From positions 1-64,000 of the forward strand of contig CAIRXW010000023.1 in the NCBI GenBank assembly GCA_903882665.1: DNA of 64,000 bases, written 5' to 3'. This DNA is from an uncultured Chlorobiaceae bacterium. Lineage in GTDB: Bacteria > Bacteroidota > Chlorobiia > Chlorobiales > Chlorobiaceae. The translations under genes were made by a program, and so were the position numbers. The notes under the pieces are model-generated. The model did not search any database. It had not been told where the DNA came from and saw nothing but the letters and a program-made list of their open reading frames with translations. Shown piece by piece: positions 1 through 64,000 of this stretch (positions are counted from its first letter, which is position 1; each line of letters opens with the position of its first letter).

Positions 1-1339
1 CAGTGTCGTCGGTAGCACCGGCGGTCATCACGGCATTGACATTGATGTCGTTGGTCGCAATAAGCGTCAGTTTATTCTTGCTCCAACTGACAACATCGTT
101 GACCTTGATGTTGCCGGCACCTGGAGAAGAGGATCCCTGACTTGAAAGAATGGTGACATCACCGGAGCCAAGTGCTGCTGTAAGCGTGCTTCCGGAGATA
201 TCACCGTCAGGAGTGCCCGAGGTCACTGATCCTCCCTTGTCACTTGCAATAGTAAAGTCGTTGCCGGGTGGGGGGTCAATCAACCATATCCCGCTCTTTC
301 CCTGCGGAGCAAGGGTGGTAACCACGGTTCCGTCGATGATCCTGACCCGACTGCTGGAGGTTTCGATAAAGCCGCCGTTGCCGCCGTCGGGGGCGCTGGC
401 ATCGAGGGTGCCGCTGACGAGGGCCTGGCCATTCTCCATGTCGGAGAGCAGCAGGATGCGTCCGGCCTTGTTCTGGATGGTACGAGCCTCAATGATACCG
501 CTGTTGGTTGTGGTGGCCATTCTCAGCGCGTCGGCGGCTCTGGCGGTCATCACCACCACCCCGCCATCGCCCTTGATGAGTCCCCTGTTCTCGACAAGGG
601 CATCGACAGCACCCTGATCGACCGAGTAACTGATGAGTCCGTCACCGGTGAAATCAAGCGTGACCTGGTTGCCTGCAGCGAGGAGTGCGCTGCCGCTGTT
701 GGCCGTGATACTCCCTTCGTTGGTCACTTTGGGTGCCATGAGGGCGACCACGCCACCATCATGCGCCTTTATGGTTCCCTGGTTGAGGATGGCGCCAGCA
801 CTGCCGCTCGAGCTGAAGCGGTATCTGCGTGCAAAAAAGTCGCTGTCGGGCATGTTGAGCGATGAGGCAACCAGAGCACCGACATTGAGGGTGGCTGTTT
901 TGCCAAAAATGATGCCCGCCTGATTGAGGAGAAAAACCTGACCGTTTGCGGAGAGTGAGCCCATGATTTGCGTCGGGTTCCGGTCGGCGATGCGGTTCAG
1001 CGCTGCCGAGGTGACACCCGGCTGATTGAAGCGGACTGCGGCGTTTTCACCAATATTGAAGCTCTCCCAGTTGGCGATCAATTGCGGGCTTGTCTGGTTG
1101 ATCGTCATTTGTGTGCCATTGGCGGTGATGGTGCCAGTGCCTGCGGTGATCTGCCCGCCTGCAGGAAGTGTAGCGGAGTCAATGGCATAAGCCGATCCTC
1201 CAGAGAAGAAGAGTGCTGTCAGTACGGCAATGCTGCGAAGCGGAGATGAGGGAACGTTACCGTTTCCCTTGACCTGTTCAGAGACGACAATCCACCTCTC
1301 TTTTGTTTTTGACCAGATAAGGTTGAATATCCTGTTCAT
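1..1339 (-). CDS. TpsA-type filamentous haemagglutinin/adhesin, N-terminal part (partial)
   Basis: The minus-strand frame stays open for 446 codons from an ATG at 1339 and runs off the window, so the C-terminus is missing. The protein begins with an extended signal peptide region (MNRIFNLIWSKTKERWIVVS), then a hydrophobic Sec segment ending in an AYA-type cleavage site near residue 52. The TPS secretion domain follows, with the family signatures NRIADRNPTQIMGSL and LLNQAGIIFG, and then beta-helix-like repeats rich in G, N, T and V. Such proteins are exported through the outer membrane by a dedicated TpsB pore and act as surface adhesins or toxins. The TpsB gene lies 69 bp upstream on the same strand. 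No strong Shine-Dalgarno sequence is visible, but the ESPR motif fixes the start. Cargo function is unknown because the distal part is absent. Confidence 0.93.
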   Translation of the reverse strand, partial: MNRIFNLIWSKTKERWIVVSEQVKGNGNVPSSPLRSIAVLTALFFSGGSAYAIDSATLPAGGQITAGTGTITANGTQMTINQTSPQLIANWESFNIGENAAVRFNQPGVTSAALNRIADRNPTQIMGSLSANGQVFLLNQAGIIFGKTATLNVGALVASSLNMPDSDFFARRYRFSSSGSAGAILNQGTIKAHDGGVVALMAPKVTNEGSITANSGSALLAAGNQVTLDFTGDGLISYSVDQGAVDALVENRGLIKGDGGVVVMTARAADALRMATTTNSGIIEARTIQNKAGRILLLSDMENGQALVSGTLDASAPDGGNGGFIETSSSRVRIIDGTVVTTLAPQGKSGIWLIDPPPGNDFTIASDKGGSVTSGTPDGDISGSTLTAALGSGDVTILSSQGSSSPGAGNIKVNDVVSWSKNKLTLIATNDINVNAVMTAGATDDT

Positions 1340-1408
1340 GGCGCAACTGTTGAGTACATTCTAAAAAAGTTTTTTGCCTTTTACGGGTTCAGTTCAGTCA
1401 ACAACGTA

Positions 1409-3148
1409 TCAGAACGAAAAGGCGGATTGAAGCCAGAAGCGATCCCGGTCGTTCAGGCCGTCTGAGTTTTTGCCCTCAATGCTTCGTCCGGCGTTGTCGC
1501 CGATAACGTGGGCCCAGGTGGCACGAAGGGAGAAGCGCCCCGAGTAAGCGTAGTGAAGAGCGGCACCGGCACCAAGCAGCCAGTAGTCGTTACGCCCTGT
1601 GGCCGTTGAGAGATCTGCGGCGTAACGCTCATTATTGATGGTGATGTGGCCAGCGTCGTAAAAGCCGATGAGCTGGAGGCTCCCCTGTTTTGCAGCAAGG
1701 GGAAGGGCACAGCGAAGTTCGGCGCTCACAAGCTCTCCTTCATCCCCGGAAGCTTCACCAACGGGGTAGGCTCTCAGGCCGTTGGGGCCGCCAAGTGAGA
1801 ACTTTTCACTCGAGTCGAGGTTACCGACGGCCATCTGGGCACTGCCGGAGAGGTTGAAGTTCAGCCGTTCAGAGAGGCGCTGCAGACGGGCAAGGCCGAT
1901 GTTCATGCGGGTGTAGCTCCCTTCGGTAAAATTTTTTCTGGCATATTCTGCCATCAGGGCACTCGACTCGTGCAGCGAACCTGTGGTGACACTCGCGTTA
2001 TAGCTCATATAACCGCCGCCAAGGAGCTTGTCGTAGCGTTCGCCGCTGATCATGAAGGTGCCGTTGTTGATTGCTTTGTCGTGTACTTTCGCATCTCCCT
2101 GCGTGTCGATGAGCCCTCTGTAGCCGTATGAGGCACTTGCCGTAATGTTGGCATTGCGCGTGCGGAGCAGCGGGTAACTGAGAGCGGCATCGATGCTGTT
2201 ACTGTTACCCTTGTAGTGCAACAGGGCAAAATCGGAGCCAAGTTCGTAGCGCATACCGGTGTAGGAGAGGTTTGCCCTGACACCATCGAAGGCTATCGGA
2301 AAGCTGTAGCCGACGCGCCCCTGAGCCAGCCCTGACGATTCAGTCAAAAGGAGAGTCAACTGGTCTCCGTGATGGAGAGGGTCGTTGACTGAAACAATGG
2401 CATTGCCGCGCCATGCGCCGACGTAGCGGTTCCCCTGGTTGTCGCCAGAGAGCATTGCGGAAAAGAGCCTCCCTTCGGTTACGGCGACGTCAACTCCGCT
2501 GGTGCCGGGTACGGTGCCCGCCACAAGGGAGGCTTTTGCCGATACACCGGGAAGATCGTTCATAAGCAGAACTGCACGCTCCAGCTCCTGTTCTTTGACC
2601 GGCTTGCCGGTGTGCAGGGACGATATGGCGATGCGGTGAAGATAATCCGGGCAGATTCTTGCGCTCTTGTTGCGCTTGATGGTGAGATTGCCGTCACTTT
2701 TCACCTGGAAGATGGAAATCCGGATGATGCCGGCGGTGATATCCTGCTGCGGGAGGTAACCCCTTGCCTGCAACCATCCCTTTGTTTTCAAGAGTACCGT
2801 AACCTTGTCGGTCAGGCCATTGAGTTCTTCGAAGGTGAGGCGTTTGCCGATGAAACCCTCTACCACTCCCTGAAGCTCCGCTTCGGTTGCCAGCCCTTCA
2901 TAACCGCTGAAGGTAAATCCCTTCACCAGAACCTGAACCGTTCCCCCTGCTTTCGAGCGCGACTCAATTGCATTTTCAGGAACTGGAAGCTGCCCCGGTG
3001 GCTGTTTTTGCGACTGCTGCTGGTCGCGCAGGATGCTGCCCGCATCAGGGATTGGTGCGGCTGAAAGAGGGAAAAAGGGCTGAGAGAGGGAGAGAACCAG
3101 CAGAAGTCCCATCAGGGAAATCGCTTTGGCTGTAATGGTATGATGCAC
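1409..3148 (-). CDS. TpsB outer-membrane transporter (ShlB/FhaC/HecB family)
   Basis: This 579-residue protein has an N-terminal signal peptide (hydrophobic stretch ending SAAPIP), a Q/P-rich linker at about residues 38-62, a POTRA domain at about 70-155 (VQVLVKGFTFSGYEG...) and a second POTRA-like segment. A C-terminal 16-strand-type barrel ends in phenylalanine (LQSAFSF), as is usual for outer-membrane proteins. It is the pore that secretes the adjacent TpsA adhesin (type Vb, two-partner secretion). The start codon is GTG at 3148; no better ATG lies before the signal peptide. The gene precedes tpsA on the same strand with a 69-bp gap, so the two are probably co-transcribed. Length matches the family's usual 550-600 residues. 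Confidence 0.95.
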   Translation of the reverse strand: MHHTITAKAISLMGLLLVLSLSQPFFPLSAAPIPDAGSILRDQQQSQKQPPGQLPVPENAIESRSKAGGTVQVLVKGFTFSGYEGLATEAELQGVVEGFIGKRLTFEELNGLTDKVTVLLKTKGWLQARGYLPQQDITAGIIRISIFQVKSDGNLTIKRNKSARICPDYLHRIAISSLHTGKPVKEQELERAVLLMNDLPGVSAKASLVAGTVPGTSGVDVAVTEGRLFSAMLSGDNQGNRYVGAWRGNAIVSVNDPLHHGDQLTLLLTESSGLAQGRVGYSFPIAFDGVRANLSYTGMRYELGSDFALLHYKGNSNSIDAALSYPLLRTRNANITASASYGYRGLIDTQGDAKVHDKAINNGTFMISGERYDKLLGGGYMSYNASVTTGSLHESSALMAEYARKNFTEGSYTRMNIGLARLQRLSERLNFNLSGSAQMAVGNLDSSEKFSLGGPNGLRAYPVGEASGDEGELVSAELRCALPLAAKQGSLQLIGFYDAGHITINNERYAADLSTATGRNDYWLLGAGAALHYAYSGRFSLRATWAHVIGDNAGRSIEGKNSDGLNDRDRFWLQSAFSF

Positions 3149-3319
3149 GGAGCAAGCGGTTTATCAATCGTTGATGAACTGATCAGCTTGTCATATTCAA
3201 GTAATAATACGGAATTTTAAAAACACAAGCACGGTGTTATCTGCGACTATTTTTGCAAGGTTCGGCTTGCATCCATTTTTTTGCCACGGATAACCGATAC
3301 CATGGGTCTGATGGGAGAT

Positions 3320-5782
3320 TTATCCGTGTTGCTGCGGCAGCTCTGCAGGTGGCTTTATTGGCAGTGAAAAAGTGACCATAACGCCACCTGCAGGTGGTGA
3401 ATCCACCGAAATGGTGCCATGATGTTTATTGACAATGATGTCGTAGGAGATGTTCAACCCGAGTCCGGTGCCTTTACCCGGTTCTTTGGTTGTGAAAAAC
3501 GGTTCGAATATCCTCTCCTTTATCGTATCAGATATTCCCGGGCCATCATCGGTTACAGAGCAAAAGATCTGTTCGGCGGTTGCCCATGTTTTAATCTCTA
3601 TCTGGCCAGGAGAACTCCGCTTTTGTGACTGGATAGCCTGGCTGCTGTTGCTAATCAGATTGAAAACAACCTGATTGATCTGTGAAGGATTGCAAAGAAG
3701 TTGCGGCAGTTCTTCGAGCTGCAATACAACAGTAGCAATGGGGCTGTATTCGCTCTTTGCAATGACCAGAGCTTCATGAATAACGTTATTGAGATTCAGT
3801 GAACTTAACTGCTCCATCACGTTCTTGACGGAGTAACTCCGCATACTGTGGGTAATGCTCTTTATGCGCTCTACCCCATTTTGTGATTTTTCAAGAGTTT
3901 CAGGAATGATTTTGAGCAGGGCATCAATATCAAGCTCCCTCTCTTTTTGTCGAAGCCGCCCAACCTCTTCGGCAATAACCGGGAATTTCTCCATTTTGTC
4001 AATTATCCGGCGATAATGACCAACAAGTTCACAGAGATCACCGAAATCATCCTGAAGGTTATATTTATTGAGAATGATAAAATTGAGCGGATTGTTGATT
4101 TCGTGTGCAATCCCGGCGGCAAGCTGGCCGATCATCTCCATTCTCATTGAGTGCTGAAGCTGAAACTGCAATTTTTTCTGTTCGTCGTCCTTGATTTTGT
4201 TTTCTATAATGTCCCATGCCTGATCGGCAAGGGAGCTTACCCAGACAATTTCATCCTCATCATAATCGACCGGCTTGTTTCCAACTCCGAGGATGGCCAC
4301 TATTTTCTGGTTGCGAATGACCGGAACGACCAGTTCCCTCGTCAAGGCAACATGACCCTCCGGCATCCCGTTACGGTGCGTGAGCAATGGATAGTCATTG
4401 TGAATTACCCCTCTCCGTTCCCTCACGGCATCAGCCCATACACCAGCATTGTTCAGCGAAAAAGGAACATCCTTTGCTGACACCTTGCAACTGTGCTTCA
4501 GTGTATTTGTCGAGAAGCTCGCATGAGTAATTGAAGCTTGATCTTTCCCCACAAAAAAGCCAAACCCGATAGAGCTCTCTGTGAGCCATTCGACTTCGTC
4601 GATGGTCAACTGCATGAGTTCCTTCGCCGAATGACTTTTTGCCATCTCAAGCAGGCGAATGCGCATTTGGGAAACGGTTTCGATACGATTGCGGAGCGTG
4701 ACATCATGAACAATATCATAGACCAGCGACCTGCCCATGATTTTGATTTTTTTGCCGTATATCTCCACATCACGGATGGAACCATCAGCTCTCCGGTGAC
4801 GGAATGACATGCGTCTCTGCTCCATCTCTTTCCATCTCTCCATCTCCTGCTGAACAGCTTCATGAGAGCTGTTGTTGATCTTGAAGATGTTCATCGTTCT
4901 CAGTTCGTCAACTCCCCAGCCATAAAAGTTGGCTGCTGCCTGATTGGCATCAACAATATTGCCGGTTTCAGGATCAAGCACAATCATTACTGCGGAATGA
5001 TCTTCAAAAAGACTCCTGAACCGCTCCTCACTTTCCTGTAGAGCCATTTCTGTCTGCTTGCGATCCGTAATGTCATGAGTAATGACATGAATGACCGCCT
5101 TGCCATCAATCTTGATTTTGTTACGAAAAATCTCTACGTCACGAATAGAACCGTCAGCCCTCCTGTGGCATCCTGTAAATTTATTTTGCTCACTCTCACC
5201 TACTGACTGCAGGCTCTCTATGATTGCTTCAGGAGAGAGTGTATTGATATCGCGGGTGTACATCTGCCTGAGCTCCTCAACCGTCCACCCGTACCAATCT
5301 GATGCCTCCTGATTGACATCAAGCACCTTCCCGGTGTCAGGATCAAGCAGAACCTGGATTGCTGAATGGCTGTTAAACAGTGTCCTGAACCGTTCCTCAC
5401 TCTGTTTGAGAGCTTTTTCGGTCTCTTTGCGCCCGGTGATGTCATAGAATAGTGCAACGAGAAGAGCTTCTTGAGGCTTGTACACTGAAAGGTCATACCA
5501 CTTTCCTTCAAGGGACTCCTCAAATCGACAGGGAGTTCCACTCTCGGCAACCTCAATCAGTTTCTCCAAAAAAACCGGATTTGACTCGGCAATACCAGGC
5601 ATCACCTCCGACATTCTGCGTCCTGCGACGTTTTTCAGGCCTGTAAGCTCATCATAACCCGAATTGACCTCCTCATAGAGAAAATCAACAGGCCGACCCT
5701 CTTCAGAAATCACCCGACAGCAGAGATAGCCGCAAGGCGCGTTGCCGGTGATGGTATCATCTCTTTCTTTAACGTTCTGCAT
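3320..5782 (-). CDS. Sensor histidine kinase with three PAS domains and a GAF domain
   Basis: This 820-residue protein has no transmembrane segment, so it is probably a cytosolic sensor. Three PAS modules lie at about residues 10-120, 128-245 and 252-370, the latter two sharing [16 protein letters not shown] domain follows at about 380-535. The dimerisation/phosphoacceptor region carries [15 protein letters not shown] with the phosphorylated His near 560. The C-terminal ATPase shows an N box ([13 protein letters not shown]), G1 (DDGPGI) and G2 ([10 protein letters not shown]). No receiver domain or response regulator is adjacent, so its partner is elsewhere. The flavoprotein gene lies 32 bp upstream on the same strand. 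A decayed fragment matching this kinase's last 25 residues lies at 6585-6712. The sensed signal cannot be read from sequence. Confidence 0.94.
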
Positions 5783-5814
5783 TGGCTGATTTGGAACAAT
5801 AACGCCTTGCTCGA

Positions 5815-6450
5815 TTAGCGGATAAAGTTGGTCATAATCTTTACAACAGGCTCCGGCCCGGGGAGCCGGGCTTTTGTCTGCTCACGCATTGCAAGGAGCC
5901 ACGCCATATTTTTTCCAAGAACATCCATGATCTGTACGCCTTCAGCATCCTGCAATACTTCGCCAGGAGTCCTGCCATGGGTTATATTCCAGTAGTTGGA
6001 GGTTGCAAGAATCATTTCCGAATAGGTCAGATAATGGTTCAGGCTGTCGAATGTGGACGATCCACCTGTACGGCGAACGGCTACGACCGCTGCAGCCACC
6101 TTCTGACGGAACAACCCGCCATTGCATCCGGCAACATAGAAGGCCCTGTCGAGAAAACATTTCATGGTACCGGCAATGCCCGCATAATAGACCGGTGATG
6201 CAAGGATAATTCCGTCAGCCGCTTTCAGTTGCTGAATACCTTCATTCACCGGGTCAGAAGTTATGCTGCACTTTTGGTCCCTGTTTTTTGCACATGTTCC
6301 GCAAGCGAGGCAGCCCCTGACGGCCTGGTTACCAATGTGCAGAATTTCAAAATCAATGTTGTTCTCCTGCAATTGCCTGCCAACTCCCATCAGTGCGTGG
6401 AAGGTATTGCCCTCCTTGCGAGGGCTCCCGTTTACTGCTATAACTTTCAC
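5815..6450 (-). CDS. NADPH-dependent FMN reductase / iron-sulfur-flavoprotein-like oxidoreductase
   Basis: The protein has 211 residues and a flavodoxin-like fold. It starts MKVIAVNGSPRKEGNT, the FMN phosphate loop of this family, and carries a cysteine cluster (CLACGTCAKNRDQKC, about residues 47-61) like the one that binds an iron-sulfur cluster in the Isf family. The segment ILASPVYYAGIAGTMKCFLDR is the usual dimer/FMN contact region. The start codon is GTG at 6450. Such proteins transfer electrons from NAD(P)H or ferredoxin to quinones, nitro compounds or iron; the physiological acceptor here is unknown. It sits directly upstream of the PAS histidine kinase on the same strand, suggesting a redox-related unit, which is inference only. 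Confidence 0.85.
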   Translation of the reverse strand: MKVIAVNGSPRKEGNTFHALMGVGRQLQENNIDFEILHIGNQAVRGCLACGTCAKNRDQKCSITSDPVNEGIQQLKAADGIILASPVYYAGIAGTMKCFLDRAFYVAGCNGGLFRQKVAAAVVAVRRTGGSSTFDSLNHYLTYSEMILATSNYWNITHGRTPGEVLQDAEGVQIMDVLGKNMAWLLAMREQTKARLPGPEPVVKIMTNFIR

Positions 6451-6584
6451 TGTTATTTGTGATTATTTGCGGTTTATTGTTGTTCCTGCAAATTCTCTCG
6501 GCTTTACTGAAAAAAGATAAACTCACCAACCAGGCATTGAAGAGATGTCGGTATGCTGAAATTTTACCCTGAACCGCAGTAAAC

Positions 6585-6712
6585 TTAATATATCAATGAT
6601 GGAGATATTTCTTCTACAGGCAGTGAAAAAGTAAAAATTGTATCCCCACCGGGCGAAGAGTCCACCGAAAGCGTACCATGATGTTTCTGCCATAGTCTCA
6701 TGTCCAGTGATA
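6585..6712 (-). pseudogene. Remnant of a histidine-kinase C-terminus
   Basis: The minus frame ending at the TAA at 6585-6587 encodes KHHGTLSVDSSPGGDTIFTF followed by SLPVEE. This closely matches the end of the intact kinase nearby ([25 protein letters not shown]). Upstream the similarity dissolves and the frame meets a TGA, so only the last part of the HATPase domain survives. It is probably the scar of a duplicated or deleted second kinase gene. Confidence 0.7.
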
Positions 6713-6815
6713 GTATATATTGCCGATTGAACCCCGTTCAGGATCGTTCAACTGCAGGCAAAGAATTTTTGCGCTTGAGAAAAAAAAGTCCGGATTGCGT
6801 TGGTGCCCTGAATGG

Positions 6816-7253
6816 TCAGTCAGCCGTCTGAAGCAGCTCCGCCAGTTCGGAACTTATGCGCATCGCTTTGCGGGCTGCTTCAAGAGCCGTGAGAGCCTCC
6901 TCTTCGTTAAAGAGTTCCCAGGGAAGCTGGTATGAGGACTCATTACCATATTTTGCCAGCATTTTTTCATGGGAGTCGTACTTTTCAAGCTCCGGCAGAA
7001 TCTCTTCAATCAATGCGGCAACCTCTTTGGTGACCGTCCCTTCCGTCATGAGCTGCGATAAATGTCGGGCAGGCTTGTGGGTCTGAGGAGAGACCCCAAA
7101 GAGCATCAGCACGGCAAGACCGCTATTTTCAAGAACAAGTATGGAGCCGGAAACACCGGCCCGCCAGCGCTTGAGGGAGTAATCCTGCTCCGCTTCATTC
7201 AAAAAGCCGCGCGCAAGTTCAAGACGATAGTCAACATCCTTGTGTAATCCCAT
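6816..7253 (-). CDS. HEPN-domain protein, function unknown
   Basis: The gene encodes 145 residues, predicted all-helical. The N-terminal part (DYRLELARGFLNEAEQDYSL) resembles HEPN helix 1, and a second conserved helix (RAGVSGSILVLENSGLAVL) and PQTHKPARHLSQL follow. HEPN proteins often bind nucleotides or RNA, and many form toxin-antitoxin pairs with a MNT nucleotidyltransferase. No nucleotidyltransferase is adjacent and the classical R-x4-6-H nuclease motif is not evident, so nuclease activity is doubtful. A strong Shine-Dalgarno sequence (AAAGGAGG) precedes the ATG at 7253, supporting real translation. It is the last gene on the minus strand after lptE, with a 108-bp gap. Confidence 0.7.
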   Translation of the reverse strand: MGLHKDVDYRLELARGFLNEAEQDYSLKRWRAGVSGSILVLENSGLAVLMLFGVSPQTHKPARHLSQLMTEGTVTKEVAALIEEILPELEKYDSHEKMLAKYGNESSYQLPWELFNEEEALTALEAARKAMRISSELAELLQTAD

Positions 7254-7361
7254 AACAACCTCCTTTTATGCTCCCTGCCTGCCGCAGGATTTACAATGAC
7301 AAATACAGAAAAAAAGATGAATCACCTGACGCATCATCAGCAATCAACCAGACCGGCAGTC

Positions 7362-7868
7362 TTACCATCCGGAAACAACCTGGTCGAAAATCTGATCGAC
7401 AATCTGGCCAACGCAATGCCGAAGTGCCTCTTGCTGGGCGTTGTAGTTGCCTGTTCGATAATCGGAAAATCCGACAAACGACTGGGCAAAGATTGGTGTT
7501 TTTTTCACCCGGTCAACCATTCTGACCTGCACAACAAGCGTCACCCGATTGGTCATGGCCCGCCCGGTTTTGCCGGAGAGCTGACTTGGTGCATCAGCAA
7601 AGGAGATAATAGTCCCTTCGAGCAGTGCATCGGCACGGGCCATGGAGGGCGTCAGGCGAAGTGCGCTTTGTGCTTCGATTTTGTTGGCAAGAGCGCTGGT
7701 AATTTCTCCCCTGAACTGCGCTATACCAGAACCGGAACGGTCTTCAAATACCGGGATTGCAATGGTTTTGAGGTGTGCAGGCAGCGATGATCCTGTAAAG
7801 CTGTAACAGCCCTGAAGTGTCGCCAGAACAAGAACAACAATGAATATGGATAGTGCGGGTTTCGGCAT
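7362..7868 (-). CDS. lptE: LptE-family LPS-assembly lipoprotein
   Basis: This 168-residue protein begins with a lipoprotein signal peptide: a hydrophobic core and the lipobox LQGC, with the acylated Cys near residue 21. The region TIAIPVFEDRSGSGIAQFRGEITSALANKI is characteristic of LptE-like proteins of the Bacteroidetes/Chlorobi group. In the outer membrane LptE plugs the LptD barrel and helps insert lipopolysaccharide. The gene starts 15 bp after the end of the upstream SDR gene, so it is probably translated from the same transcript as the RuBisCO-like cluster, although the functions appear unrelated. Confidence 0.85.
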   Translation of the reverse strand: MPKPALSIFIVVLVLATLQGCYSFTGSSLPAHLKTIAIPVFEDRSGSGIAQFRGEITSALANKIEAQSALRLTPSMARADALLEGTIISFADAPSQLSGKTGRAMTNRVTLVVQVRMVDRVKKTPIFAQSFVGFSDYRTGNYNAQQEALRHCVGQIVDQIFDQVVSGW

Positions 7869-7883
7869 GACGATCCTTCGGCG

Positions 7884-8708
7884 TTAATAGGTTCGACGAT
7901 CAATCCTCTTGGCTATTTTACGGAAGGGATAGGTCAAGAGCAACCATTTTTTTTTTCTTCCATTCAGTGCTGAACGGTAGATACCGGTTTTAGAGTCACT
8001 CCAGTCCGAAGCAAGTTGTACCGCAAGCTTTGCGGCAACCGAAGGCGGCTGGGCAAAAATATCAAGAACCGTGCTGAAGGTGGCCAACTGCCGGGAAAGT
8101 TCTGGCGTCGGGTTTTTGGTGCTGACCATACCGGTACGCACCAGACCAGGATGGAGAAGCATGACAGCGATACCGGTATGGCGGTACTCATGGGCAACCG
8201 CAGAGGTAAAACGGGCGATGGCCGCCTTGGTGGAGCCGTAGGCACTCATCCATGGGGTATTTGAGCCACTATCGGTACCGGAACCAGCCATATTGATGAT
8301 CTTTCCCGGAATGTTTTCCCTGAGAAAATAACTGATGGCTGCACGGCATCCGTTATAGGTGCCTTTAAGATTGGTATCAATAACCTTTCCCCACACGTCA
8401 GGATCGCTTTCTGTAATATTATGAAAGGGATCGGAGATGCCCGCGTTATTGATAAAACAGTCAATACGGCCAAATCTCTCAACGGACGAATCAATCAGGC
8501 GCTCCATATCGACCGTTGAGACAACATCGCAGAGGCAACCATAAGCGGTTTCGGGGGGAAATTCTGCAACAGCCTTTTGAACATTGGCTGCCGAGGAGGA
8601 GGTTATCACTACCTTTGCCCCCTGGCGCACAAACTCATGCGCGATGGCTTTACCGATACCTCTGGTGGATCCGGTAATGACAGCAACTTTATGGTCCAGT
8701 TTACCCAT
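7884..8708 (-). CDS. SDR-family NAD(P)-dependent oxidoreductase
   Basis: The protein has 274 residues and the classical short-chain dehydrogenase signatures: nucleotide-binding TGSTRGIGKAIA (about residues 13-24), NNAG, and the catalytic Ser plus YGSTK (Tyr-x3-Lys) near residues 155-160. After FVRQGAKVVITSS there is no acidic residue at the end of the second strand, which favours NADP(H). It follows the RuBisCO-like gene by 27 bp and precedes lptE by 15 bp, making it part of the cluster. It may oxidise or reduce an intermediate of the same pathway as the RuBisCO-like protein and the aldolases; the substrate is unknown. Confidence 0.9.
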   Translation of the reverse strand: MGKLDHKVAVITGSTRGIGKAIAHEFVRQGAKVVITSSSAANVQKAVAEFPPETAYGCLCDVVSTVDMERLIDSSVERFGRIDCFINNAGISDPFHNITESDPDVWGKVIDTNLKGTYNGCRAAISYFLRENIPGKIINMAGSGTDSGSNTPWMSAYGSTKAAIARFTSAVAHEYRHTGIAVMLLHPGLVRTGMVSTKNPTPELSRQLATFSTVLDIFAQPPSVAAKLAVQLASDWSDSKTGIYRSALNGRKKKWLLLTYPFRKIAKRIDRRTY

Positions 8709-8735
8709 GAGCCTACCTCTTCCTTTTACTGGTGC

Positions 8736-10037
8736 TTACTTTTTTCCGTTTGCCCCATCAACCATTACCTGAAGTTCAGCACGACCGACTGCATAACGTT
8801 CAAGTTCTATCCCCTGCTCGATGGCTTCCCATGCCTGGCGGATACTTGTCGCCCCGGCTTTGGGGCCCATGGGATGACCGAAAACCCCGCGACCAGGCAC
8901 AAAGCCAAAGTCAACACTGCCCACCTTGCGGTAGACCGTTTCAAGTGTCAGCGCTGAATCGCTTCCTCCCGGAACGGGAAGCGAGCGCTTGAGATGGCCA
9001 AAATCCTGCAGACACTCCGCGATATTGGCTTTTACCTCCTCTTCAGGGGTCATCATCCTGCTTCCGAAGCCGGGCATGATGATCGAATCAAGACCTGCAA
9101 GCCGCTGAAGCTTGGTCATTACCCGTGAATGAACGCCATACTTCTCCATCCTGCTGAAAGCGGCTATAAAGGGGAAGTGACCAATCAGAGGCACTTTCGT
9201 GTGTCGGGCAAGCATTCTGACTGCACTGAGCCCAATCGGGAAGGCATTGACGAGCAGCGCATTTGCCCCGTTACTGACGGCAATGTCGTGCTGCTCAAGG
9301 AGCCGGTCAACCTCATCGGTGATGTTGGCAAGATAGATTTTCGGCTCACCGGTCTCCCTTTCTGCCCGAACTCGGGCTTCTCCGAGCACGCGGGATCGTT
9401 CGATAAGGGTTGACCAGTCAACATCGGCAAGCATTTCGTCATCTTTGGCGATATCAAGCCCGCCGAGCCAGCTCTGGTAAGCGATTTCGGCAAATTGGGC
9501 TGGAGTAAGACCGATATTGGGCTTTACCACCCCGAAAAAAATCGGGCGGTTATAGGCCTGCAGGAGGTCGCGAATACCATCAATACCGAATTTCGGGCCA
9601 TCAAAGGCCTTGAGATAAGAGTCCGGAAAGCCGATATCAAGCAGCTTGACCACTGGTATGCCTGGAGTAAAAAAAACGCCCTCCCCGCAAACCGCAGAGA
9701 GCAGATTGGGCAGTTTTGTGCCAAAATTGCAGTGAGGATGTGCAATAGTGACACGGCAGGCATGAACAGGGCCGGATTCAAAATGCTGCACCGGATAGCT
9801 GAGCGCCGCAAGCTCTCCCTCTACCGTCAGGCTGATCACCTTGGCGGCATACCTGGGGCGAAAATCTTCATCCTGATCAACACGTTTCCACTGTGCCGTC
9901 GATTGTTCACTGCAGAAATGGGCAAGCGCGGTCTCAATATCTCCAACACACTCCAGATAGTAGTCAAGCGTCAGATAGTCAGCCATGTCGAGCTGCTCTT
10001 TTGAAGCAAAAAAACCTCTTATATCCTCACTGTTCAT
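8736..10037 (-). CDS. RuBisCO-like protein (form IV RLP)
   Basis: This 433-residue protein follows the RuBisCO large-subunit layout: N-terminal domain, then a TIM barrel. Lys172 (VVKPNIG) aligns with the catalytic K175, and the metal-site segment AKDDEM keeps the carbamylatable Lys198, Asp200 and Glu201. Other positions diverge: the second active-site lysine of the KPK motif is Asn, and loop 6 reads [14 protein letters not shown] without the K334 that stabilises CO2 fixation. It therefore should not fix CO2. Family knowledge: the green-sulfur-bacterial RLP is needed for normal sulfur oxidation and stress tolerance, but its reaction is unresolved, whereas some other RLPs act as enolases or isomerases in methionine salvage. 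A strong hairpin lies 25-43 bp before the ATG. Confidence 0.95.
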
Positions 10038-10061
10038 AGAATAACATCATACCCCCCCACT

Positions 10062-10080
10062 CTTCCGGCCTGGCCGGAAG
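10062..10080 (-). promoter_or_regulatory. Hairpin in the leader of the RuBisCO-like gene
   Basis: A perfect 9-bp inverted repeat (CTTCCGGCC / GGCCGGAAG) is separated by a single base and flanked by C-rich and G-rich runs that could extend pairing (CCCC at 10052-10057, GGGG at 10088-10091). It sits between the LsrF-like gene and the RLP start and has no T-tract on the minus strand. It could therefore stabilise or process the mRNA or attenuate translation rather than terminate transcription. A one-base loop cannot form as such, so the innermost pairs must open, or a protein may bind the DNA palindrome. Confidence 0.55.
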
Positions 10081-10179
10081 GAGCCGAGGGGTGCCCATTA
10101 AGAAAATCGAACTCTTTTAAATAATACCGCAGCAGGCCACGTAAACCGGCTGCAGTCGAAGTATTTCACCCGTCAAGAA

Positions 10180-11061
10180 TTACCCTTCAGCCTTGATGGT
10201 ATTGAAATAATCAAAGGCATCCTCGGCACTCACGCCCTCATGCACCACTTTGTTGACAGCCTTCATCATGGCAAGCGGAGCATCGCTCTGGAAAATATTG
10301 CGCCCCATATCAACACCTGATGCGCCTTCATCAATAGCTTTGCGGGACATTGCAAGGGCTTCGAGCTCGGGAAGTTTTTTGCCACCAGCCATGACAATAG
10401 GCACCGGACACGACGCGACAATAGTATTGAAATCTTCAGGCACATAATAGGTCTTGACAATCTGCGCGCCAAGCTCGGCAGCCATCCGGCAGGCAAGCCT
10501 GAAGTATTTGGCATCGCGTACCATATCCTTGCCGACTGCGGTCACCGCCATGGTTGGAATACCGTAACGCAGACCCATATCAACAAGCCTTGTCATGTTG
10601 TGGATGGAGCGGGTCTCATATTCGCCACCGATGAAGATCTGCAGGGTTATTGCGGCAACGTTCATACGGATGGCATCCTCGATATCGACGGCAAGCTCTT
10701 CGTCGGAAAGCTCCTTGAGAATGCTCGGGCCACCGCTGCAGCGCATCACAACCGCCCTGGTAAGGCTTGGCGGAACGGTGGTTCGCAAAATACCACGGGT
10801 CAGCATAATGGCATCGGCGTAAGGCATGAGCGGAACGATGTTGACATCCGGACGTTCAAGACCGGTGGTCGGTCCCTGAAAGTAGCCATGATCGATAGCA
10901 AGCATGACGGTTTTTCCGGTGTCGGGCCTGAATATCCTCGACAGGCGGTTTTTCATTCCCCAATCAAGGGAGTGGGCGCCTTTAAGAAAAAATCCGTGTG
11001 TGTTGACCGGAGTGTCGAGATAGTACTCTTTTGCCTGTTTGTCTTTATCGTATTCTGCCAT
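10180..11061 (-). CDS. LsrF/DhnA-type class I aldolase (3-hydroxy-5-phosphonooxypentane-2,4-dione thiolase-like)
   Basis: The 293-residue TIM-barrel protein closely resembles the AI-2 degradation enzyme LsrF along its whole length: [52 protein letters not shown] with the Schiff-base lysine near 217, [15 protein letters not shown] and [15 protein letters not shown]. LsrF splits phospho-AI-2-derived 3-hydroxy-5-phosphooxypentane-2,4-dione with CoA to DHAP and acetyl-CoA. No other lsr gene (kinase, transporter, repressor) is present; instead it lies between the RLP gene and a bifunctional aldolase/dehydrogenase. It probably handles a related branched or keto pentose phosphate; that substrate is inference. 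The spacing to its neighbours (58 bp and 142 bp) fits one transcript. Confidence 0.9.
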
Positions 11062-11119
11062 GATGGTTGCTCTCCGCTTTTTCGATTATGATTGTTATTA
11101 TGGATAGACTCTCTTTCGT

Positions 11120-13237
11120 TCAGCGAAGCGCGGCTGCAATGTTGCCGCCATCCACTGTGGTAATTGAACCGGTTGTCCTGATTTCGAGCGCAAGATGGAC
11201 AAAGGCATCTGCGACATCTTCGGCGGTCACCTCAAGCTGCAAGAGGTTTCCGGCCATGTACTCTTTTTCACTCAGGCCGCGGGCTGTTGATCGGGCCTTG
11301 ATCATCTCTTCGGTCAAGAGGCCGCTGCGAATGCGGTCGGCATTGATTCCGTTTGAGCGAATGCCGTCACGTCCGTGGTCAAGGGCATATTGGCGCATAA
11401 GAAAAAGCGTCGCCGCCTTGGCCAGACCATAAGGGCCAAAGTCCGGACCGGGATTGACCGCCTGTTTTGAAACGTTGAAAAGCAGAACACCGCCGGTTCC
11501 CTGGAGCTTCATCACCCTGACCGCCTCCTGGGCAATGGACTGGTGTGAAAAAAAGTTGATTTCAAAGCTCTTGCGCAATAGATCGTCGGAAACGTCACCA
11601 ATGCGCCCCTGTATGGCTGCGCCGACGTTGGAGACGATAATGTCTACACCACCGAAGCGGCGGCAGGCAGCGTCAAAAGCGGCGCGGATATCACCCCTTG
11701 AGGTGACGTCGCAGGTGAGGGCAAGAAGGTTGCCGCCAAGCTCCTCCGATGCACGATCGAGTGCTTCACGGGTCAGATCCAGAATGACCAACTCAGCCCC
11801 TTTCTGGCGGAAAGCTTTGGCCGTGGCAAGGCCTATACCGCTTGCGGCTCCTGTAACGAGAACAATTTTACCGGCAAAAACATCATGATGGACCTTGGTC
11901 ATCTTGGCCTGCTCCATGTCCCAGTACTCTATCTCAAAGGCCTCCCGGTCACTGATGGATTCAAAGGTACCCACCGATTCGGCATCAAGGATAGCCGAGG
12001 CGGTACCTGTTGCAATGTCGGCGTTGACTGCGGCTGATTCTGCCGTTTTACCAAGACCGAAAAGCCCGAGGCCGGGAACAAGCACCACTCTTGGCAAGGG
12101 GTCGAGCATGGTTACCGGCATGTTGGCAGCCTGCTGCTGTGTAGTAAAATAGTCGATATACTCCTGACGGTAGTGCTGTACGGCCTCATGCACAGCAGCC
12201 TTGAATCCCTCAATATCAGCCGCATCGGGAGCAGGAACAACAAGCGGCTTGTTTTTTGTGCGGATAATGAAGTCGGGCGTCATGGCGCCCCTTTGACTTA
12301 TGCAGGAAAGATCAACGCTGTTAACATAGTCAAGAATAGCGGATGAAGTACGAAAATCAAGAATAAACTGATGGTACTCGCGCATACCGAAAGCCTTTTC
12401 ATCAACACAGGCGCCCCTGATGACGGGAGCCGTCACTTCAACCGAAGCAATTTCGGCTGGCAGCGTTACCGATGGAAAAATTTTTCTGCCCGCTTTGGCT
12501 ATCCGCTCTTCAAGTATGTTGACAGCCTCTATCATGCGCCGGTAGCCCTCACTGGCTGTTGAGCCGAAAGTGACCAGACCGTGCTTTTGAAGCACAAGTC
12601 CCTTGATTTCCGGATTTTCTTCATAAACGATAGCTGCTGCACGTGCAAGGCCAAGGCCAGGCTTTATATAGGGCACAGAACCAAAACCCTCACCAAGGGT
12701 TTCACCAACGAGAGCGACGCCATCGGGCTGATTGCTGAGGGTGAGCAAGGCGAACGAATGGGTGTGAAAAATAAAACGGTGTGGTAAAAAGGCGTGCAGG
12801 AGGGTCTCAATCGAAGGAGTAAGCCGGTGCTCGTCCATGTGGTCAGTCAAGCTGAACATGTTCAGAAGCAGAAGGTGTTTGAACTCTTTGGTCGAAAAAC
12901 GCCGAAGAGCCTCTTCGCTTACCTGATCGTTGCGGCTGAAGAGTTCTCCCAGTTTGCGTAGTGGGCCAAGCCGGAGGGGCGTGTAATCACACCCTGAAAC
13001 GCGGCTCAAATCGACGCCGCTTGCCTTGATCAGCAGGACATCAGCCCGGTTGCCAACCAGATCAACCAGTTCGCATTTGACTGAGGTGTTACCGCCGCCA
13101 TGCATCACCAGCGAGCTTTCGCGGCCAAGCAGACGGGAGGCATAGACCAGCTCGGCAAGTTCCGGCTGCATTTCGGTTGAACTGCACTGCTCTCTGAGAG
13201 AGCATTGAAGATCTGCGTCATTCCAAAGGTTCTGCAT
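11120..13237 (-). CDS. Bifunctional class II aldolase / short-chain dehydrogenase
   Basis: The 705-residue protein is a fusion. Residues about 20-270 form a class II aldolase/adducin domain, with zinc-ligand-type segments FHTHSFALLTL and LQKHGLVTFG. Residues about 455-705 form an SDR domain with the nucleotide loop VTGAASGIGLATAKAF and the catalytic motif YGLAK. The middle region is the linker typical of the RhaD/YuxG family. Relatives cleave rhamnulose-1-phosphate to DHAP and lactaldehyde and oxidise the aldehyde to lactate. No rhamnose kinase, isomerase or transporter is present here, so the natural substrate may be another deoxy-sugar phosphate, for example one from nucleoside or methylthioadenosine salvage. 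Its place beside the LsrF-like and RuBisCO-like genes supports a joint pathway. Confidence 0.92.
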   Translation of the reverse strand: MQNLWNDADLQCSLREQCSSTEMQPELAELVYASRLLGRESSLVMHGGGNTSVKCELVDLVGNRADVLLIKASGVDLSRVSGCDYTPLRLGPLRKLGELFSRNDQVSEEALRRFSTKEFKHLLLLNMFSLTDHMDEHRLTPSIETLLHAFLPHRFIFHTHSFALLTLSNQPDGVALVGETLGEGFGSVPYIKPGLGLARAAAIVYEENPEIKGLVLQKHGLVTFGSTASEGYRRMIEAVNILEERIAKAGRKIFPSVTLPAEIASVEVTAPVIRGACVDEKAFGMREYHQFILDFRTSSAILDYVNSVDLSCISQRGAMTPDFIIRTKNKPLVVPAPDAADIEGFKAAVHEAVQHYRQEYIDYFTTQQQAANMPVTMLDPLPRVVLVPGLGLFGLGKTAESAAVNADIATGTASAILDAESVGTFESISDREAFEIEYWDMEQAKMTKVHHDVFAGKIVLVTGAASGIGLATAKAFRQKGAELVILDLTREALDRASEELGGNLLALTCDVTSRGDIRAAFDAACRRFGGVDIIVSNVGAAIQGRIGDVSDDLLRKSFEINFFSHQSIAQEAVRVMKLQGTGGVLLFNVSKQAVNPGPDFGPYGLAKAATLFLMRQYALDHGRDGIRSNGINADRIRSGLLTEEMIKARSTARGLSEKEYMAGNLLQLEVTAEDVADAFVHLALEIRTTGSITTVDGGNIAAALR

Positions 13238-13315
13238 AAGAGATGATACTTCTCACACCCGAAATGCGGCGTGTATTGTTGAAAAATAACGATAGCAAAA
13301 AATCAACTCACCGGT

Positions 13316-13540
13316 TCATGCCCTGCCTTTTTTTTTCTTTTCATGCCACCCTTCAATCAAAAAGCCGGAACCGTAGATAAGCAGAAAGCCGGGAATCACA
13401 GCTCCAAGAAAAGAGAGTTTATCATCAATGGAGAGTAACTGGCCTGAAGACCAGATCATCCAGACAAGCAGGAACCAGATCGGCCCTACAAAAAGAAAAG
13501 TGGTATTCCAGAGTCTCTTGAAACTGTGTTGCATGACCAT
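13316..13540 (-). CDS. Small two-helix membrane protein, unknown function
   Basis: This 74-residue protein has two hydrophobic helices (about residues 14-31 and 42-62) and a strongly basic C-terminus (HEKKKKGRA), which suggests both ends face the cytoplasm. It lies 32 bp after bchV and 78 bp before the aldolase fusion on the same strand. An ATG at 13534 is an alternative start. No family was recognised. Its fixed position between bchV and the aldolase suggests it is a real gene, perhaps helping the membrane-bound hydratase. Confidence 0.65.
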   Translation of the reverse strand: MVMQHSFKRLWNTTFLFVGPIWFLLVWMIWSSGQLLSIDDKLSFLGAVIPGFLLIYGSGFLIEGWHEKKKKGRA

Positions 13541-13572
13541 TAAAGTATCTTAAAAAGAAGTGTTACCCGCCG

Positions 13573-14046
13573 TCAGATTTGGCCGTCAATGCGAAGCTTG
13601 CGTTCATTGCGTTTTTCAAGAATGATCCTGACCAGGTACTGCATCGCATTGAGCACGTAGGTGAAATAGGCAAGAAAGGCATCAATGATCAACACATCTC
13701 TGGAGGCTCCGACGTAAGCCAGAAAAAAATAGAGCAGGTGAAAAAATGCAGCAATGGTGCTGCCAATATCTTCCCACAAAAACTCTTTTGAGTAGACCCA
13801 TTTATTGAAAATTTCCTTTTCAAAAAACATGCCTGTAATGAAAAGAAGGGCAAAAAAAAGCGTCTTGAAGAGAATGGCGACGCTTACCCAGTATAAACTG
13901 GTAACAAACAGGGAGTTTGTATAAAGCGCTGTTGTGGTAAGACCAACAACAAAAAACATGAACTGGATGGGAGCAAGGATAATCTGGATATCGGTCCAGA
14001 TGGAAGCGTTTCTTTTGACAAGCTGTTCGGGGGTATAACGAGCCAT
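13573..14046 (-). CDS. bchV: 3-vinyl bacteriochlorophyllide hydratase (BchF/BchV family)
   Basis: The 157-residue membrane protein has four hydrophobic helices and the BchF-family signature near the N-terminus ([19 protein letters not shown], then LAPIQF). Conserved blocks [19 protein letters not shown] and [12 protein letters not shown] follow. BchF/BchV adds water to the C-3 vinyl group during synthesis of bacteriochlorophylls c, d and e, the chlorosome pigments. Green sulfur bacteria have two paralogues, and the one near the RuBisCO-like gene is BchV, which acts on highly methylated pigment precursors and influences the stereochemistry at C-3(1). The BchV assignment rests on this position; family membership rests on sequence. 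It is the first gene of the minus-strand cluster. Confidence 0.88.
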
Positions 14047-14104
14047 CTCTCTTTTACGCTAAACTGATAAAAAAACTTTATGAGCCGGAGCTCGCCACCT
14101 GCCT

Positions 14105-14117
14105 GTTCACCGTGAAC
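14105..14117. promoter_or_regulatory. Operator-like palindrome upstream of bchV
   Basis: A perfect inverted repeat GTTCAC-C-GTGAAC lies about 60 bp upstream of the bchV ATG, in the gap between divergent bchV and recX. Its length and symmetry fit a dimeric repressor or activator site, but no matching regulator was identified. Confidence 0.35.
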
Positions 14118-14283
14118 GGATGGAATATAGTAAAATTGAAGAGAGAGAAAAAGCATCTGAGAGAGTGCTCATGCACAGAAAGAGTGGATTTACCGCAATA
14201 ACGATTTATTGTCCATATTTTTTTTGATTGGCGACGCTCGGCCAATTAGATTACCATGAAAATCATGGGGAGCGATATCCTTC

Positions 14284-14808
14284 ATGAAGCTGTTCAACAA
14301 AACGAAACGTATCACGCTCTTGATCATGGCCGACAGCAATACACCATCCGCAATGGCATTCGCCCTCAAACTGCTTGGGCTGCGCAATCACAGCCGCCGG
14401 GAACTTGAGCGGAAACTCCTGAAAAAGGGATATGGCGCTGAGAGCATTGCAGAGGTAGTGGAGAAGCTGACAAGCCGGGGTGTGCTTGACGACAGGGCAT
14501 TCGGCATAGAACTGATCAGAAGCCGCTCAAACAGAAAACCGGCGGGGAAATTGAAAATCGGTGCGGAACTCCGAAAAAAAGGGGTGTCGGAGGCCATTGT
14601 CGGAGAACTCCTCAAGGAGTATGACAGCGCGGCACTCTGCTGCCGGGCGGCAGAAAAAAAACTCCGTTCACTGCATGAGGCTACCGATGCCGACCGCAAA
14701 AGAAAACTTGAAGTTTTCCTCTCGAACCGGGGATTTGAGTGGCGGGAAATTCAAGCAGCACTCAGTCTGCTGCTGCAATCGAGTATGGATTTTGAGGAAC
14801 CCTGCTGA
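14284..14808 (+). CDS. recX: Regulatory protein RecX
   Basis: This 174-residue protein is built of three-helix repeats typical of RecX: ALKLLGLRNHSRRELERKLL, VVEKLTSRGVLDDRAFGIEL and LKIGAELRKKGVSEAIV. RecX binds the RecA filament and limits recombinase activity. The first ATG is at 14284; a second at 14326 (MADSNTPS) would give 160 residues and lies closer to the conserved region, so the exact start is uncertain. recA is not adjacent. The gene is divergent from bchV and converges on pyrH with a 10-bp gap. Confidence 0.9.
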   Translation: MKLFNKTKRITLLIMADSNTPSAMAFALKLLGLRNHSRRELERKLLKKGYGAESIAEVVEKLTSRGVLDDRAFGIELIRSRSNRKPAGKLKIGAELRKKGVSEAIVGELLKEYDSAALCCRAAEKKLRSLHEATDADRKRKLEVFLSNRGFEWREIQAALSLLLQSSMDFEEPC

Positions 14809-14818
14809 GCCCCCGCCA

Positions 14819-15529
14819 TCACCCGTGTACCAGTGAGCCAACCTTTTCACCACGCAGCAATCTGGTGAAATTCCCTTTTTCGTTCATGTTCATGACCACA
14901 ATGGGTAGTGCATTTTCGCTGCAGAGGGTAATCGCGGTCATATCCATAACCCGAAGGTTTTTGCGTATCACATCAAGGTAGGATATATCGGCGAAAAACT
15001 CTGCGTTGCAATTTTTTTCAGGATCGGAATCGTAGACACCATCAACACGTGTGCCTTTGACAATAATATCAGCTTCAATCTCGATAGCCCTCAGTGATGC
15101 CGCTGTGTCGGTGGTAAAATAGGGATTTCCTGTGCCTGCACCGAAAATAACGACCCGTCCCTTTTCGAGGTGGCGGACAGCCTTGCGCCGAATAAATGGC
15201 TCAGCCATCTGCTCCATTTTTATGGCCGTCTGGAGGCGGGTAAAGATCCCTTTGCGTTCAAGCGCGTCCTGAAAGGCCAACGCATTGATTACTGTTGCAA
15301 GCATACCCATATAGTCGGCCTGTACACGATCCATTTTCGCTGCAGCTTCTGACATTCCGCGAAAAATATTGCCTCCACCAATCACCAGTGCAATCTGGGC
15401 TCCCATGTCACGGGCCTCCCTGATCTCCTCGGCATACCGTTCAAGCATCTCGGGGTTGATGCCGTATCCATCCTCTCCGGCAAGTGCTTCGCCGCTTAAT
15501 TTCAGCAAGATGCGCTTGTAATGAAGCAT
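14819..15529 (-). CDS. pyrH: Uridylate kinase (UMP kinase)
   Basis: The 236-residue protein belongs to the amino-acid-kinase fold. It begins with [14 protein letters not shown] (phosphate loop) and contains [11 protein letters not shown] and [17 protein letters not shown], all standard PyrH motifs. It phosphorylates UMP to UDP in pyrimidine nucleotide synthesis. It is the last gene of the rplM-rpsI-rpsB-tsf cluster, a common bacterial order. A strong terminator between tsf and pyrH implies it also has its own promoter or is expressed by read-through. Confidence 0.98.
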
Positions 15530-15586
15530 ATCCTTATCCTCAGAAAGAAATGGTTAATGAAAACAACACCGCAACAAGTTATGTAC

Positions 15587-15622
15587 AAAAAAAAGGCCTC
15601 GCAACAACGAGGCCTTTTTTTT
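15587..15622 (-). terminator. Rho-independent terminator after tsf
   Basis: A perfect 7-bp stem (GGCCTCG / CGAGGCC) with a CAACAA loop is flanked by A8 and T8. The T-tract partly forms the tsf stop codon. It can work on both strands, but the tsf direction is the functional one. It separates tsf from pyrH. Confidence 0.9.
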
Positions 15623-16487
15623 ATTCTCCCAATTTACAACGGACAAATTCTATCACATCAACCTTTGCTTGATGCTTTTTGCGGAACTCAACAAGCACAT
15701 CAGAGACCTTTGTGGTGTTGTCTTTGATGAAAAACTGCTCACTAAGCACGACATCCTGGTAATACTTTTCGAGCCTGCCAACAACGATCTTGTCGACAAA
15801 AGCCTCTTTCTTGCCCTGTTCAAGAGCCTGCTGACGATAAATTTCAGACTCTTTTGCAATATAATCGGCTGGAACAAAGGAGCGATCAACCACAATCGGT
15901 GCGGCTGCAGCAACCTGCATGGCAAGATCTTTTGCCAGTTCACCAACCAGCCCGGGCTTGTCGGTGGCGACATGAATGATGGCGCCGAGCTGTGAACCCG
16001 GATGAAGATAGGCCTCGACAATACCATCCCTGGCATCAAGATAGACGAGGCGCTTGAGGCTGATTTTTTCGCCAAGCTTGCCGGTCATGGTCTTGATGGC
16101 GTCGTCCACTATTTCGCCGCCAAAGGCCTCACCGAGCGTCAGCGTCAAGAGTGCTTCGGGAGAGGTGGTGGACGATGCAAGTGCAAGATCGGCAAGTGCA
16201 GCGGTAAAGCTGGTGAAAACTTCACCACGGGCGACGAAGTCTGTCTCGCAGTTCAGTTCAAGAATAACACCGGTTTTGTGGTCGGCGGTCATTCTGATGG
16301 CGACCATACCCTCCCGTGCATCGCGGTCTGCACGCTTGGCAGCAAGAGCTGCTCCTTTCTTGCGCAGATAGTCGATAGCCTGCTGCATATCCCCTCCGGT
16401 CTCATCGAGGGCTTTCTTGCAGTCCATCATACCTGCGCCTGTTATATCACGAAGACTTTTAACGTCTTTTGCTGAAGTCTGGCTCAT
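15621..16487 (-). CDS. tsf: Translation elongation factor Ts
   Basis: The 288-residue protein starts at the ATG at 16487 ([19 protein letters not shown]). The N-terminal UBA-like domain carries [12 protein letters not shown] and the motif [14 protein letters not shown] follows, both diagnostic of EF-Ts. It regenerates EF-Tu-GTP from EF-Tu-GDP. The open frame continues 35 codons upstream but overlaps the rpsB 3' end with unconserved basic sequence, so the downstream start is preferred. It follows rpsB by 34 bp. Confidence 0.98.
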
Positions 16488-16521
16488 TGAAATTTCACTC
16501 TTATTGATTATATGGCTCTGT

Positions 16522-17283
16522 TTATTCGCTGATCTCTTCCTTTTCGTCGCTGCCGGCCTCTTCGACTTCATCCATCTCGGCAAGCACCTCATTTTCGACC
16601 TTCAGTTCGCGTGCCTTGATGACGATATCAGCAACGGCCTTGACCATCAACTGAATGGAGCGGATAGCATCGTCATTGGCTGGAATGACAAAATCAACAA
16701 GTTCAGGATCGCAATTGGTATCGACCATGGCAATAATGGGAATACCGAGTGAACGCGCCTCCTTGATGGCAATATGCTCTTTCTTGATATCAACAATAAA
16801 AAGTGCGGCTGGAAGGCGGTTCATGGTGGCAATACCACCAAGGATCCTCATGAGCTTCTCTTTTTCACGACCAAGCATGAGACGCTCTTTCTTGGTAATC
16901 ATGTCATAGGTGCCATCAGTCGCCATCCGGTCAATCGAGTTCATGCGCCTGATGCTCTGGCGAATCGTCTGGAAATTGGTAAGCATACCACCCAGCCAAC
17001 GCTCGCAGACATAAGGCATACCTGCCCGCTCTGCCTGTTCGGCAATAATGTGCTTGGCCTGTTTTTTGGTGCCGACAAACATGATCTCCCTGCCTGTCTG
17101 CGCGATTGCTTCAAGGGCTTTCAGGGCCTCATCGGCAAGAACAACCGTTTTCTGCAAATCAATAATATGAACACCGTTCTTTTCCATGAAAATATACGGC
17201 TTCATTTTCGGACACCAGCGACGTGCAAGGTGACCGAAGTGGACTCCTGCGCGGAGCATCTCTTCAAGCTGAAAATGTGACAT
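16522..17283 (-). CDS. rpsB: 30S ribosomal protein S2
   Basis: The protein has 253 residues from the ATG at 17283 ([18 protein letters not shown]). Conserved S2 segments are [43 protein letters not shown] and [20 protein letters not shown]. The C-terminus is an acidic tail rich in Glu. The open frame extends 25 codons upstream without conservation. A 168-bp gap separates it from rpsI and may contain a leader or promoter for the rpsB-tsf pair; no clear hairpin-T terminator was seen in it. Confidence 0.98.
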
Positions 17284-17451
17284 GAGTGCGTTTTTGTGAT
17301 TTAGTTGTTCCTCTACCAAACCTCTACCCACCGGTATCCGGCGCAGGGCATCGGACACTTCCGGAGAGCTTCATCTGAATGGAGTTCAGAATGGCATGAT
17401 ATGCGAAGTTGTGTTCTGAAATAGAATAAAGCTGACAATAACACCACCAGA

Positions 17452-17841
17452 TTAACGTTTTGAGAACTGGAAGCGTTTGCGGGCTTTTTTGCGACCGAAT
17501 TTTTTCCGCTCAACCATACGTGGATCTCTGGTCAGAAGCCTCTCTGTTTTAAGAATGGCACGGGCAGCATCGTCAAATTCGGTAAGAGCACGGGCAATTG
17601 CAAGGCTCACGGCGCCGGACTGGCCACTGACACCGCCTCCCTGAACATTGATCTTGATATCAAATTGTTCGGCTCTTTCAGTAATGACGAGAGGACGAAG
17701 TGCCTGCTGGCGCTTGAACTCATCCTTGAAGTACTCTTCAATCGGCAGTTTGTTGACAATAACCCGGCCTTTTCCCGGAATCATAAAAGCTCGAGCCACC
17801 GAGGTTTTACGGCGACCTACTGTATCGATAACCTCTTTCAT
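17452..17841 (-). CDS. rpsI: 30S ribosomal protein S9
   Basis: This 129-residue protein, started at the ATG at 17841, contains [31 protein letters not shown] and the basic tail [16 protein letters not shown], which reaches the ribosomal P site. It follows rplM by 17 bp, the usual L13-S9 pair. A TTG two codons upstream is less likely. Confidence 0.98.
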
Positions 17842-17858
17842 TCCCAATGCTTTAATAT

Positions 17859-18308
17859 TTAGTTTACCTTCATTTCAACAGGAGACTGCGAAGCGTGCGG
17901 GTGCTCAGCGCCTGCATAGACCTTGAGTTTTCTGAACAACTGGCGACCGAGATTGTTGTGCGGCAACATTCCCCACACAGCATTTTCGATAATTCTTTCC
18001 GGTTTTTTCTTCAGCAAATCCTTGACGTGATCAACCTTGACTCCACCCGGATACTGGGAGTGCGAGAAGTAGCTTTTCTGCTCCTCTTTTTTGCCGCTGA
18101 GCGCAATTTTTTCGGCATTGGTTACCACAATGAAGTCACCGGTATCGATATGCGGCGTAAACTGTGCCTTGTGCTTGCCCCTGAGGACTTTTGCAATTTC
18201 AGAAGCCATGCGGCCCAAAACCTGGCCTTCGGCGTCAACAACGTACCACTTGCGCTCAACTTCTGCCGGCTTTGCTGAATATGTCTTGAAACTTATCGTC
18301 TTACTCAT
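17859..18308 (-). CDS. rplM: 50S ribosomal protein L13
   Basis: The 149-residue protein carries L13 signatures: [39 protein letters not shown] and [19 protein letters not shown]. It is the first gene of the translation cluster and is divergent from der; the 154-bp shared gap must hold promoters for both. A TATAAT match on the minus strand lies in that gap, but no good -35 partner was found. Confidence 0.98.
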
Positions 18309-18462
18309 TCTCTTGCTCTTGATTATCTGGACTTTTGCGGAAAAATAAAGTTCGTTAATGTAAATTATTCCACTTAATTCTACAAATTATACCTTATATC
18401 TCAAAAGGAATTCCCTGAGGAGCCTGTACCAACTTTTTTTTATCAAGACCGCATCTGTTCTT

Positions 18463-19776
18463 ATGAAGCCTTTAATTGCTCTGGTGGGCCGTCCTAACGT
18501 CGGCAAATCAACCCTGTTCAACCGAATCCTGCGACAACGAAGCGCCATCGTCGATCCAACTCCCGGCGTTACAAGAGACCGCCATATCGCAGAGGGCGAG
18601 TGGCAAGGCAAGGAGTTTTTGCTTATGGATACCGGGGGCTACAATGCCGAGGGTGACATCATCAGCGTGGCGATGCTTGAGCAGACACTGACGGCCATCC
18701 GTGATGCCGATATTGTTATCTTTTTAACCGATGTTCGTGCAGGCCTCTCCTACGGAGATCTCGAACTCGGCCGGCTGCTGCAGCGAACCTTCCGACACAA
18801 GCAGCTTTTCTTTGCCGTCAACAAGGTTGAAACCCCGCAGCTCACCATTGACGCGGCCTCGTTCATCAGTACCGGATTTACCAACCCTTATTTTATCTCG
18901 GCAAGAGACGGGAGCGGGGTTGCCGACATGCTTGATGAGATCCTTGAGTCGCTGCCTGAAACAGAGAGAGAGCACAGCAACAAAGCGTGTGCCACCCAAC
19001 TGGCCGTGGTCGGGAGGCCGAATGTGGGAAAATCAAGTTTTGTCAATGCCCTGCTTGGTTCAAACCGTCTGATTGTGTCGAACATCCCGGGCACCACACG
19101 CGATGCCATCGACAGCCACTTTACCCGCAAGCAGGAGGATTTTGTCCTGATTGATACGGCGGGGCTGAGAAAACGAACAAAGATTGATGCGGGCATTGAG
19201 TACTACAGCTCGCTGAGAACCGAAAAGGCCATTGAGCGCTGCGATGTTGCCCTTGTGATGCTTGATGCTGCTCCGGGCATCGAAAAGCAGGATATGAAAA
19301 TCATCAATATGGCCGTTGAGCGCAAAAAAGGGGCGCTCCTCTTGATCAATAAATGGGATCTGATCGAAAAGGATTCAAAGACAAGCAAGATTTATGAGGA
19401 GGACCTCCGGATGAACATGGGTAACCTCTCTTATGTTCCGGTGCTCTTTATTTCGGCGCTCACCAAAAAGAACCTCTACCGGGCAATCGATACGGCACAG
19501 GAGATCTGCCGGAACCGCTCCCGGAAAATCAGCACCAGCGTGCTCAACAAATTTCTTGAAGAGGCGCTTTCACAGACGCACGTCTCCACAAAAACAGGTA
19601 AAGAGCTGAAAATCAAGTACATGACCCAAATCAATGCCGCCTGGCCGGTCTTTGCCTTTTTCTGCAATGACCCTCTTTTGGTGCAGGCCAATTTCAGGAA
19701 GTTTCTTGAAAACAAGCTTCGTGAACATTTCAAGCTGGAGGGGGTGCCCATTTCGATGCGTTTCATGCAGAAATGA
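18463..19776 (+). CDS. der: Ribosome-assembly GTPase Der (EngA)
   Basis: The 437-residue protein has two consecutive GTPase domains. Each has its own P-loop (GRPNVGKST near residue 8 and GRPNVGKSS near 181), a G3 motif (DTGGY, DTAGL) and a G4 (NKVE, NKWD). A C-terminal KH-like domain follows from about 355. Der is an essential factor in maturation of the 50S subunit. It is divergent from the ribosomal-protein cluster and followed by the Mrp-type gene after 63 bp. Confidence 0.98.
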
Positions 19777-19839
19777 GCGAATGGCCGCCAATAAACCATA
19801 ACTCTCTTTTTTTTGCAACATAATAAACAATAACACCCT

Positions 19840-20733
19840 ATGACGACACTCCATGATGAATCCACACACTCATCCTGCAACCATCATCAAGGCAATGATC
19901 AGCCAGCACATGCATCCTGCGGTCATCATAACTGCAATCATGACCGTCCGCTGAAAGAGGTAAAAGAGATTATTGCGGTGGCTTCGGGAAAGGGCGGAGT
20001 CGGAAAATCGACCTTTGCCGTCAACCTTGCCATCACCTTGGCCCAAACAGGCGCAAAAGTAGGCCTGATTGATGCCGATCTTTACGGCCCGAGCATTCCA
20101 ACCATGTTCGGACTCCTTGATGCCAAACCGGAAGTTGAAGGGAAAAATCTTGTCCCGCTGGAAAAATGGGGCGTCAAACTGATGTCCATCGGTTTTTTGA
20201 TCGAAAGCGATACGGCCGTGATCTGGCGGGGGCCAATGGTCTCGAACGCTGTCAAGCAGTTTATCAATGACGTGGATTGGAAGGAGCTCGATTACCTGAT
20301 TTTCGATCTTCCTCCCGGTACCGGGGATGTCCAGATCACCATCGCCCAGACTATTCCCCTGACAGGTGCCATTATTGTGACAACGCCGCAGGATGTGGCC
20401 ATTGCCGATGTATCGAAAGCGGTGAGCATGTTCCGCAAGGTCAATGTCCCTATTCTCGGAGTGGTCGAAAACATGAGCTATTACGAACTGCCGGACGGAA
20501 CGAAAGACTATATTTTCGGGCACCACGGAGGAGAGATCTTTGCCCGTACCCAAGGGCTCACCTTCCTCGGCTCCATCCCGATCGACCGGGCGGTGCGCGA
20601 AGGCGGTGACAGCGGAACTCCCTGTCTGCTCAGCCACCCCGATTCATCGACATCGAAAGCGATTAATCAGGCTGGCATGGAGGTTGTCCGCAGGATTTCG
20701 ATCATGAAAGCAGAAAACGGTGACAAACAATGA
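19840..20733 (+). CDS. Mrp/ApbC-type iron-sulfur carrier ATPase with Cys/His-rich N-terminus
   Basis: The 297-residue protein has a deviant Walker A motif (ASGKGGVGKSTFAVNLA, near residue 50) and the Mrp signatures LIDADLYGPSIPTMFG and DLPPGTGDVQ. Mrp/ApbC proteins bind and transfer [4Fe-4S] clusters. Two features are unusual. The CxxC pair normally found after ENMS is missing (ENMSYYELPDGTKDYIFG). The first 35 residues are rich in Cys and His (CNHH, CGHHNCNHD) in place of the common N-terminal MIP18 domain. That extension may bind metal and substitute for the missing cysteines; this is inference. A NifU-like scaffold gene follows 102 bp downstream, consistent with cluster assembly. Confidence 0.93.
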   Translation: MTTLHDESTHSSCNHHQGNDQPAHASCGHHNCNHDRPLKEVKEIIAVASGKGGVGKSTFAVNLAITLAQTGAKVGLIDADLYGPSIPTMFGLLDAKPEVEGKNLVPLEKWGVKLMSIGFLIESDTAVIWRGPMVSNAVKQFINDVDWKELDYLIFDLPPGTGDVQITIAQTIPLTGAIIVTTPQDVAIADVSKAVSMFRKVNVPILGVVENMSYYELPDGTKDYIFGHHGGEIFARTQGLTFLGSIPIDRAVREGGDSGTPCLLSHPDSSTSKAINQAGMEVVRRISIMKAENGDKQ

Positions 20734-20835
20734 TGAATTTCATATTGTTTTTTTCCGCAAGAGGTTTGATATTGCGTTCTGTTCTGTGAATAAAAAGGTT
20801 ACCACTATTTCCAACCATTGTAAACCAACCATACC

Positions 20836-21096
20836 ATGAGTTCCAGCAAGGATTATCTGCCAAACAGCGATGCGCTCTACGACCGCGTTATTGCCGCACT
20901 TGAAACGGTACGCCCTTATCTGCAGGTTGATGGTGGCGATTGTCAGATTGTCGGCATTACCAAAGATATGACCGTTGATGTAAAACTGCTTGGCGCATGC
21001 GGTTCATGCCCGATGAGCACCCTTACCCTGCGTGCCGGTGTCGAACAGGCGATCAAAAAAGCAGTTCCGGAAATTGTTCGCGTTGAATCAGTCTAA
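20836..21096 (+). CDS. NifU C-terminal-domain iron-sulfur scaffold
   Basis: This 86-residue protein is a stand-alone NifU C-terminal domain. It contains VDGGDCQIVGI and the cluster-binding LLGACGSCPMSTLTLRAGVE with the C-x2-C pair. Such proteins (Nfu type) carry [4Fe-4S] or [2Fe-2S] clusters to apoproteins. It lies downstream of the Mrp-type ATPase on the same strand and converges on ftsK with a 4-bp gap. Confidence 0.95.
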   Translation: MSSSKDYLPNSDALYDRVIAALETVRPYLQVDGGDCQIVGITKDMTVDVKLLGACGSCPMSTLTLRAGVEQAIKKAVPEIVRVESV

Positions 21097-21100
21097 AAAC

Positions 21101-23566
21101 TCATCCGTCGAGATTTCGCAATAAAAGTTCGAGGGAGTCTTCATTGTTGATGAGGACTTCCCGTGCTTTGCTCCCGTCGGCCTCGCTGACAATGCCGCTG
21201 TATTCGAGCTGATCCATAACCCGACCTGCGCGGCTGAATCCAAGCCGAAGACGCCTCTGCAACAGCGAAACACTTGCCTGCTGATGCGTCACCACAAGCC
21301 TTGCGGCTTCTTCAAACATGCTGTCCTTGCCATCTTTTTCCTGGTATCCCGACGACGACATACCGTTGCCCTTCTGCACATCCGGAGTGGGAAGCACATA
21401 CATATTTTTCAGGGCATGTTGCTTACCGATGAAGGAGGTAATCTCTTCGACCTCACCCGATGAGACGAATGGCCCCTGGATACGCATCGATTTCGGCTGG
21501 TTTGACGGCTGATAGAGCATGTCGCCATTACCAAGAAGCTGTTCAGCCCCGGAGCCATCAAGAATAGTGCGTGAATCGACCCTGCTGGCCACCTGGAAGG
21601 CAATCCGGGCAGGAAAGTTGGCCTTGATGATACCGGTAATGACATCAACGGAGGGGCGCTGGGTCGCTACAATCAGGTGAATACCCACCGCGCGGGCGAG
21701 CTGGGCAATCCTGATGATCGGCTCTTCAACATCCCTGCCAGCAGTAATCATAAGATCAGCAAGCTCATCAATTACAACAACAATGTAGGGCAGGGCCTCC
21801 TCAGGAATACGGCGGTTGTGATCGCCGATATTGCGGACACCCGCTTTTTCAAGGGTCTCATACCGGATCTCCATCTCTTTTACGACGCACTTCAGCGCAT
21901 AAACCGCCTTCTGGGGATCAGTGATAATCTGCTCATCAATACCAGGAAAACGCATAAGAAAATGATTTTTCAGATGCTGGTACTGAAAAAGCTCTACCCG
22001 TTTTGGATCAATCAGCACAAACTTGACCTTGTCGGGACTGCAAGCATAGAGGAGGCTGGAGATAATGACATTGATGCAGACCGACTTTCCGGCTCCCGTC
22101 GCACCGGCAATCAAAAGATGCGGCATCGTGGCCAGATCGGCAATATAGACCTCATTCGTGATGGTTTTGCCAAGCACAATCGGCAGCATCATGGTGCTGT
22201 TCTTGAATTTTTCAACCTGCAGCACGGAACGAAGCCAGACCGTTTTCGGCTTGCCATTGGGAATCTCAACACCAACGGCATTCTTGCCGGGAATGGGGGC
22301 GATGATACGAATACCTCGTGCCGAGAGCGCCATGGCAAGGTCATTTTCAAGGGATTTGACCCGGCTGACCTTGACATCCGGTTCAAGCTCCAGTTCAAAA
22401 AGGGTGACACGGGGGCCGACGGTGGTTGCAATCCTCTTTACCTCTATTTTGTAGATCTTGAGTTTCTCAAGCAGCTTCTGCTTGCTTTCGGCCAGATGCT
22501 GCTCATCAATCTCGTCATTGTCGTCCGGCACTTTCTCCAGAAGGTCGATTGAGGGAAAGCGGTAGGGCTCGCGATCTTTGGTCTGCACTTTCAGACTGCG
22601 CTCGTCAAGGTCTGCCTCTTTTTCATGGACCGCCTTGTTAATGATCATCTCTGGCTCTCCGGGCACCTTTGCCTGCTGCACCAATGGAGGTGGCTCATCA
22701 ATTAATGGCTCTGGCAGTAAGATCTCCGGCAAAAAAAGCTCATTCTGCATCGGAGCAACCGGTGGAACTGAACCTGCGGATTCCAGTGCCTTCACTTTCT
22801 GCGCCTCTTTTTTCAACTCCTCTTTTTTCAGCAACTCCTTTTTCATCACCAGCTTTCTCTGCTCCTCCTTTTTCTGCTCTCTCTCTTTGGCCTTCTGCCT
22901 CTTTTGCTCAGCCTTTTTTTTCCACCTCTCAGCTTCTTTTGCCCTGAAGGCAGCGAACGTCTTGATGCTTCTTTTGATAATGGGCAACAGGATTACCTTG
23001 CCAGCTTCGAGAAAACCCTTCCCCATGTAGATGGTCAAGACAAGGGCAATAACAGCAAGAAGAACCGACGATGCCGTAACACCAATCACGATCGAAAGAA
23101 ACTCGGCAACCATACGCCCGATCGCTCCTGCCATGAAATCACTGAATGGCGCAGAGGTAAGTCCGAAAATGGTTGCGACATCAAGTGAAATGAAAAGCGT
23201 GTAGAGAGAAAAAAGAATGGCTGGCTTGAGGCTTTTGGCCCGCATGAGCAACCAGCCCCACAAAAAGATTGAGGTTACCGGAAGCAGTACCGAATAACCA
23301 AGAAATGAACGGATAAAAAAGTCTGAAATCCTTGCTCCAAATAACCCGAACGGATTGTGTATGTTTTCAGCCGCGCCTCTTGCCGCCTTGATGGAAATAT
23401 CGTACCAGGCAAGCGCACCAAAACTTGCCTGATCATCCGGATGAAAACAGAGAAGGGCTCCGATCAAAAAGAGGGCAAGCAGCATAAGCACCATGCCGCC
23501 TATCTCTTTTTGCAGTGCCTTCATGTTCAGAGTACTCGCCCTGCTGCCTTTGCTGCTATTTTTCAT
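21101..23566 (-). CDS. ftsK: DNA translocase FtsK
   Basis: The 821-residue protein (ATG at 23566; a GTG two codons upstream is possible) has four N-terminal transmembrane helices within about residues 20-190. A charged coiled-coil linker rich in K, E and Q follows at about 210-265. The motor domain carries Walker A (GATGAGKSVCINVI) and Walker B (YIVVVIDELADLM). The C-terminal gamma winged helix (about 750-815, RRLRLGFSRAGRVMDQLE) reads KOPS sites. FtsK pumps chromosome ends through the closing septum and activates XerCD. The linker is short compared with that of E. coli. Confidence 0.97.
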   Translation of the reverse strand: MKNSSKGSRASTLNMKALQKEIGGMVLMLLALFLIGALLCFHPDDQASFGALAWYDISIKAARGAAENIHNPFGLFGARISDFFIRSFLGYSVLLPVTSIFLWGWLLMRAKSLKPAILFSLYTLFISLDVATIFGLTSAPFSDFMAGAIGRMVAEFLSIVIGVTASSVLLAVIALVLTIYMGKGFLEAGKVILLPIIKRSIKTFAAFRAKEAERWKKKAEQKRQKAKEREQKKEEQRKLVMKKELLKKEELKKEAQKVKALESAGSVPPVAPMQNELFLPEILLPEPLIDEPPPLVQQAKVPGEPEMIINKAVHEKEADLDERSLKVQTKDREPYRFPSIDLLEKVPDDNDEIDEQHLAESKQKLLEKLKIYKIEVKRIATTVGPRVTLFELELEPDVKVSRVKSLENDLAMALSARGIRIIAPIPGKNAVGVEIPNGKPKTVWLRSVLQVEKFKNSTMMLPIVLGKTITNEVYIADLATMPHLLIAGATGAGKSVCINVIISSLLYACSPDKVKFVLIDPKRVELFQYQHLKNHFLMRFPGIDEQIITDPQKAVYALKCVVKEMEIRYETLEKAGVRNIGDHNRRIPEEALPYIVVVIDELADLMITAGRDVEEPIIRIAQLARAVGIHLIVATQRPSVDVITGIIKANFPARIAFQVASRVDSRTILDGSGAEQLLGNGDMLYQPSNQPKSMRIQGPFVSSGEVEEITSFIGKQHALKNMYVLPTPDVQKGNGMSSSGYQEKDGKDSMFEEAARLVVTHQQASVSLLQRRLRLGFSRAGRVMDQLEYSGIVSEADGSKAREVLINNEDSLELLLRNLDG

Positions 23567-23605
23567 TTTCACCCGACAAACTGCTCCTGTAATACTTTAT
23601 CATAT

Positions 23606-24703
23606 TCACCCCAAAGAGGTTGTAACAAACGGAAGGTGCCTGATCACACCGGCATGGAAGTTCCCGCGAACTTCAACCAGAATGGGAGTACCCACATTGA
23701 TGTATTCACGCAAAACATTGCAGGTACCAACAGGCTCCTTGAGCGTTGGCGAAAGGGTGCCGCTGCAAACCCGGCCAATCTCTTCTCGACCGCTGTTATA
23801 GACCTTGCAATGCTGACGAGGAAGAGCGCGGCCATCAAGCGAGAAACCGGCGACTCCCCTCTTCAGACTGAGCGCAACCTGCTGGCAAGCCTCCCGGCCA
23901 ATAAAATCTCCTTTATCCATTTTGACCACCCATTTCAACCTCGCTTCAAGCGGATTGGTACTGTGATCAATCTCATGACCGTAGAGGGAGTAACCCATCT
24001 CAAGGCGGAGCGTGTCGCGTGCACCAAGGCCGACAGGCTGAATACCACTCTCTTTGCCCGCTTCAAACAGCGCCTCCCATAAAGGTAAAGCCATCTCATT
24101 CGGCAGGCAGATCTCTACTCCCTTTTCACCGGTATAACCTGTTCGTGCAATCATCACCTCTGAGCCCTGGAAAGGGAGTTTGCAGAAATGAAAAGAGCCA
24201 AGCGCATCAATGTCAAGCGCAGGAAAAACCGTTGCAAGAATATCCAGGGCAAGAGGTCCCTGCAGGGCGATCAAAGAGAGTTGGTCGGTATGATCCTCAA
24301 GCTCAACACCTTCAAAGGCTCCTATATGCTGCTGCAGCCACTCAAAATCCTTGGGGGCATTGCTCGCATTGACAATAAGAAAAAAGGTTTCACGGTCGAT
24401 GCGGTAGATAATCAGGTCATCAACAATTCCACCATGAGGGTAGAGCATGAGGTTGTACTGCGCCTGACCATCTCCCGCCTTGTCAAGATCATTGGTTGTC
24501 ATGTGCTGGAGAAACTCTTTTGCCCTTGCACCCCTGACATAAAAATTGCCCATGTGCGACACATCAAAAAGCCCTGCCGCGTTGCGTACAGCATTGTGCT
24601 CGGCAATAATTCCCCTGTACTGTACCGGCATAAGATAGCCACCGAAATCGATAATTTTAGCTCCAGCCTCTTCATGCCAGGAGTACAATGCTGTTTTTTT
24701 CAT
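23606..24703 (-). CDS. gcvT: Glycine cleavage system T protein (aminomethyltransferase)
   Basis: The 365-residue protein starts [16 protein letters not shown] and shows GcvT landmarks: [40 protein letters not shown] and [22 protein letters not shown]. The catalytic Asp lies in IVDD. It transfers the aminomethyl group of glycine from the H protein to tetrahydrofolate. gcvH and gcvP are not in the window. It lies upstream of ftsK on the same strand with a 39-bp gap. The 250 bp before its start contain no other gene. Confidence 0.97.
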
Positions 24704-24954
24704 AACGACCCTACGACTAAAGTTATTGAGCTGAGTTACAACTGACTGTAAAAAAACATTTAAACAGGGAAATCAAAGCTTTTTTTCCAATGACCTGAAA
24801 TTTTCCATAGCAGGCAGGCTCCATACGCATACGCGAAACAGCGAATATAAGAATACGGATTTCTTGCAGAAGAGGGTGGAAAAAAATTTCAGCAGCAATA
24901 AAACAATGTCCTCGATTAATCAGGGAGTCCGACTCACTTGTTCGTATCGGAGGT

Positions 24955-25599
24955 TCACCTTCCCCGGCAAATAATAATGTCATTGGCCAGCTCATTGCGA
25001 TCATCAGCTTTCAGCGGGAAATGGGCTGCGAGGATTTCGGCGCACCGGTCGACCGCTGCACATATTGCTGCGGCCTGCCCTTTGCTTTTGATACCACAGA
25101 TAATGGTATCGACAATTTCCTGCCAGACATTCCGATCAACTTTCGCGTTAATGCCTTGATCAGCAATCACTCGGACGCTGCGTTCAAAGAGGGTTATATA
25201 GATTAAAATGCCGGTATGGTCAACAGTCAGGTTGATATTCCTGTGATAAAACGATTGAATGGCTGCCTCTTCAACCTCTTCCTTCATGTCCGAGGCTTTG
25301 ACAAAAAGACGTTTGAGTGTATTGACCCGTTTTATCAGTTCATGAAGCACAATGAACGACAGACCAAAAATCTCAAGAAAGAACCACATACTATCCTGGC
25401 CGGCAACCCTCGCCACTGCAATACCAAGGAGCACTGCCAGAAGCGAGCTGCCGATCATGCTTGCAAGAGGATAGTGGTAGCTGGATGGAACCACCATGAC
25501 AGCGATCTCTCCCGAAGTACGTTTTTCCGCCTCCGCTATTCGCGCCTCAATCTGAAGGCGCGCGGCGGCTGTAAGGAATTTTTCTGCTGGATCACTCAT
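24955..25599 (-). CDS. TPM-domain membrane protein
   Basis: From the ATG at 25599 (MSDPAEKFLTAAARLQIEAR) the protein has 214 residues. It contains a TPM domain (IAEAEKRTSGEIAVMVVPSS, then TGILIYITLFERSVRVIADQGI) interrupted by two hydrophobic helices at about residues 45-95. The frame opens 11 codons earlier, overlapping the upstream gene, but AAAGAGATCAAG precedes the chosen ATG. TPM domains bind metal or act as weak phosphatases, and paired TPM genes with lemA are common; the exact role is unknown. It is the third gene of the lemA operon. Confidence 0.85.
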   Translation of the reverse strand: MSDPAEKFLTAAARLQIEARIAEAEKRTSGEIAVMVVPSSYHYPLASMIGSSLLAVLLGIAVARVAGQDSMWFFLEIFGLSFIVLHELIKRVNTLKRLFVKASDMKEEVEEAAIQSFYHRNINLTVDHTGILIYITLFERSVRVIADQGINAKVDRNVWQEIVDTIICGIKSKGQAAAICAAVDRCAEILAAHFPLKADDRNELANDIIICRGR

Positions 25600-25625
25600 C
25601 TTGATCTCTTTATTATATGTGGCAT

Positions 25626-26387
25626 TTACCAATCCCCTGACGCTCCACCGCCGCCAAAACCACCGCCGCCGCCACTGAAACCGCCTCCTCCACCGCCACT
25701 TCCACCTCCAAAACCTCCCCCAAAAAATCCTCCTCCAAAACCGCCATTGGCCATCGGGCCGCCTCTGTGACCACGAAATATCTGGCTTACGAGGTAGATA
25801 AAGAAGAAAATGATGAATAACAGGGGAAATGAGGGCTTTTTGCCGTTCTGTTGGGGCTTTGCCTTGTACTCTCCATGAACCGCTGCAATAATCGACGTAA
25901 CCCCTTTGGTGAATCCTGCATCGAACTGCCCGGTCTTGAACGCGGGAACAATCTCGTCAGCAACAATTCGCCCGGCAAGAAGGTCGGTCAGACGTCCTTC
26001 CAGGCCGTAGCCAACCTCAATACGCACCTTGTGGTCATCGCGTGAGACAATGAGCAACACTCCGTTGTCGGAGCCTTTATGGCCTATCTTCCATGTCTCG
26101 GCAACCCGTATCGAAAAGTTCTCGCCTGGTTCGCCTTCCAGAGAAGGAACGGTCAGAATAACGATCTGCGTCGACTCGGCAGCTTCAAACTGCTGAAGCC
26201 GGGCCTCAAGCTCCGCCCTAACCGGTGCGGAGATCATGGCACCATAATCGTTGACCCGCCCTGAAAGAGCTGGCACCGGAATTGCCGCAAAGCTGCTGAG
26301 CGGGAGAAACCCAATCAGCGCAATCACCAGAAAGAGCATAACCCTGAGCCGGGATCGCATCAAGTTGTTCATGACAGGCCGCAACAT
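25626..26387 (-). CDS. TPM-domain protein, YgcG type, with glycine-rich tail
   Basis: The 253-residue protein has an N-terminal signal peptide (hydrophobic run ending SSFAAIPVP), a periplasmic TPM domain at about residues 40-175 (RVNDYGAMISAPVRAELEAR, RVAETWKIGHKGSDNGVLLI, RIEVGYGLEGRLTDL) and one transmembrane helix near 190-205. A tail made almost only of Gly, Phe and Ser (about 220-253) closes it. Its start overlaps the lemA stop (TGATG). The family partners LemA in the envelope; function is unproven. An internal ATG at 26369 is an alternative start. Confidence 0.88.
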   Translation of the reverse strand: MLRPVMNNLMRSRLRVMLFLVIALIGFLPLSSFAAIPVPALSGRVNDYGAMISAPVRAELEARLQQFEAAESTQIVILTVPSLEGEPGENFSIRVAETWKIGHKGSDNGVLLIVSRDDHKVRIEVGYGLEGRLTDLLAGRIVADEIVPAFKTGQFDAGFTKGVTSIIAAVHGEYKAKPQQNGKKPSFPLLFIIFFFIYLVSQIFRGHRGGPMANGGFGGGFFGGGFGGGSGGGGGGFSGGGGGFGGGGASGDW

Positions 26388-26974
26388 CAGAATTTGACTG
26401 CTGGCACCGCTTTTGCGGCTTCATCAGCCTTGAAGTACTCTTTGGCTTTCAGCTTCAGCATCAGGCTGTTGGTCATGGAGTCCGGAAACTTCCTGATTGA
26501 AAAGTTGAAAATTGCAACAGCCTCATTGTAGCGCTGACGGGCAACGCTGATCCGGTTTTCGGTGCCCTCAAGCTGATTCTGCAGATCGCGGAAGTTCTGG
26601 TTGGCCTTGAGTTCAGGATAGCGTTCTACCGCCACAAGCAGGCGTGACAGGCTTGAGGAAAGCCCACCCTGAGCGCTGGTAAATTTTGCCATGGCCGCAG
26701 GATCGCTCAGCATGGCAGGGGTAAGCTGAATGGAGCTCGCTTTTGCCCTTGCTTCCACTACCGCAGTCAGGGTCTCCTTTTCAAAGTTTGCCGCACCCTT
26801 GACCGTGGCCACAAGGTTCGGCACCAGGTCACCCCGCCGCTGCAACTGCGACTCAAGATCGCCCCACGAGCGATTGACAGCCTCTTCATTCTGCTGTATG
26901 GTGTTGTATCCGCACCCGGAAAGAGTGCTGAAAAAAAGAAAAAATGCAACAAGTCTTGCTATTGAGACCTTCAT
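26387..26974 (-). CDS. LemA-family lipoprotein
   Basis: The 195-residue protein starts at the ATG at 26974, preceded by a good ribosome-binding site (AAGGAGAGG). It has a lipoprotein signal peptide with lipobox LSGC. The conserved LemA motif ([35 protein letters not shown]) leads into a long helical region with [18 protein letters not shown] near the end. Function of LemA proteins is unknown. It heads the lemA-TPM-TPM operon; the open frame extends 37 codons upstream without signal features. Confidence 0.92.
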
Positions 26975-27045
26975 AATCCTCTCCTTGCTCTGGTTTGCGC
27001 TGTTAATCATATCAAAAAAAATACAAAAATTATACCATTTATTAG

Positions 27046-27101
27046 AAAAAAGCATCACGGTGCCATTGGTCACGCCCGGCGCCACACAAATAGTGGCACC
27101 G
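27046..27101 (-). terminator. Probable terminator after the RelA/SpoT gene
   Basis: Ten bases after the RelA/SpoT stop codon there is an 8-bp perfect inverted repeat (CGGTGCCA / TGGCACCG) around a 28-base GC-rich loop. On the minus strand it is followed after six bases by a T6 tract (A6 at 27046-27051). It separates this gene from the lemA operon on the same strand. Confidence 0.6.
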
Positions 27102-27110
27102 GTGAAGCGT

Positions 27111-29309
27111 TCAGTTTACAAGCCGTTCAACGGTGAAAATTCCCTGCACTTTTTTCAGTTTTTCCATCAGTGTGTGCAGTTTGTCTGCATTGCGAACGTA
27201 GATAATCATGGTACCAACAAACATTCCATCATGGGCGTTCAGCGAAATGGTGCGGATGTTGGTGTCGAATTTGGAGATAACCGTCGTGAGCTGGTTCATG
27301 ATACCAAGACGGTCTTCACCGACAATCTTGACGCCAGCAAGAAAATCGGTCTCAACTTTTCTGTTCCACGATACCGAGACCGTGCGCTCACTTTTGAGCA
27401 GATTTTCGTTACTGACATTGATGCAGTTCTTGCGGTGAATCTTGACACCCTCTGCGGTTACAAAGCCTATCACGTCATCACCGGGAACAGGCTGACAGCA
27501 GTTCGCGTAGGCGTATGCAATATTGTTCATACCGGCAATAACGACCTCATCCTTTTTAGAAGAGGCTCCTTCATCTCCCTGTTCCTGACGGGCCTTCTGC
27601 AGATAATCCTCAACCTCACGCGCCTCCTCACTGAGGGTTTTTGCAACCGATTCCTCTTTGCGGAAATTTGTAACCCGCTCAATAACCTCTTCTCCGCTGA
27701 TCTGCTGGCTGCCAAGGGCGTTGAAAAAATCGGCCGGGGTTTTAAGGCCGTAACCCTTCACCTGCTGAATAATATCACTCTCCGAGAAAAGCCGTTTGGT
27801 ACCGGCAACCATTTTCTCCCATATTCCCCGCCCTTTCTCAATCTGCAACCGGCGATCTTCATTGATAGCCGATCGGATTTTCAGCTTTGCCCGCTGGGTT
27901 ACGACCATTTTGAGCCAGTCCGGTTTCGGTTTCTGGTTCTTCGAGGTAATGATTTCGATCCGGTCACCGGATTTAAGCTGCGCATTCAGTCGTACAATCT
28001 TGCCGTTCACCTTGGCACCGATACAGCCGTGGCCGATCTCCGTATGGATGGAATAGGCAAAATCAAGTGGCGTGGCATCTGCCGGCATGGTTTTCATATC
28101 TCCTTTCGGAGTAAAAACGTAGATCTCATCATGGTAGAGATTGAGCTTGAACCCCTCCATGAAAGAGGCCGCCGAATCGGCATCCTTGATCAGCTCTCTG
28201 GCCCAGCGAAGAAACGAATCGATGTTGACATCGTCCCGCGATATTTTCTCCTTGTAGCGCCAATGGGCCGCAACGCCGAGCTCGGCAAATTCATGCATGC
28301 GCTTCGTGCGAATCTGCAGTTCAACCATGTGACCTCTCGGACCAATAATCGCTGAATGAAGAGACTGGTATCCGTTATGCTTTGGCACCGAAATATAGTC
28401 CTTGAAATACTGCGGAACCGGGGGATATTTCTGCGTAATAAAACCGTAGACCGAAAAACAGTCGGCAATGCGCTCCGTATCGACAATCACCCGGATACCG
28501 TAAAGATCGTGGATATCCTCAAAGCTCCTGTTCTTGTTGCGCATCTTGTTGTAGATCGAAAAAAGATGCTTGGCCCGTCCCTGCACCTCTACCTTGAAAC
28601 CCTGCTGCTCAAGATCAGCCTTGATGGGTGCAATTATCTTGGCCAGATAGCTGACCCGATTACCCTTGCCCATGCGAAGTTTCTGCTGGAGAAACTCGTA
28701 CATCTCCGGATCGATGAATTTAAGTGCCAGGTTTTCGAACTCGACCCTCATTTTTCCAAGACCGAATCGGTGCGCAAGAGGAGCATAGATATCCCGTGTT
28801 TCCAGAGCAATCTTGAGCCGCCGATGCTCCGGTAGCGACTCGAGTGTTCGCATGTTGTGCAGACGGTCACAGAACTTGATGAGAATAACACGGATATCCT
28901 TGACCATCGAGAGCAGCATCTTGCGGAAACCTTCCGCCTGGGTCGTCTCCCGGTTGATCGTAATACCGGAAATCTTGGTCAGCCCTTCAACAATTTCGGC
29001 AACTTCAACACCAAGTTCAGCGACAATATCTTCAAAGGTGTAGCCGCTGTCCTCAATAACATCATGCAAAAGCGCTGCCGCCACAGAGACGTCATCAAGG
29101 GGAAGTTCATTGAGCAGAATGGTAGCAACTTCGACAGGGTGAAAGAAAAATGGTTCTCCTGATGCCCGTTTTTCGCCTTCATGTGCCCGATAGCACATAA
29201 AAAAGGCACGCTGAATCAGCGATTCATCAAAATTTTTGAGATTCTTGCGCGAAAGCTGGAGTATCTCGTGGAGTTTATTGTAATGATCCTTCCCTATCTG
29301 TGCTAACAT
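27111..29309 (-). CDS. RelA/SpoT-type bifunctional (p)ppGpp synthetase/hydrolase
   Basis: From the ATG at 29309 ([16 protein letters not shown]) the protein has 732 residues in the full RSH layout. The HD hydrolase domain at about 25-180 retains [12 protein letters not shown] and [12 protein letters not shown]. The synthetase domain at about 230-350 has [10 protein letters not shown] and [15 protein letters not shown] domain ([26 protein letters not shown]) and a C-terminal ACT domain follow. Because the HD residues are intact it should both make and degrade the stringent-response alarmone. Another 23 in-frame codons upstream look unconserved. It is the only RSH gene in the window. Confidence 0.95.
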
Positions 29310-29556
29310 TGCAAACGAACTGAAGTAAATGAACAAAAAAACAAGCTCACCCTTAAACATAGACAAAAAAGCCGTCACAGGGTAGAGTTCTTCCGGCTAC
29401 GGTACATTTAATAATAACAAAAACGTATATTCAAGCAACAAATGAGTGGTGTAAATGATCTCTGCCTCTCCACTTGTAACCCTGAAATGTTGCGTCATAA
29501 ACCTTCCGTTTAGCCCGAAAACTGATCGCCGCAGATTCTTTACATTTTCGAAAAAA

Positions 29557-29585
29557 TTGACTCAAGCTCAATCTGGCCATAATTT
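29557..29585 (+). promoter_or_regulatory. Candidate sigma-70-type promoter for the TPR/glycosyltransferase gene
   Basis: TTGACT and TAATTT are separated by exactly 17 bp, 22 bp before the ATG at 29608. Both hexamers are close to the housekeeping consensus, but no transcription start is known. Confidence 0.45.
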
Positions 29586-29607
29586 TTAGACTAACAGAGA
29601 ACGAGCA

Positions 29608-32286
29608 ATGTCCTCCAGGTACAGAAACACTCCCCGTCAAAAAGTTGCGCCCAATGCCCTGTCCGCAAAAACGCAAGCGACGTTCCAGCAAGCCATGCAA
29701 CTTCACCAGCAAGGTCAGTTGGCACAAGCACAAACGCTCTACCACGAGGTACTGAAATTACAGCCCGAACATTTTGACGCATTACATCTTTCAGGGGTTG
29801 CAGCATATCAAACAAAAAATTTCCAGATGGCTGTGGAGTTGATTGGCAAAGCCATTGAAATCCAGCCCAACAATACTTCTGTTTACTACAACCTTGGCCT
29901 TGCCCTCTATGAACGAGGACAATTTAACGATGCTGTGGCCAGTTATAACCAGGCCATTGCACTGAAGCCCGACTTCGCTGAGGCGTACTGCAACCGTGGC
30001 GTTGCGCTTCAAGAAATGAATCAACTTGACGATGCTGTGGCCAGTTATGACCAGACCATTGCTCTGAAACCTGACTATGCGGAAGCTTATTGCAACCGGG
30101 GCAATGCGCTTCAGGAACTCAGGCAACTGGCCGATGCTGTTACGAGTTATGACCGGGCCATTGCACTGAAGCATGACTACGCAGAAGCTTATTACAACCG
30201 GGGCAATGCGCTCAAAGAACTAAAGCAACTTCACGATGCTGTGGCCAGTTATGACCACGCTATTACCCTGAAGCCCGACTTTGCACTTGCTTACAACAAC
30301 CGGGGCAATGTTCTCAAAGAACTAAAGCAACTTGATGATGCTGTGGCCAGTTATGACCAGACCATTGCTCTGAAGCCTGACTTCGCTGAGGCTTACAACA
30401 ACCGCGGCAATACGCTCCTGGAACTCAGGCAACTTGACGATGCTGTTACGAGTTATGACCGGGCCATTGCACTGAAGCCTGACTACGCAGAAGCTTACAG
30501 CAATCGCGGCAATGCACTCCGGCAACTCAAACAACCTGATAATGCTGTTGCAAGCTACGACCAAGCCACGGCCCTGAAACCTGACTACGCGGAAGCTTAT
30601 TATAACCGGGGCAATGCGCTCCAGGAACTCAGGCAACTTGACGATGCTGTCGCAAGTTATGACCGGGCCATTGCACTGAAGCCCGACTATGCAGATGCTT
30701 GTTACAACCGGGGCAATGCGCTTCAGGAACTGAGGCGACTTAACGATGCCTTGGCCAGTTATGACCAGGCCATTACACTGAAGCCCGACTATGGGGAGGC
30801 TTACTGTAACCGGGGCAATACGCTCCGGGAGCTCAGGGAACTTAACGATGCTGTCGCAAGTTATAAAGAAGCTCTTGCACTTAAACCCGATGGTCTGTTT
30901 TGGCTTGGTATCTACTTGCATACCATGATGCAGATTTGTGAGTGGAGCGCTCTTGACTTTCACGTCAGTCAACTTACCGAAAAAATAGAGCACCATGAAA
31001 AAGTCTCCTCACCATTTCCAATTCTTGCAATAGCAGACTCTCTCTCTTTACAAAAAGATGCCGCCAGAATTTATGTGCAGGAACAATATCCTGCAACTCA
31101 TGAATTTTCAGCAATTCCAATGCCTCCCCGGCATGATAAAATCCGCATTGGATACTACTCGGCAGATTTTCACGATCATGCAACAATGGACTTGATGGCA
31201 GGACTGTTTGAAACGCACGATCGATCAAAGTTTGAGCTTATTGCCTTTTCATTTGGGCCGGCGAAAAATGATGGAATGAGAACAAGGGTTACCAGTGCAT
31301 TTGATCGTTTTATTGATGTGCGAACACAATCTGACAGAGGGGTAACTCTTCTCTCAAGAGAGCTGGAAATCGATATTGCTGTTGACCTGAAAGGCTTCAC
31401 GCAAGATTCCCGTCCCGGTATATTTGCACTTCGGACTGCACCGATACAGATCAACTACCTTGGCTACCCGGGTAGCATGGGCGCGGAGTATATTGACTAT
31501 CTTATTGCTGACGGAACACTGATACCGGAAAGCAGCAGGCCGTATTACAGTGAAAAAATCGTCTATCTTCCCGATTGCTACCAAGTGAACGATACTCAGC
31601 GCAGTATTGCTGACAAAGTATTCACCCGCAAAGAGCTTGGCTTGCCTGAAACCGGCTTTGTTTTCTGCTGTTTCAACAACAACTACAAAATCACTCCCGC
31701 CACCTTCGATGGCTGGATGCGGATTCTCAAACAAACAGAGGGGAGCGTGCTTTGGCTTCTGGAGGACAATGTTACAGCAGCAAGCAATTTACGAAAAGAA
31801 GCAACTGAAAGAGGTGTTGAGGCTGACAGGCTGCTTTTTGCGAAACGGATGCCACTTCCGGAACATCTCGCAAGGCACCTCCATGCAGATCTCTTTCTCG
31901 ACACCCTGCCGTGCAATGCCCATACAACGGCAAGTGATGCCTTGTGGGCTGGATTACCAGTGTTGACCTGCATGGGCGAATCTTTCGCAAGCAGGGTGGC
32001 GGCAAGTCTGCTCAATGCCATTCATTTACCAGAGCTTATCACTTCAACACAGGACGAATACGAAGCTTTGGCAATTGAACTTGCCATCAGTCCGGAAAAG
32101 TCAAGATTGATCCGGGAAAAACTGGAGCGGAACCGCCTGACAACACCTCTGTTCAATACACAACTCTTCACTCAACACATCGAAGAGGCGTACAGGATGA
32201 TGTATGAGCGCTATCAGGCTGATTTGCCGCCGGATCATCTTTTTATCAAGGCCTCTTCAAGCTTTGTTATTTCGTCACGAAGATAG
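29608..32286 (+). CDS. TPR-repeat protein with O-GlcNAc-transferase-like (GT41) domain
   Basis: The 892-residue protein has about twelve 34-residue TPR units at about residues 27-430, most reading close to [20 protein letters not shown] and [17 protein letters not shown]41-type glycosyltransferase region fills the rest (about 510-885): [60 protein letters not shown] and [21 protein letters not shown]. This is the architecture of SPINDLY/O-GlcNAc transferases, which glycosylate Ser/Thr of proteins; bacterial members often modify surface or flagellar proteins. There is no signal peptide, so it is cytosolic. Its 3' end overlaps the 3' end of uvrB by 52 bp. The target is unknown. Confidence 0.92.
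29929..30890 (+). repeat. 102-bp tandem repeat array encoding TPR units
   Basis: Copies of the GATGCTGT-containing unit start at 29929, 30031, 30133, 30235, 30337, 30439, 30541, 30643, 30745 and 30847, an exact 102-bp period over ten units. The DNA is far more alike between copies than protein constraint requires, indicating recent duplication or gene conversion and likely copy-number variation between strains. Confidence 0.9.
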
Positions 32287-34277
32287 GCCGCTTTTTCATA
32301 CTCCATCTGGACGGCAGCCTCCTGCATTTCAAGACGGAGTTCTGCGGCCATTGCATAGCCTGCTTCGGGTGTGAGTGTGTCGATAAGGCCGGAAAGCACC
32401 CTCTCCGGCTTGGGCTCAAGACCAAAACGCTTCCTCCGGTAACGCTCTTCCGCATCGGCCACACCGGTGGTATCAAGAATCTGGTCAACCGATTTCATGA
32501 TTGAGCAGGGGGTAATGCCATGCTCCTGGTTGTATTGCTGCTGGATGGTGCGACGTCTTGCGGTCTCATCAAGCACTTCACGGATGGAGCGGGTAATAAC
32601 ATCAGCATAGAGCACCACAAACCCGTCAAGGTTGCGGGCTGCCCTGCCTGCAATCTGCATCAGCGAACGGGTGTTGCGCAAAAAGCCCTCCTTGTCGGCA
32701 TCAAGAATGGCAACAAGGGAGACTTCCGGAAGATCAAGCCCTTCACGAAGCAGGTTGACCCCGACAAGCACATCAATATCCCCTACCCTGAGTTCCCTGA
32801 GAATCTGCATCCGCTCCAGACTCTTGATCTCCGAGTGCAGATAGCGCGAACGGATCCCCGTCTTTCTGAAAAAGTCGTGCAGATCTTCCGACATTCTTTT
32901 GGTCAAAGTCATGACCAGCACTTTGTTGCCTTTTGCCGTGTGGATACGGATTTCAGCCAGAAGGTTGTCAATTTGGCCCGTCACAGGACGAACTTCGACG
33001 GGTGGATCAAGCAAACCGGTTGGACGGACAAGCTGCTCCACGACGACACCACCGGAACGGAGCAGTTCATGTTCACTCGGGGTGGCACTGACACAGATAA
33101 CCTGGGGCGCCATAGCCTCAAACTCCTCAAAACGCAACGGACGATTATCAAGCGCCGAAGGGAGCCTGAAACCATGTTCAACCAGAATGGTTTTACGGGA
33201 GCGGTCTCCTCCATACATACCCCGTATCTGAGGCAGCGTCACATGCGATTCATCAACGACAACAAGGAAGTCCGAAGGAAAGTAGTCGAGCAGACAGCAT
33301 GGGCGTTCACCGGACGGACGACCGGAAAGGTGACTTGAGTAATTTTCAATGCCGGAACAGTAGCCAAGCTCTTTCATCATCTCAAGATCGTAGCGGGTGC
33401 GTTCTTCAATCCTGCGAGCTTCGAGAAGACGGTTTTCGGAACGAAAATAGTTTAACCTCTCCGCAAGCTCATTCTCAATGGAGAGCATCGCCACCCCAAG
33501 CTTCTCCTCGTCAGCAACAAACTGACGGGCAGGATAAATAAAAGCGTATGTTTCAACACCAAGAACCTCACCGCTGTGAATATCAAAGGTCTGGATACTT
33601 TCGATTTCAGAGCCGAAAAACTCGATGCGGAGAGCAAGCTCCTCATGAGCAGGCACAAGATCAATGATATCCCCCCTGACGCGGAACTTCCCCGGGCTCG
33701 GCTGAACATCATCGCGGATGTAATGCCGCGCTATCAGCTCCTTCAAAAAGAGATCCCGATCTTTCTCCATTCCGGAGCGGAGTTCGATAATCTGTGCTTT
33801 CCAATCTTCAGGAGAACCAAGACCGTAAATACAACTGACCGAGCTCACCACAATAACATCCTTTCTGCCGCTGAGCAAGGAGCTGGTGGCCTTGAGCCGG
33901 AGCCGTTCAATCTCCTCGTTGATGCGCAGATCTTTTGCGATATACTTGTCGAGAGAGGGGAGATAGGCTTCGGGCTGATAAAAATCGTAGTAACTGATAA
34001 AGTACTCAACGGCATTATCGGGAAAAAACTGTTTGAGTTCCCCATACAACTGCGCCGCAAGCGTCTTGTTATGGCTCATCACCAGAACTGGCTTGTCGAA
34101 ACGGGCAATAACATTGGAAATGGTAAAGGTCTTTCCCGACCCGGTAACACCAAGCAGTGTCTGATAGGGATTCCCTGAACGAACCCCTTCACAAAGGGCG
34201 TCAATAGCATTCGGCTGATCACCCGCCGGACTGTAAGGACTGACAAGATTGTATATTCCGCTCCCGTTCACCTGCAT
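32235..34277 (-). CDS. uvrB: UvrABC system protein B
   Basis: The 680-residue protein starts at the ATG at 34277 ([20 protein letters not shown]). It has Walker A ([17 protein letters not shown]), the beta-hairpin region ([18 protein letters not shown]) that clamps damaged DNA, DEAD-like [11 protein letters not shown], helicase motif VI ([10 protein letters not shown]) and a C-terminal UVR motif that binds UvrC. It verifies lesions in nucleotide excision repair. The open frame includes an unlikely GTG three codons upstream. The last 52 bp overlap the end of the convergent TPR gene. Confidence 0.98.
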
Positions 34278-34286
34278 AGACAACAC

Positions 34287-34538
34287 TCCACACTTGATAT
34301 TTTTTTCAATTCTCTCATTTCAGGGTTACAAAAGAACTATTAATACTGTTTGTTAGTTCTTCGACAATGATTATCTATCATGACAGCAACAAGTGTTTCC
34401 CTCCTGTGCAAGCCCCTTCTGGACAGATGGCTTTTTGCGGGATCTTTTTAAAAAAAAGGTCATTCAGGGTGGTTGCAATTATCCGCTTTTAATCCCATTA
34501 TTATCTTTTTTTTGATGCCGGATAATTTTCAAAGAGTT
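34287..34538. other. Divergent intergenic region between uvrB and the M16 peptidase gene
   Basis: This 252-bp AT-rich gap has no gene. It contains an 8-bp inverted repeat (AAGAACTA at 34332-34339, TAGTTCTT at 34354-34361) that could be an operator for either divergent gene. No damage-response box could be identified with confidence. Confidence 0.4.
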
Positions 34539-37460
34539 ATGACGCGCTATATCCCCATATTAACCATCGGGATACTTTTTTTGCATTTAATTTCCTGTAA
34601 ACCCATGATCAACGAAGAGAAGCCTTACCCATACACGACGGTTCCCGGAGACTCCCTCCACACAAGAATTTATACGCTCAAAAATGGACTGACGGTCTAC
34701 ATGAGCCCATACAAGGACGAACCAAGAATCTACACATCCATTGCCGTCCGGGCAGGAAGCAAGAATGACCCGGCAGAGACAACCGGTCTTGCTCACTATC
34801 TTGAGCACATGCTCTTCAAGGGAACTGACTCACTCGGCTCTCTTGACTATGCCAAGGAGCACACCGAGCTCGAAAAAATCTCCGAACTCTATGAGCAGTA
34901 CCGCTCAACCGAAGATGTGGAAAAACGGGCGGCGATCTACAAGGATATCGACAGCATTTCAAACGTGGCCGCCAGCTATACGGTACCGAACGAATATGAC
35001 AAAATTCTGAACTCCATCGGCGCCCAGGGCACCAATGCCTACACCTGGGTGGAACAGACCGTCTATGTCAACGATATCCCCTCGAACAAACTTGACCAGT
35101 GGCTCTCCATGGAGGCAGAACGGTTTCGCAACCCGGTTATGAGACTTTTTCATACGGAACTCGAAACCGTGTATGAAGAGAAGAACATGACAATGGACAG
35201 TGACAGCCGGAAAATATGGGAAAATCTTTTTGCCGGACTTTTCAAAAAGCACACCTATGGAACCCAGACCACCATTGGCAAGGCCGAGCATCTGAAAAAT
35301 CCCTCGATTCGCAATGTCGTCAACTACTACAAGAGCTACTATGTGCCGAACAACATGGCACTCTGCATTGCCGGGGACTTCGATCCGGATGCAACCATAA
35401 AGCTGATCGACAAAAAGTTCTCGGTGCTTCAGCCCAAAGAGGTGCCTCACTTTACCCCGGCGGTGGAAGATGCAATCACGGAACCCTTGGTCATCAAGGC
35501 AAAAGGGCCCGAATCTGAAGAGATCGTAATCGGATTCCGCTTCAATGGAATCAACAACTCTGATGCCGATTATATCACGCTTGCCGACAAGGTGCTGTTC
35601 AACCAGACAGCCGGCCTGATTGACCTTAACCTGAACCAGCAGCAGAAGGTACTCGATGCCGGTTCGATGCTGATAATGATGAAAGATTACTCCGCCCATA
35701 TACTGAGTGGGAAGCCGAGGGAGGGCCAGAGCCTCGACGAAGTGAAGGAGATGCTGCTCGCCCAGATCGAACTGCTCAAAGAGGGCAAGTTTCCTGACTG
35801 GCTGCTTGAAGCGGCAATCAACGACATGAAAATAGAACAACTGAAGCTCTATGAAAGCAATCGGGGGCGCGTTGAAGCCTACGTTGATGCGTTTGTGTGG
35901 GGTATGGCCTGGCCCGATCATGTAAGCCAGATTGAGCGTCTCCAGAAAATCACAAAAGAGGATCTTGTTGCATTTGTGAGGAAGCACTACAGCTCGAACT
36001 ATGTCGCGGTCTACAAAGAGCACGGTACGCCCAAGAGCGAAACAAAAATCCAGAAACCACCGATCACCCCGCTGAAGGTGAACCGGAACAGCTCGTCACC
36101 GTTTGCCGAGAAACTTCTGGCGCTGAAATCAAAAAAAACTGAACCGCTCTTTCTTGACTATAAAAAGGATATCGGTTTTTTTGATGTCAACCCATCCATC
36201 AAGCTGAACTATCTGCAAAACAACGAAAACGAACTCTTCTCGCTCTATTATGTCTTCGACATCGGAAAAAACAACAGCAAAAAAATAGAGCTTGCCCTCG
36301 AATACCTCTCCTATCTCGGGGCAGGCAATCTTACTCCTGCTGAATTCAGCCAGGAACTCTATAAAATCGGCGCAAGCTTTTCGGCATTTACTTCCGACGA
36401 TTACGTCTACCTTAAGCTTTCGGGACTTCAGAAGAACTCCGCAGCCGCCATTCGACTGCTTGAAAATCTTCTTGTTGATGCAAAACCCGACAAGGAGGCA
36501 CTTGAAAAGCTCAAAGCAGGCACACTGAAAGAGCGTACTGATGCCAAGCTGGCCAAGAAAAAGATTCTCTTTGAGGCGATGACCAATTATGGCAAATACG
36601 GCCCATCCTCGCCTTTCACCAATATTCTCAGCAATGAGCAGCTTGAACAGGTTACCTCAAAAGAGCTTCTTGATGAGGTGCACAACCTTCTGCAATACAG
36701 CCACAGGGTACTTTACTACGGCCCGGCAACGTCAGCGGAAGTGCTCAGTGAACTGCGTTCGGTGCGCCATTACCCCGAATCTTTCAAGACCCCACCGGTC
36801 ACCGACCCCTTCCATGATCTTGAGCAGCACGAGAATCTTGTCTATTTCGTCAATTACGATATGACGCAGGCGGAGGTCATTCTCATGACAAGAGATCAGC
36901 TCTACAATCCATCCATACTCCCCCTCTCCACCCTCTTCAATGAATATTACGGAGGCGGGATGTCGTCCGTGGTCTTTCAGGAGTTGCGTGAAGCCAAAGC
37001 GCTCGCCTACTCTGTTTTTTCGGTTTACAAAACACCAAAACAGAAAGATGAGCACAACTATATTGTCAGCTACATCGGCACCCAGGCAGACAAGCTTCCC
37101 GAAGCGCTTGACGGTATCAGTATCCTTATGAACAAGTTGCCTGAATCACCCGAACTCTTTGCTTCAGCCCGGAACGGCATTCTGCAGAAAATTTCAACCG
37201 AACGGCTGACGAGAACAGAAATTCTTTTCAATTACGAAGAGGCTGTCCGGCTGGGACACGACCATGATATCAGGAGGGATATTTATCGTGATGCCGCTTT
37301 GTTCACTCTATCCGATATTGAAAAATTTCACAGCGACCATTTCAGGAACAAAAAACATGTCATGCTGGTGCTTGGCAAGAAAAAAGATCTTGACATTAAA
37401 ACCCTGAAAAAGTATGGCACCGTAAAAGAACTCACGCTGAAGGATATTTTCGGCTATTAA
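34539..37460 (+). CDS. M16-family zinc metallopeptidase, predicted lipoprotein
   Basis: From the ATG at 34539 ([20 protein letters not shown]) the protein has 973 residues and a signal peptide with a Cys at the lipobox position (LISC). The N-terminal M16 half carries the inverted zinc motif [11 protein letters not shown] with the downstream Glu in ETVYEEKNM; the C-terminal half is the catalytically inactive partner ([20 protein letters not shown]). Such insulinase/pitrilysin relatives degrade peptides in the periplasm. It is followed by lptG after 42 bp and the SAM hydrolase gene, an apparent operon. Upstream in-frame ATGs at 34473 and 34515 do not improve the signal peptide. Confidence 0.93.
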
Positions 37461-37502
37461 ACAGTGCCTTCTGCACCCACCCTGGTGGTGGTTTGTTTAC
37501 CT

Positions 37503-38582
37503 ATGAAAATTCTCAACAAGTATATCTTCAGGCAGTTTGCAAAGGCTTTTGTTTTCAGCTCAATAGCCTTTGTCTGCCTCTTCGTTCTCGTCAACATGGT
37601 TGAAAAACTTGGCGAGTTCATGGACAAAAATCTCTCTCTGTGGGATATTGTCTGTGATTACGCCCTGGCGATACCCTCCATCATTCTCGTCATCTCACCA
37701 GTGAGCGCACTGCTCTCCTCAATACTTGTTGCCGGAAGACTCTCCTTTTCCGGTGAACTTCCAGCAATACGCTCTGCCGGTGTCAGTATGCGCCAACTGC
37801 TTCTCCCTTTTTTTACCGGCGGCATGATTATTCTCGTTTTGAATCTGCTCAACGCATGGTGGATTTCGCCCTCGGCAGTTACCGAAAAGAGTGCTTTTGA
37901 ACAGCGCTCTTTCAAAAACAATCCTGCTGCTCTTCATGAAAACAGCAATATCCACATTCTCGAACCAGGAAAACGTATGGTCTCTATAGGCACCATCAAT
38001 CCTGACTGCTCCATACTCAGCGCCGTTTCCATCGAGGAGTTCAACGGCACACGGCTCATATCGCGAACCGACACCGATACGATGCGTTACGACCAAAAAA
38101 AAAGCGAATGGATAATGCATAACGCTTCAACCCGCTTTTTTACCAGAGGGAGTGAAGCGTTTCATTTCGCACCGGTAAAACCACTGAAACTTGCACTTTC
38201 TCCGAATTCACTGGCGGAGCTTAATCTTCAGCCTGATGAAATGAACATCATCCGCCATTACCAGTACCTTTCAAAAAAGCAGAAAGCTGGTTTTTCCGGA
38301 CTGGAACGCTCAATGGTAAAATTTCACAACAAAATCGCCCTGCCATTCGCCTCTCTCATCATCATTCTTATCGGTGTACCACTTTCCGCAAAAAAAAAAC
38401 GGGGTGGGCTCGCCTCTGAAATAAGCGTCACCCTTTTCGTCGGTTTTCTCTTTTTAGGAGTGCAGAAAACCAGCGCAATCGCCGGAGACCAGGGGATGCT
38501 AAACCCGATGCTCGCCGCATGGCTTCCGAATATTCTCTTTCTCGGCATCGGCTATGCCATCTACAAAACCGCTATCGACTGA
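37503..38582 (+). CDS. lptG: LptF/LptG-family LPS-export permease
   Basis: The 359-residue protein starts MKILNKYIFRQFAKAF and has six transmembrane helices, three at each end, flanking a periplasmic beta-jellyroll region (about residues 120-255). This is the YjgP/YjgQ layout. With LptB it extracts lipopolysaccharide from the inner membrane towards LptA and LptD. The distinction between LptF and LptG is uncertain; the symbol is the better guess. The start at 37503 is preferred to the frame opening at 37464 because of the conserved N-terminal motif. Confidence 0.88.
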   Translation: MKILNKYIFRQFAKAFVFSSIAFVCLFVLVNMVEKLGEFMDKNLSLWDIVCDYALAIPSIILVISPVSALLSSILVAGRLSFSGELPAIRSAGVSMRQLLLPFFTGGMIILVLNLLNAWWISPSAVTEKSAFEQRSFKNNPAALHENSNIHILEPGKRMVSIGTINPDCSILSAVSIEEFNGTRLISRTDTDTMRYDQKKSEWIMHNASTRFFTRGSEAFHFAPVKPLKLALSPNSLAELNLQPDEMNIIRHYQYLSKKQKAGFSGLERSMVKFHNKIALPFASLIIILIGVPLSAKKKRGGLASEISVTLFVGFLFLGVQKTSAIAGDQGMLNPMLAAWLPNILFLGIGYAIYKTAID

Positions 38583-38587
38583 GCCTC

Positions 38588-39388
38588 ATGCACACTGCTC
38601 TCCCCCCTGCTGTTGTTCTCATGACCGATTTTGGCCTTAGCGACACCTATGTCGGCCAAATGAAAGGAGTCATCCTCTCTCTTGCTCCTGCTGCCCGGAT
38701 CATCGACCTTACGCATGCCGTTACAGCGCAGAACATTGCACAGGGCACCTTTCTTCTTGGGAAATCAACCCCGTATTTCCCTGACGGCACCATTTTTGTC
38801 GCAGTGGTCGATCCTGGAGTGGGCACCTCGCGCAAGGCGATTGCGGTGGAAACTGCCCGCCATATCTTTCTTGCCCCCGACAACGGCCTGCTCACCTCTA
38901 TTTTTCAGGGCGAAGAGGTCACGCACTGTGTCACCATCACCAATGAGCGCTACATGCTCCCCTCCCGCAGTTCAACCTTTCATGGCCGGGATGTTTTTTC
39001 TCCCGTAGCCGGGCATCTCGCCTCAGGCGTAGCCTTCGAGGAGCTTGGCCCAGAAATCGAACTGGCGGAATGCACAAGAATTTCCCTGCCGGGATGCCAG
39101 AGCAGAGACAACGGCGCATCATGGGAGGGAGCGATAATCTGCACCGACCATTTCGGCAACCTCGTAACCTCACTCGATTCAGAAGTGCTTGACCGCTCGA
39201 AACAGTGGCTGATCAGCGCCGGAAAAGAGCGCCTGCCGCTTTGCCGAACCTACGGAGAGGTAGCCGACCAGCAGCCGCTCGCCTACACGGGAAGCAGTGG
39301 CATGATCGAAATCGCCATCAGAAACGGCAATGCGGCAAAAATGCTTGGGTTGAACGATGGAGAGCCGGTCAGGGCTTTTTTCCGATAG
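38588..39388 (+). CDS. SAM hydroxide adenosyltransferase (DUF62 family)
   Basis: The 266-residue protein starts at the ATG at 38588, five bases after the lptG stop. It has family motifs VVLMTDFGLSDTYVGQMKG, VVDPGVGTSRKAIAVE, APDNGLLT and FHGRDVFSPVAGHLASG. Enzymes of this fold, related to fluorinases, hydrolyse S-adenosylmethionine to adenosine and methionine using hydroxide. The catalytic Asp lies in the first motif and the Arg-Asp-His triad region in FHGRD. Its physiological role is unclear; translational coupling with lptG is likely but the functional link is not evident. Confidence 0.92.
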   Translation: MHTALPPAVVLMTDFGLSDTYVGQMKGVILSLAPAARIIDLTHAVTAQNIAQGTFLLGKSTPYFPDGTIFVAVVDPGVGTSRKAIAVETARHIFLAPDNGLLTSIFQGEEVTHCVTITNERYMLPSRSSTFHGRDVFSPVAGHLASGVAFEELGPEIELAECTRISLPGCQSRDNGASWEGAIICTDHFGNLVTSLDSEVLDRSKQWLISAGKERLPLCRTYGEVADQQPLAYTGSSGMIEIAIRNGNAAKMLGLNDGEPVRAFFR

Positions 39389-39476
39389 TCCAGGCTGGCA
39401 AAAAAATGCAACGCATCGTCAAAATCATCCGCCTCTGGACTCATTATGAATAGGCAATACTAACAACACTGACGGA

Positions 39477-39517
39477 AAACACAAAGGCACCGGGTTGTTG
39501 CCGATGCCTTTGTGTTT
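39477..39517. terminator. Bidirectional terminator between the SAM hydrolase gene and rpoD
   Basis: A perfect 13-bp inverted repeat (AAACACAAAGGCA / TGCCTTTGTGTTT) with a 15-base loop lies midway between two convergent genes. The stem's A/T-rich ends provide short T-tracts on both strands. Confidence 0.75.
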
Positions 39518-39569
39518 AATTGTCATGAGTCCCAACGTGGTCATGGGACAATAGATTAAATGCGAAACG

Positions 39570-40469
39570 TCAGCTCCCGATATACTCTTTGAGAATCTTG
39601 CTGTAGGCCGACTGGCGGAGCCTGCGTATTGCCTTCTCCTTGATCTGGCGGACGCGCTCCCGTGTCAGACGAAACTTTTCGCCGATCTCTTCGAGGGTGA
39701 GCGGGTTATCCATGCCAATACCAAAATAGGACTTGATTACGTCAGCTTCACGCGGAGCAAGGACGGAGAGCGAGCGTTCGACCTCAAGGGTGAGCGAATC
39801 GCGGTTCAGGCCGTAATCGGGCAGATGGCCGTCGTTCTGCAACACATCGAGCAGTCGGTTATCGTCACCCTGGGCAAACGGGGCATCGACAGAAACATGG
39901 CGTCCGGCAATTTTCAGGGTGTCTGCTACGTCCTGCGAATCCATTTCAAGCAAGGTGGCCAGTTCCCTTGTGTTCGGGTCACGCTCAAATTCCTGCTCCA
40001 GTTGGCTGTAGGCCTTGCTGATCTTGTTAAGCGTTCCTACCCTGTTAAGCGGGAGCCTTACAATTCGCGACTGTTCGGCCAGAGCCTGAAGAATGGACTG
40101 GCGAATCCACCATACGGCATAGGAGATAAACTTGAAACCCCGGGTTTCATCAAACCTTTTGGCGGCCTTGATAAGACCAAGATTTCCTTCATTGATCAGG
40201 TCACCCAAAGTCAACCCCTGATTCTGATACTGTTTGGCAACAGAAACAACAAAGCGCAGGTTACCCTTGATCAGCTTGTCAAGAGCACGTTTCGCCCTCT
40301 TGTATTCGATCGTATCGACAGGCATATCAAAGCCCTCCTTGATCGCCTTGGTCAGCTTGACCTCATCTTCGGCTGTCAACAAGTCATATTTACCTATTTC
40401 CTGCAGATAACGATCGAGAGAGAGGCTCTCACGATTGGTTATCTGTTTGCTTATTTTAAGCTGCCTCAT
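39570..40469 (-). CDS. rpoD: Primary RNA polymerase sigma factor (RpoD/SigA)
   Basis: The 299-residue protein starts [20 protein letters not shown]. It has region 1.2 ([20 protein letters not shown]), region 2 ([31 protein letters not shown] and [16 protein letters not shown]), region 3 and the region 4.2 helix-turn-helix ([20 protein letters not shown]). Region 1.1 and the non-conserved insert of proteobacterial RpoD are absent, as is usual for the primary sigma of Bacteroidetes and Chlorobi. It should direct housekeeping transcription. Nested palindromes lie 35-78 bp upstream. Confidence 0.95.
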
Positions 40470-40503
40470 CTATTGCGTCTCCTTTCGAACTTCAGCGTTT
40501 TAA

Positions 40504-40547
40504 ACTTTTCCCGACAAATTGCATAATGCATGATAAACAGGAAAAGT
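40504..40547. promoter_or_regulatory. Nested palindromes upstream of rpoD
   Basis: An outer inverted repeat ACTTTTCC (40504-40511) / GGAAAAGT (40540-40547) encloses the palindrome TGCAT-A-ATGCA (40520-40530). It lies just before the rpoD start in the gap to valS and may be an operator or part of the promoter. Confidence 0.35.
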
Positions 40548-40639
40548 CGGAAGATATCATTTCTTGCTGACTAAATCCAAAGAAAAGATTTTTGTCTTCC
40601 CTCCATCGCAACGCACTCAAACATAATGAACCGCATTCC

Positions 40640-43351
40640 TCAGTCACTGAGAACGGCAAGATTGCTGCTGAGCTTTTCGAAATTATCCTGAGCCTCCCTG
40701 AGTTTTTCACGCTCCCTGGCAATGACATCAGGCGGCGCGTTGTCTGCAAACCCTCCGCTTGCCAATTTCTTTTGAATCGAGCTGACATAGGAGGCAATAT
40801 TGGCTATCTCTTTCTGAAGCCTTGCACGCTCTTTATCAAAGGATATCAACCCCTCAAGCAGCACAAATAGTTCATTGCCCGCAACCACAGAACCTGCGGC
40901 ATGTGGCGGGCGCTCGCCACCATCCATGAGTTGCGGGATACATTGAGCCAGCGCAGCAATCAGCGGAAGATTGGTTTCAATGAGCAACCGGTCTTCTTCA
41001 TACCACGGTCGAAAAAGCACAGATGCCCGGATACCATGAGGAACACCAAAAAGTGAGCGGAGGCTTCTGATCTCGGTAACCAGTTCCTGTATCAGGGAAA
41101 AACCACGGAGATCGCCTCCTGCAAGTTCACGGTCGGAAAGAGGCATCGGCGAAAGGGCAACACTCTCCTCCGGCGAACGCTGAAGAACCTGGTGCCATAT
41201 CTCGTCGGTAATAAAGGGCATCACCGGATGCAGCGCCTTCAGGGTACCCTCAAGCACATGCACCGCAAGACACACTGTCTGCTGAGCCTCTTCTCGTGTC
41301 AATTCTCCTGATAGCCTGACCTTGAGAGCTTCCAGATACCAGTCGCAATAGTCACGCCAAAAAAAGTCATAGAGATTTTTGACAATGTCATTGACCCTGA
41401 ACTGCGTAAAGGCGGCGTGGTAGCGCTCAAGCATACCATGATATCCGGCCAGAAGCCACTGACCGGCCAGATCACCGGTAACGGAGCGGAGATCGAAATT
41501 GCGATAGATGGCTGAAAACTCTTCATGGTCGCTGAAATATTTTTCGCGCTGCATGAAAACAAGGCGAGAGGCGTTCCATATCTTGGTGGCAAAATTCCGC
41601 CCAAGCTCACACTTTTCCTCGCCGAAGAGCACATCCTGACCGAGAGGAGCAATGTAGATGATGGTAAAACGCAGGGCATCGGTGCCGTAGGTGTCCATCA
41701 CCTTGATCGGGTCGGGTGAATTGCCGAGTGACTTTGAGAGCTTCCGCCCCTTCATGTCACGGATAATACTGGTAAAATAGACGTCGCGGAAAGGAACTGA
41801 GCCTTTGAAATAGAGCCCGGCCATAACCATTCTCGCAACCCAGAAAAAAATGATGTCCGGCCCGGTTACCAGCGTATCGGTGGGGTAAAAAGCCCTGAGA
41901 TTTTCATTGTCACTCTGCTTGTCTGTCCAGCCAAGCGTTGTCAGCGGCCAGAGCCACGAAGAGAACCAGGTGTCGAGCACATCATCGTCCTGCACCAGTT
42001 TGTCGGTACCGGCAAGATGACAGGCCTCTTCGTAGGATGCCGCAACCCATACCTGGCCCTCGCTGTCGTACCAGGCAGGAATGCGGTGCCCCCACCAGAG
42101 CTGACGGGAGATGCACCAGTCACGAATATTTCCCATCCAGTGGCGATAGGTGTTGATCCAGTGCGGCGGATGAAAACGTATTTCGCCGTCATTGACAACC
42201 TGCAGGGCAGCTTCGGCCAAAGGCTTCATCTTGACAAACCACTGCTCGGAAAGATAGGGTTCAACCACCACATCCGCCCGTTCGGAATAACCAACGTTGT
42301 GCTCATACTCCTCAACACGGACAAGGTTGCCAAGCTCTTCGAGGTCAATGAGAATTTTTTCGCGGGCAACGAAGCGATCCATACCGCCATAGCCGAACTC
42401 GTCAGTCATTTTACCATCTTTACCGACAACCGAAAGGATGGGCAGATTATGGCGTTTGGCAACCTCATAGTCGTTGGCATCATGTGCCGGAGTAATTTTC
42501 AGCGCACCGGTACCAAACTCAATATCGACATAGTCATCAGCAATGATAGGAATATAGCGCCCGGCAACCGGCACAACGGCAAGCTCGCCAACCAAATCGG
42601 CATAACGGGGGTCTTTGGGGTTGACGGCAATGGCAACGTCGGCAAGAATGGTTTCAGGCCTGACGGTCGCAATGGTGATAAAGCGCCCTGGATGGCTGAC
42701 AAGGGCATACTGCACATAAACCAGCTTGTCCCTGCGCGACTTCATAATCACCTCCTCATCAGAGAGCGCCGTCTGTGAAACAGGGCACCAGTTGATGATA
42801 CGGGTACCGCGATAGATCAATCCGTCGCGGTAGAGGGTAATGAAGGCGTTGATGACCGCTTTTGAGGCGCCCTCATCCATGGTAAAGAGGTTCCGCCGCC
42901 AGTCACAGGAGATGCCAAGCCGTCGAAGTTGCCGAAGAATGAGGTCGCCGTACTCCTCCCTCCACTGCCAGACATGGCCCAAAAACTCCTTGCGTCCAAG
43001 ATCGTGGCGGGTTATCCCCTCTTTTTTCAGCTTGCGTTCTACCACCGTCTGCGTTGCAATACCTGCATGATCGGTACCGGGAAGCCACAAGGCCTCTTTG
43101 CCGGTCATGCGGCTGTAGCGAATAAAAATATCCTGCAACGTATGGTTCAGCACATGGCCAAGCGTCAGGCTTCCGGTCACATTTGGCGGGGGCATGAGCA
43201 CAGTATAGGGCTCTTTGCCCGTTTCGAGCACGCGGGAGCTTTCAGCATGAAAACTGCCAAGCGCCTCCCAGTGCGCACTTCCCCACCGCTCTTCAACGTC
43301 GTGATGATTATAGCTTTTTTCCAGATTGAATACTTCGGTCTGATCGCTCAT
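40640..43351 (-). CDS. valS: Valyl-tRNA synthetase
   Basis: The 903-residue class I synthetase has the HIGH-type motif in [17 protein letters not shown] (near residue 60), the KMSKS-type motif [12 protein letters not shown], and an editing domain between them (about 200-390) with TARPETI-like [14 protein letters not shown]. The C-terminal coiled coil (about 835-900, [20 protein letters not shown]) is the ValS-specific tRNA-binding arm. It lies downstream of clpP by 17 bp on the same strand. Confidence 0.98.
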
Positions 43352-43368
43352 GATAACATCGGTCGGGG

Positions 43369-44046
43369 TTAGTCCTTCTTTTCAGGCATGGGACGTTTCT
43401 GGAAAATGGCGTCAATAATGCCGTACTCAAGTGCCTCTGCAGCATTCATCCAGCGATCCCTTTCCGAATCTTCCCGTATCTGACGAACATCCTTGCCGGT
43501 ATGATTGGCAAGCAGTTCGTCGAGCAGCGTGCGAATCTTCTCAATCTCCCGTGCCTGGATAACAATATCAGTCTCCTGTCCATGTGCACCACCGGATGGC
43601 TGATGAATCATAATCCTTGAATGGGGGAGCGATGCCCGTTTCCCTTTCGCTCCGCTGGCAAGAAGAAATGCGCCCATGCTTGCGGCCATACCGACACAGA
43701 CGGTCGATACTTCGGGACGGATATACTGCATGGTGTCGTATATGCCGAGACCGGCAGAGACGCTGCCACCGGGAGAGTTGACATAGATGAAGATATCGCG
43801 CTCAGGATCTTCCGATTCAAGAAAAATAAGCTGGGCCATGATCAGCCCCGCCACATGCTCGTCAATCCCGTTGCCAAGAAAAATAATGCGTTCACGCAGA
43901 AGCCGTGAAAAAATATCGAACGCCCGCTCGCCCCGCCCTGAAGTTTCTATAACCATGGGAACAAGAGTGTTGGTGATGCCCTCTTCTATTGCCCCTGAAT
44001 ACATTTTTCTGGCATGGTGCTCAAAACCGAAATTAATATTTGCCAT
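43369..44046 (-). CDS. clpP: ATP-dependent Clp protease proteolytic subunit
   Basis: From the ATG at 44046 ([18 protein letters not shown]) the protein has 225 residues. It shows the serine nucleophile in [19 protein letters not shown], the His in [18 protein letters not shown], and [19 protein letters not shown] near the start. It forms the tetradecameric barrel used by ClpX or ClpA/C. The open frame extends 20 codons further but overlaps the region shared with divergent thyX. No clpX is adjacent. Confidence 0.97.
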
Positions 44047-44203
44047 AACTGCCCTGTCGTTTGAATTTGGTAAGTCGCCCCTTAAAATAGAGAATTCCGC
44101 TTCCAATTAGCAAAAAAGGATGCTTTCCACCAACATGGAGGGCCGGGAAAAGTGTATCAGTTTTTCTATATTGGCTTTCAATACAACCAAACCATTGTGG
44201 AAC

Positions 44204-44854
44204 ATGCAGGTACGCCTCATCTCGGTCACCACTCCGCTGATCCAGGTTGAAAATCAGCCACTCTCCCCTGAGGGACTTATTGCTTACTGCGCGAGAGTAT
44301 CAAGCCCTCACCAGGAGACTCCCGACTATGAAAAGCTGCTTGCCTATTGTATAGCGCACAAACACTGGAGCGTTTTTGAAATGGTGGATATGACGGTTGA
44401 AATTGTAACCTCAAGAGCCATTTCGCCACAGATTCTCCGCCATAAAAGTTTTCAATTCCAGGAGTTCTCACAGCGCTACGCCAAAGCGCAAGAGATCGAG
44501 CGATACGAGCCAAGACGCCAGGACAGCAAAAACCGTCAGAACTCGCTGAACGATCTCGACGACGCAACCAAAGAGTGGTTTGATGAAGCACAGGAACGCA
44601 TTGCACGGCTGACGCTTGAAGCCTACAACAAGGCTCTTGAGAAGGGCATTGCCAAGGAGTGCGCCAGAGTACTGCTGCCGATGGGGACTCAAACAAAACT
44701 CTACATGAAGGGCTCGGTGAGAAGCTGGATCCACTATCTGGAAGTGCGAACCGACAAAAGCACGCAGCAGGAACACCAGGAAATTGCCCTTGAAATCAAA
44801 AAAATTTTCATGGCACAATTCCCTGTTACTGCATCTGCGCTTGCCTGGAGCTAA
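44204..44854 (+). CDS. thyX: FAD-dependent thymidylate synthase
   Basis: From the ATG at 44204 ([20 protein letters not shown]) the protein has 216 residues. It carries the ThyX signature as [15 protein letters not shown], with Lys in place of the last Arg of RHR, and the C-terminal [17 protein letters not shown]. It makes dTMP from dUMP using methylene-tetrahydrofolate, FAD and NADPH. The first-frame ATG at 44120 adds 28 unconserved residues. Its last 4 bp overlap the end of convergent accD. Confidence 0.96.
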
Positions 44855-45690
44855 ACCTTCAGCATGGCAAGCAGGGTGACCAGCTCACTTTTCAGATCGC
44901 GGCGATGAATGATACGATCAAGAAAACCATGTTCAAGCAGAAACTCGGCTCGCTGGAACCCTTCAGGCAGATCTCTTTTGATGGTATCTCGGATCACCCT
45001 GGGGCCTGCAAACCCGATAAGGGCTTTCGGTTCGCTGATATTGATGTCACCAAGCATGGCAAAGGAGGCGCTGATACCACCCATGGTCGGATCGGTCATC
45101 AGAGAGATAAAAGGCAGCTTTTTTTCGCTAAGCCGGGTAAGTCGTGCGGCTGTCTTGGCCATCTGCATGAGACTGAAAGCGCCCTCCATCATCCTCGCTC
45201 CGCCCGACTGGGAAATCACAAGAAGAGGAGCGTCAAGCTGGAGCGACTTGTCGATGGCGCGTGCTATTTTTTCACCGACAACAGAACCCATTGAACCACC
45301 GATAAAGCCAAAATCCATCGCTGAAACAACAAGGGGGCGGCCTCCACTCTCTCCGTATGCATTGCGACATGCTTCAGTTTTTCCGCTCTTTTCAATAGTA
45401 TCATGCACCCTGTCAGGATATTTTTTCGTATCGACAAAGCCAAGAGGATCCGCCGAACGAAGGTTATCATCAAACTCGGAATACTTGTCGTCGTCGAAAA
45501 GAATCGAGAAATATTTATAGGGGGATATTCTGAAATGGTGACTGCATTCTGCACAGGTAAAGAAATGATCTTCAAACTGTTTTTTATGAAGCATCGCTCC
45601 ACACTTTTCACATTTCCACCACAACCCTTCCGGCATATCACGCTTTTCGGTCGGACGTATTGAGGGTTTTACCCGTTTGAACCAAGCCAT
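44851..45690 (-). CDS. accD: Acetyl-CoA carboxylase carboxyltransferase subunit beta
   Basis: The 279-residue protein starts at the ATG at 45690 ([11 protein letters not shown]). An N-terminal zinc ribbon (C-x2-C-x15-C-x2-C, from CEKCGAML to CAECSHHF) precedes the crotonase-like domain, with [34 protein letters not shown] and [17 protein letters not shown]. With AccA it transfers CO2 from biotin to acetyl-CoA, the first step of fatty-acid synthesis. accA is not in the window. Confidence 0.98.
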
Positions 45691-45811
45691 TTTCAAAATG
45701 AGGTGTAAAGGTTATACATTAAAGCTCAAGATAGGAAGTCCGCATGAGATTCTCAAAAGCAACCCCAAGAAAGAGCCCTTATCACAGGTTTATGAACCAG
45801 GAGCATAACCA

Positions 45812-48559
45812 TTGTTGAACGTCAGATTAATTATTTGCATAACAGCACTTCTTGCAGCACTCCTGCCTGGAGTGACGGCACCTCCTGATGCCGCGGCCTT
45901 GCCAGCCACCCCCACCATTGTCTATCCCGACACACTTAAACTGCCCATGCGCCGCTACGCACTTCGCCATGCCATGAGGCCGGCAAGAAAAACCGTCGGT
46001 CTTGCCCTTTCCGGCGGCGGTGCCAATGCTCTTTCGCAAATAGGTGTGCTTAAAGCCCTTGATGAAGCGGGAGTTCCCATTGACTTTATTGCAGGCACAA
46101 GCATGGGGGCAATTATCGGAGGACTCTACAGTTGTGGTTACAACCCCGATGAACTTGAAGAGATCGCCCAAAGCCTGCCCTGGCAATCCATGATTTCGCT
46201 CCATAACAATTACTCGCGTTCAAACATCTTTCTTGAACAGCAAAAAATTCGCGACCGGGCATCCATCGCAATCCGTTTCGAGAAACTGAAGCTTTTGATT
46301 CCAAAATCACTGAATTCTGCGCAGGAACTGACAGGTACCCTCGATCTTCTGGCTTTAAACAGTCTCTACAAGGCCTCCGGCGATTTCTCAACCCTTCCGG
46401 TCAACTTCAGGGCTGTATCGACCGACCTTATCTCAGGAAGACGTATTACGCTGACCTCCGGTTCCCTGTCAGAAGCCATGCGGGCCAGCAGCACTGTCCC
46501 GATTCTTTTTGAGCCGATCCTGCGTGACGGCTATCAACTGGTTGACGGTGGACTCGTTGCAAATCTTCCTGTTGATGAACTTGAGACCATCAACGCGCGC
46601 TATAAAATTGCCGTCGATACACATGGCAGCATGTACGCAACCGGCGGGGAACTTGATCTTCCATGGAAAGCGGCCGATCAAGCCATGACCATCCTGACAA
46701 AAATGCAGTATCCTGCACAGTTGGCGAAAGCCGACATCGTCATCACTCCCGACCTCAGTGAACACAAAGCGACCGACTTTTCAGATATCAAGACTCTGTT
46801 GCATGCAGGGTATGCCAAAGGAAAGCTTCTTGCCGAAACCATAAAACGGAGCCTGGAAGAGAAGAGTCAGAGCGGCATTGCAATCGGAAACTATGCAAAA
46901 ACCATTCTTTTTGCCCAGGAACGTCCGGAATTCCGGGAACACTACCTTGTTGTTTCGGCTCTTGTCCGCAATGCAACAGACCTCGCCCGGACCCTTCGGG
47001 AACTGCTCGCAACAGATCTCTTCACCAGGGTCTACGCAGAGGTGGACAATAGATGCAAAACCGTTGTATTTCACCTTGAGCCGCTGCCAGAGATACAAAA
47101 AGTAACGGTTGCAGGAGGGCCGCCCGATACCCTTTCGCAAGAAGAGATTGAATCCTGTTTCAGGCCAATCATGAAAACGCTCTTGACCAATGCAGCCGGA
47201 ACAAGAGCTCTCGAAGCGCTGGTAAATAAATATCGGAGAAAAGGATACAGCCTTGTCACGATCGAAACCACTTCAATGGAGGGCAACACGCTCCAGGTAA
47301 ACATTTCTTCAGGAAAACCAGACAGCATTGCGATACGCCAGGACAAAAAAATCACAGGAATAACTCCTGTGGAGAGGGAAATAAAAATCGATACAACACG
47401 TGCGTTCAACATCCGACATGCCGAAGAGTCTGTCGATAATCTTTACGAAACAGGAGTCTTCAGCCGCGTATCCATTTCCGAAGACTCTCCTGCGCCCTCA
47501 ACTCCCGATGGACGTACGCTTCTCAAATTTTCTCTTGAAGAAAAAACCTCTTCAGTTCTCCGGCTCGGATTGCGTTATGATGAAACAAATAACGCACAGT
47601 TTCTTCTTGATGTGAGAAACGAAAATCTCGGAGGCACCTCAAGCTCAATCGGTGGCTGGCTGAAAACAGGAAGAAAAAGCAACCTGCTGAACCTTGAGTT
47701 CAATATGCCGCGCATCGGCCCCTCACACCTGACGATGTCCTCACGACTCTTCTATGACCAGCATTCTTTTGAAAACCGCAATGCAGAAAGCGACACAAGG
47801 AATTATGGAATACAGAAATACGGTATCAGCCCGGCTTTCGGTATAAGAATCCGGAAAAACGGTCAGCTTGTTGCTGACTTGACCCTGCAAAATTCACAAT
47901 CCTATGCTGAAAGGGGGGCTGGCACTGCACTGACGACAGCAACAGCCAATATGCTCTCCATCGGCACACAGTTTACCCTCGACTCAAGAGACAACCCGGT
48001 GATTCCCACGTCAGGAACCTTTACAAACTTCCGTTATTCGATGACCCCGGCAGTGCTTGACAATCGCGATATTTTCTGGCAGGTATCAGGTAACCACGAA
48101 GATAATATCCGGCTCGGGAGCAAAACCATATTGCAGCTTTCGGGACTCTTCGGCCTGAGCAGCAACAACTTGCCCCTTTCAGAGAAATTTTTTCTCGGGG
48201 GCCCGGGAACATCCTGGAGCCAGCGCTTTATAGGGTTGAAAGAAAACCAGCTTCCATGCGAAAACATGGTTGCTGCAGGAATGCAGTTGAGCTACAAGCC
48301 CTCCTATGCAATTCTTTTTCCGCTGTCGCTGCTCCTGCATTACAATGTCGGAAATGTCTGGAAGGAGCTGGATGATATCTCTTCCAGGCGCATTATTCAC
48401 GGCATTGGAACCAGTATGATATGGGAAACCCCTCTCGGCCCGACAAGATTTACTGTTTCAAAAGCTTTCACCTTTCCCCATGAGGCTCCCGATATTGAGC
48501 AAACATCGTTAAGATTTTCAGATACAATCATTTATTTCAGTATCGGTCATAACTTTTGA
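45812..48559 (+). CDS. Patatin-like phospholipase fused to an Omp85-type barrel (PlpD-like)
   Basis: The 915-residue protein starts at a TTG at 45812 because an in-frame TAA lies just before it; AGGAG lies 8 bp upstream. A signal peptide (about residues 1-28) precedes a patatin domain (about 62-265) with oxyanion loop SGGGANALSQIG, nucleophile Ser97 in GTSMG and Asp245 in VDGGLVANLP, the Ser-Asp dyad. One or two POTRA-like modules (about 400-540) and a 16-strand barrel ending in Phe (YFSIGHNF) follow. This matches type Vd autotransporters such as PlpD, whose lipase domain is exported by its own barrel. The lipid substrate is unknown. Confidence 0.92.
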   Translation: MLNVRLIICITALLAALLPGVTAPPDAAALPATPTIVYPDTLKLPMRRYALRHAMRPARKTVGLALSGGGANALSQIGVLKALDEAGVPIDFIAGTSMGAIIGGLYSCGYNPDELEEIAQSLPWQSMISLHNNYSRSNIFLEQQKIRDRASIAIRFEKLKLLIPKSLNSAQELTGTLDLLALNSLYKASGDFSTLPVNFRAVSTDLISGRRITLTSGSLSEAMRASSTVPILFEPILRDGYQLVDGGLVANLPVDELETINARYKIAVDTHGSMYATGGELDLPWKAADQAMTILTKMQYPAQLAKADIVITPDLSEHKATDFSDIKTLLHAGYAKGKLLAETIKRSLEEKSQSGIAIGNYAKTILFAQERPEFREHYLVVSALVRNATDLARTLRELLATDLFTRVYAEVDNRCKTVVFHLEPLPEIQKVTVAGGPPDTLSQEEIESCFRPIMKTLLTNAAGTRALEALVNKYRRKGYSLVTIETTSMEGNTLQVNISSGKPDSIAIRQDKKITGITPVEREIKIDTTRAFNIRHAEESVDNLYETGVFSRVSISEDSPAPSTPDGRTLLKFSLEEKTSSVLRLGLRYDETNNAQFLLDVRNENLGGTSSSIGGWLKTGRKSNLLNLEFNMPRIGPSHLTMSSRLFYDQHSFENRNAESDTRNYGIQKYGISPAFGIRIRKNGQLVADLTLQNSQSYAERGAGTALTTATANMLSIGTQFTLDSRDNPVIPTSGTFTNFRYSMTPAVLDNRDIFWQVSGNHEDNIRLGSKTILQLSGLFGLSSNNLPLSEKFFLGGPGTSWSQRFIGLKENQLPCENMVAAGMQLSYKPSYAILFPLSLLLHYNVGNVWKELDDISSRRIIHGIGTSMIWETPLGPTRFTVSKAFTFPHEAPDIEQTSLRFSDTIIYFSIGHNF

Positions 48560-48621
48560 GAAGAACTATTTTGTATTTTCACGTATAGGGAGGCTCCCGT
48601 GACCACATCAGACCCAGAAAC

Positions 48622-49425
48622 ATGCTCATGACAGATGAACCGGACAACATTGATACGCAGCAAAAACTTCATATACTTGTCTGTAATGATGATGGTATTG
48701 AAGGAGAGGGCATTCATGTGCTGGCGGCGGCGATGAAAAAAATCGGCAGGGTTACGGTTGTTGCGCCAGCCGAACCACACAGCGGAATGAGTCATGCCAT
48801 GACTCTCGGCGTTCCATTGAGGATCAAGAAGTTCATGAAAAATGGCCGTTTTTTTGGTTATACGGTCTCAGGAACCCCTGTTGATTGCATCAAGGTTGCC
48901 TTGAGCCATATTCTGCCATCAAAGCCGGACCTTATTGTTTCGGGCATAAATTATGGCAGCAACACCGCAATGAACACACTTTATTCAGGAACGGTCGCGG
49001 CGGCCCTTGAGGGAGCCATCCAGGGAATTGCTTCGATTGCCTTTTCGCTGACAACTTATGAACATGCCGATTTTACCTATGCCGCAAAATTTGCCCGGAA
49101 ACTGGCAAAAAAAGTACTTCTTGAGGGGCTGCCGCCGGATACCATTCTCTCTGTCAATATTCCGAATGTAGCGGAATCGCAGATTAGCGGTATTGTAATC
49201 ACCCGGCAGGGGCGTTCACGCTGGGAAGAGGCTGCCATTGAACGAAACGATATGTTTGGCAACCCCTACTACTGGCTCAATGGAACACTGCGTCTGCTCG
49301 ATGATACGCTGCACAACGATGAATTTGCCATACGGCACAACTATGTGACCGTCACACCGCTCTCATGCGATCTGACCAACCACGCGCTTATCGGCGCCCT
49401 TGAACAATGGAACCTGCAAAAATAA
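48622..49425 (+). CDS. surE: 5'/3'-nucleotidase SurE
   Basis: The 267-residue protein has the metal-binding N-terminus [18 protein letters not shown] and family motifs [30 protein letters not shown] and [26 protein letters not shown]. It dephosphorylates nucleoside monophosphates in a divalent-metal-dependent way. A second ATG at 48628 could be the true start. It is followed five bases later by bshC, so the two are probably translationally coupled. Confidence 0.97.
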
Positions 49426-49429
49426 AAGA

Positions 49430-51121
49430 GTGAACACCTTTCTTCTTGAGTACAAAAAGATCCTGACACCGAAAAAAGGATTTTCAAAGCTTTTTCGTGA
49501 CTATACATCAGAGGGCTCCGAGCGCTCGGATTTGGTCTCTGAGTGTTTTCACCTTGATTACCAGAGAGAGGCGGATTACTATCGACAACTCGGATTGCTT
49601 GGCTCGAGAACATTCGACCGTGACGCCCTTGTGCGCCTCCTTTCGAAACAAAACACCCGCTACGGAGCCACAGAGCTTCACCTCCGGGAGATTGAAAAAC
49701 TCCGTTCCCCGCGATGTATGGCCATTGTTACCGGGCAGCAACTCGGCCTCTTTACCGGTCCAATCTATACCATCTACAAAGCTTTGACTGCCATTATTTT
49801 TGCAGAACGGCAGAAAGCACTCTTTCCTGAATACGATTTTGTGCCAATATTCTGGCTTGAAGGTGAAGACCATGACTTTGAAGAATCGGCCCACACAGCA
49901 ATTTTTTCTGAAAACCAGGTTGTTCACTTCCGGCAGGAGCCGTACCGACGCGTGGCGGAACAGATGGTTGCCAACAGTTGCTTCGGCGAAGAGATTCATG
50001 ATACCGTCGAGGAATTTCTTCGGCTCCTGCCTGATTCCATCCACAAAGAGAGCGTCTCGACTATCCTCAGGGAGCACTATTATCAAGGAAATACCTTCGA
50101 GATGAGCTTTGCCGGCACCATGATGCGACTCTTCCGGGAACAGCCGCTGATTCTGCTCTCAAGCCAGGATACCGGGTTCAAAAAGCTTTCATCCAAAATT
50201 TTTTTACAAGAGCTCTCGTCCTCGCCCACCTCCTCCTATAATGTGATTGCACAAAGTTCACGCCTCGAACAACTCGGCTACAATGCACAAACAAAACCAA
50301 GATCAGTCAATCTTTTTCATATCAACCATCTTGGCCAGCGGCAAAAAATCGAACATCCAACAGAGAACTTTTTCTCAATTTTACCCGAAAAACAGAGTTA
50401 TTCAAAGCACCAACTGCTTGAACTCTGTCAGGAGCACCCTGAACAGTTCAGCCCCAACGTCGTCCTCCGGCCAATTCTCCAGGATTACGTCCTGCCGACC
50501 TTTGCCTGCATTGCCGGACCTGGAGAGATCAGCTACCTTGCACAGTACCGGAAAAATTACGAACACTTTGGCATCACCATGCCGTTTATCATTCCCAGAG
50601 GGAGCTTTACCCTTGTTGAGCCAAAAATAAGCCGCATCATGGACAAGCTGCTCCAGGTAATCGGAAAACCAGGCGTTTCGCGCAAACAAATATACAATGC
50701 CGTATTCAGTGACCTGCAGCAACTGAAAAAAAATGCGGTTGGCATCGCTGAAAATCCTCAACTTGAGGCTCTGTTTGAAGAAGCGAAGATGGAGATCCGC
50801 CGGGCTTTTGCCTCCCTTGAGCCAGTACTTGCCAAGATAGACACCACTCTTGAACCGATGCTGGCCGCATCGAAGGCCCAATCGGCAAAAATTATCGAAA
50901 ATATTGAACAGAAAACATGGAAGGCAAGCCGGCGCAAACATGAAGAACTTCTTGAGCAGATCCTGAAAGCAGAAACCGCATTTTTTCCGGACGGATTGCC
51001 CCAGGAACGACTCATTAACATTTTTTATTATCTCAACAAATACGGCATGGAGCTGATCGACACCCTGAAAAATCTGCTGAGCGGACATGCAACTGAAGCA
51101 CATATCATTGTGGAACTGTAA
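49430..51121 (+). CDS. bshC: Bacillithiol biosynthesis cysteine-adding enzyme BshC
   Basis: The protein has 563 residues from a GTG at 49430, five bases after surE; a TTG at 49400 is an alternative inside surE. BshC features are visible: [19 protein letters not shown] (near residue 105), [13 protein letters not shown], the large Rossmann-like core, and a C-terminal coiled coil (about 430-530). It adds cysteine to glucosaminyl-malate, the last step of bacillithiol synthesis. Green sulfur bacteria are known to use bacillithiol or its N-methyl derivative as their main low-molecular thiol. bshA and bshB are not in the window. Confidence 0.95.
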
Positions 51122-51133
51122 GAGTCGCAAGCC

Positions 51134-51451
51134 TTATTTGCTACACGTATTCTGCCCCTCCTCCTTTTGCAGCAGATGACAGCAGTTGCAGACAAAACTT
51201 AGAAGCTCTTCTTTCGAGGCCTCTTCACAGATTTTTTTTACCGCCATCTCAATCTCCTTGCGGTAACTTTTGCTCTTGAATGATTGCATGCCCCGCTTTT
51301 TATGAATATACTGCGAAACTGCAGCGGGCGTCACACCAAGTTTCTTTGCCGCCTGCGATTGGGTTAAGCCAGTTTTAACAAGTTCAATAGCAAGATCAGC
51401 CCTGATTTGAGGAAGATAGTACCAGACAGCTTTTTCACAGGGAAATATCAC
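51134..51451 (-). CDS. Small HTH transcriptional regulator with cysteine-rich C-terminus
   Basis: The 105-residue protein starts at a GTG at 51451. A helix-turn-helix lies at about residues 28-52 (GLTQSQAAKKLGVTPAAVSQ, then YIHKKRG). The C-terminal part contains four cysteines (FVCNCCHLLQ and CSK at the end), which could bind metal or an iron-sulfur cluster or sense redox. Similar small regulators occur in anaerobic bacteria and archaea. It is the last gene of a minus-strand run below the LOG-family gene and converges on bshC with a 12-bp gap. Its targets are unknown. Confidence 0.75.
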   Translation of the reverse strand: MIFPCEKAVWYYLPQIRADLAIELVKTGLTQSQAAKKLGVTPAAVSQYIHKKRGMQSFKSKSYRKEIEMAVKKICEEASKEELLSFVCNCCHLLQKEEGQNTCSK

Positions 51452-51492
51452 GATAAAACACGTTTAAATTAAACGGGAAGAGCAATCCCCCA

Positions 51493-52230
51493 TTAAAAAT
51501 TCAGGGAATAACCGTCAGGATAAAATCTTTTGATAATTTCGATAACCTCTTCCAGACTATCTTCCAGATAAATGAATTCAAGATCGTCCGCATGGATATA
51601 GCCCTTCTCACGGCACATCGTCTCTTCAATCCAGCGATACAACCCCTCCCAATAACTTTTTCCAATCAATATAACAGGAAAACGCTCGCTTTTCCCTGTT
51701 TGTATCAACGTAACCGCTTCCATTACTTCATCAAGCGTACCAAACCCGCCCGGCAAGGCAATAAATGCCTGGGCGTATTTCATGAACATCACCTTACGCA
51801 CAAAGAAATACTGAAAACTGATCAATTTATTATGATCAATATACCTATTGGGCTCCTGCTGGTTTGGAAGCTTGATATTGAAGCCTATTGATGCCCCGCC
51901 GGCACTCTGGGCCCCCTTGTTTGTCGCCGCCATGACACCAGGCCCCCCTCCGGTGATCACCGAAAAGCCTTCAGCAGCAAGCAGGCGACCAAGCTTCTCG
52001 GCGAGAAAATATTCAGGGCTATCAGCCTGAACCCTTGTAGAACCAAACACAGCAACTGCAGGATCCGCATCAGACATCATCTCAAAACCACTGACAAACT
52101 CCGCCATGATCTTGAAAACCCGCCATCCGTCAGCCATAAAATCAGTTTCCCTGCCTGAACCGACACGCTGCACCGCGCCCTTGCCTGCGCTCTCCTTATC
52201 TCTTTCCGGTGAACATCGATAAATGTCCAT
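51493..52230 (-). CDS. LOG-family (TIGR00730) nucleotide phosphoribohydrolase-like protein
   Basis: The protein has 245 residues from the ATG at 52230. The Rossmann-type core has AVFGSTRVQADSPEYFLAEK, the motif GGGPGVMAATNKGAQ and the signature PGGFGTLDEVMEAVTLIQ. Family members release free bases from nucleoside 5'-monophosphates (cytokinin-activating LOG in plants) or act as nucleotide 5'-monophosphate nucleosidases. The first 45 residues are not conserved. It lies 26 bp after trpG on the same strand. Confidence 0.88.
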   Translation of the reverse strand: MDIYRCSPERDKESAGKGAVQRVGSGRETDFMADGWRVFKIMAEFVSGFEMMSDADPAVAVFGSTRVQADSPEYFLAEKLGRLLAAEGFSVITGGGPGVMAATNKGAQSAGGASIGFNIKLPNQQEPNRYIDHNKLISFQYFFVRKVMFMKYAQAFIALPGGFGTLDEVMEAVTLIQTGKSERFPVILIGKSYWEGLYRWIEETMCREKGYIHADDLEFIYLEDSLEEVIEIIKRFYPDGYSLNF

Positions 52231-52255
52231 ACACTCACATCCTCTCAATCATATA

Positions 52256-52819
52256 CTACAGTTCCAGAAAATTTCTGATGATTTTTTTACCCTCACTGGT
52301 CATGATAGATTCTGGATGAAACTGGACACCATAGAGCAGAAGATGCTCCGAATCCATCCCCATGATTACCCCATCATCAGTCCACGCACGGATAACAAGA
52401 TTCTCCGGAAGCGTCTGGCGCTCCACAATGAGTGAGTGATACCTCGTTGCCACAAACGGATTGTCAACACCGGTGAAAATCCCCCGGTTATCATGATAAA
52501 CCTGCGAGGTCTTGCCATGCATAATCGTGGCAGCACGCACCACCTTGCCACCCAAAGCAGCACCGATCGACTGATGCCCCAGGCAAACCCCGAGGAGAGG
52601 AATTTTACCCTTTACAGCATGAATCAGTGGCACCGATACACCAGCTTCAGTTGGAGTGCCTGGACCTGGCGAAATAACAATCTTTTCAGGGGCAAGCGCG
52701 ACTATCTCCTCTACAGAAAGCTCGTCGTTGCGGTACACCTCAACTCTCTCCCCCGACTCTCCAATGTACTGTACCAGGTTATACGTGAAAGAGTCATAAT
52801 TATCGACAACAAGAATCAT
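52256..52819 (-). CDS. trpG: Anthranilate/aminodeoxychorismate synthase glutamine amidotransferase subunit
   Basis: The 187-residue class I glutamine amidotransferase has the oxyanion segment ISPGPGTPTEAG, the nucleophile in LLGVCLGHQSIGAALGG (Cys near residue 79) and the His-Glu pair in VQFHPESIMTSEG. It delivers ammonia to TrpE (tryptophan) or PabB (folate); neither is adjacent, so it may serve both and the symbol is a convention. It lies 20 bp below the GlmU-like gene. Confidence 0.92.
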   Translation of the reverse strand: MILVVDNYDSFTYNLVQYIGESGERVEVYRNDELSVEEIVALAPEKIVISPGPGTPTEAGVSVPLIHAVKGKIPLLGVCLGHQSIGAALGGKVVRAATIMHGKTSQVYHDNRGIFTGVDNPFVATRYHSLIVERQTLPENLVIRAWTDDGVIMGMDSEHLLLYGVQFHPESIMTSEGKKIIRNFLEL

Positions 52820-52838
52820 GCCTATCCATGCTTAAAAA

Positions 52839-54089
52839 TTAGACAAATAACCGCGATTCGCTCTCCATGCCGGCAACAAAACGGAACATCAATTCGTAGC
52901 TGCTGCTCATCACAACCTGACGACGCTCCATAACCCTTCGTGCTGTTTCAACAGCCTTTTCAACCTGATATGGTTCAAAACCATCACTACCTCCCCAGGA
53001 AAAAGAGGGTACCTCTTTTGGAGGAAATCCACCACCAAAAATGTTCGCTCCGGTTCCAACAACAGTTCCGGTGTTGAACATCGAATTGATGGAGCACTTG
53101 CTGTGATCACCCATCAGCAGACCGAGAAACTGCAGGCCGGTATTCTGCAATCGTCCATTGTGCAATAATTTTATCCGGCTGTAGTTATTCTTGAGATCAC
53201 TCGTGTTGGTGCCCGCGCCAAGATTACACCATGATGAAATGTAAGAGTGACCAAGAAAACCGTCATGCTGTTTGTTGACAAATGGCTCAACAAGTGAATC
53301 CTCGACTTCACCCCCAACTCTCGACGCAGTCCCCACAGCAACGTTGCTGTAAAGTTTTGCACCGATTTTTACCCTCGACCATGGAGCAAGATAAACATTC
53401 TGCATCAGCACAGCCTGCGGGTCAACAATCGCGCCAGCCCCGACTGCTACAAAACCATCATCCGCATCGAGCACCGCGCCAGCCCGAACAACAGCTCCAG
53501 GAGCAACATAAATATTTGAACGATTGACAATCGCCGCCGAAGGGTGAACCTCTCCTTCAAAACGCCCAAGCTCAAGCGTTTCTGCATCCCGCAAAAGCTC
53601 ATCGGAATGAAACGCGATCATATCCCAAAGATGCGTGATAACGCGAAACCCCGTAACCACCTCTGTAACGAGCTCTCCGGCAAGGGCTGATGTATCAATA
53701 AGGTCTGGCAATAGACCTTCACCATCAATGATCAGGGCACTCGGTACTCTTGCAAAGAGCAGGTCATCTCCCTGCATGTAAGCCGTTCCAGGCTCAAATT
53801 CGCCCTTGATAACGGCTCTTGAGGCTGCCTCATCAAAAACTATACGACCGTTGACCAGCAATACATCCTTATCTTCAAGCTGGTTGACCACACTTTCGGG
53901 GTGCTGTTCAGCATAAAAAGGAGCAAGATAACGGCGAAGATGCCATGTAAGCGCCACCTCTCCCCGGGTAGAAGACTCAAGCTTTTCCTGAAGGGAGCGA
54001 AATCCGGTACGAAGAGCATACACCGGTTTAAGGTTGACAAGAGGCTTCAGCCCCAGAACCCTGGTGTCTTCAAAAACAATAACCTGCAT
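52839..54089 (-). CDS. GlmU-like sugar-nucleotidyltransferase-family protein with left-handed beta-helix
   Basis: From the ATG at 54089 (MQVIVFEDTRVLGLKPL) the protein has 416 residues. The N-terminal part is a diverged nucleotidyltransferase-like domain. From about residue 190 there are hexapeptide repeats forming a left-handed beta-helix (VHPSAAIVNRSNIYVAPGAV, then AVGAGAIVDPQAVL), as in the acetyltransferase half of GlmU. Bacteroidetes and Chlorobi have this family; activity as a UDP-sugar pyrophosphorylase or acyltransferase is likely but unproven. The canonical GxGTRM loop is not seen, so nucleotidyl transfer is doubtful. Confidence 0.82.
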   Translation of the reverse strand: MQVIVFEDTRVLGLKPLVNLKPVYALRTGFRSLQEKLESSTRGEVALTWHLRRYLAPFYAEQHPESVVNQLEDKDVLLVNGRIVFDEAASRAVIKGEFEPGTAYMQGDDLLFARVPSALIIDGEGLLPDLIDTSALAGELVTEVVTGFRVITHLWDMIAFHSDELLRDAETLELGRFEGEVHPSAAIVNRSNIYVAPGAVVRAGAVLDADDGFVAVGAGAIVDPQAVLMQNVYLAPWSRVKIGAKLYSNVAVGTASRVGGEVEDSLVEPFVNKQHDGFLGHSYISSWCNLGAGTNTSDLKNNYSRIKLLHNGRLQNTGLQFLGLLMGDHSKCSINSMFNTGTVVGTGANIFGGGFPPKEVPSFSWGGSDGFEPYQVEKAVETARRVMERRQVVMSSSYELMFRFVAGMESESRLFV

Positions 54090-54271
54090 TTGTAAGCGGC
54101 GTATTTTAAGATTTACCACCAATCATTAATACTTATTGTATCTCTATATTTTAAAACAACTTTTCTAACTTGCCCATTACTATCCTTTTCTTTTTCGCTT
54201 TAAAAGTTACTTTAAGCTCTGTTACTTATTTGTGCAGGGATAACACGAATGAAACAGATATAAAGGTAAGC

Positions 54272-54704
54272 ATGGGCGTAAAAATTCAAGAAAAAACAAT
54301 GGCTGATGGCAATATCAGTTTTCTCATTGACGTTTATCACAAAGATTATGGCTGTTTTCTTCAGTCCACAGGAATAAAGACAAATCAAAAAAACCGTAAG
54401 CTCTATAATCAGTCAAAAGTTGAAGTTCTGGACAAGATACGAATAATAGAAAAAGATTTACAGTTTGATGCTGCTGCACTTTTCAATCGGAAAGCAATGT
54501 CGGTGGAGGACTTTGTCGAGTTTTTCAGGTCAGTCGTCTATACAGAAAAAGCCTGATTGCTCTGCTGAGGCGAGCGCACTGAAAAAAGCCGTCTCCTTCA
54601 GCGGTGGTATCGTGTTGTTCGAGAAGTTATCTCCGGGATGGCTGGAACAGCTCAAAGCTTATAATTCAGAAAGTATCTCGTGTCCTCATTTACCTAACGT
54701 ATAG
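54272..54704 (+). pseudogene. Truncated, frameshifted tyrosine recombinase (Bacteroidetes-type integrase)
   Basis: From an ATG at 54272 the frame encodes an arm-type DNA-binding N-terminus (GVKIQEKTMADGNISFLIDV, GIKTNQKNRKLYNQSKVEVL) typical of Bacteroidetes/Chlorobi integrases and ends at 54556. The continuation lies in the +1 frame (ALKKAVSFSGGIVLFEKL, SPGWLEQLKAY) up to a stop at 54704 and matches the start of the core-binding domain. The catalytic Arg-His-Arg-Tyr domain is absent. The remnant therefore has a frameshift near 54540-54590 and a 3' deletion. It marks a lost integrative element. Confidence 0.75.
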
Positions 54705-54771
54705 CTAACCGGGCGCGGCCCACGAAAACTTAAAAAACGATAAATTGCCAAATGGCCGCGCTCCGGTTGAG
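54705..54771. repeat. Long imperfect hairpin resembling an integron attC site
   Basis: Left arm CTAACCGGGCGCGGCC (54705-54720) pairs with GGCCGCGCTCCGGTTGAG (54754-54771). The result is an 8-bp inner and a 6-bp outer stem, one unpaired T (54762) between them and a 33-base loop. An AAC...GTT frame, a GTTRRRY match (GTTGAGT) and an extra-helical base are attC-like traits, but the spacer is short and the left box is a poor match. It abuts the integrase remnant directly. Confidence 0.45.
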
Positions 54772-54782
54772 TGCAATGTCAG

Positions 54783-54807
54783 GCCGGATGAAACCCGCAC
54801 ATCCGGC
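54783..54807 (-). repeat. Hairpin GCCGGATG/CATCCGGC
   Basis: A perfect 8-bp stem with a 9-base loop lies between the attC-like fold and the M6 protease gene. It has no T-tract and may be part of the same recombination scar. Confidence 0.6.
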
Positions 54808-54824
54808 TATCTAGCTTTGTTGAT

Positions 54825-54852
54825 GGCGGATTACCTAAACAGCGAATCCGCC
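54825..54852 (-). repeat. Hairpin just after the M6 protease stop codon
   Basis: A perfect 8-bp stem GGCGGATT / AATCCGCC with a 12-base loop begins 16 bp after the stop codon of the protease gene. It could protect the 3' end of the mRNA; no strong T-tract follows. Confidence 0.55.
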
Positions 54853-54867
54853 TTACAGGTTACGGGT

Positions 54868-57024
54868 TTACCTTCGCTCCTCGTGGTGCCACCCCGTAGC
54901 AAAGTTGAACCACAGCGCGTGGATGTGGCCGTCGGCGGAGCGAAACAGGTTATGCTGCTCGACCACCTTGCCATCGACGAAGGCATAGCCGAACGGGTCG
55001 CCCACTGCTGGGGGGATGCCCGGCAGCAGCATGGTGCGGTCCTCGTGGTGCCACCCCGTGGCGAAGTTGAACCACAACGCGTGGATGTGACCGTCGGCGG
55101 AGCGAAACAGGTTGTGCTGCTCAAGCAGGCCGCTTTTTTTGTCGATGAAGGCATAGCCGAACGGATCGCCCACAGCGGGAGGGATGCCCGGCAGCAGCTT
55201 GGTGCGGTCCTCGTGGTGCCACCCCGTGGCGAAGTTGAACCACAACGCATGGATGTGACCGTCGGCGGAGCGAAACAGGTTGTGCTGCTCAAGCAGGCCG
55301 CTTTTTTTGTCGATGAAGGCGTAGCCGAACGGATCGACCACTGCGGGGGGGATGCCCGGCAGCAGCATGGTGCGATCCTCGTGGTGCCACCCCGTGGCGA
55401 AGTTGAACCACAGCGCGTGGATGTGGCCGTTGGCAGAGCGAAACAGGTTGTGCTGCTCGACCACCGTGCCACCGACGAAGGCATAGCCAAACGGGTCGCC
55501 CACTGCGGGGGGAGCTCCTGCAGAAAAGGTCATATTCACGCTTGAGGCCGATATCTGCGACATATTCAAGCCCGAGTTACTGCCGTTCCACCATTTAGCA
55601 CCGGGACTCGTATCGTCCGCAAAGCGAATAGCTTGGGGAGACGCATACAAGTCATTATTATCACCATAATTAATACCGTGCTCTAATTGGAACTGATTGT
55701 CAGCCTGCACAAGCGCGCATTCGTAGTGATTGACAGAACTCATTTGCTCATTGTTATTGCTGCCCAATTCATCGATATGCCAAATTGCGAGACCAGCATC
55801 AGGCAAAGCAATATCCCTTCCCTGCTGTTGACGGTTTTCGACAATAAAATATTCCGATGCCTTATTCGGATTGGTATAGATAAAGAAACTGTTATTTCCC
55901 GATGGAACCGTGAATGTTCCCGCTGCGATTGCCGTCACTTGATTGGCCCAACCCGCCTTATATTTGAGATAGGCGCAAATTTGGACAGGGTTTTTGCTGT
56001 TGCCGCCCCCATAGGCCATAAGACAGAAGTTCCCGTCTCCCTTAGACTCATAACCATAATCATAAAGGTCAGGGAAGTCGCAAAGCATGTGACCATTTTC
56101 ATGGCAGTAAGTGTGGAGGGATAGCTCACTGCCTATATTGGTGATCTGATAGTCGGAAAACTTTTTGCTTGCTGTTGCGGAGTATTCGGACGATAAAGCA
56201 GAGGAATGTGGCCACAACCCCTTGGCCCAGTTGTTTACCGTATCTCCAGCGTAAAAAACGTTTAGGGCGAACACATATCCACCGCTATCGCTACTCAGTT
56301 GATTGAAATTGAAGTTTTGCGACTTGAGATTGTCGAGCGCCTCCTTGATCAACTCTTGCGCTCGAGTACCATAGGAAATGGTTTCATCAGTATAGTATGA
56401 GCGTTTATTTTTCGCAGTATAGTAAGCTGTAACTATAGTGGTGTATTTAAGGCGACCTCCCGAGTTATCAAAATAGTAATCATACACCGAGCCATTATTA
56501 CCAGAGTTACTATAATTGTGTTTATTGCAGAAGTCGGTAACTTCCTTCTGAGTAATAGAACCTGATACGTCAGGAAATTGGATCAGCAAGCATAGCCCAA
56601 CGTAGCTGCCCGTCCTGGTGTGTTGCGGGGGCGCGGGTTCCGGACCACCAGTCATTAACATCCTCTGTTGCAACTCAGATCGCCTAAGATCACGACGGAT
56701 TTCCCATCGGCGTTTTGGTCCAAGCGCCTCGCGGGCAGCCATCGAGAGTGCTCTTACCTGTTGCGGATGAACGCGAAGATGCGGTGCAAATCCCAAACTT
56801 CGCGGATCGACAGTCCCGACCCTGGCACCGCTTGATTGCATTTCGAGCTGGTCTTCGGACAATTTTCCATAGTGGAAAAAACCGCTTACAGGATCCTGAA
56901 CTACAGTAAAACCGTCAGCAGTTTCAAACCTGGCGAAGTGTTCATCCCCCCATCCATGGACGGAAACTTCAGTTCCATCAGGATTCTTGAAGGTGAATAC
57001 TTTATTGACAAATGGCATTGTCAT
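54868..57024 (-). CDS. M6-family metalloprotease with four lectin/propeller-like C-terminal repeats
   Basis: The 718-residue protein starts at an ATG preceded by AGGAGAA. Residues 1-60 match the N-terminus common in M6 proteases (PFVNKVFTFKNPDG...GFTVVQDPVSG). The catalytic zinc motif is HENGH (308-312), followed by DFPDLYDYG. Residues 505-718 are four units of 54-56 residues reading close to DPFGYAFIDKKSGLLEQHN and DGHIHALWFNFATGWHHEDR, like repeats of bacterial beta-propeller/lectin proteins that bind glycans. Four blades are too few to close a usual five- to seven-blade propeller. No Sec signal peptide is visible. The last repeat breaks off after HHEERR. Flanks are non-coding, and an integrase remnant lies downstream, suggesting acquisition. 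Confidence 0.88.
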   Translation of the reverse strand: MTMPFVNKVFTFKNPDGTEVSVHGWGDEHFARFETADGFTVVQDPVSGFFHYGKLSEDQLEMQSSGARVGTVDPRSLGFAPHLRVHPQQVRALSMAAREALGPKRRWEIRRDLRRSELQQRMLMTGGPEPAPPQHTRTGSYVGLCLLIQFPDVSGSITQKEVTDFCNKHNYSNSGNNGSVYDYYFDNSGGRLKYTTIVTAYYTAKNKRSYYTDETISYGTRAQELIKEALDNLKSQNFNFNQLSSDSGGYVFALNVFYAGDTVNNWAKGLWPHSSALSSEYSATASKKFSDYQITNIGSELSLHTYCHENGHMLCDFPDLYDYGYESKGDGNFCLMAYGGGNSKNPVQICAYLKYKAGWANQVTAIAAGTFTVPSGNNSFFIYTNPNKASEYFIVENRQQQGRDIALPDAGLAIWHIDELGSNNNEQMSSVNHYECALVQADNQFQLEHGINYGDNNDLYASPQAIRFADDTSPGAKWWNGSNSGLNMSQISASSVNMTFSAGAPPAVGDPFGYAFVGGTVVEQHNLFRSANGHIHALWFNFATGWHHEDRTMLLPGIPPAVVDPFGYAFIDKKSGLLEQHNLFRSADGHIHALWFNFATGWHHEDRTKLLPGIPPAVGDPFGYAFIDKKSGLLEQHNLFRSADGHIHALWFNFATGWHHEDRTMLLPGIPPAVGDPFGYAFVDGKVVEQHNLFRSADGHIHALWFNFATGWHHEERR
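54869..55512 (-). repeat. Four tandem 162-168-bp repeats in the protease gene
   Basis: The DNA encoding the C-terminal repeats is nearly identical between copies; the middle two, about 168 bp each, differ at only a few bases. The final copy is cut short at the gene's 3' end. Strong identity at silent sites points to recent expansion. Confidence 0.85.
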
Positions 57025-58062
57025 GTCTGTTCTCCTAATTTATGTTATTGAAATGTACACTGGCCTAAAAATGCAAAACGCATGGGAGTATTGGGTAAAC
57101 CAAGGGCTGCTACAAGATCCGGATAGAACCTTTTCAATTCTCTTTAACTAATCAATAGCACCACCTCCTTTGAAGACGGGATAACATTGCTTAGACTAAT
57201 CTGCCTGATTCTGAAAAAGCAGATAGTTCCTTTCTGTATAAGACGACTTCCAAGTTATTGCTAAAAAATAATCTAAGTGATTATTTTAAAATAACATATA
57301 ACAACAACGATTATTTATTATCCCGGTTTATACAGATCAGCCTAAAACGATACAAGATCAATTAAAACCTTATTCGCTCTTGTTGAAGGTATGGATTATA
57401 GCAGTACAGACTTGTGTTCCTCAACGTAGGATATTATTAACAATTGTTACGAAAAAAAAAGCAAATATCAAAGTTTTCTGGTAATATTTCCGCGATTGCT
57501 AAGTAGCGCCTTTGCTTCAACGCCGCTCTACTCTTGCCTGGCAATTCACAAAAGCGTCCCGCCGTTATCAGACTGTCTGCCAGCCTGCTGCTATAGCGCT
57601 GTATTTATTGCGGTTTATTTTTGAAAAGTCATGGTCTGGTCTCGAACTGGTAGTGGCTAATGGGAAGATCAAGTTCAAAACGGTATATGGCGGAAGAATT
57701 CCTGGCTTTTTTTTCATGCCTGAAATCGAGCAACTTTGTATTTTTATTGTTACTTTTCCGTTACTTGCCGAGGGTAAATTATTGTATTATATGGGTCGGT
57801 TACGACAACCAGCATAAGACAAACGCACTATACTCTAAATCATTTCACGTTGCACGCCTGCCACAGAAGAGTAAAAAAAGCCGGGAACTTGCCCGGTCTT
57901 TAACGAAACTGCTCCTTTGTCAAAAATTCATGTAAAACGCATATATTAAAATGATTTTTAAATGGATACTGGTGTCTGTTCAAGTGCGGCAGTAAAAAGT
58001 ACCGTGACGAACATGAACCCATAATAATTTCTACTATTCATTCAGGAAAAGAGCCCTACAGA
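57025..58062. other. AT-rich 1-kb intergenic region without a recognisable gene
   Basis: This stretch between the divergent protease and LuxR-type genes has long A/T runs and only short open frames (for example at 57512-57817 and 57660-57935) with no recognisable motifs. A small stem CCGGG/CCCGG at 57881-57896, flanked by A7 and TCTTT, could be a weak terminator. A GC-richer patch at about 57500-57610 may be a remnant of foreign DNA. Nothing else is supported. Confidence 0.5.
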
Positions 58063-59304
58063 ATGATACCTCAAAACTCAACGGTTACAGGCGCCCTTGA
58101 AACGATATCAAAGAGCCACTGGAAAAGCCATCACCCTGCTGCAGGATATACCAAGTGGATGAGTGTGATTGATGGCAATATCGTGCACACTTGGGTTGAG
58201 GTTAACGCAGGGCAAAATATTGTCCTTGACTTTATGGACAGCGAACTGTTGCAACTTGTGCTCACAGAATCTGCTCTCCTGAACAAGCAGTTTCACATCC
58301 TGTTCGATCTGGCCCATATCTCCAGCATTACCTTCGAATACAAAGAGGCTATTACCGATCTCTTTTTTAACTGGAGCCCGATTCTCGGTGTCGTAGGTTT
58401 TTATAATATTGCAGACTCCATGAGCATAATCGTTGAAACTTTTGCAGCAATCGCTCCTGAAGCAATTTGCGTCATACTGGCCGAAACCTATGAAAAGGCC
58501 ATTAAATATATCATTGCATTCAAGACAGGAAAACATGCATCCATGGAACACTGCTCCGAGAAAAAAACCGCAGATCAAGCATTAATAAAACGGTTTCTTG
58601 AGGCCGTTGCACGGATCTCCTGGCTTGATATGCTTGACGAGCAAATATTGACGCCACCGCCTGACCACCACTATTATCCATTTTTCAAGGCAATAGACTC
58701 CTTGCGCTCTGACCTTATAGCAAGGGAAGCAAAAAAAGAGAGTGAACTGCAACTGCTTAAACAGGACTTTGAATATCGAATAACCCAGATGGTTATTAAA
58801 ATAAATGCACAAACGGAGGTGAACAAAAAATCCAGTCGCGACATGGAAAACGAAATAGGCGCTCTTACAAGAAGAATTGAGAGTCAGGATATTGAACTGA
58901 CAAAACTTACGACGGTCATTACAGACAATAAACACAGGTTGCGTGATCTTCTTGACCAGATAGGCTCACTGGAAATTGATCCCGGCGTTAAAAGCACCAT
59001 CACCAATTCCTGCCTGAACCTTCTTGATAAAGCGGTTATCGAAAAACAACCGGACATCGAACTGAGGAGGTCCGATTTACTTTTTTTATCCACAATGCAG
59101 AAAAAATTCCCCGACCTCAGCCCTCGCGAACTGAGGATAAGCCTGCTTGTCAAGTTGAACTATGACACCTTACAGATTGCGAGTGCCATCGGTCTGTCAG
59201 CAAGAGGGATAGAAAGCATCCGCTACAGAATACATAAAAAGCTTGGCCTTGGAAAACACCAGTCAATCAAGAGCTTTTTTTCAGAGCTCCCGATTCCATT
59301 GTAA
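58063..59304 (+). CDS. LuxR-type regulator with N-terminal STAS-like domain and coiled coil
   Basis: The 413-residue protein has three parts. Residues about 30-155 are a compact alpha/beta region (VLDFMDSELLQLVL, HILFDLAHISSITFEYKEAI) with a STAS/SpoIIAA-like look. Residues about 235-300 form a charged coiled coil. Residues about 350-405 are a LuxR-type helix-turn-helix (FPDLSPRELRISLLVKLNYD, IGLSARGIESIRYRIHKKLG) of the Bacteroidetes/Chlorobi kind. There is no receiver domain or membrane segment. A shorter paralogue lies at 60739-61242. It is likely a cytosolic transcription factor; ligand or partner and targets are unknown. Confidence 0.8.
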   Translation: MIPQNSTVTGALETISKSHWKSHHPAAGYTKWMSVIDGNIVHTWVEVNAGQNIVLDFMDSELLQLVLTESALLNKQFHILFDLAHISSITFEYKEAITDLFFNWSPILGVVGFYNIADSMSIIVETFAAIAPEAICVILAETYEKAIKYIIAFKTGKHASMEHCSEKKTADQALIKRFLEAVARISWLDMLDEQILTPPPDHHYYPFFKAIDSLRSDLIAREAKKESELQLLKQDFEYRITQMVIKINAQTEVNKKSSRDMENEIGALTRRIESQDIELTKLTTVITDNKHRLRDLLDQIGSLEIDPGVKSTITNSCLNLLDKAVIEKQPDIELRRSDLLFLSTMQKKFPDLSPRELRISLLVKLNYDTLQIASAIGLSARGIESIRYRIHKKLGLGKHQSIKSFFSELPIPL

Positions 59305-59309
59305 GACGC

Positions 59310-60215
59310 CTATCGCACAGAAATTCCGTGTGGAACAACCGAAATCACAATCCTGCCGGAAATATTATCATAGACCTCCCCGTCCAAATGCATAACATCC
59401 GCTGCATCGAGCTTTACCTCCACACTCTTCGCCTTGCAGTAAAGAACCTGTGAATCGCTGATATGGGTGCCGCGAAGATATTTGAGCACATAGCCGAAAA
59501 ACTGATGTTTTGGCACCGCCTTGAGAATACAGACATCGAGCAGACCGTCCGACAACTCAGCATGCGGAGCTATCCTGAATTTACCTCCTTCAACTTTTCC
59601 ATTCAAAACAGAAAAAACAAAAACCGGCACGTGAAGTTCGATGAGAGAATCCTCAAGAGTAATCTTGATACCCATGGTTATAGGCTCGTAACCAAAAAGG
59701 ACACTGATAAGCGCATAAACGTAACCAATTTCTCCTTTTAACCAGGTTGACTGTTGAACGCTTTTTGCAATTCTTCCGGTAAAACCGATGCCCAGAGAGT
59801 TGATAAAATAGCGATGCCTCGCATTGCCATAAGAAACACTGCCAAGATCAACAGTTTTGCTCTCAACATTAAACAAATGGGCGATCCCCAAGTCTACCCT
59901 GTTTTGGGGAGAGTGTGTTTTGACAAAATCATTTGCCGACCCGATCGGCAGAATTCCGACCGTAACACCTTTTCCAGCAACAGCATTGACCACTTCATGA
60001 AGCGTTCCATCTCCACCGCACGCAATCATGCAGGTACCTGCCGCGGTCTCAGAACGAGCAATATCGCCCGCATGTCCTGCACAAGTTGTCGTAAAGAGAA
60101 CCGAGTCTTTCCTTCCCGAGAGGAGAGCTTTTAGCCATTCAGCCCTGCGCGAAGCACGCCCCTTGTCTGCTGCAGGATTAAAAATAAAAATATAACGGGA
60201 GAGGTTTTTCGTCAT
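59310..60215 (-). CDS. YegS/DagK-family lipid kinase
   Basis: The 301-residue protein has the diacylglycerol-kinase catalytic domain: FIFNPAADKGRASRRAEWL, the ATP loop CGGDGTLHEVVNAV and LPIGSANDFVKTHSPQN (the usual form is GTANDF, here GSANDF). The C-terminal beta-sandwich contains GLLDVCILKAVPKHQFFGYV. It phosphorylates a lipid alcohol such as diacylglycerol or a sphingoid base. It converges on the LuxR-type gene with a 5-bp gap. Confidence 0.9.
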   Translation of the reverse strand: MTKNLSRYIFIFNPAADKGRASRRAEWLKALLSGRKDSVLFTTTCAGHAGDIARSETAAGTCMIACGGDGTLHEVVNAVAGKGVTVGILPIGSANDFVKTHSPQNRVDLGIAHLFNVESKTVDLGSVSYGNARHRYFINSLGIGFTGRIAKSVQQSTWLKGEIGYVYALISVLFGYEPITMGIKITLEDSLIELHVPVFVFSVLNGKVEGGKFRIAPHAELSDGLLDVCILKAVPKHQFFGYVLKYLRGTHISDSQVLYCKAKSVEVKLDAADVMHLDGEVYDNISGRIVISVVPHGISVR

Positions 60216-60738
60216 ACTGAAAACTGAAAAATAAGCTCAACAAGTCTATGCCTGATTTATTACACTGGCAAGATAACGGTAATGATCGAACATCTTGACA
60301 AACAAATAATCCACCCTCAGTGCTTACGTGCCTGTACATTTTCAACAAACTATCCGCCCAACCGTATACAAAAAAAATAGCTGTTGAGCAGTATAAAGCA
60401 AAGCGCAAACGTGTTTTTACACAGAACTACAAATATATTTTGCATTATTATAAAAAAAAGCGAATATTACGGTTTGTAACACGTCGGTCACATGGAACTC
60501 AGGGACTGGCAGTGAGTGAAAGAAAAGTTGTTCTGGCACCGTTAGTCATTGTGTTTTTCGTGTTCTGTGGAAAACCAATCGGGAATTGAGGTGACCAAAT
60601 CAGGAAAATGAGGTGAACTGGGAGGAACCCTCATGTTGTATACGGCAAATCCTTCAAGCTGTTTCGAGAATCTGCCGTTTCAGGGACGTTGAACAGCGTA
60701 AATATGTTACCATAAAACTGAATAACCCGGATGATAAA
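60216..60738. other. AT-rich gap with IS-end-like direct repeats and a decayed 5' end of a LuxR-type gene
   Basis: No complete gene is present. Two imperfect direct copies of a GGAATTGAGGTGA-like unit lie at 60581-60618. From about 60645 to 60738 the plus frame (ILQAVSRICRFRDVEQRKY) still resembles the middle of the neighbouring regulator (FLEAVARISWLDMLDEQ), so this is the remaining upstream part of a truncated duplicate. Confidence 0.55.
60581..60618. repeat. Tandem GAGGTGA direct repeats, possible IS21-like end
   Basis: GGGAATTGAGGTGACC (60581-60596) is repeated with changes as AGGAAAATGAGGTGAAC (60602-60618), spaced 22 bp. Multiple short terminal direct repeats are seen at ends of IS21-family elements, but no transposase or opposite end was found. 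Confidence 0.3.
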
Positions 60739-61242
60739 ATGAACGCACACGTAGAAGAAAACAACAAAAGCAGTGTTGATTACGAAAAAGAGATTGCTGT
60801 TCTTCGTAACAGAATTGCGAATCAGGATTTGGAACTGACAAGAGTTTCCACAGCGATTGCTGAAAAAACAAATTCATTGCGCAATCTTCTTGACCAGATA
60901 CATGCCCTTGAAATCGATACCACGGTAAAAAGGTCGATGACTGATTCCTGTTTGAGCCTTATTGAGACCGAGACTATTGAAAAACGTCTAAACATAGAGC
61001 TCACTGAATCTGACTCTGTCTTTTTGTCGAAACTGCAGAAAAAACATGCTAACCTCAACCAGCGTGAGCTGAGAATAAGCCTTCTTGTAAAACTGAACTA
61101 CGACACCAGGGAGATTGGCCGCTCTGTTGGCATCTCAACAAGAGGAATGGAAAGCATCCGCTACAGAATGCACAAAAAGCTCGGACTTGGAAAACACCAG
61201 TCTATCAAGACCTACCTTTCAGATCTCGCTGTTGCGATGTAA
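60739..61242 (+). CDS. Short LuxR-type regulator, truncated paralogue
   Basis: From the ATG at 60739 (MNAHVEENNKSSVDYEKEIA) the protein has 167 residues: a coiled coil (about 15-60) and the C-terminal LuxR-type HTH (NLNQRELRISLLVKLNYD, GISTRGMESIRYRMHKKLG). It is closely related to the last 170 residues of the regulator at 58063-59304 but lacks the STAS-like N-terminus. The frame opens at a GTG at 60613 and the upstream residues still resemble the paralogue, so the gene is probably a 5'-deleted copy. The intact HTH and clean terminator suggest it may still be expressed, perhaps as a competitor of the full-length protein. Confidence 0.75.
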   Translation: MNAHVEENNKSSVDYEKEIAVLRNRIANQDLELTRVSTAIAEKTNSLRNLLDQIHALEIDTTVKRSMTDSCLSLIETETIEKRLNIELTESDSVFLSKLQKKHANLNQRELRISLLVKLNYDTREIGRSVGISTRGMESIRYRMHKKLGLGKHQSIKTYLSDLAVAM

Positions 61243-61270
61243 GCCATTGCGTACGCTTGGGTACATAAAT

Positions 61271-61307
61271 CAAAAGCCTCTGTTTCACCTCGAAGCAGAG
61301 GCTTTTG
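61271..61307 (+). terminator. Rho-independent terminator after the short LuxR-type gene
   Basis: A perfect 12-bp inverted repeat CAAAAGCCTCTG / CAGAGGCTTTTG with a 13-base loop lies 28 bp after the stop codon. The TTTTG end gives a short T-tract; the reverse strand is similar, so it may also stop transcripts from the aldehyde dehydrogenase side. Confidence 0.85.
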
Positions 61308-61396
61308 TGCATCCACACCCTGCCGGTTATATGCATTCCGGGGCTGAACGGGATGCCATAATTTTGGGATTGTTGCATCGCTCACCGCTGAAATCA

Positions 61397-61419
61397 GGGC
61401 GGGATGACCCCGCCCCTAC
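61397..61419. repeat. GC-rich REP-like palindrome
   Basis: GGGCGGG-ATGAC-CCCGCCC forms a 7-bp stem within an otherwise AT-richer gap. Similar CCCGCCC palindromes occur as dispersed intergenic repeats in many bacterial genomes; copy number cannot be judged here. Confidence 0.5.
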
Positions 61420-61446
61420 GGATATAAAATGGGAGAAAACAGGGTA

Positions 61447-62829
61447 TCAGCGGCCCATGATGACAACGGTTTTGATATTGACGAATTCCTTGATGCCGTA
61501 GATTGAGAGCTCGCGACCGTATCCGGACTCTTTCACACCGCCGAAAGGAAGACGCGGATCGGATTTTACCATGCTGTTGATAAAACAGTTCCCGACATCA
61601 AGCCGGTCGGCAATGGCCAGTGCCCGTTCACGGTTGGCGGAAAAAATGGCTGAACCCAGTCCGTAAGGGGTGTCGTTGGCAATCATGACGGCTTCATGGT
61701 CATCCTCTGCTTCGATAAGGGTTGCAACCGGCCCGAAAGTCTCCTCGCTGCAGGCCGCCATCCCCTTGCGCACCCCCGAAAGAATGGTTGGAGGATAGAA
61801 AAAGCCTTTACGGGAAGGAATTTCTCCTCCACAAAGCAGGCGTGCACCCTGGGCAACGCTCCGGGAAACCTGATCGTGAAGCTGCTGGCGAAGATCCAGG
61901 CGCGCAATCGGCCCCACCTCAACCGCCGGATCAAAGGGGTCACCCATGATTGCCGACTTCATGCGGTGCAGAAAAAGGGATTCAAACTGCTCCATGACGG
62001 AGGTGTGCACAATAAAGCGCTTGGCAGCGACACAGCTCTGGCCGCTGTTCAAAAGGCGAGCCGCAATGCACTGCTCAACCGCCACGGCAAGATCGGCATC
62101 ATCAAGCACGATATAGGGGTCGCTGCCACCCAGCTCAAGCACACTTTTTTTCAGGGCACGTCCCGCTTTTGCTGCAACAGCACGGCCAGCAGCGGTACTT
62201 CCCGTCACCGATACCGCCTTGACGGCAGGATGGTCAATCATGAAACCGGTCAGAGCATCAACATCTTCAAGAGCGATATGCACGGTACGGTAGAGGTGCC
62301 CGGGGAAACCTGCCTCCCGGAAAAGCTCCTCGATAGCAATGGCCGAACCAGTCACATTGGGCGAGTGCTTGACGATAACAGCATTACCTGCCATGATGGC
62401 TGGTGCGGCAAAGCGGAAAACCTGCCAGAATGGAAAATTCCACGGCATGATTCCAAGAACAGGGCCAATCGGCTCACATTTTACCACTCCCCTTGCCCCG
62501 CCGTCAAGGTCGATCTCTTCCGGCTTTAAAAAGAGTGGCGCCTGCTGAGCATAAAAGTCGCAGACCCAGGCGCACTTCACCACCTCCGCCACCGCCTGGG
62601 CAAGCGGCTTGCCCATTTCGCGGCTTATAAGTGCGGCATGGCGCTCCTTCTGGTCGCGAAGGAGCTGCGCAAGGTGCCTCATCAATGCACTGCGTTCCTG
62701 CATGGAAACCTCTCTCCATGAAAGGTAATCCTGATGGGAAACGCTCAATATCTCTTCAATCTCGCCGGATCTCATGGTCTGATATTCGGCAATCACCTCT
62801 TCAGTCGCCGGATTGAGGGTAAGAATCAT
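61447..62829 (-). CDS. NAD(P)-dependent aldehyde dehydrogenase, succinate-semialdehyde type
   Basis: The protein has 460 residues from the ATG at 62829 (MILTLNPATEEVIAEYQTMR). It carries the cofactor region GPVLGIMPWNFPFWQVFR, the catalytic Glu segment LELGGSDPYIVLDDADLA, the nucleophile in LNSGQSCVAAKRFIVH and LPFGGVKESGYGRELS near the end. The length and the compact N-terminus match the short succinate-semialdehyde dehydrogenases of the GabD/YneI type. It may feed succinate into the reductive TCA cycle or detoxify aldehydes; the substrate is not certain. The open frame extends 45 codons upstream without similarity. Confidence 0.92.
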   Translation of the reverse strand: MILTLNPATEEVIAEYQTMRSGEIEEILSVSHQDYLSWREVSMQERSALMRHLAQLLRDQKERHAALISREMGKPLAQAVAEVVKCAWVCDFYAQQAPLFLKPEEIDLDGGARGVVKCEPIGPVLGIMPWNFPFWQVFRFAAPAIMAGNAVIVKHSPNVTGSAIAIEELFREAGFPGHLYRTVHIALEDVDALTGFMIDHPAVKAVSVTGSTAAGRAVAAKAGRALKKSVLELGGSDPYIVLDDADLAVAVEQCIAARLLNSGQSCVAAKRFIVHTSVMEQFESLFLHRMKSAIMGDPFDPAVEVGPIARLDLRQQLHDQVSRSVAQGARLLCGGEIPSRKGFFYPPTILSGVRKGMAACSEETFGPVATLIEAEDDHEAVMIANDTPYGLGSAIFSANRERALAIADRLDVGNCFINSMVKSDPRLPFGGVKESGYGRELSIYGIKEFVNIKTVVIMGR

Positions 62830-62887
62830 GGGTAAGAATGGTTCATGATGGCAAAAGCTGTTCAACCTGAGACGTTGTCCGGAAAGA

Positions 62888-63847
62888 TCAACTGTCGCGG
62901 TCAATACTCTCATAAATTGCAAGATAACTTTCGTAACGTTCCGGATCAATTCGGCCCGACTCAACAGCCTTCAGAATGCCGCACTCCGGCTCCACCGTAT
63001 GCGTACATGAAGAGTAGGCACAATCAGGCATAAAAGCGAGAAACTCCTTGAAATAGAAACGCAGGTTTTCGCGGGTAATCCCTGAAAGATTGAACTCCCT
63101 TATCCCCGGGGTATCAATGATGTAGCCTCCACGGGGCAAAGGCAGCATGATAGAACTGCTTGTGGTGTGCAGCCCTTTTCCGGTCTTCTCATTGGTTTCA
63201 CCGGTTCGAAGCCTCTCCGAGCCGAAAAGCTCATTGATCAGGGTCGACTTTCCAACCCCCGAGTGACCACTGAAGGCAGAAAGCTTGCCGGCAAGAACCT
63301 TGCGGAGAGCCCTCATTCCGTTTTTCTCTTCGGCACTTGTATAAAGAATCCGATAATTAAGGGCGTGATAGGGCTTCATCAGCTCTCTTGTCTCTGTCGA
63401 ATCATCAAGATCCATCTTGTTGACCACAATCACCGTCTTCAACTGCTCCGATTCGGCAAAAACCAGATAACGGTCGATCAGGCGGGTACTGAGCGGAGGG
63501 TCAAAGGCTGAGACCACCACCACCAGTTGATCGATATTGGCGGCAATCACCTGCACCTTCTCCTTGCTGCGGTTCCGGCGAAGATCCCTTTTTCGTGTCA
63601 GGGCACTCCGGCGACGCTCCACAAGCGTAATAACCGCTTCAAACAACTCCGTGCCTGTTTCAGTCTCTTTCAGCACCACCCGGTCACCGACCGCAACAAG
63701 GGATGAAAAATCATTCTCCGTCTTCGTTCCGGGGAAAGTACGGCACCTGAACTCCTCACCCCCGTCGGTTAGAACCATATATGTTGAGCCGGTAACTTCA
63801 ATAACCATACCGCCGCTCACCCCTCCAGCCTCTCTATTACGCTCCAT
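62888..63847 (-). CDS. rsgA: Ribosome small-subunit-dependent GTPase A
   Basis: The 319-residue protein starts at the ATG at 63847 (a GTG two codons upstream is possible). It has an N-terminal OB fold, a circularly permuted GTPase domain with G4 (VVNKMDL) before G1 (SGHSGVGKSTLINELFG) and G3 (DTPGI), and a C-terminal zinc motif (CAYSSCTHTVEPECGI). RsgA matures the 30S subunit. It lies upstream of the aldehyde dehydrogenase gene on the same strand, 58 bp apart. Confidence 0.97.
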   Translation of the reverse strand: MERNREAGGVSGGMVIEVTGSTYMVLTDGGEEFRCRTFPGTKTENDFSSLVAVGDRVVLKETETGTELFEAVITLVERRRSALTRKRDLRRNRSKEKVQVIAANIDQLVVVVSAFDPPLSTRLIDRYLVFAESEQLKTVIVVNKMDLDDSTETRELMKPYHALNYRILYTSAEEKNGMRALRKVLAGKLSAFSGHSGVGKSTLINELFGSERLRTGETNEKTGKGLHTTSSSIMLPLPRGGYIIDTPGIREFNLSGITRENLRFYFKEFLAFMPDCAYSSCTHTVEPECGILKAVESGRIDPERYESYLAIYESIDRDS

Positions 63848-63883
63848 CTTCACACTGCTCCGCTCCCCTTCTTTATAAAAAAA

Positions 63884-64000
63884 CTACCCGATATCCGCCA
63901 GTGCGAACCGGTCATGATAATGATGCAGATAACACTCCCGTATCATACTATGCCCTGCACCCCGCAACTGGCAATCCTCTTCGACAAGCTTGAATGCCGC
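63884..64000 (-). CDS. C-terminal end of an unidentified protein (partial)
   Basis: The minus frame is open from the window end to a TAG at 63884-63886 and encodes 38 residues (AAFKLVEEDCQLRGAGHSMI, RECYLHHYHDRFALADIG). It lies 36 bp upstream of rsgA on the same strand. The fragment is too short to assign a family. Confidence 0.6.
   Translation of the reverse strand, partial: AAFKLVEEDCQLRGAGHSMIRECYLHHYHDRFALADIG

Follow-up and report, generated by a model that had tools for sequence, protein, structure and literature searches.

Six genes on the minus strand of the window (the whole stretch of 64,000 nucleotides of Chlorobiaceae DNA that was analysed) may form a unit that salvages the sugar phosphate of 5'-deoxyadenosine (possibly methylthioadenosine, MTA), with one branch made up of an aldolase-dehydrogenase fusion (FUS) and LsrF and another of a RuBisCO-like protein (RLP) and YjbQ, a reading with a probability of about 0.42 that builds on the observed gene content, order and conservation, intact active-site residues and gene partnerships. 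The directon opens with a gene for a 3-vinyl bacteriochlorophyllide hydratase of the bchV/bchF family (13573..14046; TIGR02020, 192 bits, cut-off 101; PF07284), followed by TM74, an open reading frame for a 74-aa membrane protein with two hydrophobic stretches (13316..13540), by FUS with a class II aldolase domain and a short-chain dehydrogenase (SDR) domain carrying an NAD-type Asp (11120..13237; NF006193, 1359 bits, cut-off 1213), by LsrF, a homolog of 3-hydroxy-5-phosphonooxypentane-2,4-dione (P-HPD) thiolase (10180..11061; equivalog NF006081, 509 bits, cut-off 297), by the putative IV-Photo RLP (8736..10037; best PDB matches 1tel/1ykw and 2qyg) and by a second SDR of predicted NADP(H) type, SDR2 (7884..8708; PF00106, 164 bits). 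The gaps between these genes are 32, 78, 58, 142 and 27 bp, and an LptE-like gene on the same strand (7362..7868) lies 15 bp beyond SDR2. The family assignments of the original prediction, the single direction and the short gaps are thus borne out by profile scores, PDB matches and gene layout. As a motif scan gave no more promoter-like matches than chance would (6 against 6.6 expected), it is solely spacing and conservation that suggest co-transcription of the six genes; terminator-like matches were near chance (11 found, 8.0 expected).

The sugar would come from 5'-deoxyadenosine (possibly MTA), the waste of radical-SAM steps by BchE and others in anaerobic bacteriochlorophyll synthesis, and would be converted to 5-deoxyribulose-1-phosphate by the predicted activities of PNP and MtnA. 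In a class-wide survey of 98 genomes, accompanied by 14 control genomes, MtnA scored over its cut-off in 92, and in the genome of the window mtnA starts 15 bp after a PNP gene on another contig than the cluster, in support of the earlier view that the substrate is supplied from elsewhere. This PNP scores as an ordinary inosine/guanosine enzyme, hence a deaminase would be required for a deoxyadenosine or MTA route, and the curated MTA phosphorylase was over cut-off in none of the 98 genomes. Supply genes and chemistry fit salvage of 5'-deoxyadenosine or MTA, and a 5-deoxy- or methylthio-pentulose phosphate as shared substrate, as originally proposed, is chemically consistent.

In the first branch, either SDR2 or the dehydrogenase domain of FUS may oxidise the C4 hydroxyl of 5-deoxyribulose-1-phosphate to give P-HPD, which LsrF would then convert with CoA. 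LsrF enzymes perform a CoA-dependent cleavage that yields DHAP and acetyl-CoA, the products that had been predicted for the cluster, and their known substrate is P-HPD, the C4-oxidised form of 5-deoxyribulose-1-phosphate; by structural reasoning, C4 oxidation of either this sugar phosphate or 1-deoxyxylulose-5-phosphate (DXP) gives P-HPD. The LsrF protein matches LsrF structures over 286 aa, and Lys203, which we take to be the catalytic lysine, is kept in 26/26 sequences. Among the FUS residues checked, the metal His, acid Glu, phosphate loop, SDR Ser/Tyr/Lys and Asp487 are invariant in 25/25, and the Ser/Tyr/Lys of SDR2 are kept in all 28 Chlorobiaceae loci of a second set, the best 80 of 218 RLP loci, whose other 52 loci are non-Chlorobiaceae.

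In the same branch, the FUS aldolase domain may also cleave the sugar directly to DHAP and acetaldehyde; if FUS did so, no obvious task would be left for LsrF, which counts against the salvage reading. A separate reading, which we consider unlikely, is a plain DHAP shunt: FUS would cleave methylthio- and 5-deoxyribulose-1-phosphate to DHAP and an aldehyde that its SDR domain then reduces or oxidises, with LsrF and RLP engaged in other, merely co-regulated reactions. Related class II aldolase-SDR fusions oxidise lactaldehyde, and the intact aldolase residues of FUS agree with such a role. A class II aldolase is found in 89 of the 98 genomes; none other than FUS occurs in the genome of the window (one PF00596 match) or in 76 of the 78 genomes that carry FUS, the other two (G026 and G048) having two FUS copies, while the 11 aldolase genomes lacking FUS (G086 and the ten of families f3 and f4) have one stand-alone enzyme each and no genome has both kinds. 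This pattern of one aldolase type per genome alongside MtnA looks as if FUS takes the step after MtnA, in favour of the salvage reading as well as of the shunt. The DHAP-shunt gene pair is present (with the aldolase activity of FUS predicted), and the shunt is established for both substrates in the sections of the reports that concern it (PMC10986504, PMC6079011). Against the shunt, FUS adjoins LsrF in 76/78 genomes, a pairing kept where RLP lies elsewhere (G087) and in the extra copies that G026 and G048 carry, and the LsrF substrate requires an oxidised, uncleaved pentulose phosphate. Rhamnose catabolism by FUS is disfavoured, as TIGR02632 (rhamnulose-1-phosphate aldolase/dehydrogenase) scores 441, below its cut-off of 568; rhamnose-specific genes were not found among the eight proteins scanned (5815-14046).

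The equivalog-level LsrF match, far above its cut-off, is shared with the lsr operon for AI-2 degradation, and LsrF and RLP could act on AI-2-type dione phosphates, imported from neighbours or formed chemically, with RLP in an LsrG-like ketol isomerisation; the conversion of P-DPD to P-HPD is indeed an enolisation-type ketol shift. This is very improbable, however: LuxS was found in 0/98 genomes by a search that was positive in 5/14 controls, hence LsrF would not be fed by LuxS-made AI-2 and AI-2 degradation is disfavoured as its main role. Unlike in the lsr operon, the P-HPD would be of other origin, neither the transporter nor LsrK nor LsrG is among the eight proteins scanned (5815-14046), and LsrF has no match in the DNA near RLP in the 52 non-Chlorobiaceae loci (best 80 of 218; E 1e-5).

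The cluster order recurs across the class and is hence not chance: where both genes are carried, RLP and LsrF are neighbors in 77/78 genomes, and LsrF and FUS in 76/78, which supports the expected co-conservation. The 28 Chlorobiaceae loci, which overlap the class-wide set and give a second look at gene order (within the best 80 of 218 RLP loci), have SDR2 and then LptE after RLP in 28/28, FUS in 26 and bchV with TM74 in 25, with every miss of FUS, bchV and TM74 at a contig end. The FUS-LsrF unit and RLP are separable. G087 has FUS and LsrF on one contig and YjbQ and RLP on another, G086 has RLP and lacks FUS and LsrF genome-wide, and G026 and G048 each have an extra FUS-LsrF pair without RLP, carried along with a pigment cluster that contains a radical-SAM gene, apparently by joint horizontal transfer. 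Around RLP in the 52 non-Chlorobiaceae loci (best 80 of 218), bchV likewise had no match (E 1e-5, nearby DNA), and a single weak FUS-like stretch was seen (29%, about 7 kb off, in L065). Of the single linear pathway originally predicted, the shared-substrate chemistry is consistent, but RLP, LsrF and FUS as an obligatory sequence are not supported, given these splits; as G086 has RLP without FUS and LsrF, and the 52 loci have it without them nearby, each half may belong to a pathway of its own. Separability, together with the presence of the clearly unrelated LptE in 28/28 loci (within the best 80 of 218), would also suit genes that share no pathway and hitch-hike behind bchV in a generally stable Chlorobiaceae gene order. 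This explanation is highly improbable, since G087 keeps FUS and LsrF together with no bchV match in 10.7 kb of surrounding DNA, the pair apparently moved jointly in G026 and G048, and the checked catalytic residues are retained.

For the second branch of the proposed salvage unit, the RLP matches 1tel/1ykw (E ~1e-228, 764 bits) and 2qyg (E 6e-200, 668 bits; 68% identity over the matched stretch) far better than the next PDB chain (178 bits); we take these to be the C. tepidum RLP and R. palustris RLP2, respectively. None of the six RuBisCO-family models listed reaches its cut-off with this protein, which is the sole RuBisCO-family match in its genome. By sequence it thus belongs to the IV-Photo clade, the family of these two proteins, and is nearer to them than to RuBisCO or MtnW; a role of the MtnW type is disfavoured (157 bits, cut-off 514). 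In what we assume to be the standard RuBisCO numbering, K175, K201, D203, E204 and H294 are all kept, as K172, K198, D200, E201 and H287, and invariant in 80/80 loci (best 80 of 218), while R295 and K334 are lost to F288 and R327 (with an approximate mapping of loop 6) and the position of K177 is N174. In its RLP2 sections, PMC5893883 describes only slight turnover of methylthioribulose-1-phosphate by R. palustris RLP2, a deletion with neither an MTA nor a sulfur phenotype, and a specific function left open; those sections hold no test of 5-deoxyribulose-1-phosphate as a substrate and no partnership with YjbQ or idi, in contrast to the gene neighborhoods found here. In them, the RLP mutant of C. 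tepidum is also cited as one affected in sulfur oxidation and stress (PMC5893883), which would favor a sulfur or stress role of RLP, the cluster being a sulfur-linked unit for, e.g., recovery of MTA sulfur or redox protection. The frequency of MtnA and six Ectothiorhodospira loci where an SQR-like gene (under its cut-off) is found upstream of YjbQ-RLP point the same way, but the missing R. palustris phenotype, the lack of an MTA phosphorylase over cut-off, and the recurrence of YjbQ as RLP neighbor, with idi and pufLM among the other repeated ones (best 80 of 218 loci), make this role improbable.

YjbQ lies just before RLP in 51/51 non-Chlorobiaceae loci with upstream DNA (best 80 of 218 RLP loci), and the Chlorobiaceae YjbQ nests within the clade of these RLP-paired proteins. 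As the family is widespread (10/14 control genomes), only this adjacency is informative. In the genome of the window and the others looked at, yjbQ adjoins dxs, a link that may reflect one event in one family; in one Rhodomicrobium, dxs lies 0.8 kb from YjbQ-RLP. Near RLP, idi occurs in 7/52 non-Chlorobiaceae loci (best 80 of 218), directly downstream in four; the seven come from roughly three to four lineages, and pufLM lies beside four of them. Modelled on the R. rubrum RLP acting on the methylthio sugar, RLP with YjbQ may 1,3-isomerise 5-deoxyribulose-1-phosphate to DXP, which would serve as isoprenoid precursor for pigment tails and carotenoids. More specifically, and more doubtfully, RLP and YjbQ might form a shunt of anaerobic phototrophs from 5'-deoxyadenosine, as radical-SAM by-product, to isoprenoids, with YjbQ as an accessory, e.g., a 1-deoxy-pentulose-5-phosphate epimerase, and with Chlorobiaceae FUS and LsrF draining the surplus via P-HPD to DHAP and acetyl-CoA. 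Searches of plasmid records gave 246 matches for FUS, all below 60% identity, 19 for LsrF and 300 for RLP, one of which is at 60-80% identity, in Candidatus Thiodictyon syntrophicum (H26), where YjbQ is annotated under the RLP match.

Full-length BchE was over cut-off in 44 of the 50 non-Chlorobiaceae RLP genomes tested and in 70 of the 82 RLP genomes of the class (controls, 0/14), and RLP, YjbQ and BchE are all missing from the same ten genomes (f3/f4); a bchF-type gene is present in one or more of these ten. Twelve RLP genomes of the class are without BchE over cut-off, including G011 (100% complete), G069 (98%) and G039 (96%), G050 (99% complete) has BchE, YjbQ and MtnA without RLP, LsrF and FUS, and BchE had no match near RLP in the 52 non-Chlorobiaceae loci (best 80 of 218). 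The co-occurrence of RLP and BchE is confounded with anaerobic phototrophy. A radical-SAM protein of 401 aa, for which a PDB search gave no matches, is called BciD-like because of its place and the description in the pertinent part of PMC3613366. The YjbQ partner, the isoprenoid neighbors and the radical-SAM/bacteriochlorophyll link go beyond the original prediction. Literature searches, with subscription papers outside their scope, returned nothing relevant on LsrF together with Chlorobi, under CT1772-CT1775 (presumably the locus tags of the C. tepidum cluster; the C. tepidum original lay outside the scope) or linking RLP/RuBisCO with YjbQ/UPF0047 (RLP reviews lay outside), and do not establish absence from print.

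Among the closest known systems is the MTA-isoprenoid shunt of R. rubrum, in which, according to the relevant part of PMC4958253, an MtnA-fed RLP converts a pentulose-1-phosphate to a DXP-type sugar. MtnA and RLP are shared, and the RLP here has isoprenoid gene neighbors in some lineages; that shunt, however, combines a DeepYkr RLP with a cupin (the MTXu-5-P methylsulfurylase), whereas here a Photo-clade RLP is partnered by YjbQ and no cupin is among the eight proteins scanned (5815-14046), and since the proposed substrate is without a methylthio group, no methanethiol would be released. With the DHAP shunt and DrdKIA 5-deoxyribose salvage, the cluster shares MtnA, one class II aldolase and the same sugar phosphate, but here the aldolase is part of an SDR fusion and has a thiolase as its partner, PNP precedes mtnA, and the proposed end product is acetyl-CoA rather than acetaldehyde or ethanol. 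For the Photo-clade RLPs, structures have been solved and mutants exist, with the reaction left open in the sections of PMC5893883 that cite them. With a gene partner, isoprenoid genes nearby, a route of supply and a single candidate substrate, this reaction becomes testable in a small set of assays. If true, the salvage reading would explain what becomes, in anaerobic phototrophs, of the 5'-deoxyadenosine unavoidably formed during pigment synthesis, and it would assign to LsrF a function outside quorum sensing and to the widespread YjbQ/UPF0047 family a cellular role.

The six genes form a directon on the minus strand of the window (14046 to 7884), in the order bchV, a 74-aa membrane protein (TM74), the class II aldolase-SDR fusion (FUS), the P-HPD (3-hydroxy-5-phosphonooxypentane-2,4-dione) thiolase homologue LsrF, the IV-Photo RuBisCO-like protein (RLP) and a second SDR (SDR2), with intergenic gaps of 32, 78, 58, 142 and 27 bp, confirming the same-strand cluster with short gaps of the original prediction. 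An LptE-like gene lies 15 bp beyond SDR2, and further downstream on the same strand a HEPN-domain protein is encoded (6816-7253; PF05168, 27 bits). TM74 (13316-13540) is kept between bchV and FUS, and a 98-aa relative with 32% identity is found in a BChl e-type cluster. Both FUS (1359 vs 1213) and LsrF (509 vs 297) score above their NCBIfam cut-offs, while the RLP is the sole RuBisCO-family match in its own genome; its closest solved structures are 1tel/1ykw and 2qyg, which we take to be the RLP of C. tepidum and RLP2 of R. palustris, respectively.

Among 98 genomes of the class, RLP is present in 82, LsrF in 79 and FUS in 78, and the gene-order comparison across Chlorobi proposed with the original prediction found RLP and LsrF adjoining in 77 of the 78 genomes with both, and LsrF and FUS in 76/78, the exceptions (G074, G077) having the genes on separate contigs. 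In a second, overlapping collection of 28 Chlorobiaceae loci, SDR2 and LptE follow RLP in all 28; 26 loci include FUS and 25 include bchV plus TM74, the missing cases coinciding with contig ends. The highly complete genome G050 is devoid of RLP, LsrF and FUS. Where alignments were sufficiently long, the residues checked, presumed catalytic from family knowledge, are retained throughout, namely the RLP lysines, acids and histidine (80/80), LsrF Lys203 (26/26) and the metal, acid, phosphate-loop and SDR residues of FUS (25/25). One RLP match (G024:C47:198792-200091) consists of two overlapping pieces with an internal stop, reflecting a pseudogene or an assembly error.

The original prediction had RLP, LsrF and FUS acting in sequence on one C5-C6 deoxy or thio sugar phosphate, yet the genes are separable. 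G087 carries FUS and LsrF on one contig and RLP with YjbQ on another, G086 has RLP and is devoid of FUS and LsrF, and G026 and G048 harbor an extra FUS-LsrF pair without RLP (L124, about 6492-11735 of the locus, G026:C21; L125, 6414-11187, G048:C4). Next to the G026 pair lie genes for a radical-SAM protein of variant family NF045502, an SDR, an FrhB-type protein and a protein weakly matching the geranylgeranyl-reductase family, besides a TM74-like and a bchF-type gene, in agreement with the published BChl e cluster, which contains bciD, cruB and bchF2 (PMC3613366); the G048 contig stops past the TM74-like gene. The FUS tree groups the second copies with the G041 sequence as sisters (100/100), not with the first copies of their own genomes, a sign of horizontal transfer; the LsrF tree is of lower resolution. 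The second pair, in a BChl e-type pigment cluster, was apparently gained horizontally. These cases speak against an obligatory place for RLP alongside FUS and LsrF and for two modules rather than a single chain; what stands of the predicted pathway is its kind, namely pentulose-phosphate metabolism with a substrate supplied from elsewhere, yielding DHAP and acetyl-CoA.

The RLP module has a partner of its own. Of 218 RLP loci detected in a species-genome collection, the analysis covered the best 80: 28 from Chlorobiaceae and 52 from Alpha- and Gammaproteobacteria, Gemmatimonadota and one Chloroherpetonaceae, many being close kin (e.g., a dozen Rhodopseudomonas). In 51 of these 52 loci, RLP is preceded on its own strand by a YjbQ/UPF0047 gene, at about 1.3 kb in L086 and ≤200 bp in the others, while in the 52nd (L081) the contig begins at RLP. 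Around these 52 RLPs, LsrF and bchV gave no match, and a FUS-like stretch was found once (L065, 29%). Since the YjbQ family is common (10/14 control genomes), the signal is adjacency to RLP, not presence. The genome of the window encodes YjbQ on a different contig from the cluster, with 66% identity to the Chloroherpetonaceae YjbQ, between an alpha-amylase-like gene and the DXP (1-deoxyxylulose-5-phosphate) synthase gene dxs, an order repeated in other Chlorobiaceae loci fetched for comparison. Chlorobiaceae copies fall within the RLP-linked YjbQ clade, beside that of G086 (93/91) and distant from a second paralogue. In Chloroherpetonaceae (L072, L127, L128), a 1210-1240-aa amylase-like gene adjoins RLP itself; a related 489-aa one (26% identity, E 1e-37) adjoins YjbQ in Chlorobium (L130, 6587-8056).

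Structural reasoning suggests how both modules could use 5-deoxyribulose-1-phosphate. Oxidation of its C4 hydroxyl would give CH2OP-CO-CHOH-CO-CH3, a structure identical to P-HPD, which the LsrF model names as substrate; DXP oxidised at C4 would give P-HPD likewise. DeepYkr RLPs of R. rubrum and R. palustris 1,3-isomerise the methylthio sugar (PMC4958253, PMC5893883), and by analogy 1,3-isomerisation of 5-deoxyribulose-1-phosphate would give a 1-deoxypentulose-5-phosphate, which would be DXP if the xylo epimer forms.

The isoprenoid gene idi, encoding isopentenyl-diphosphate isomerase (both proteins tested exceeded curated cut-offs), occurs near RLP in 7 of the 52 non-Chlorobiaceae loci (best 80 of 218): four have it immediately downstream (L063, L066, L090, L096), and in three others (L059, L097, L104) the distance is at most about 7 kb. 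About 0.2-0.3 cases would be expected by chance for a single-copy gene, an estimate that assumes independent loci, yet the seven represent about three or four lineages. The four loci with adjacent idi also carry pufLM upstream, recognised by reading the sequence, so that part of the proximity is photosynthesis-cluster membership. In Rhodomicrobium (L054), dxs lies 0.8 kb upstream with one gene in between; its relative L051 is without this neighbour, hence the case may be chance. In Allochromatium, idi behind YjbQ-RLP is followed by lipoyl synthase, likewise a radical-SAM enzyme (L090, 11965-12939; L096, 11984-12955).

With regard to substrate supply, MtnA is above cut-off in 92/98 genomes of the class, and in the genome of the window a purine nucleoside phosphorylase gene (NF006054, 386 vs 218) ends 15 bp upstream of mtnA; neither a true methylthioadenosine (MTA) phosphorylase over cut-off nor LuxS (control 5/14) was found in any of the 98. 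Class II aldolases occur in 89/98 genomes: FUS is the sole one in its 78 genomes (two copies in G026 and G048), a single stand-alone enzyme is present in G086 and ten f3/f4 genomes, and no genome has both; the nine without any class II aldolase are also without FUS. Two stand-alone enzymes scanned resemble fuculose- or ribulose-1-phosphate aldolases, with every score below cut-off, including 68 and 76 against MtnB (cut-off 137).

BchE is a radical-SAM enzyme and hence produces 5'-deoxyadenosine. Full-length BchE is over cut-off in 76/98 genomes of the class (control 0/14), the misses being 12 f1 genomes and all ten f3/f4 genomes, which also have neither RLP nor YjbQ; one of the ten, G097, has a bchF-type gene with 58% identity to bchV. 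Twelve of the 82 RLP genomes are without BchE over cut-off, mainly fragmentary assemblies but also G011, G069 and G039 (listed completeness 100, 98 and 96%), and six genomes with BchE have no RLP. Among the best 80 of 218 loci, 44/50 RLP genomes from outside Chlorobiaceae have BchE over cut-off (L032 and L072 not in the set), the six others being MAGs (L037, L056, L061, L065, L081, L088), and no BchE match lies close to RLP in the 52 loci. This co-occurrence is consistent with a model in which 5'-deoxyadenosine from pigment synthesis is salvaged, yet it is confounded with anaerobic phototrophy and in the class amounts to roughly a single evolutionary contrast.

Published phenotypes count against the salvage model. 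According to PMC5893883, R. palustris RLP2 turns over the methylthio sugar weakly at best and is without an MTA phenotype, its function being left by the authors to future study, and a C. tepidum RLP mutant is cited there as having a sulfur oxidation and stress phenotype; a search of the main text for "5-deoxy" gave no match, although primed spellings might escape. A role of RLP in sulfur metabolism would predict the SQR-like oxidoreductase gene (below family cut-off) upstream of YjbQ-RLP in six Ectothiorhodospira loci among the best 80 of 218 (L067, L068, L070, L071, L073, L092; around 7200-9000). Among the new findings, the YjbQ partner of RLP, the isoprenoid neighbours, the one-for-one replacement of the aldolase and the structural identity of the LsrF substrate with oxidised 5-deoxyribulose-1-phosphate stand out as the most useful.
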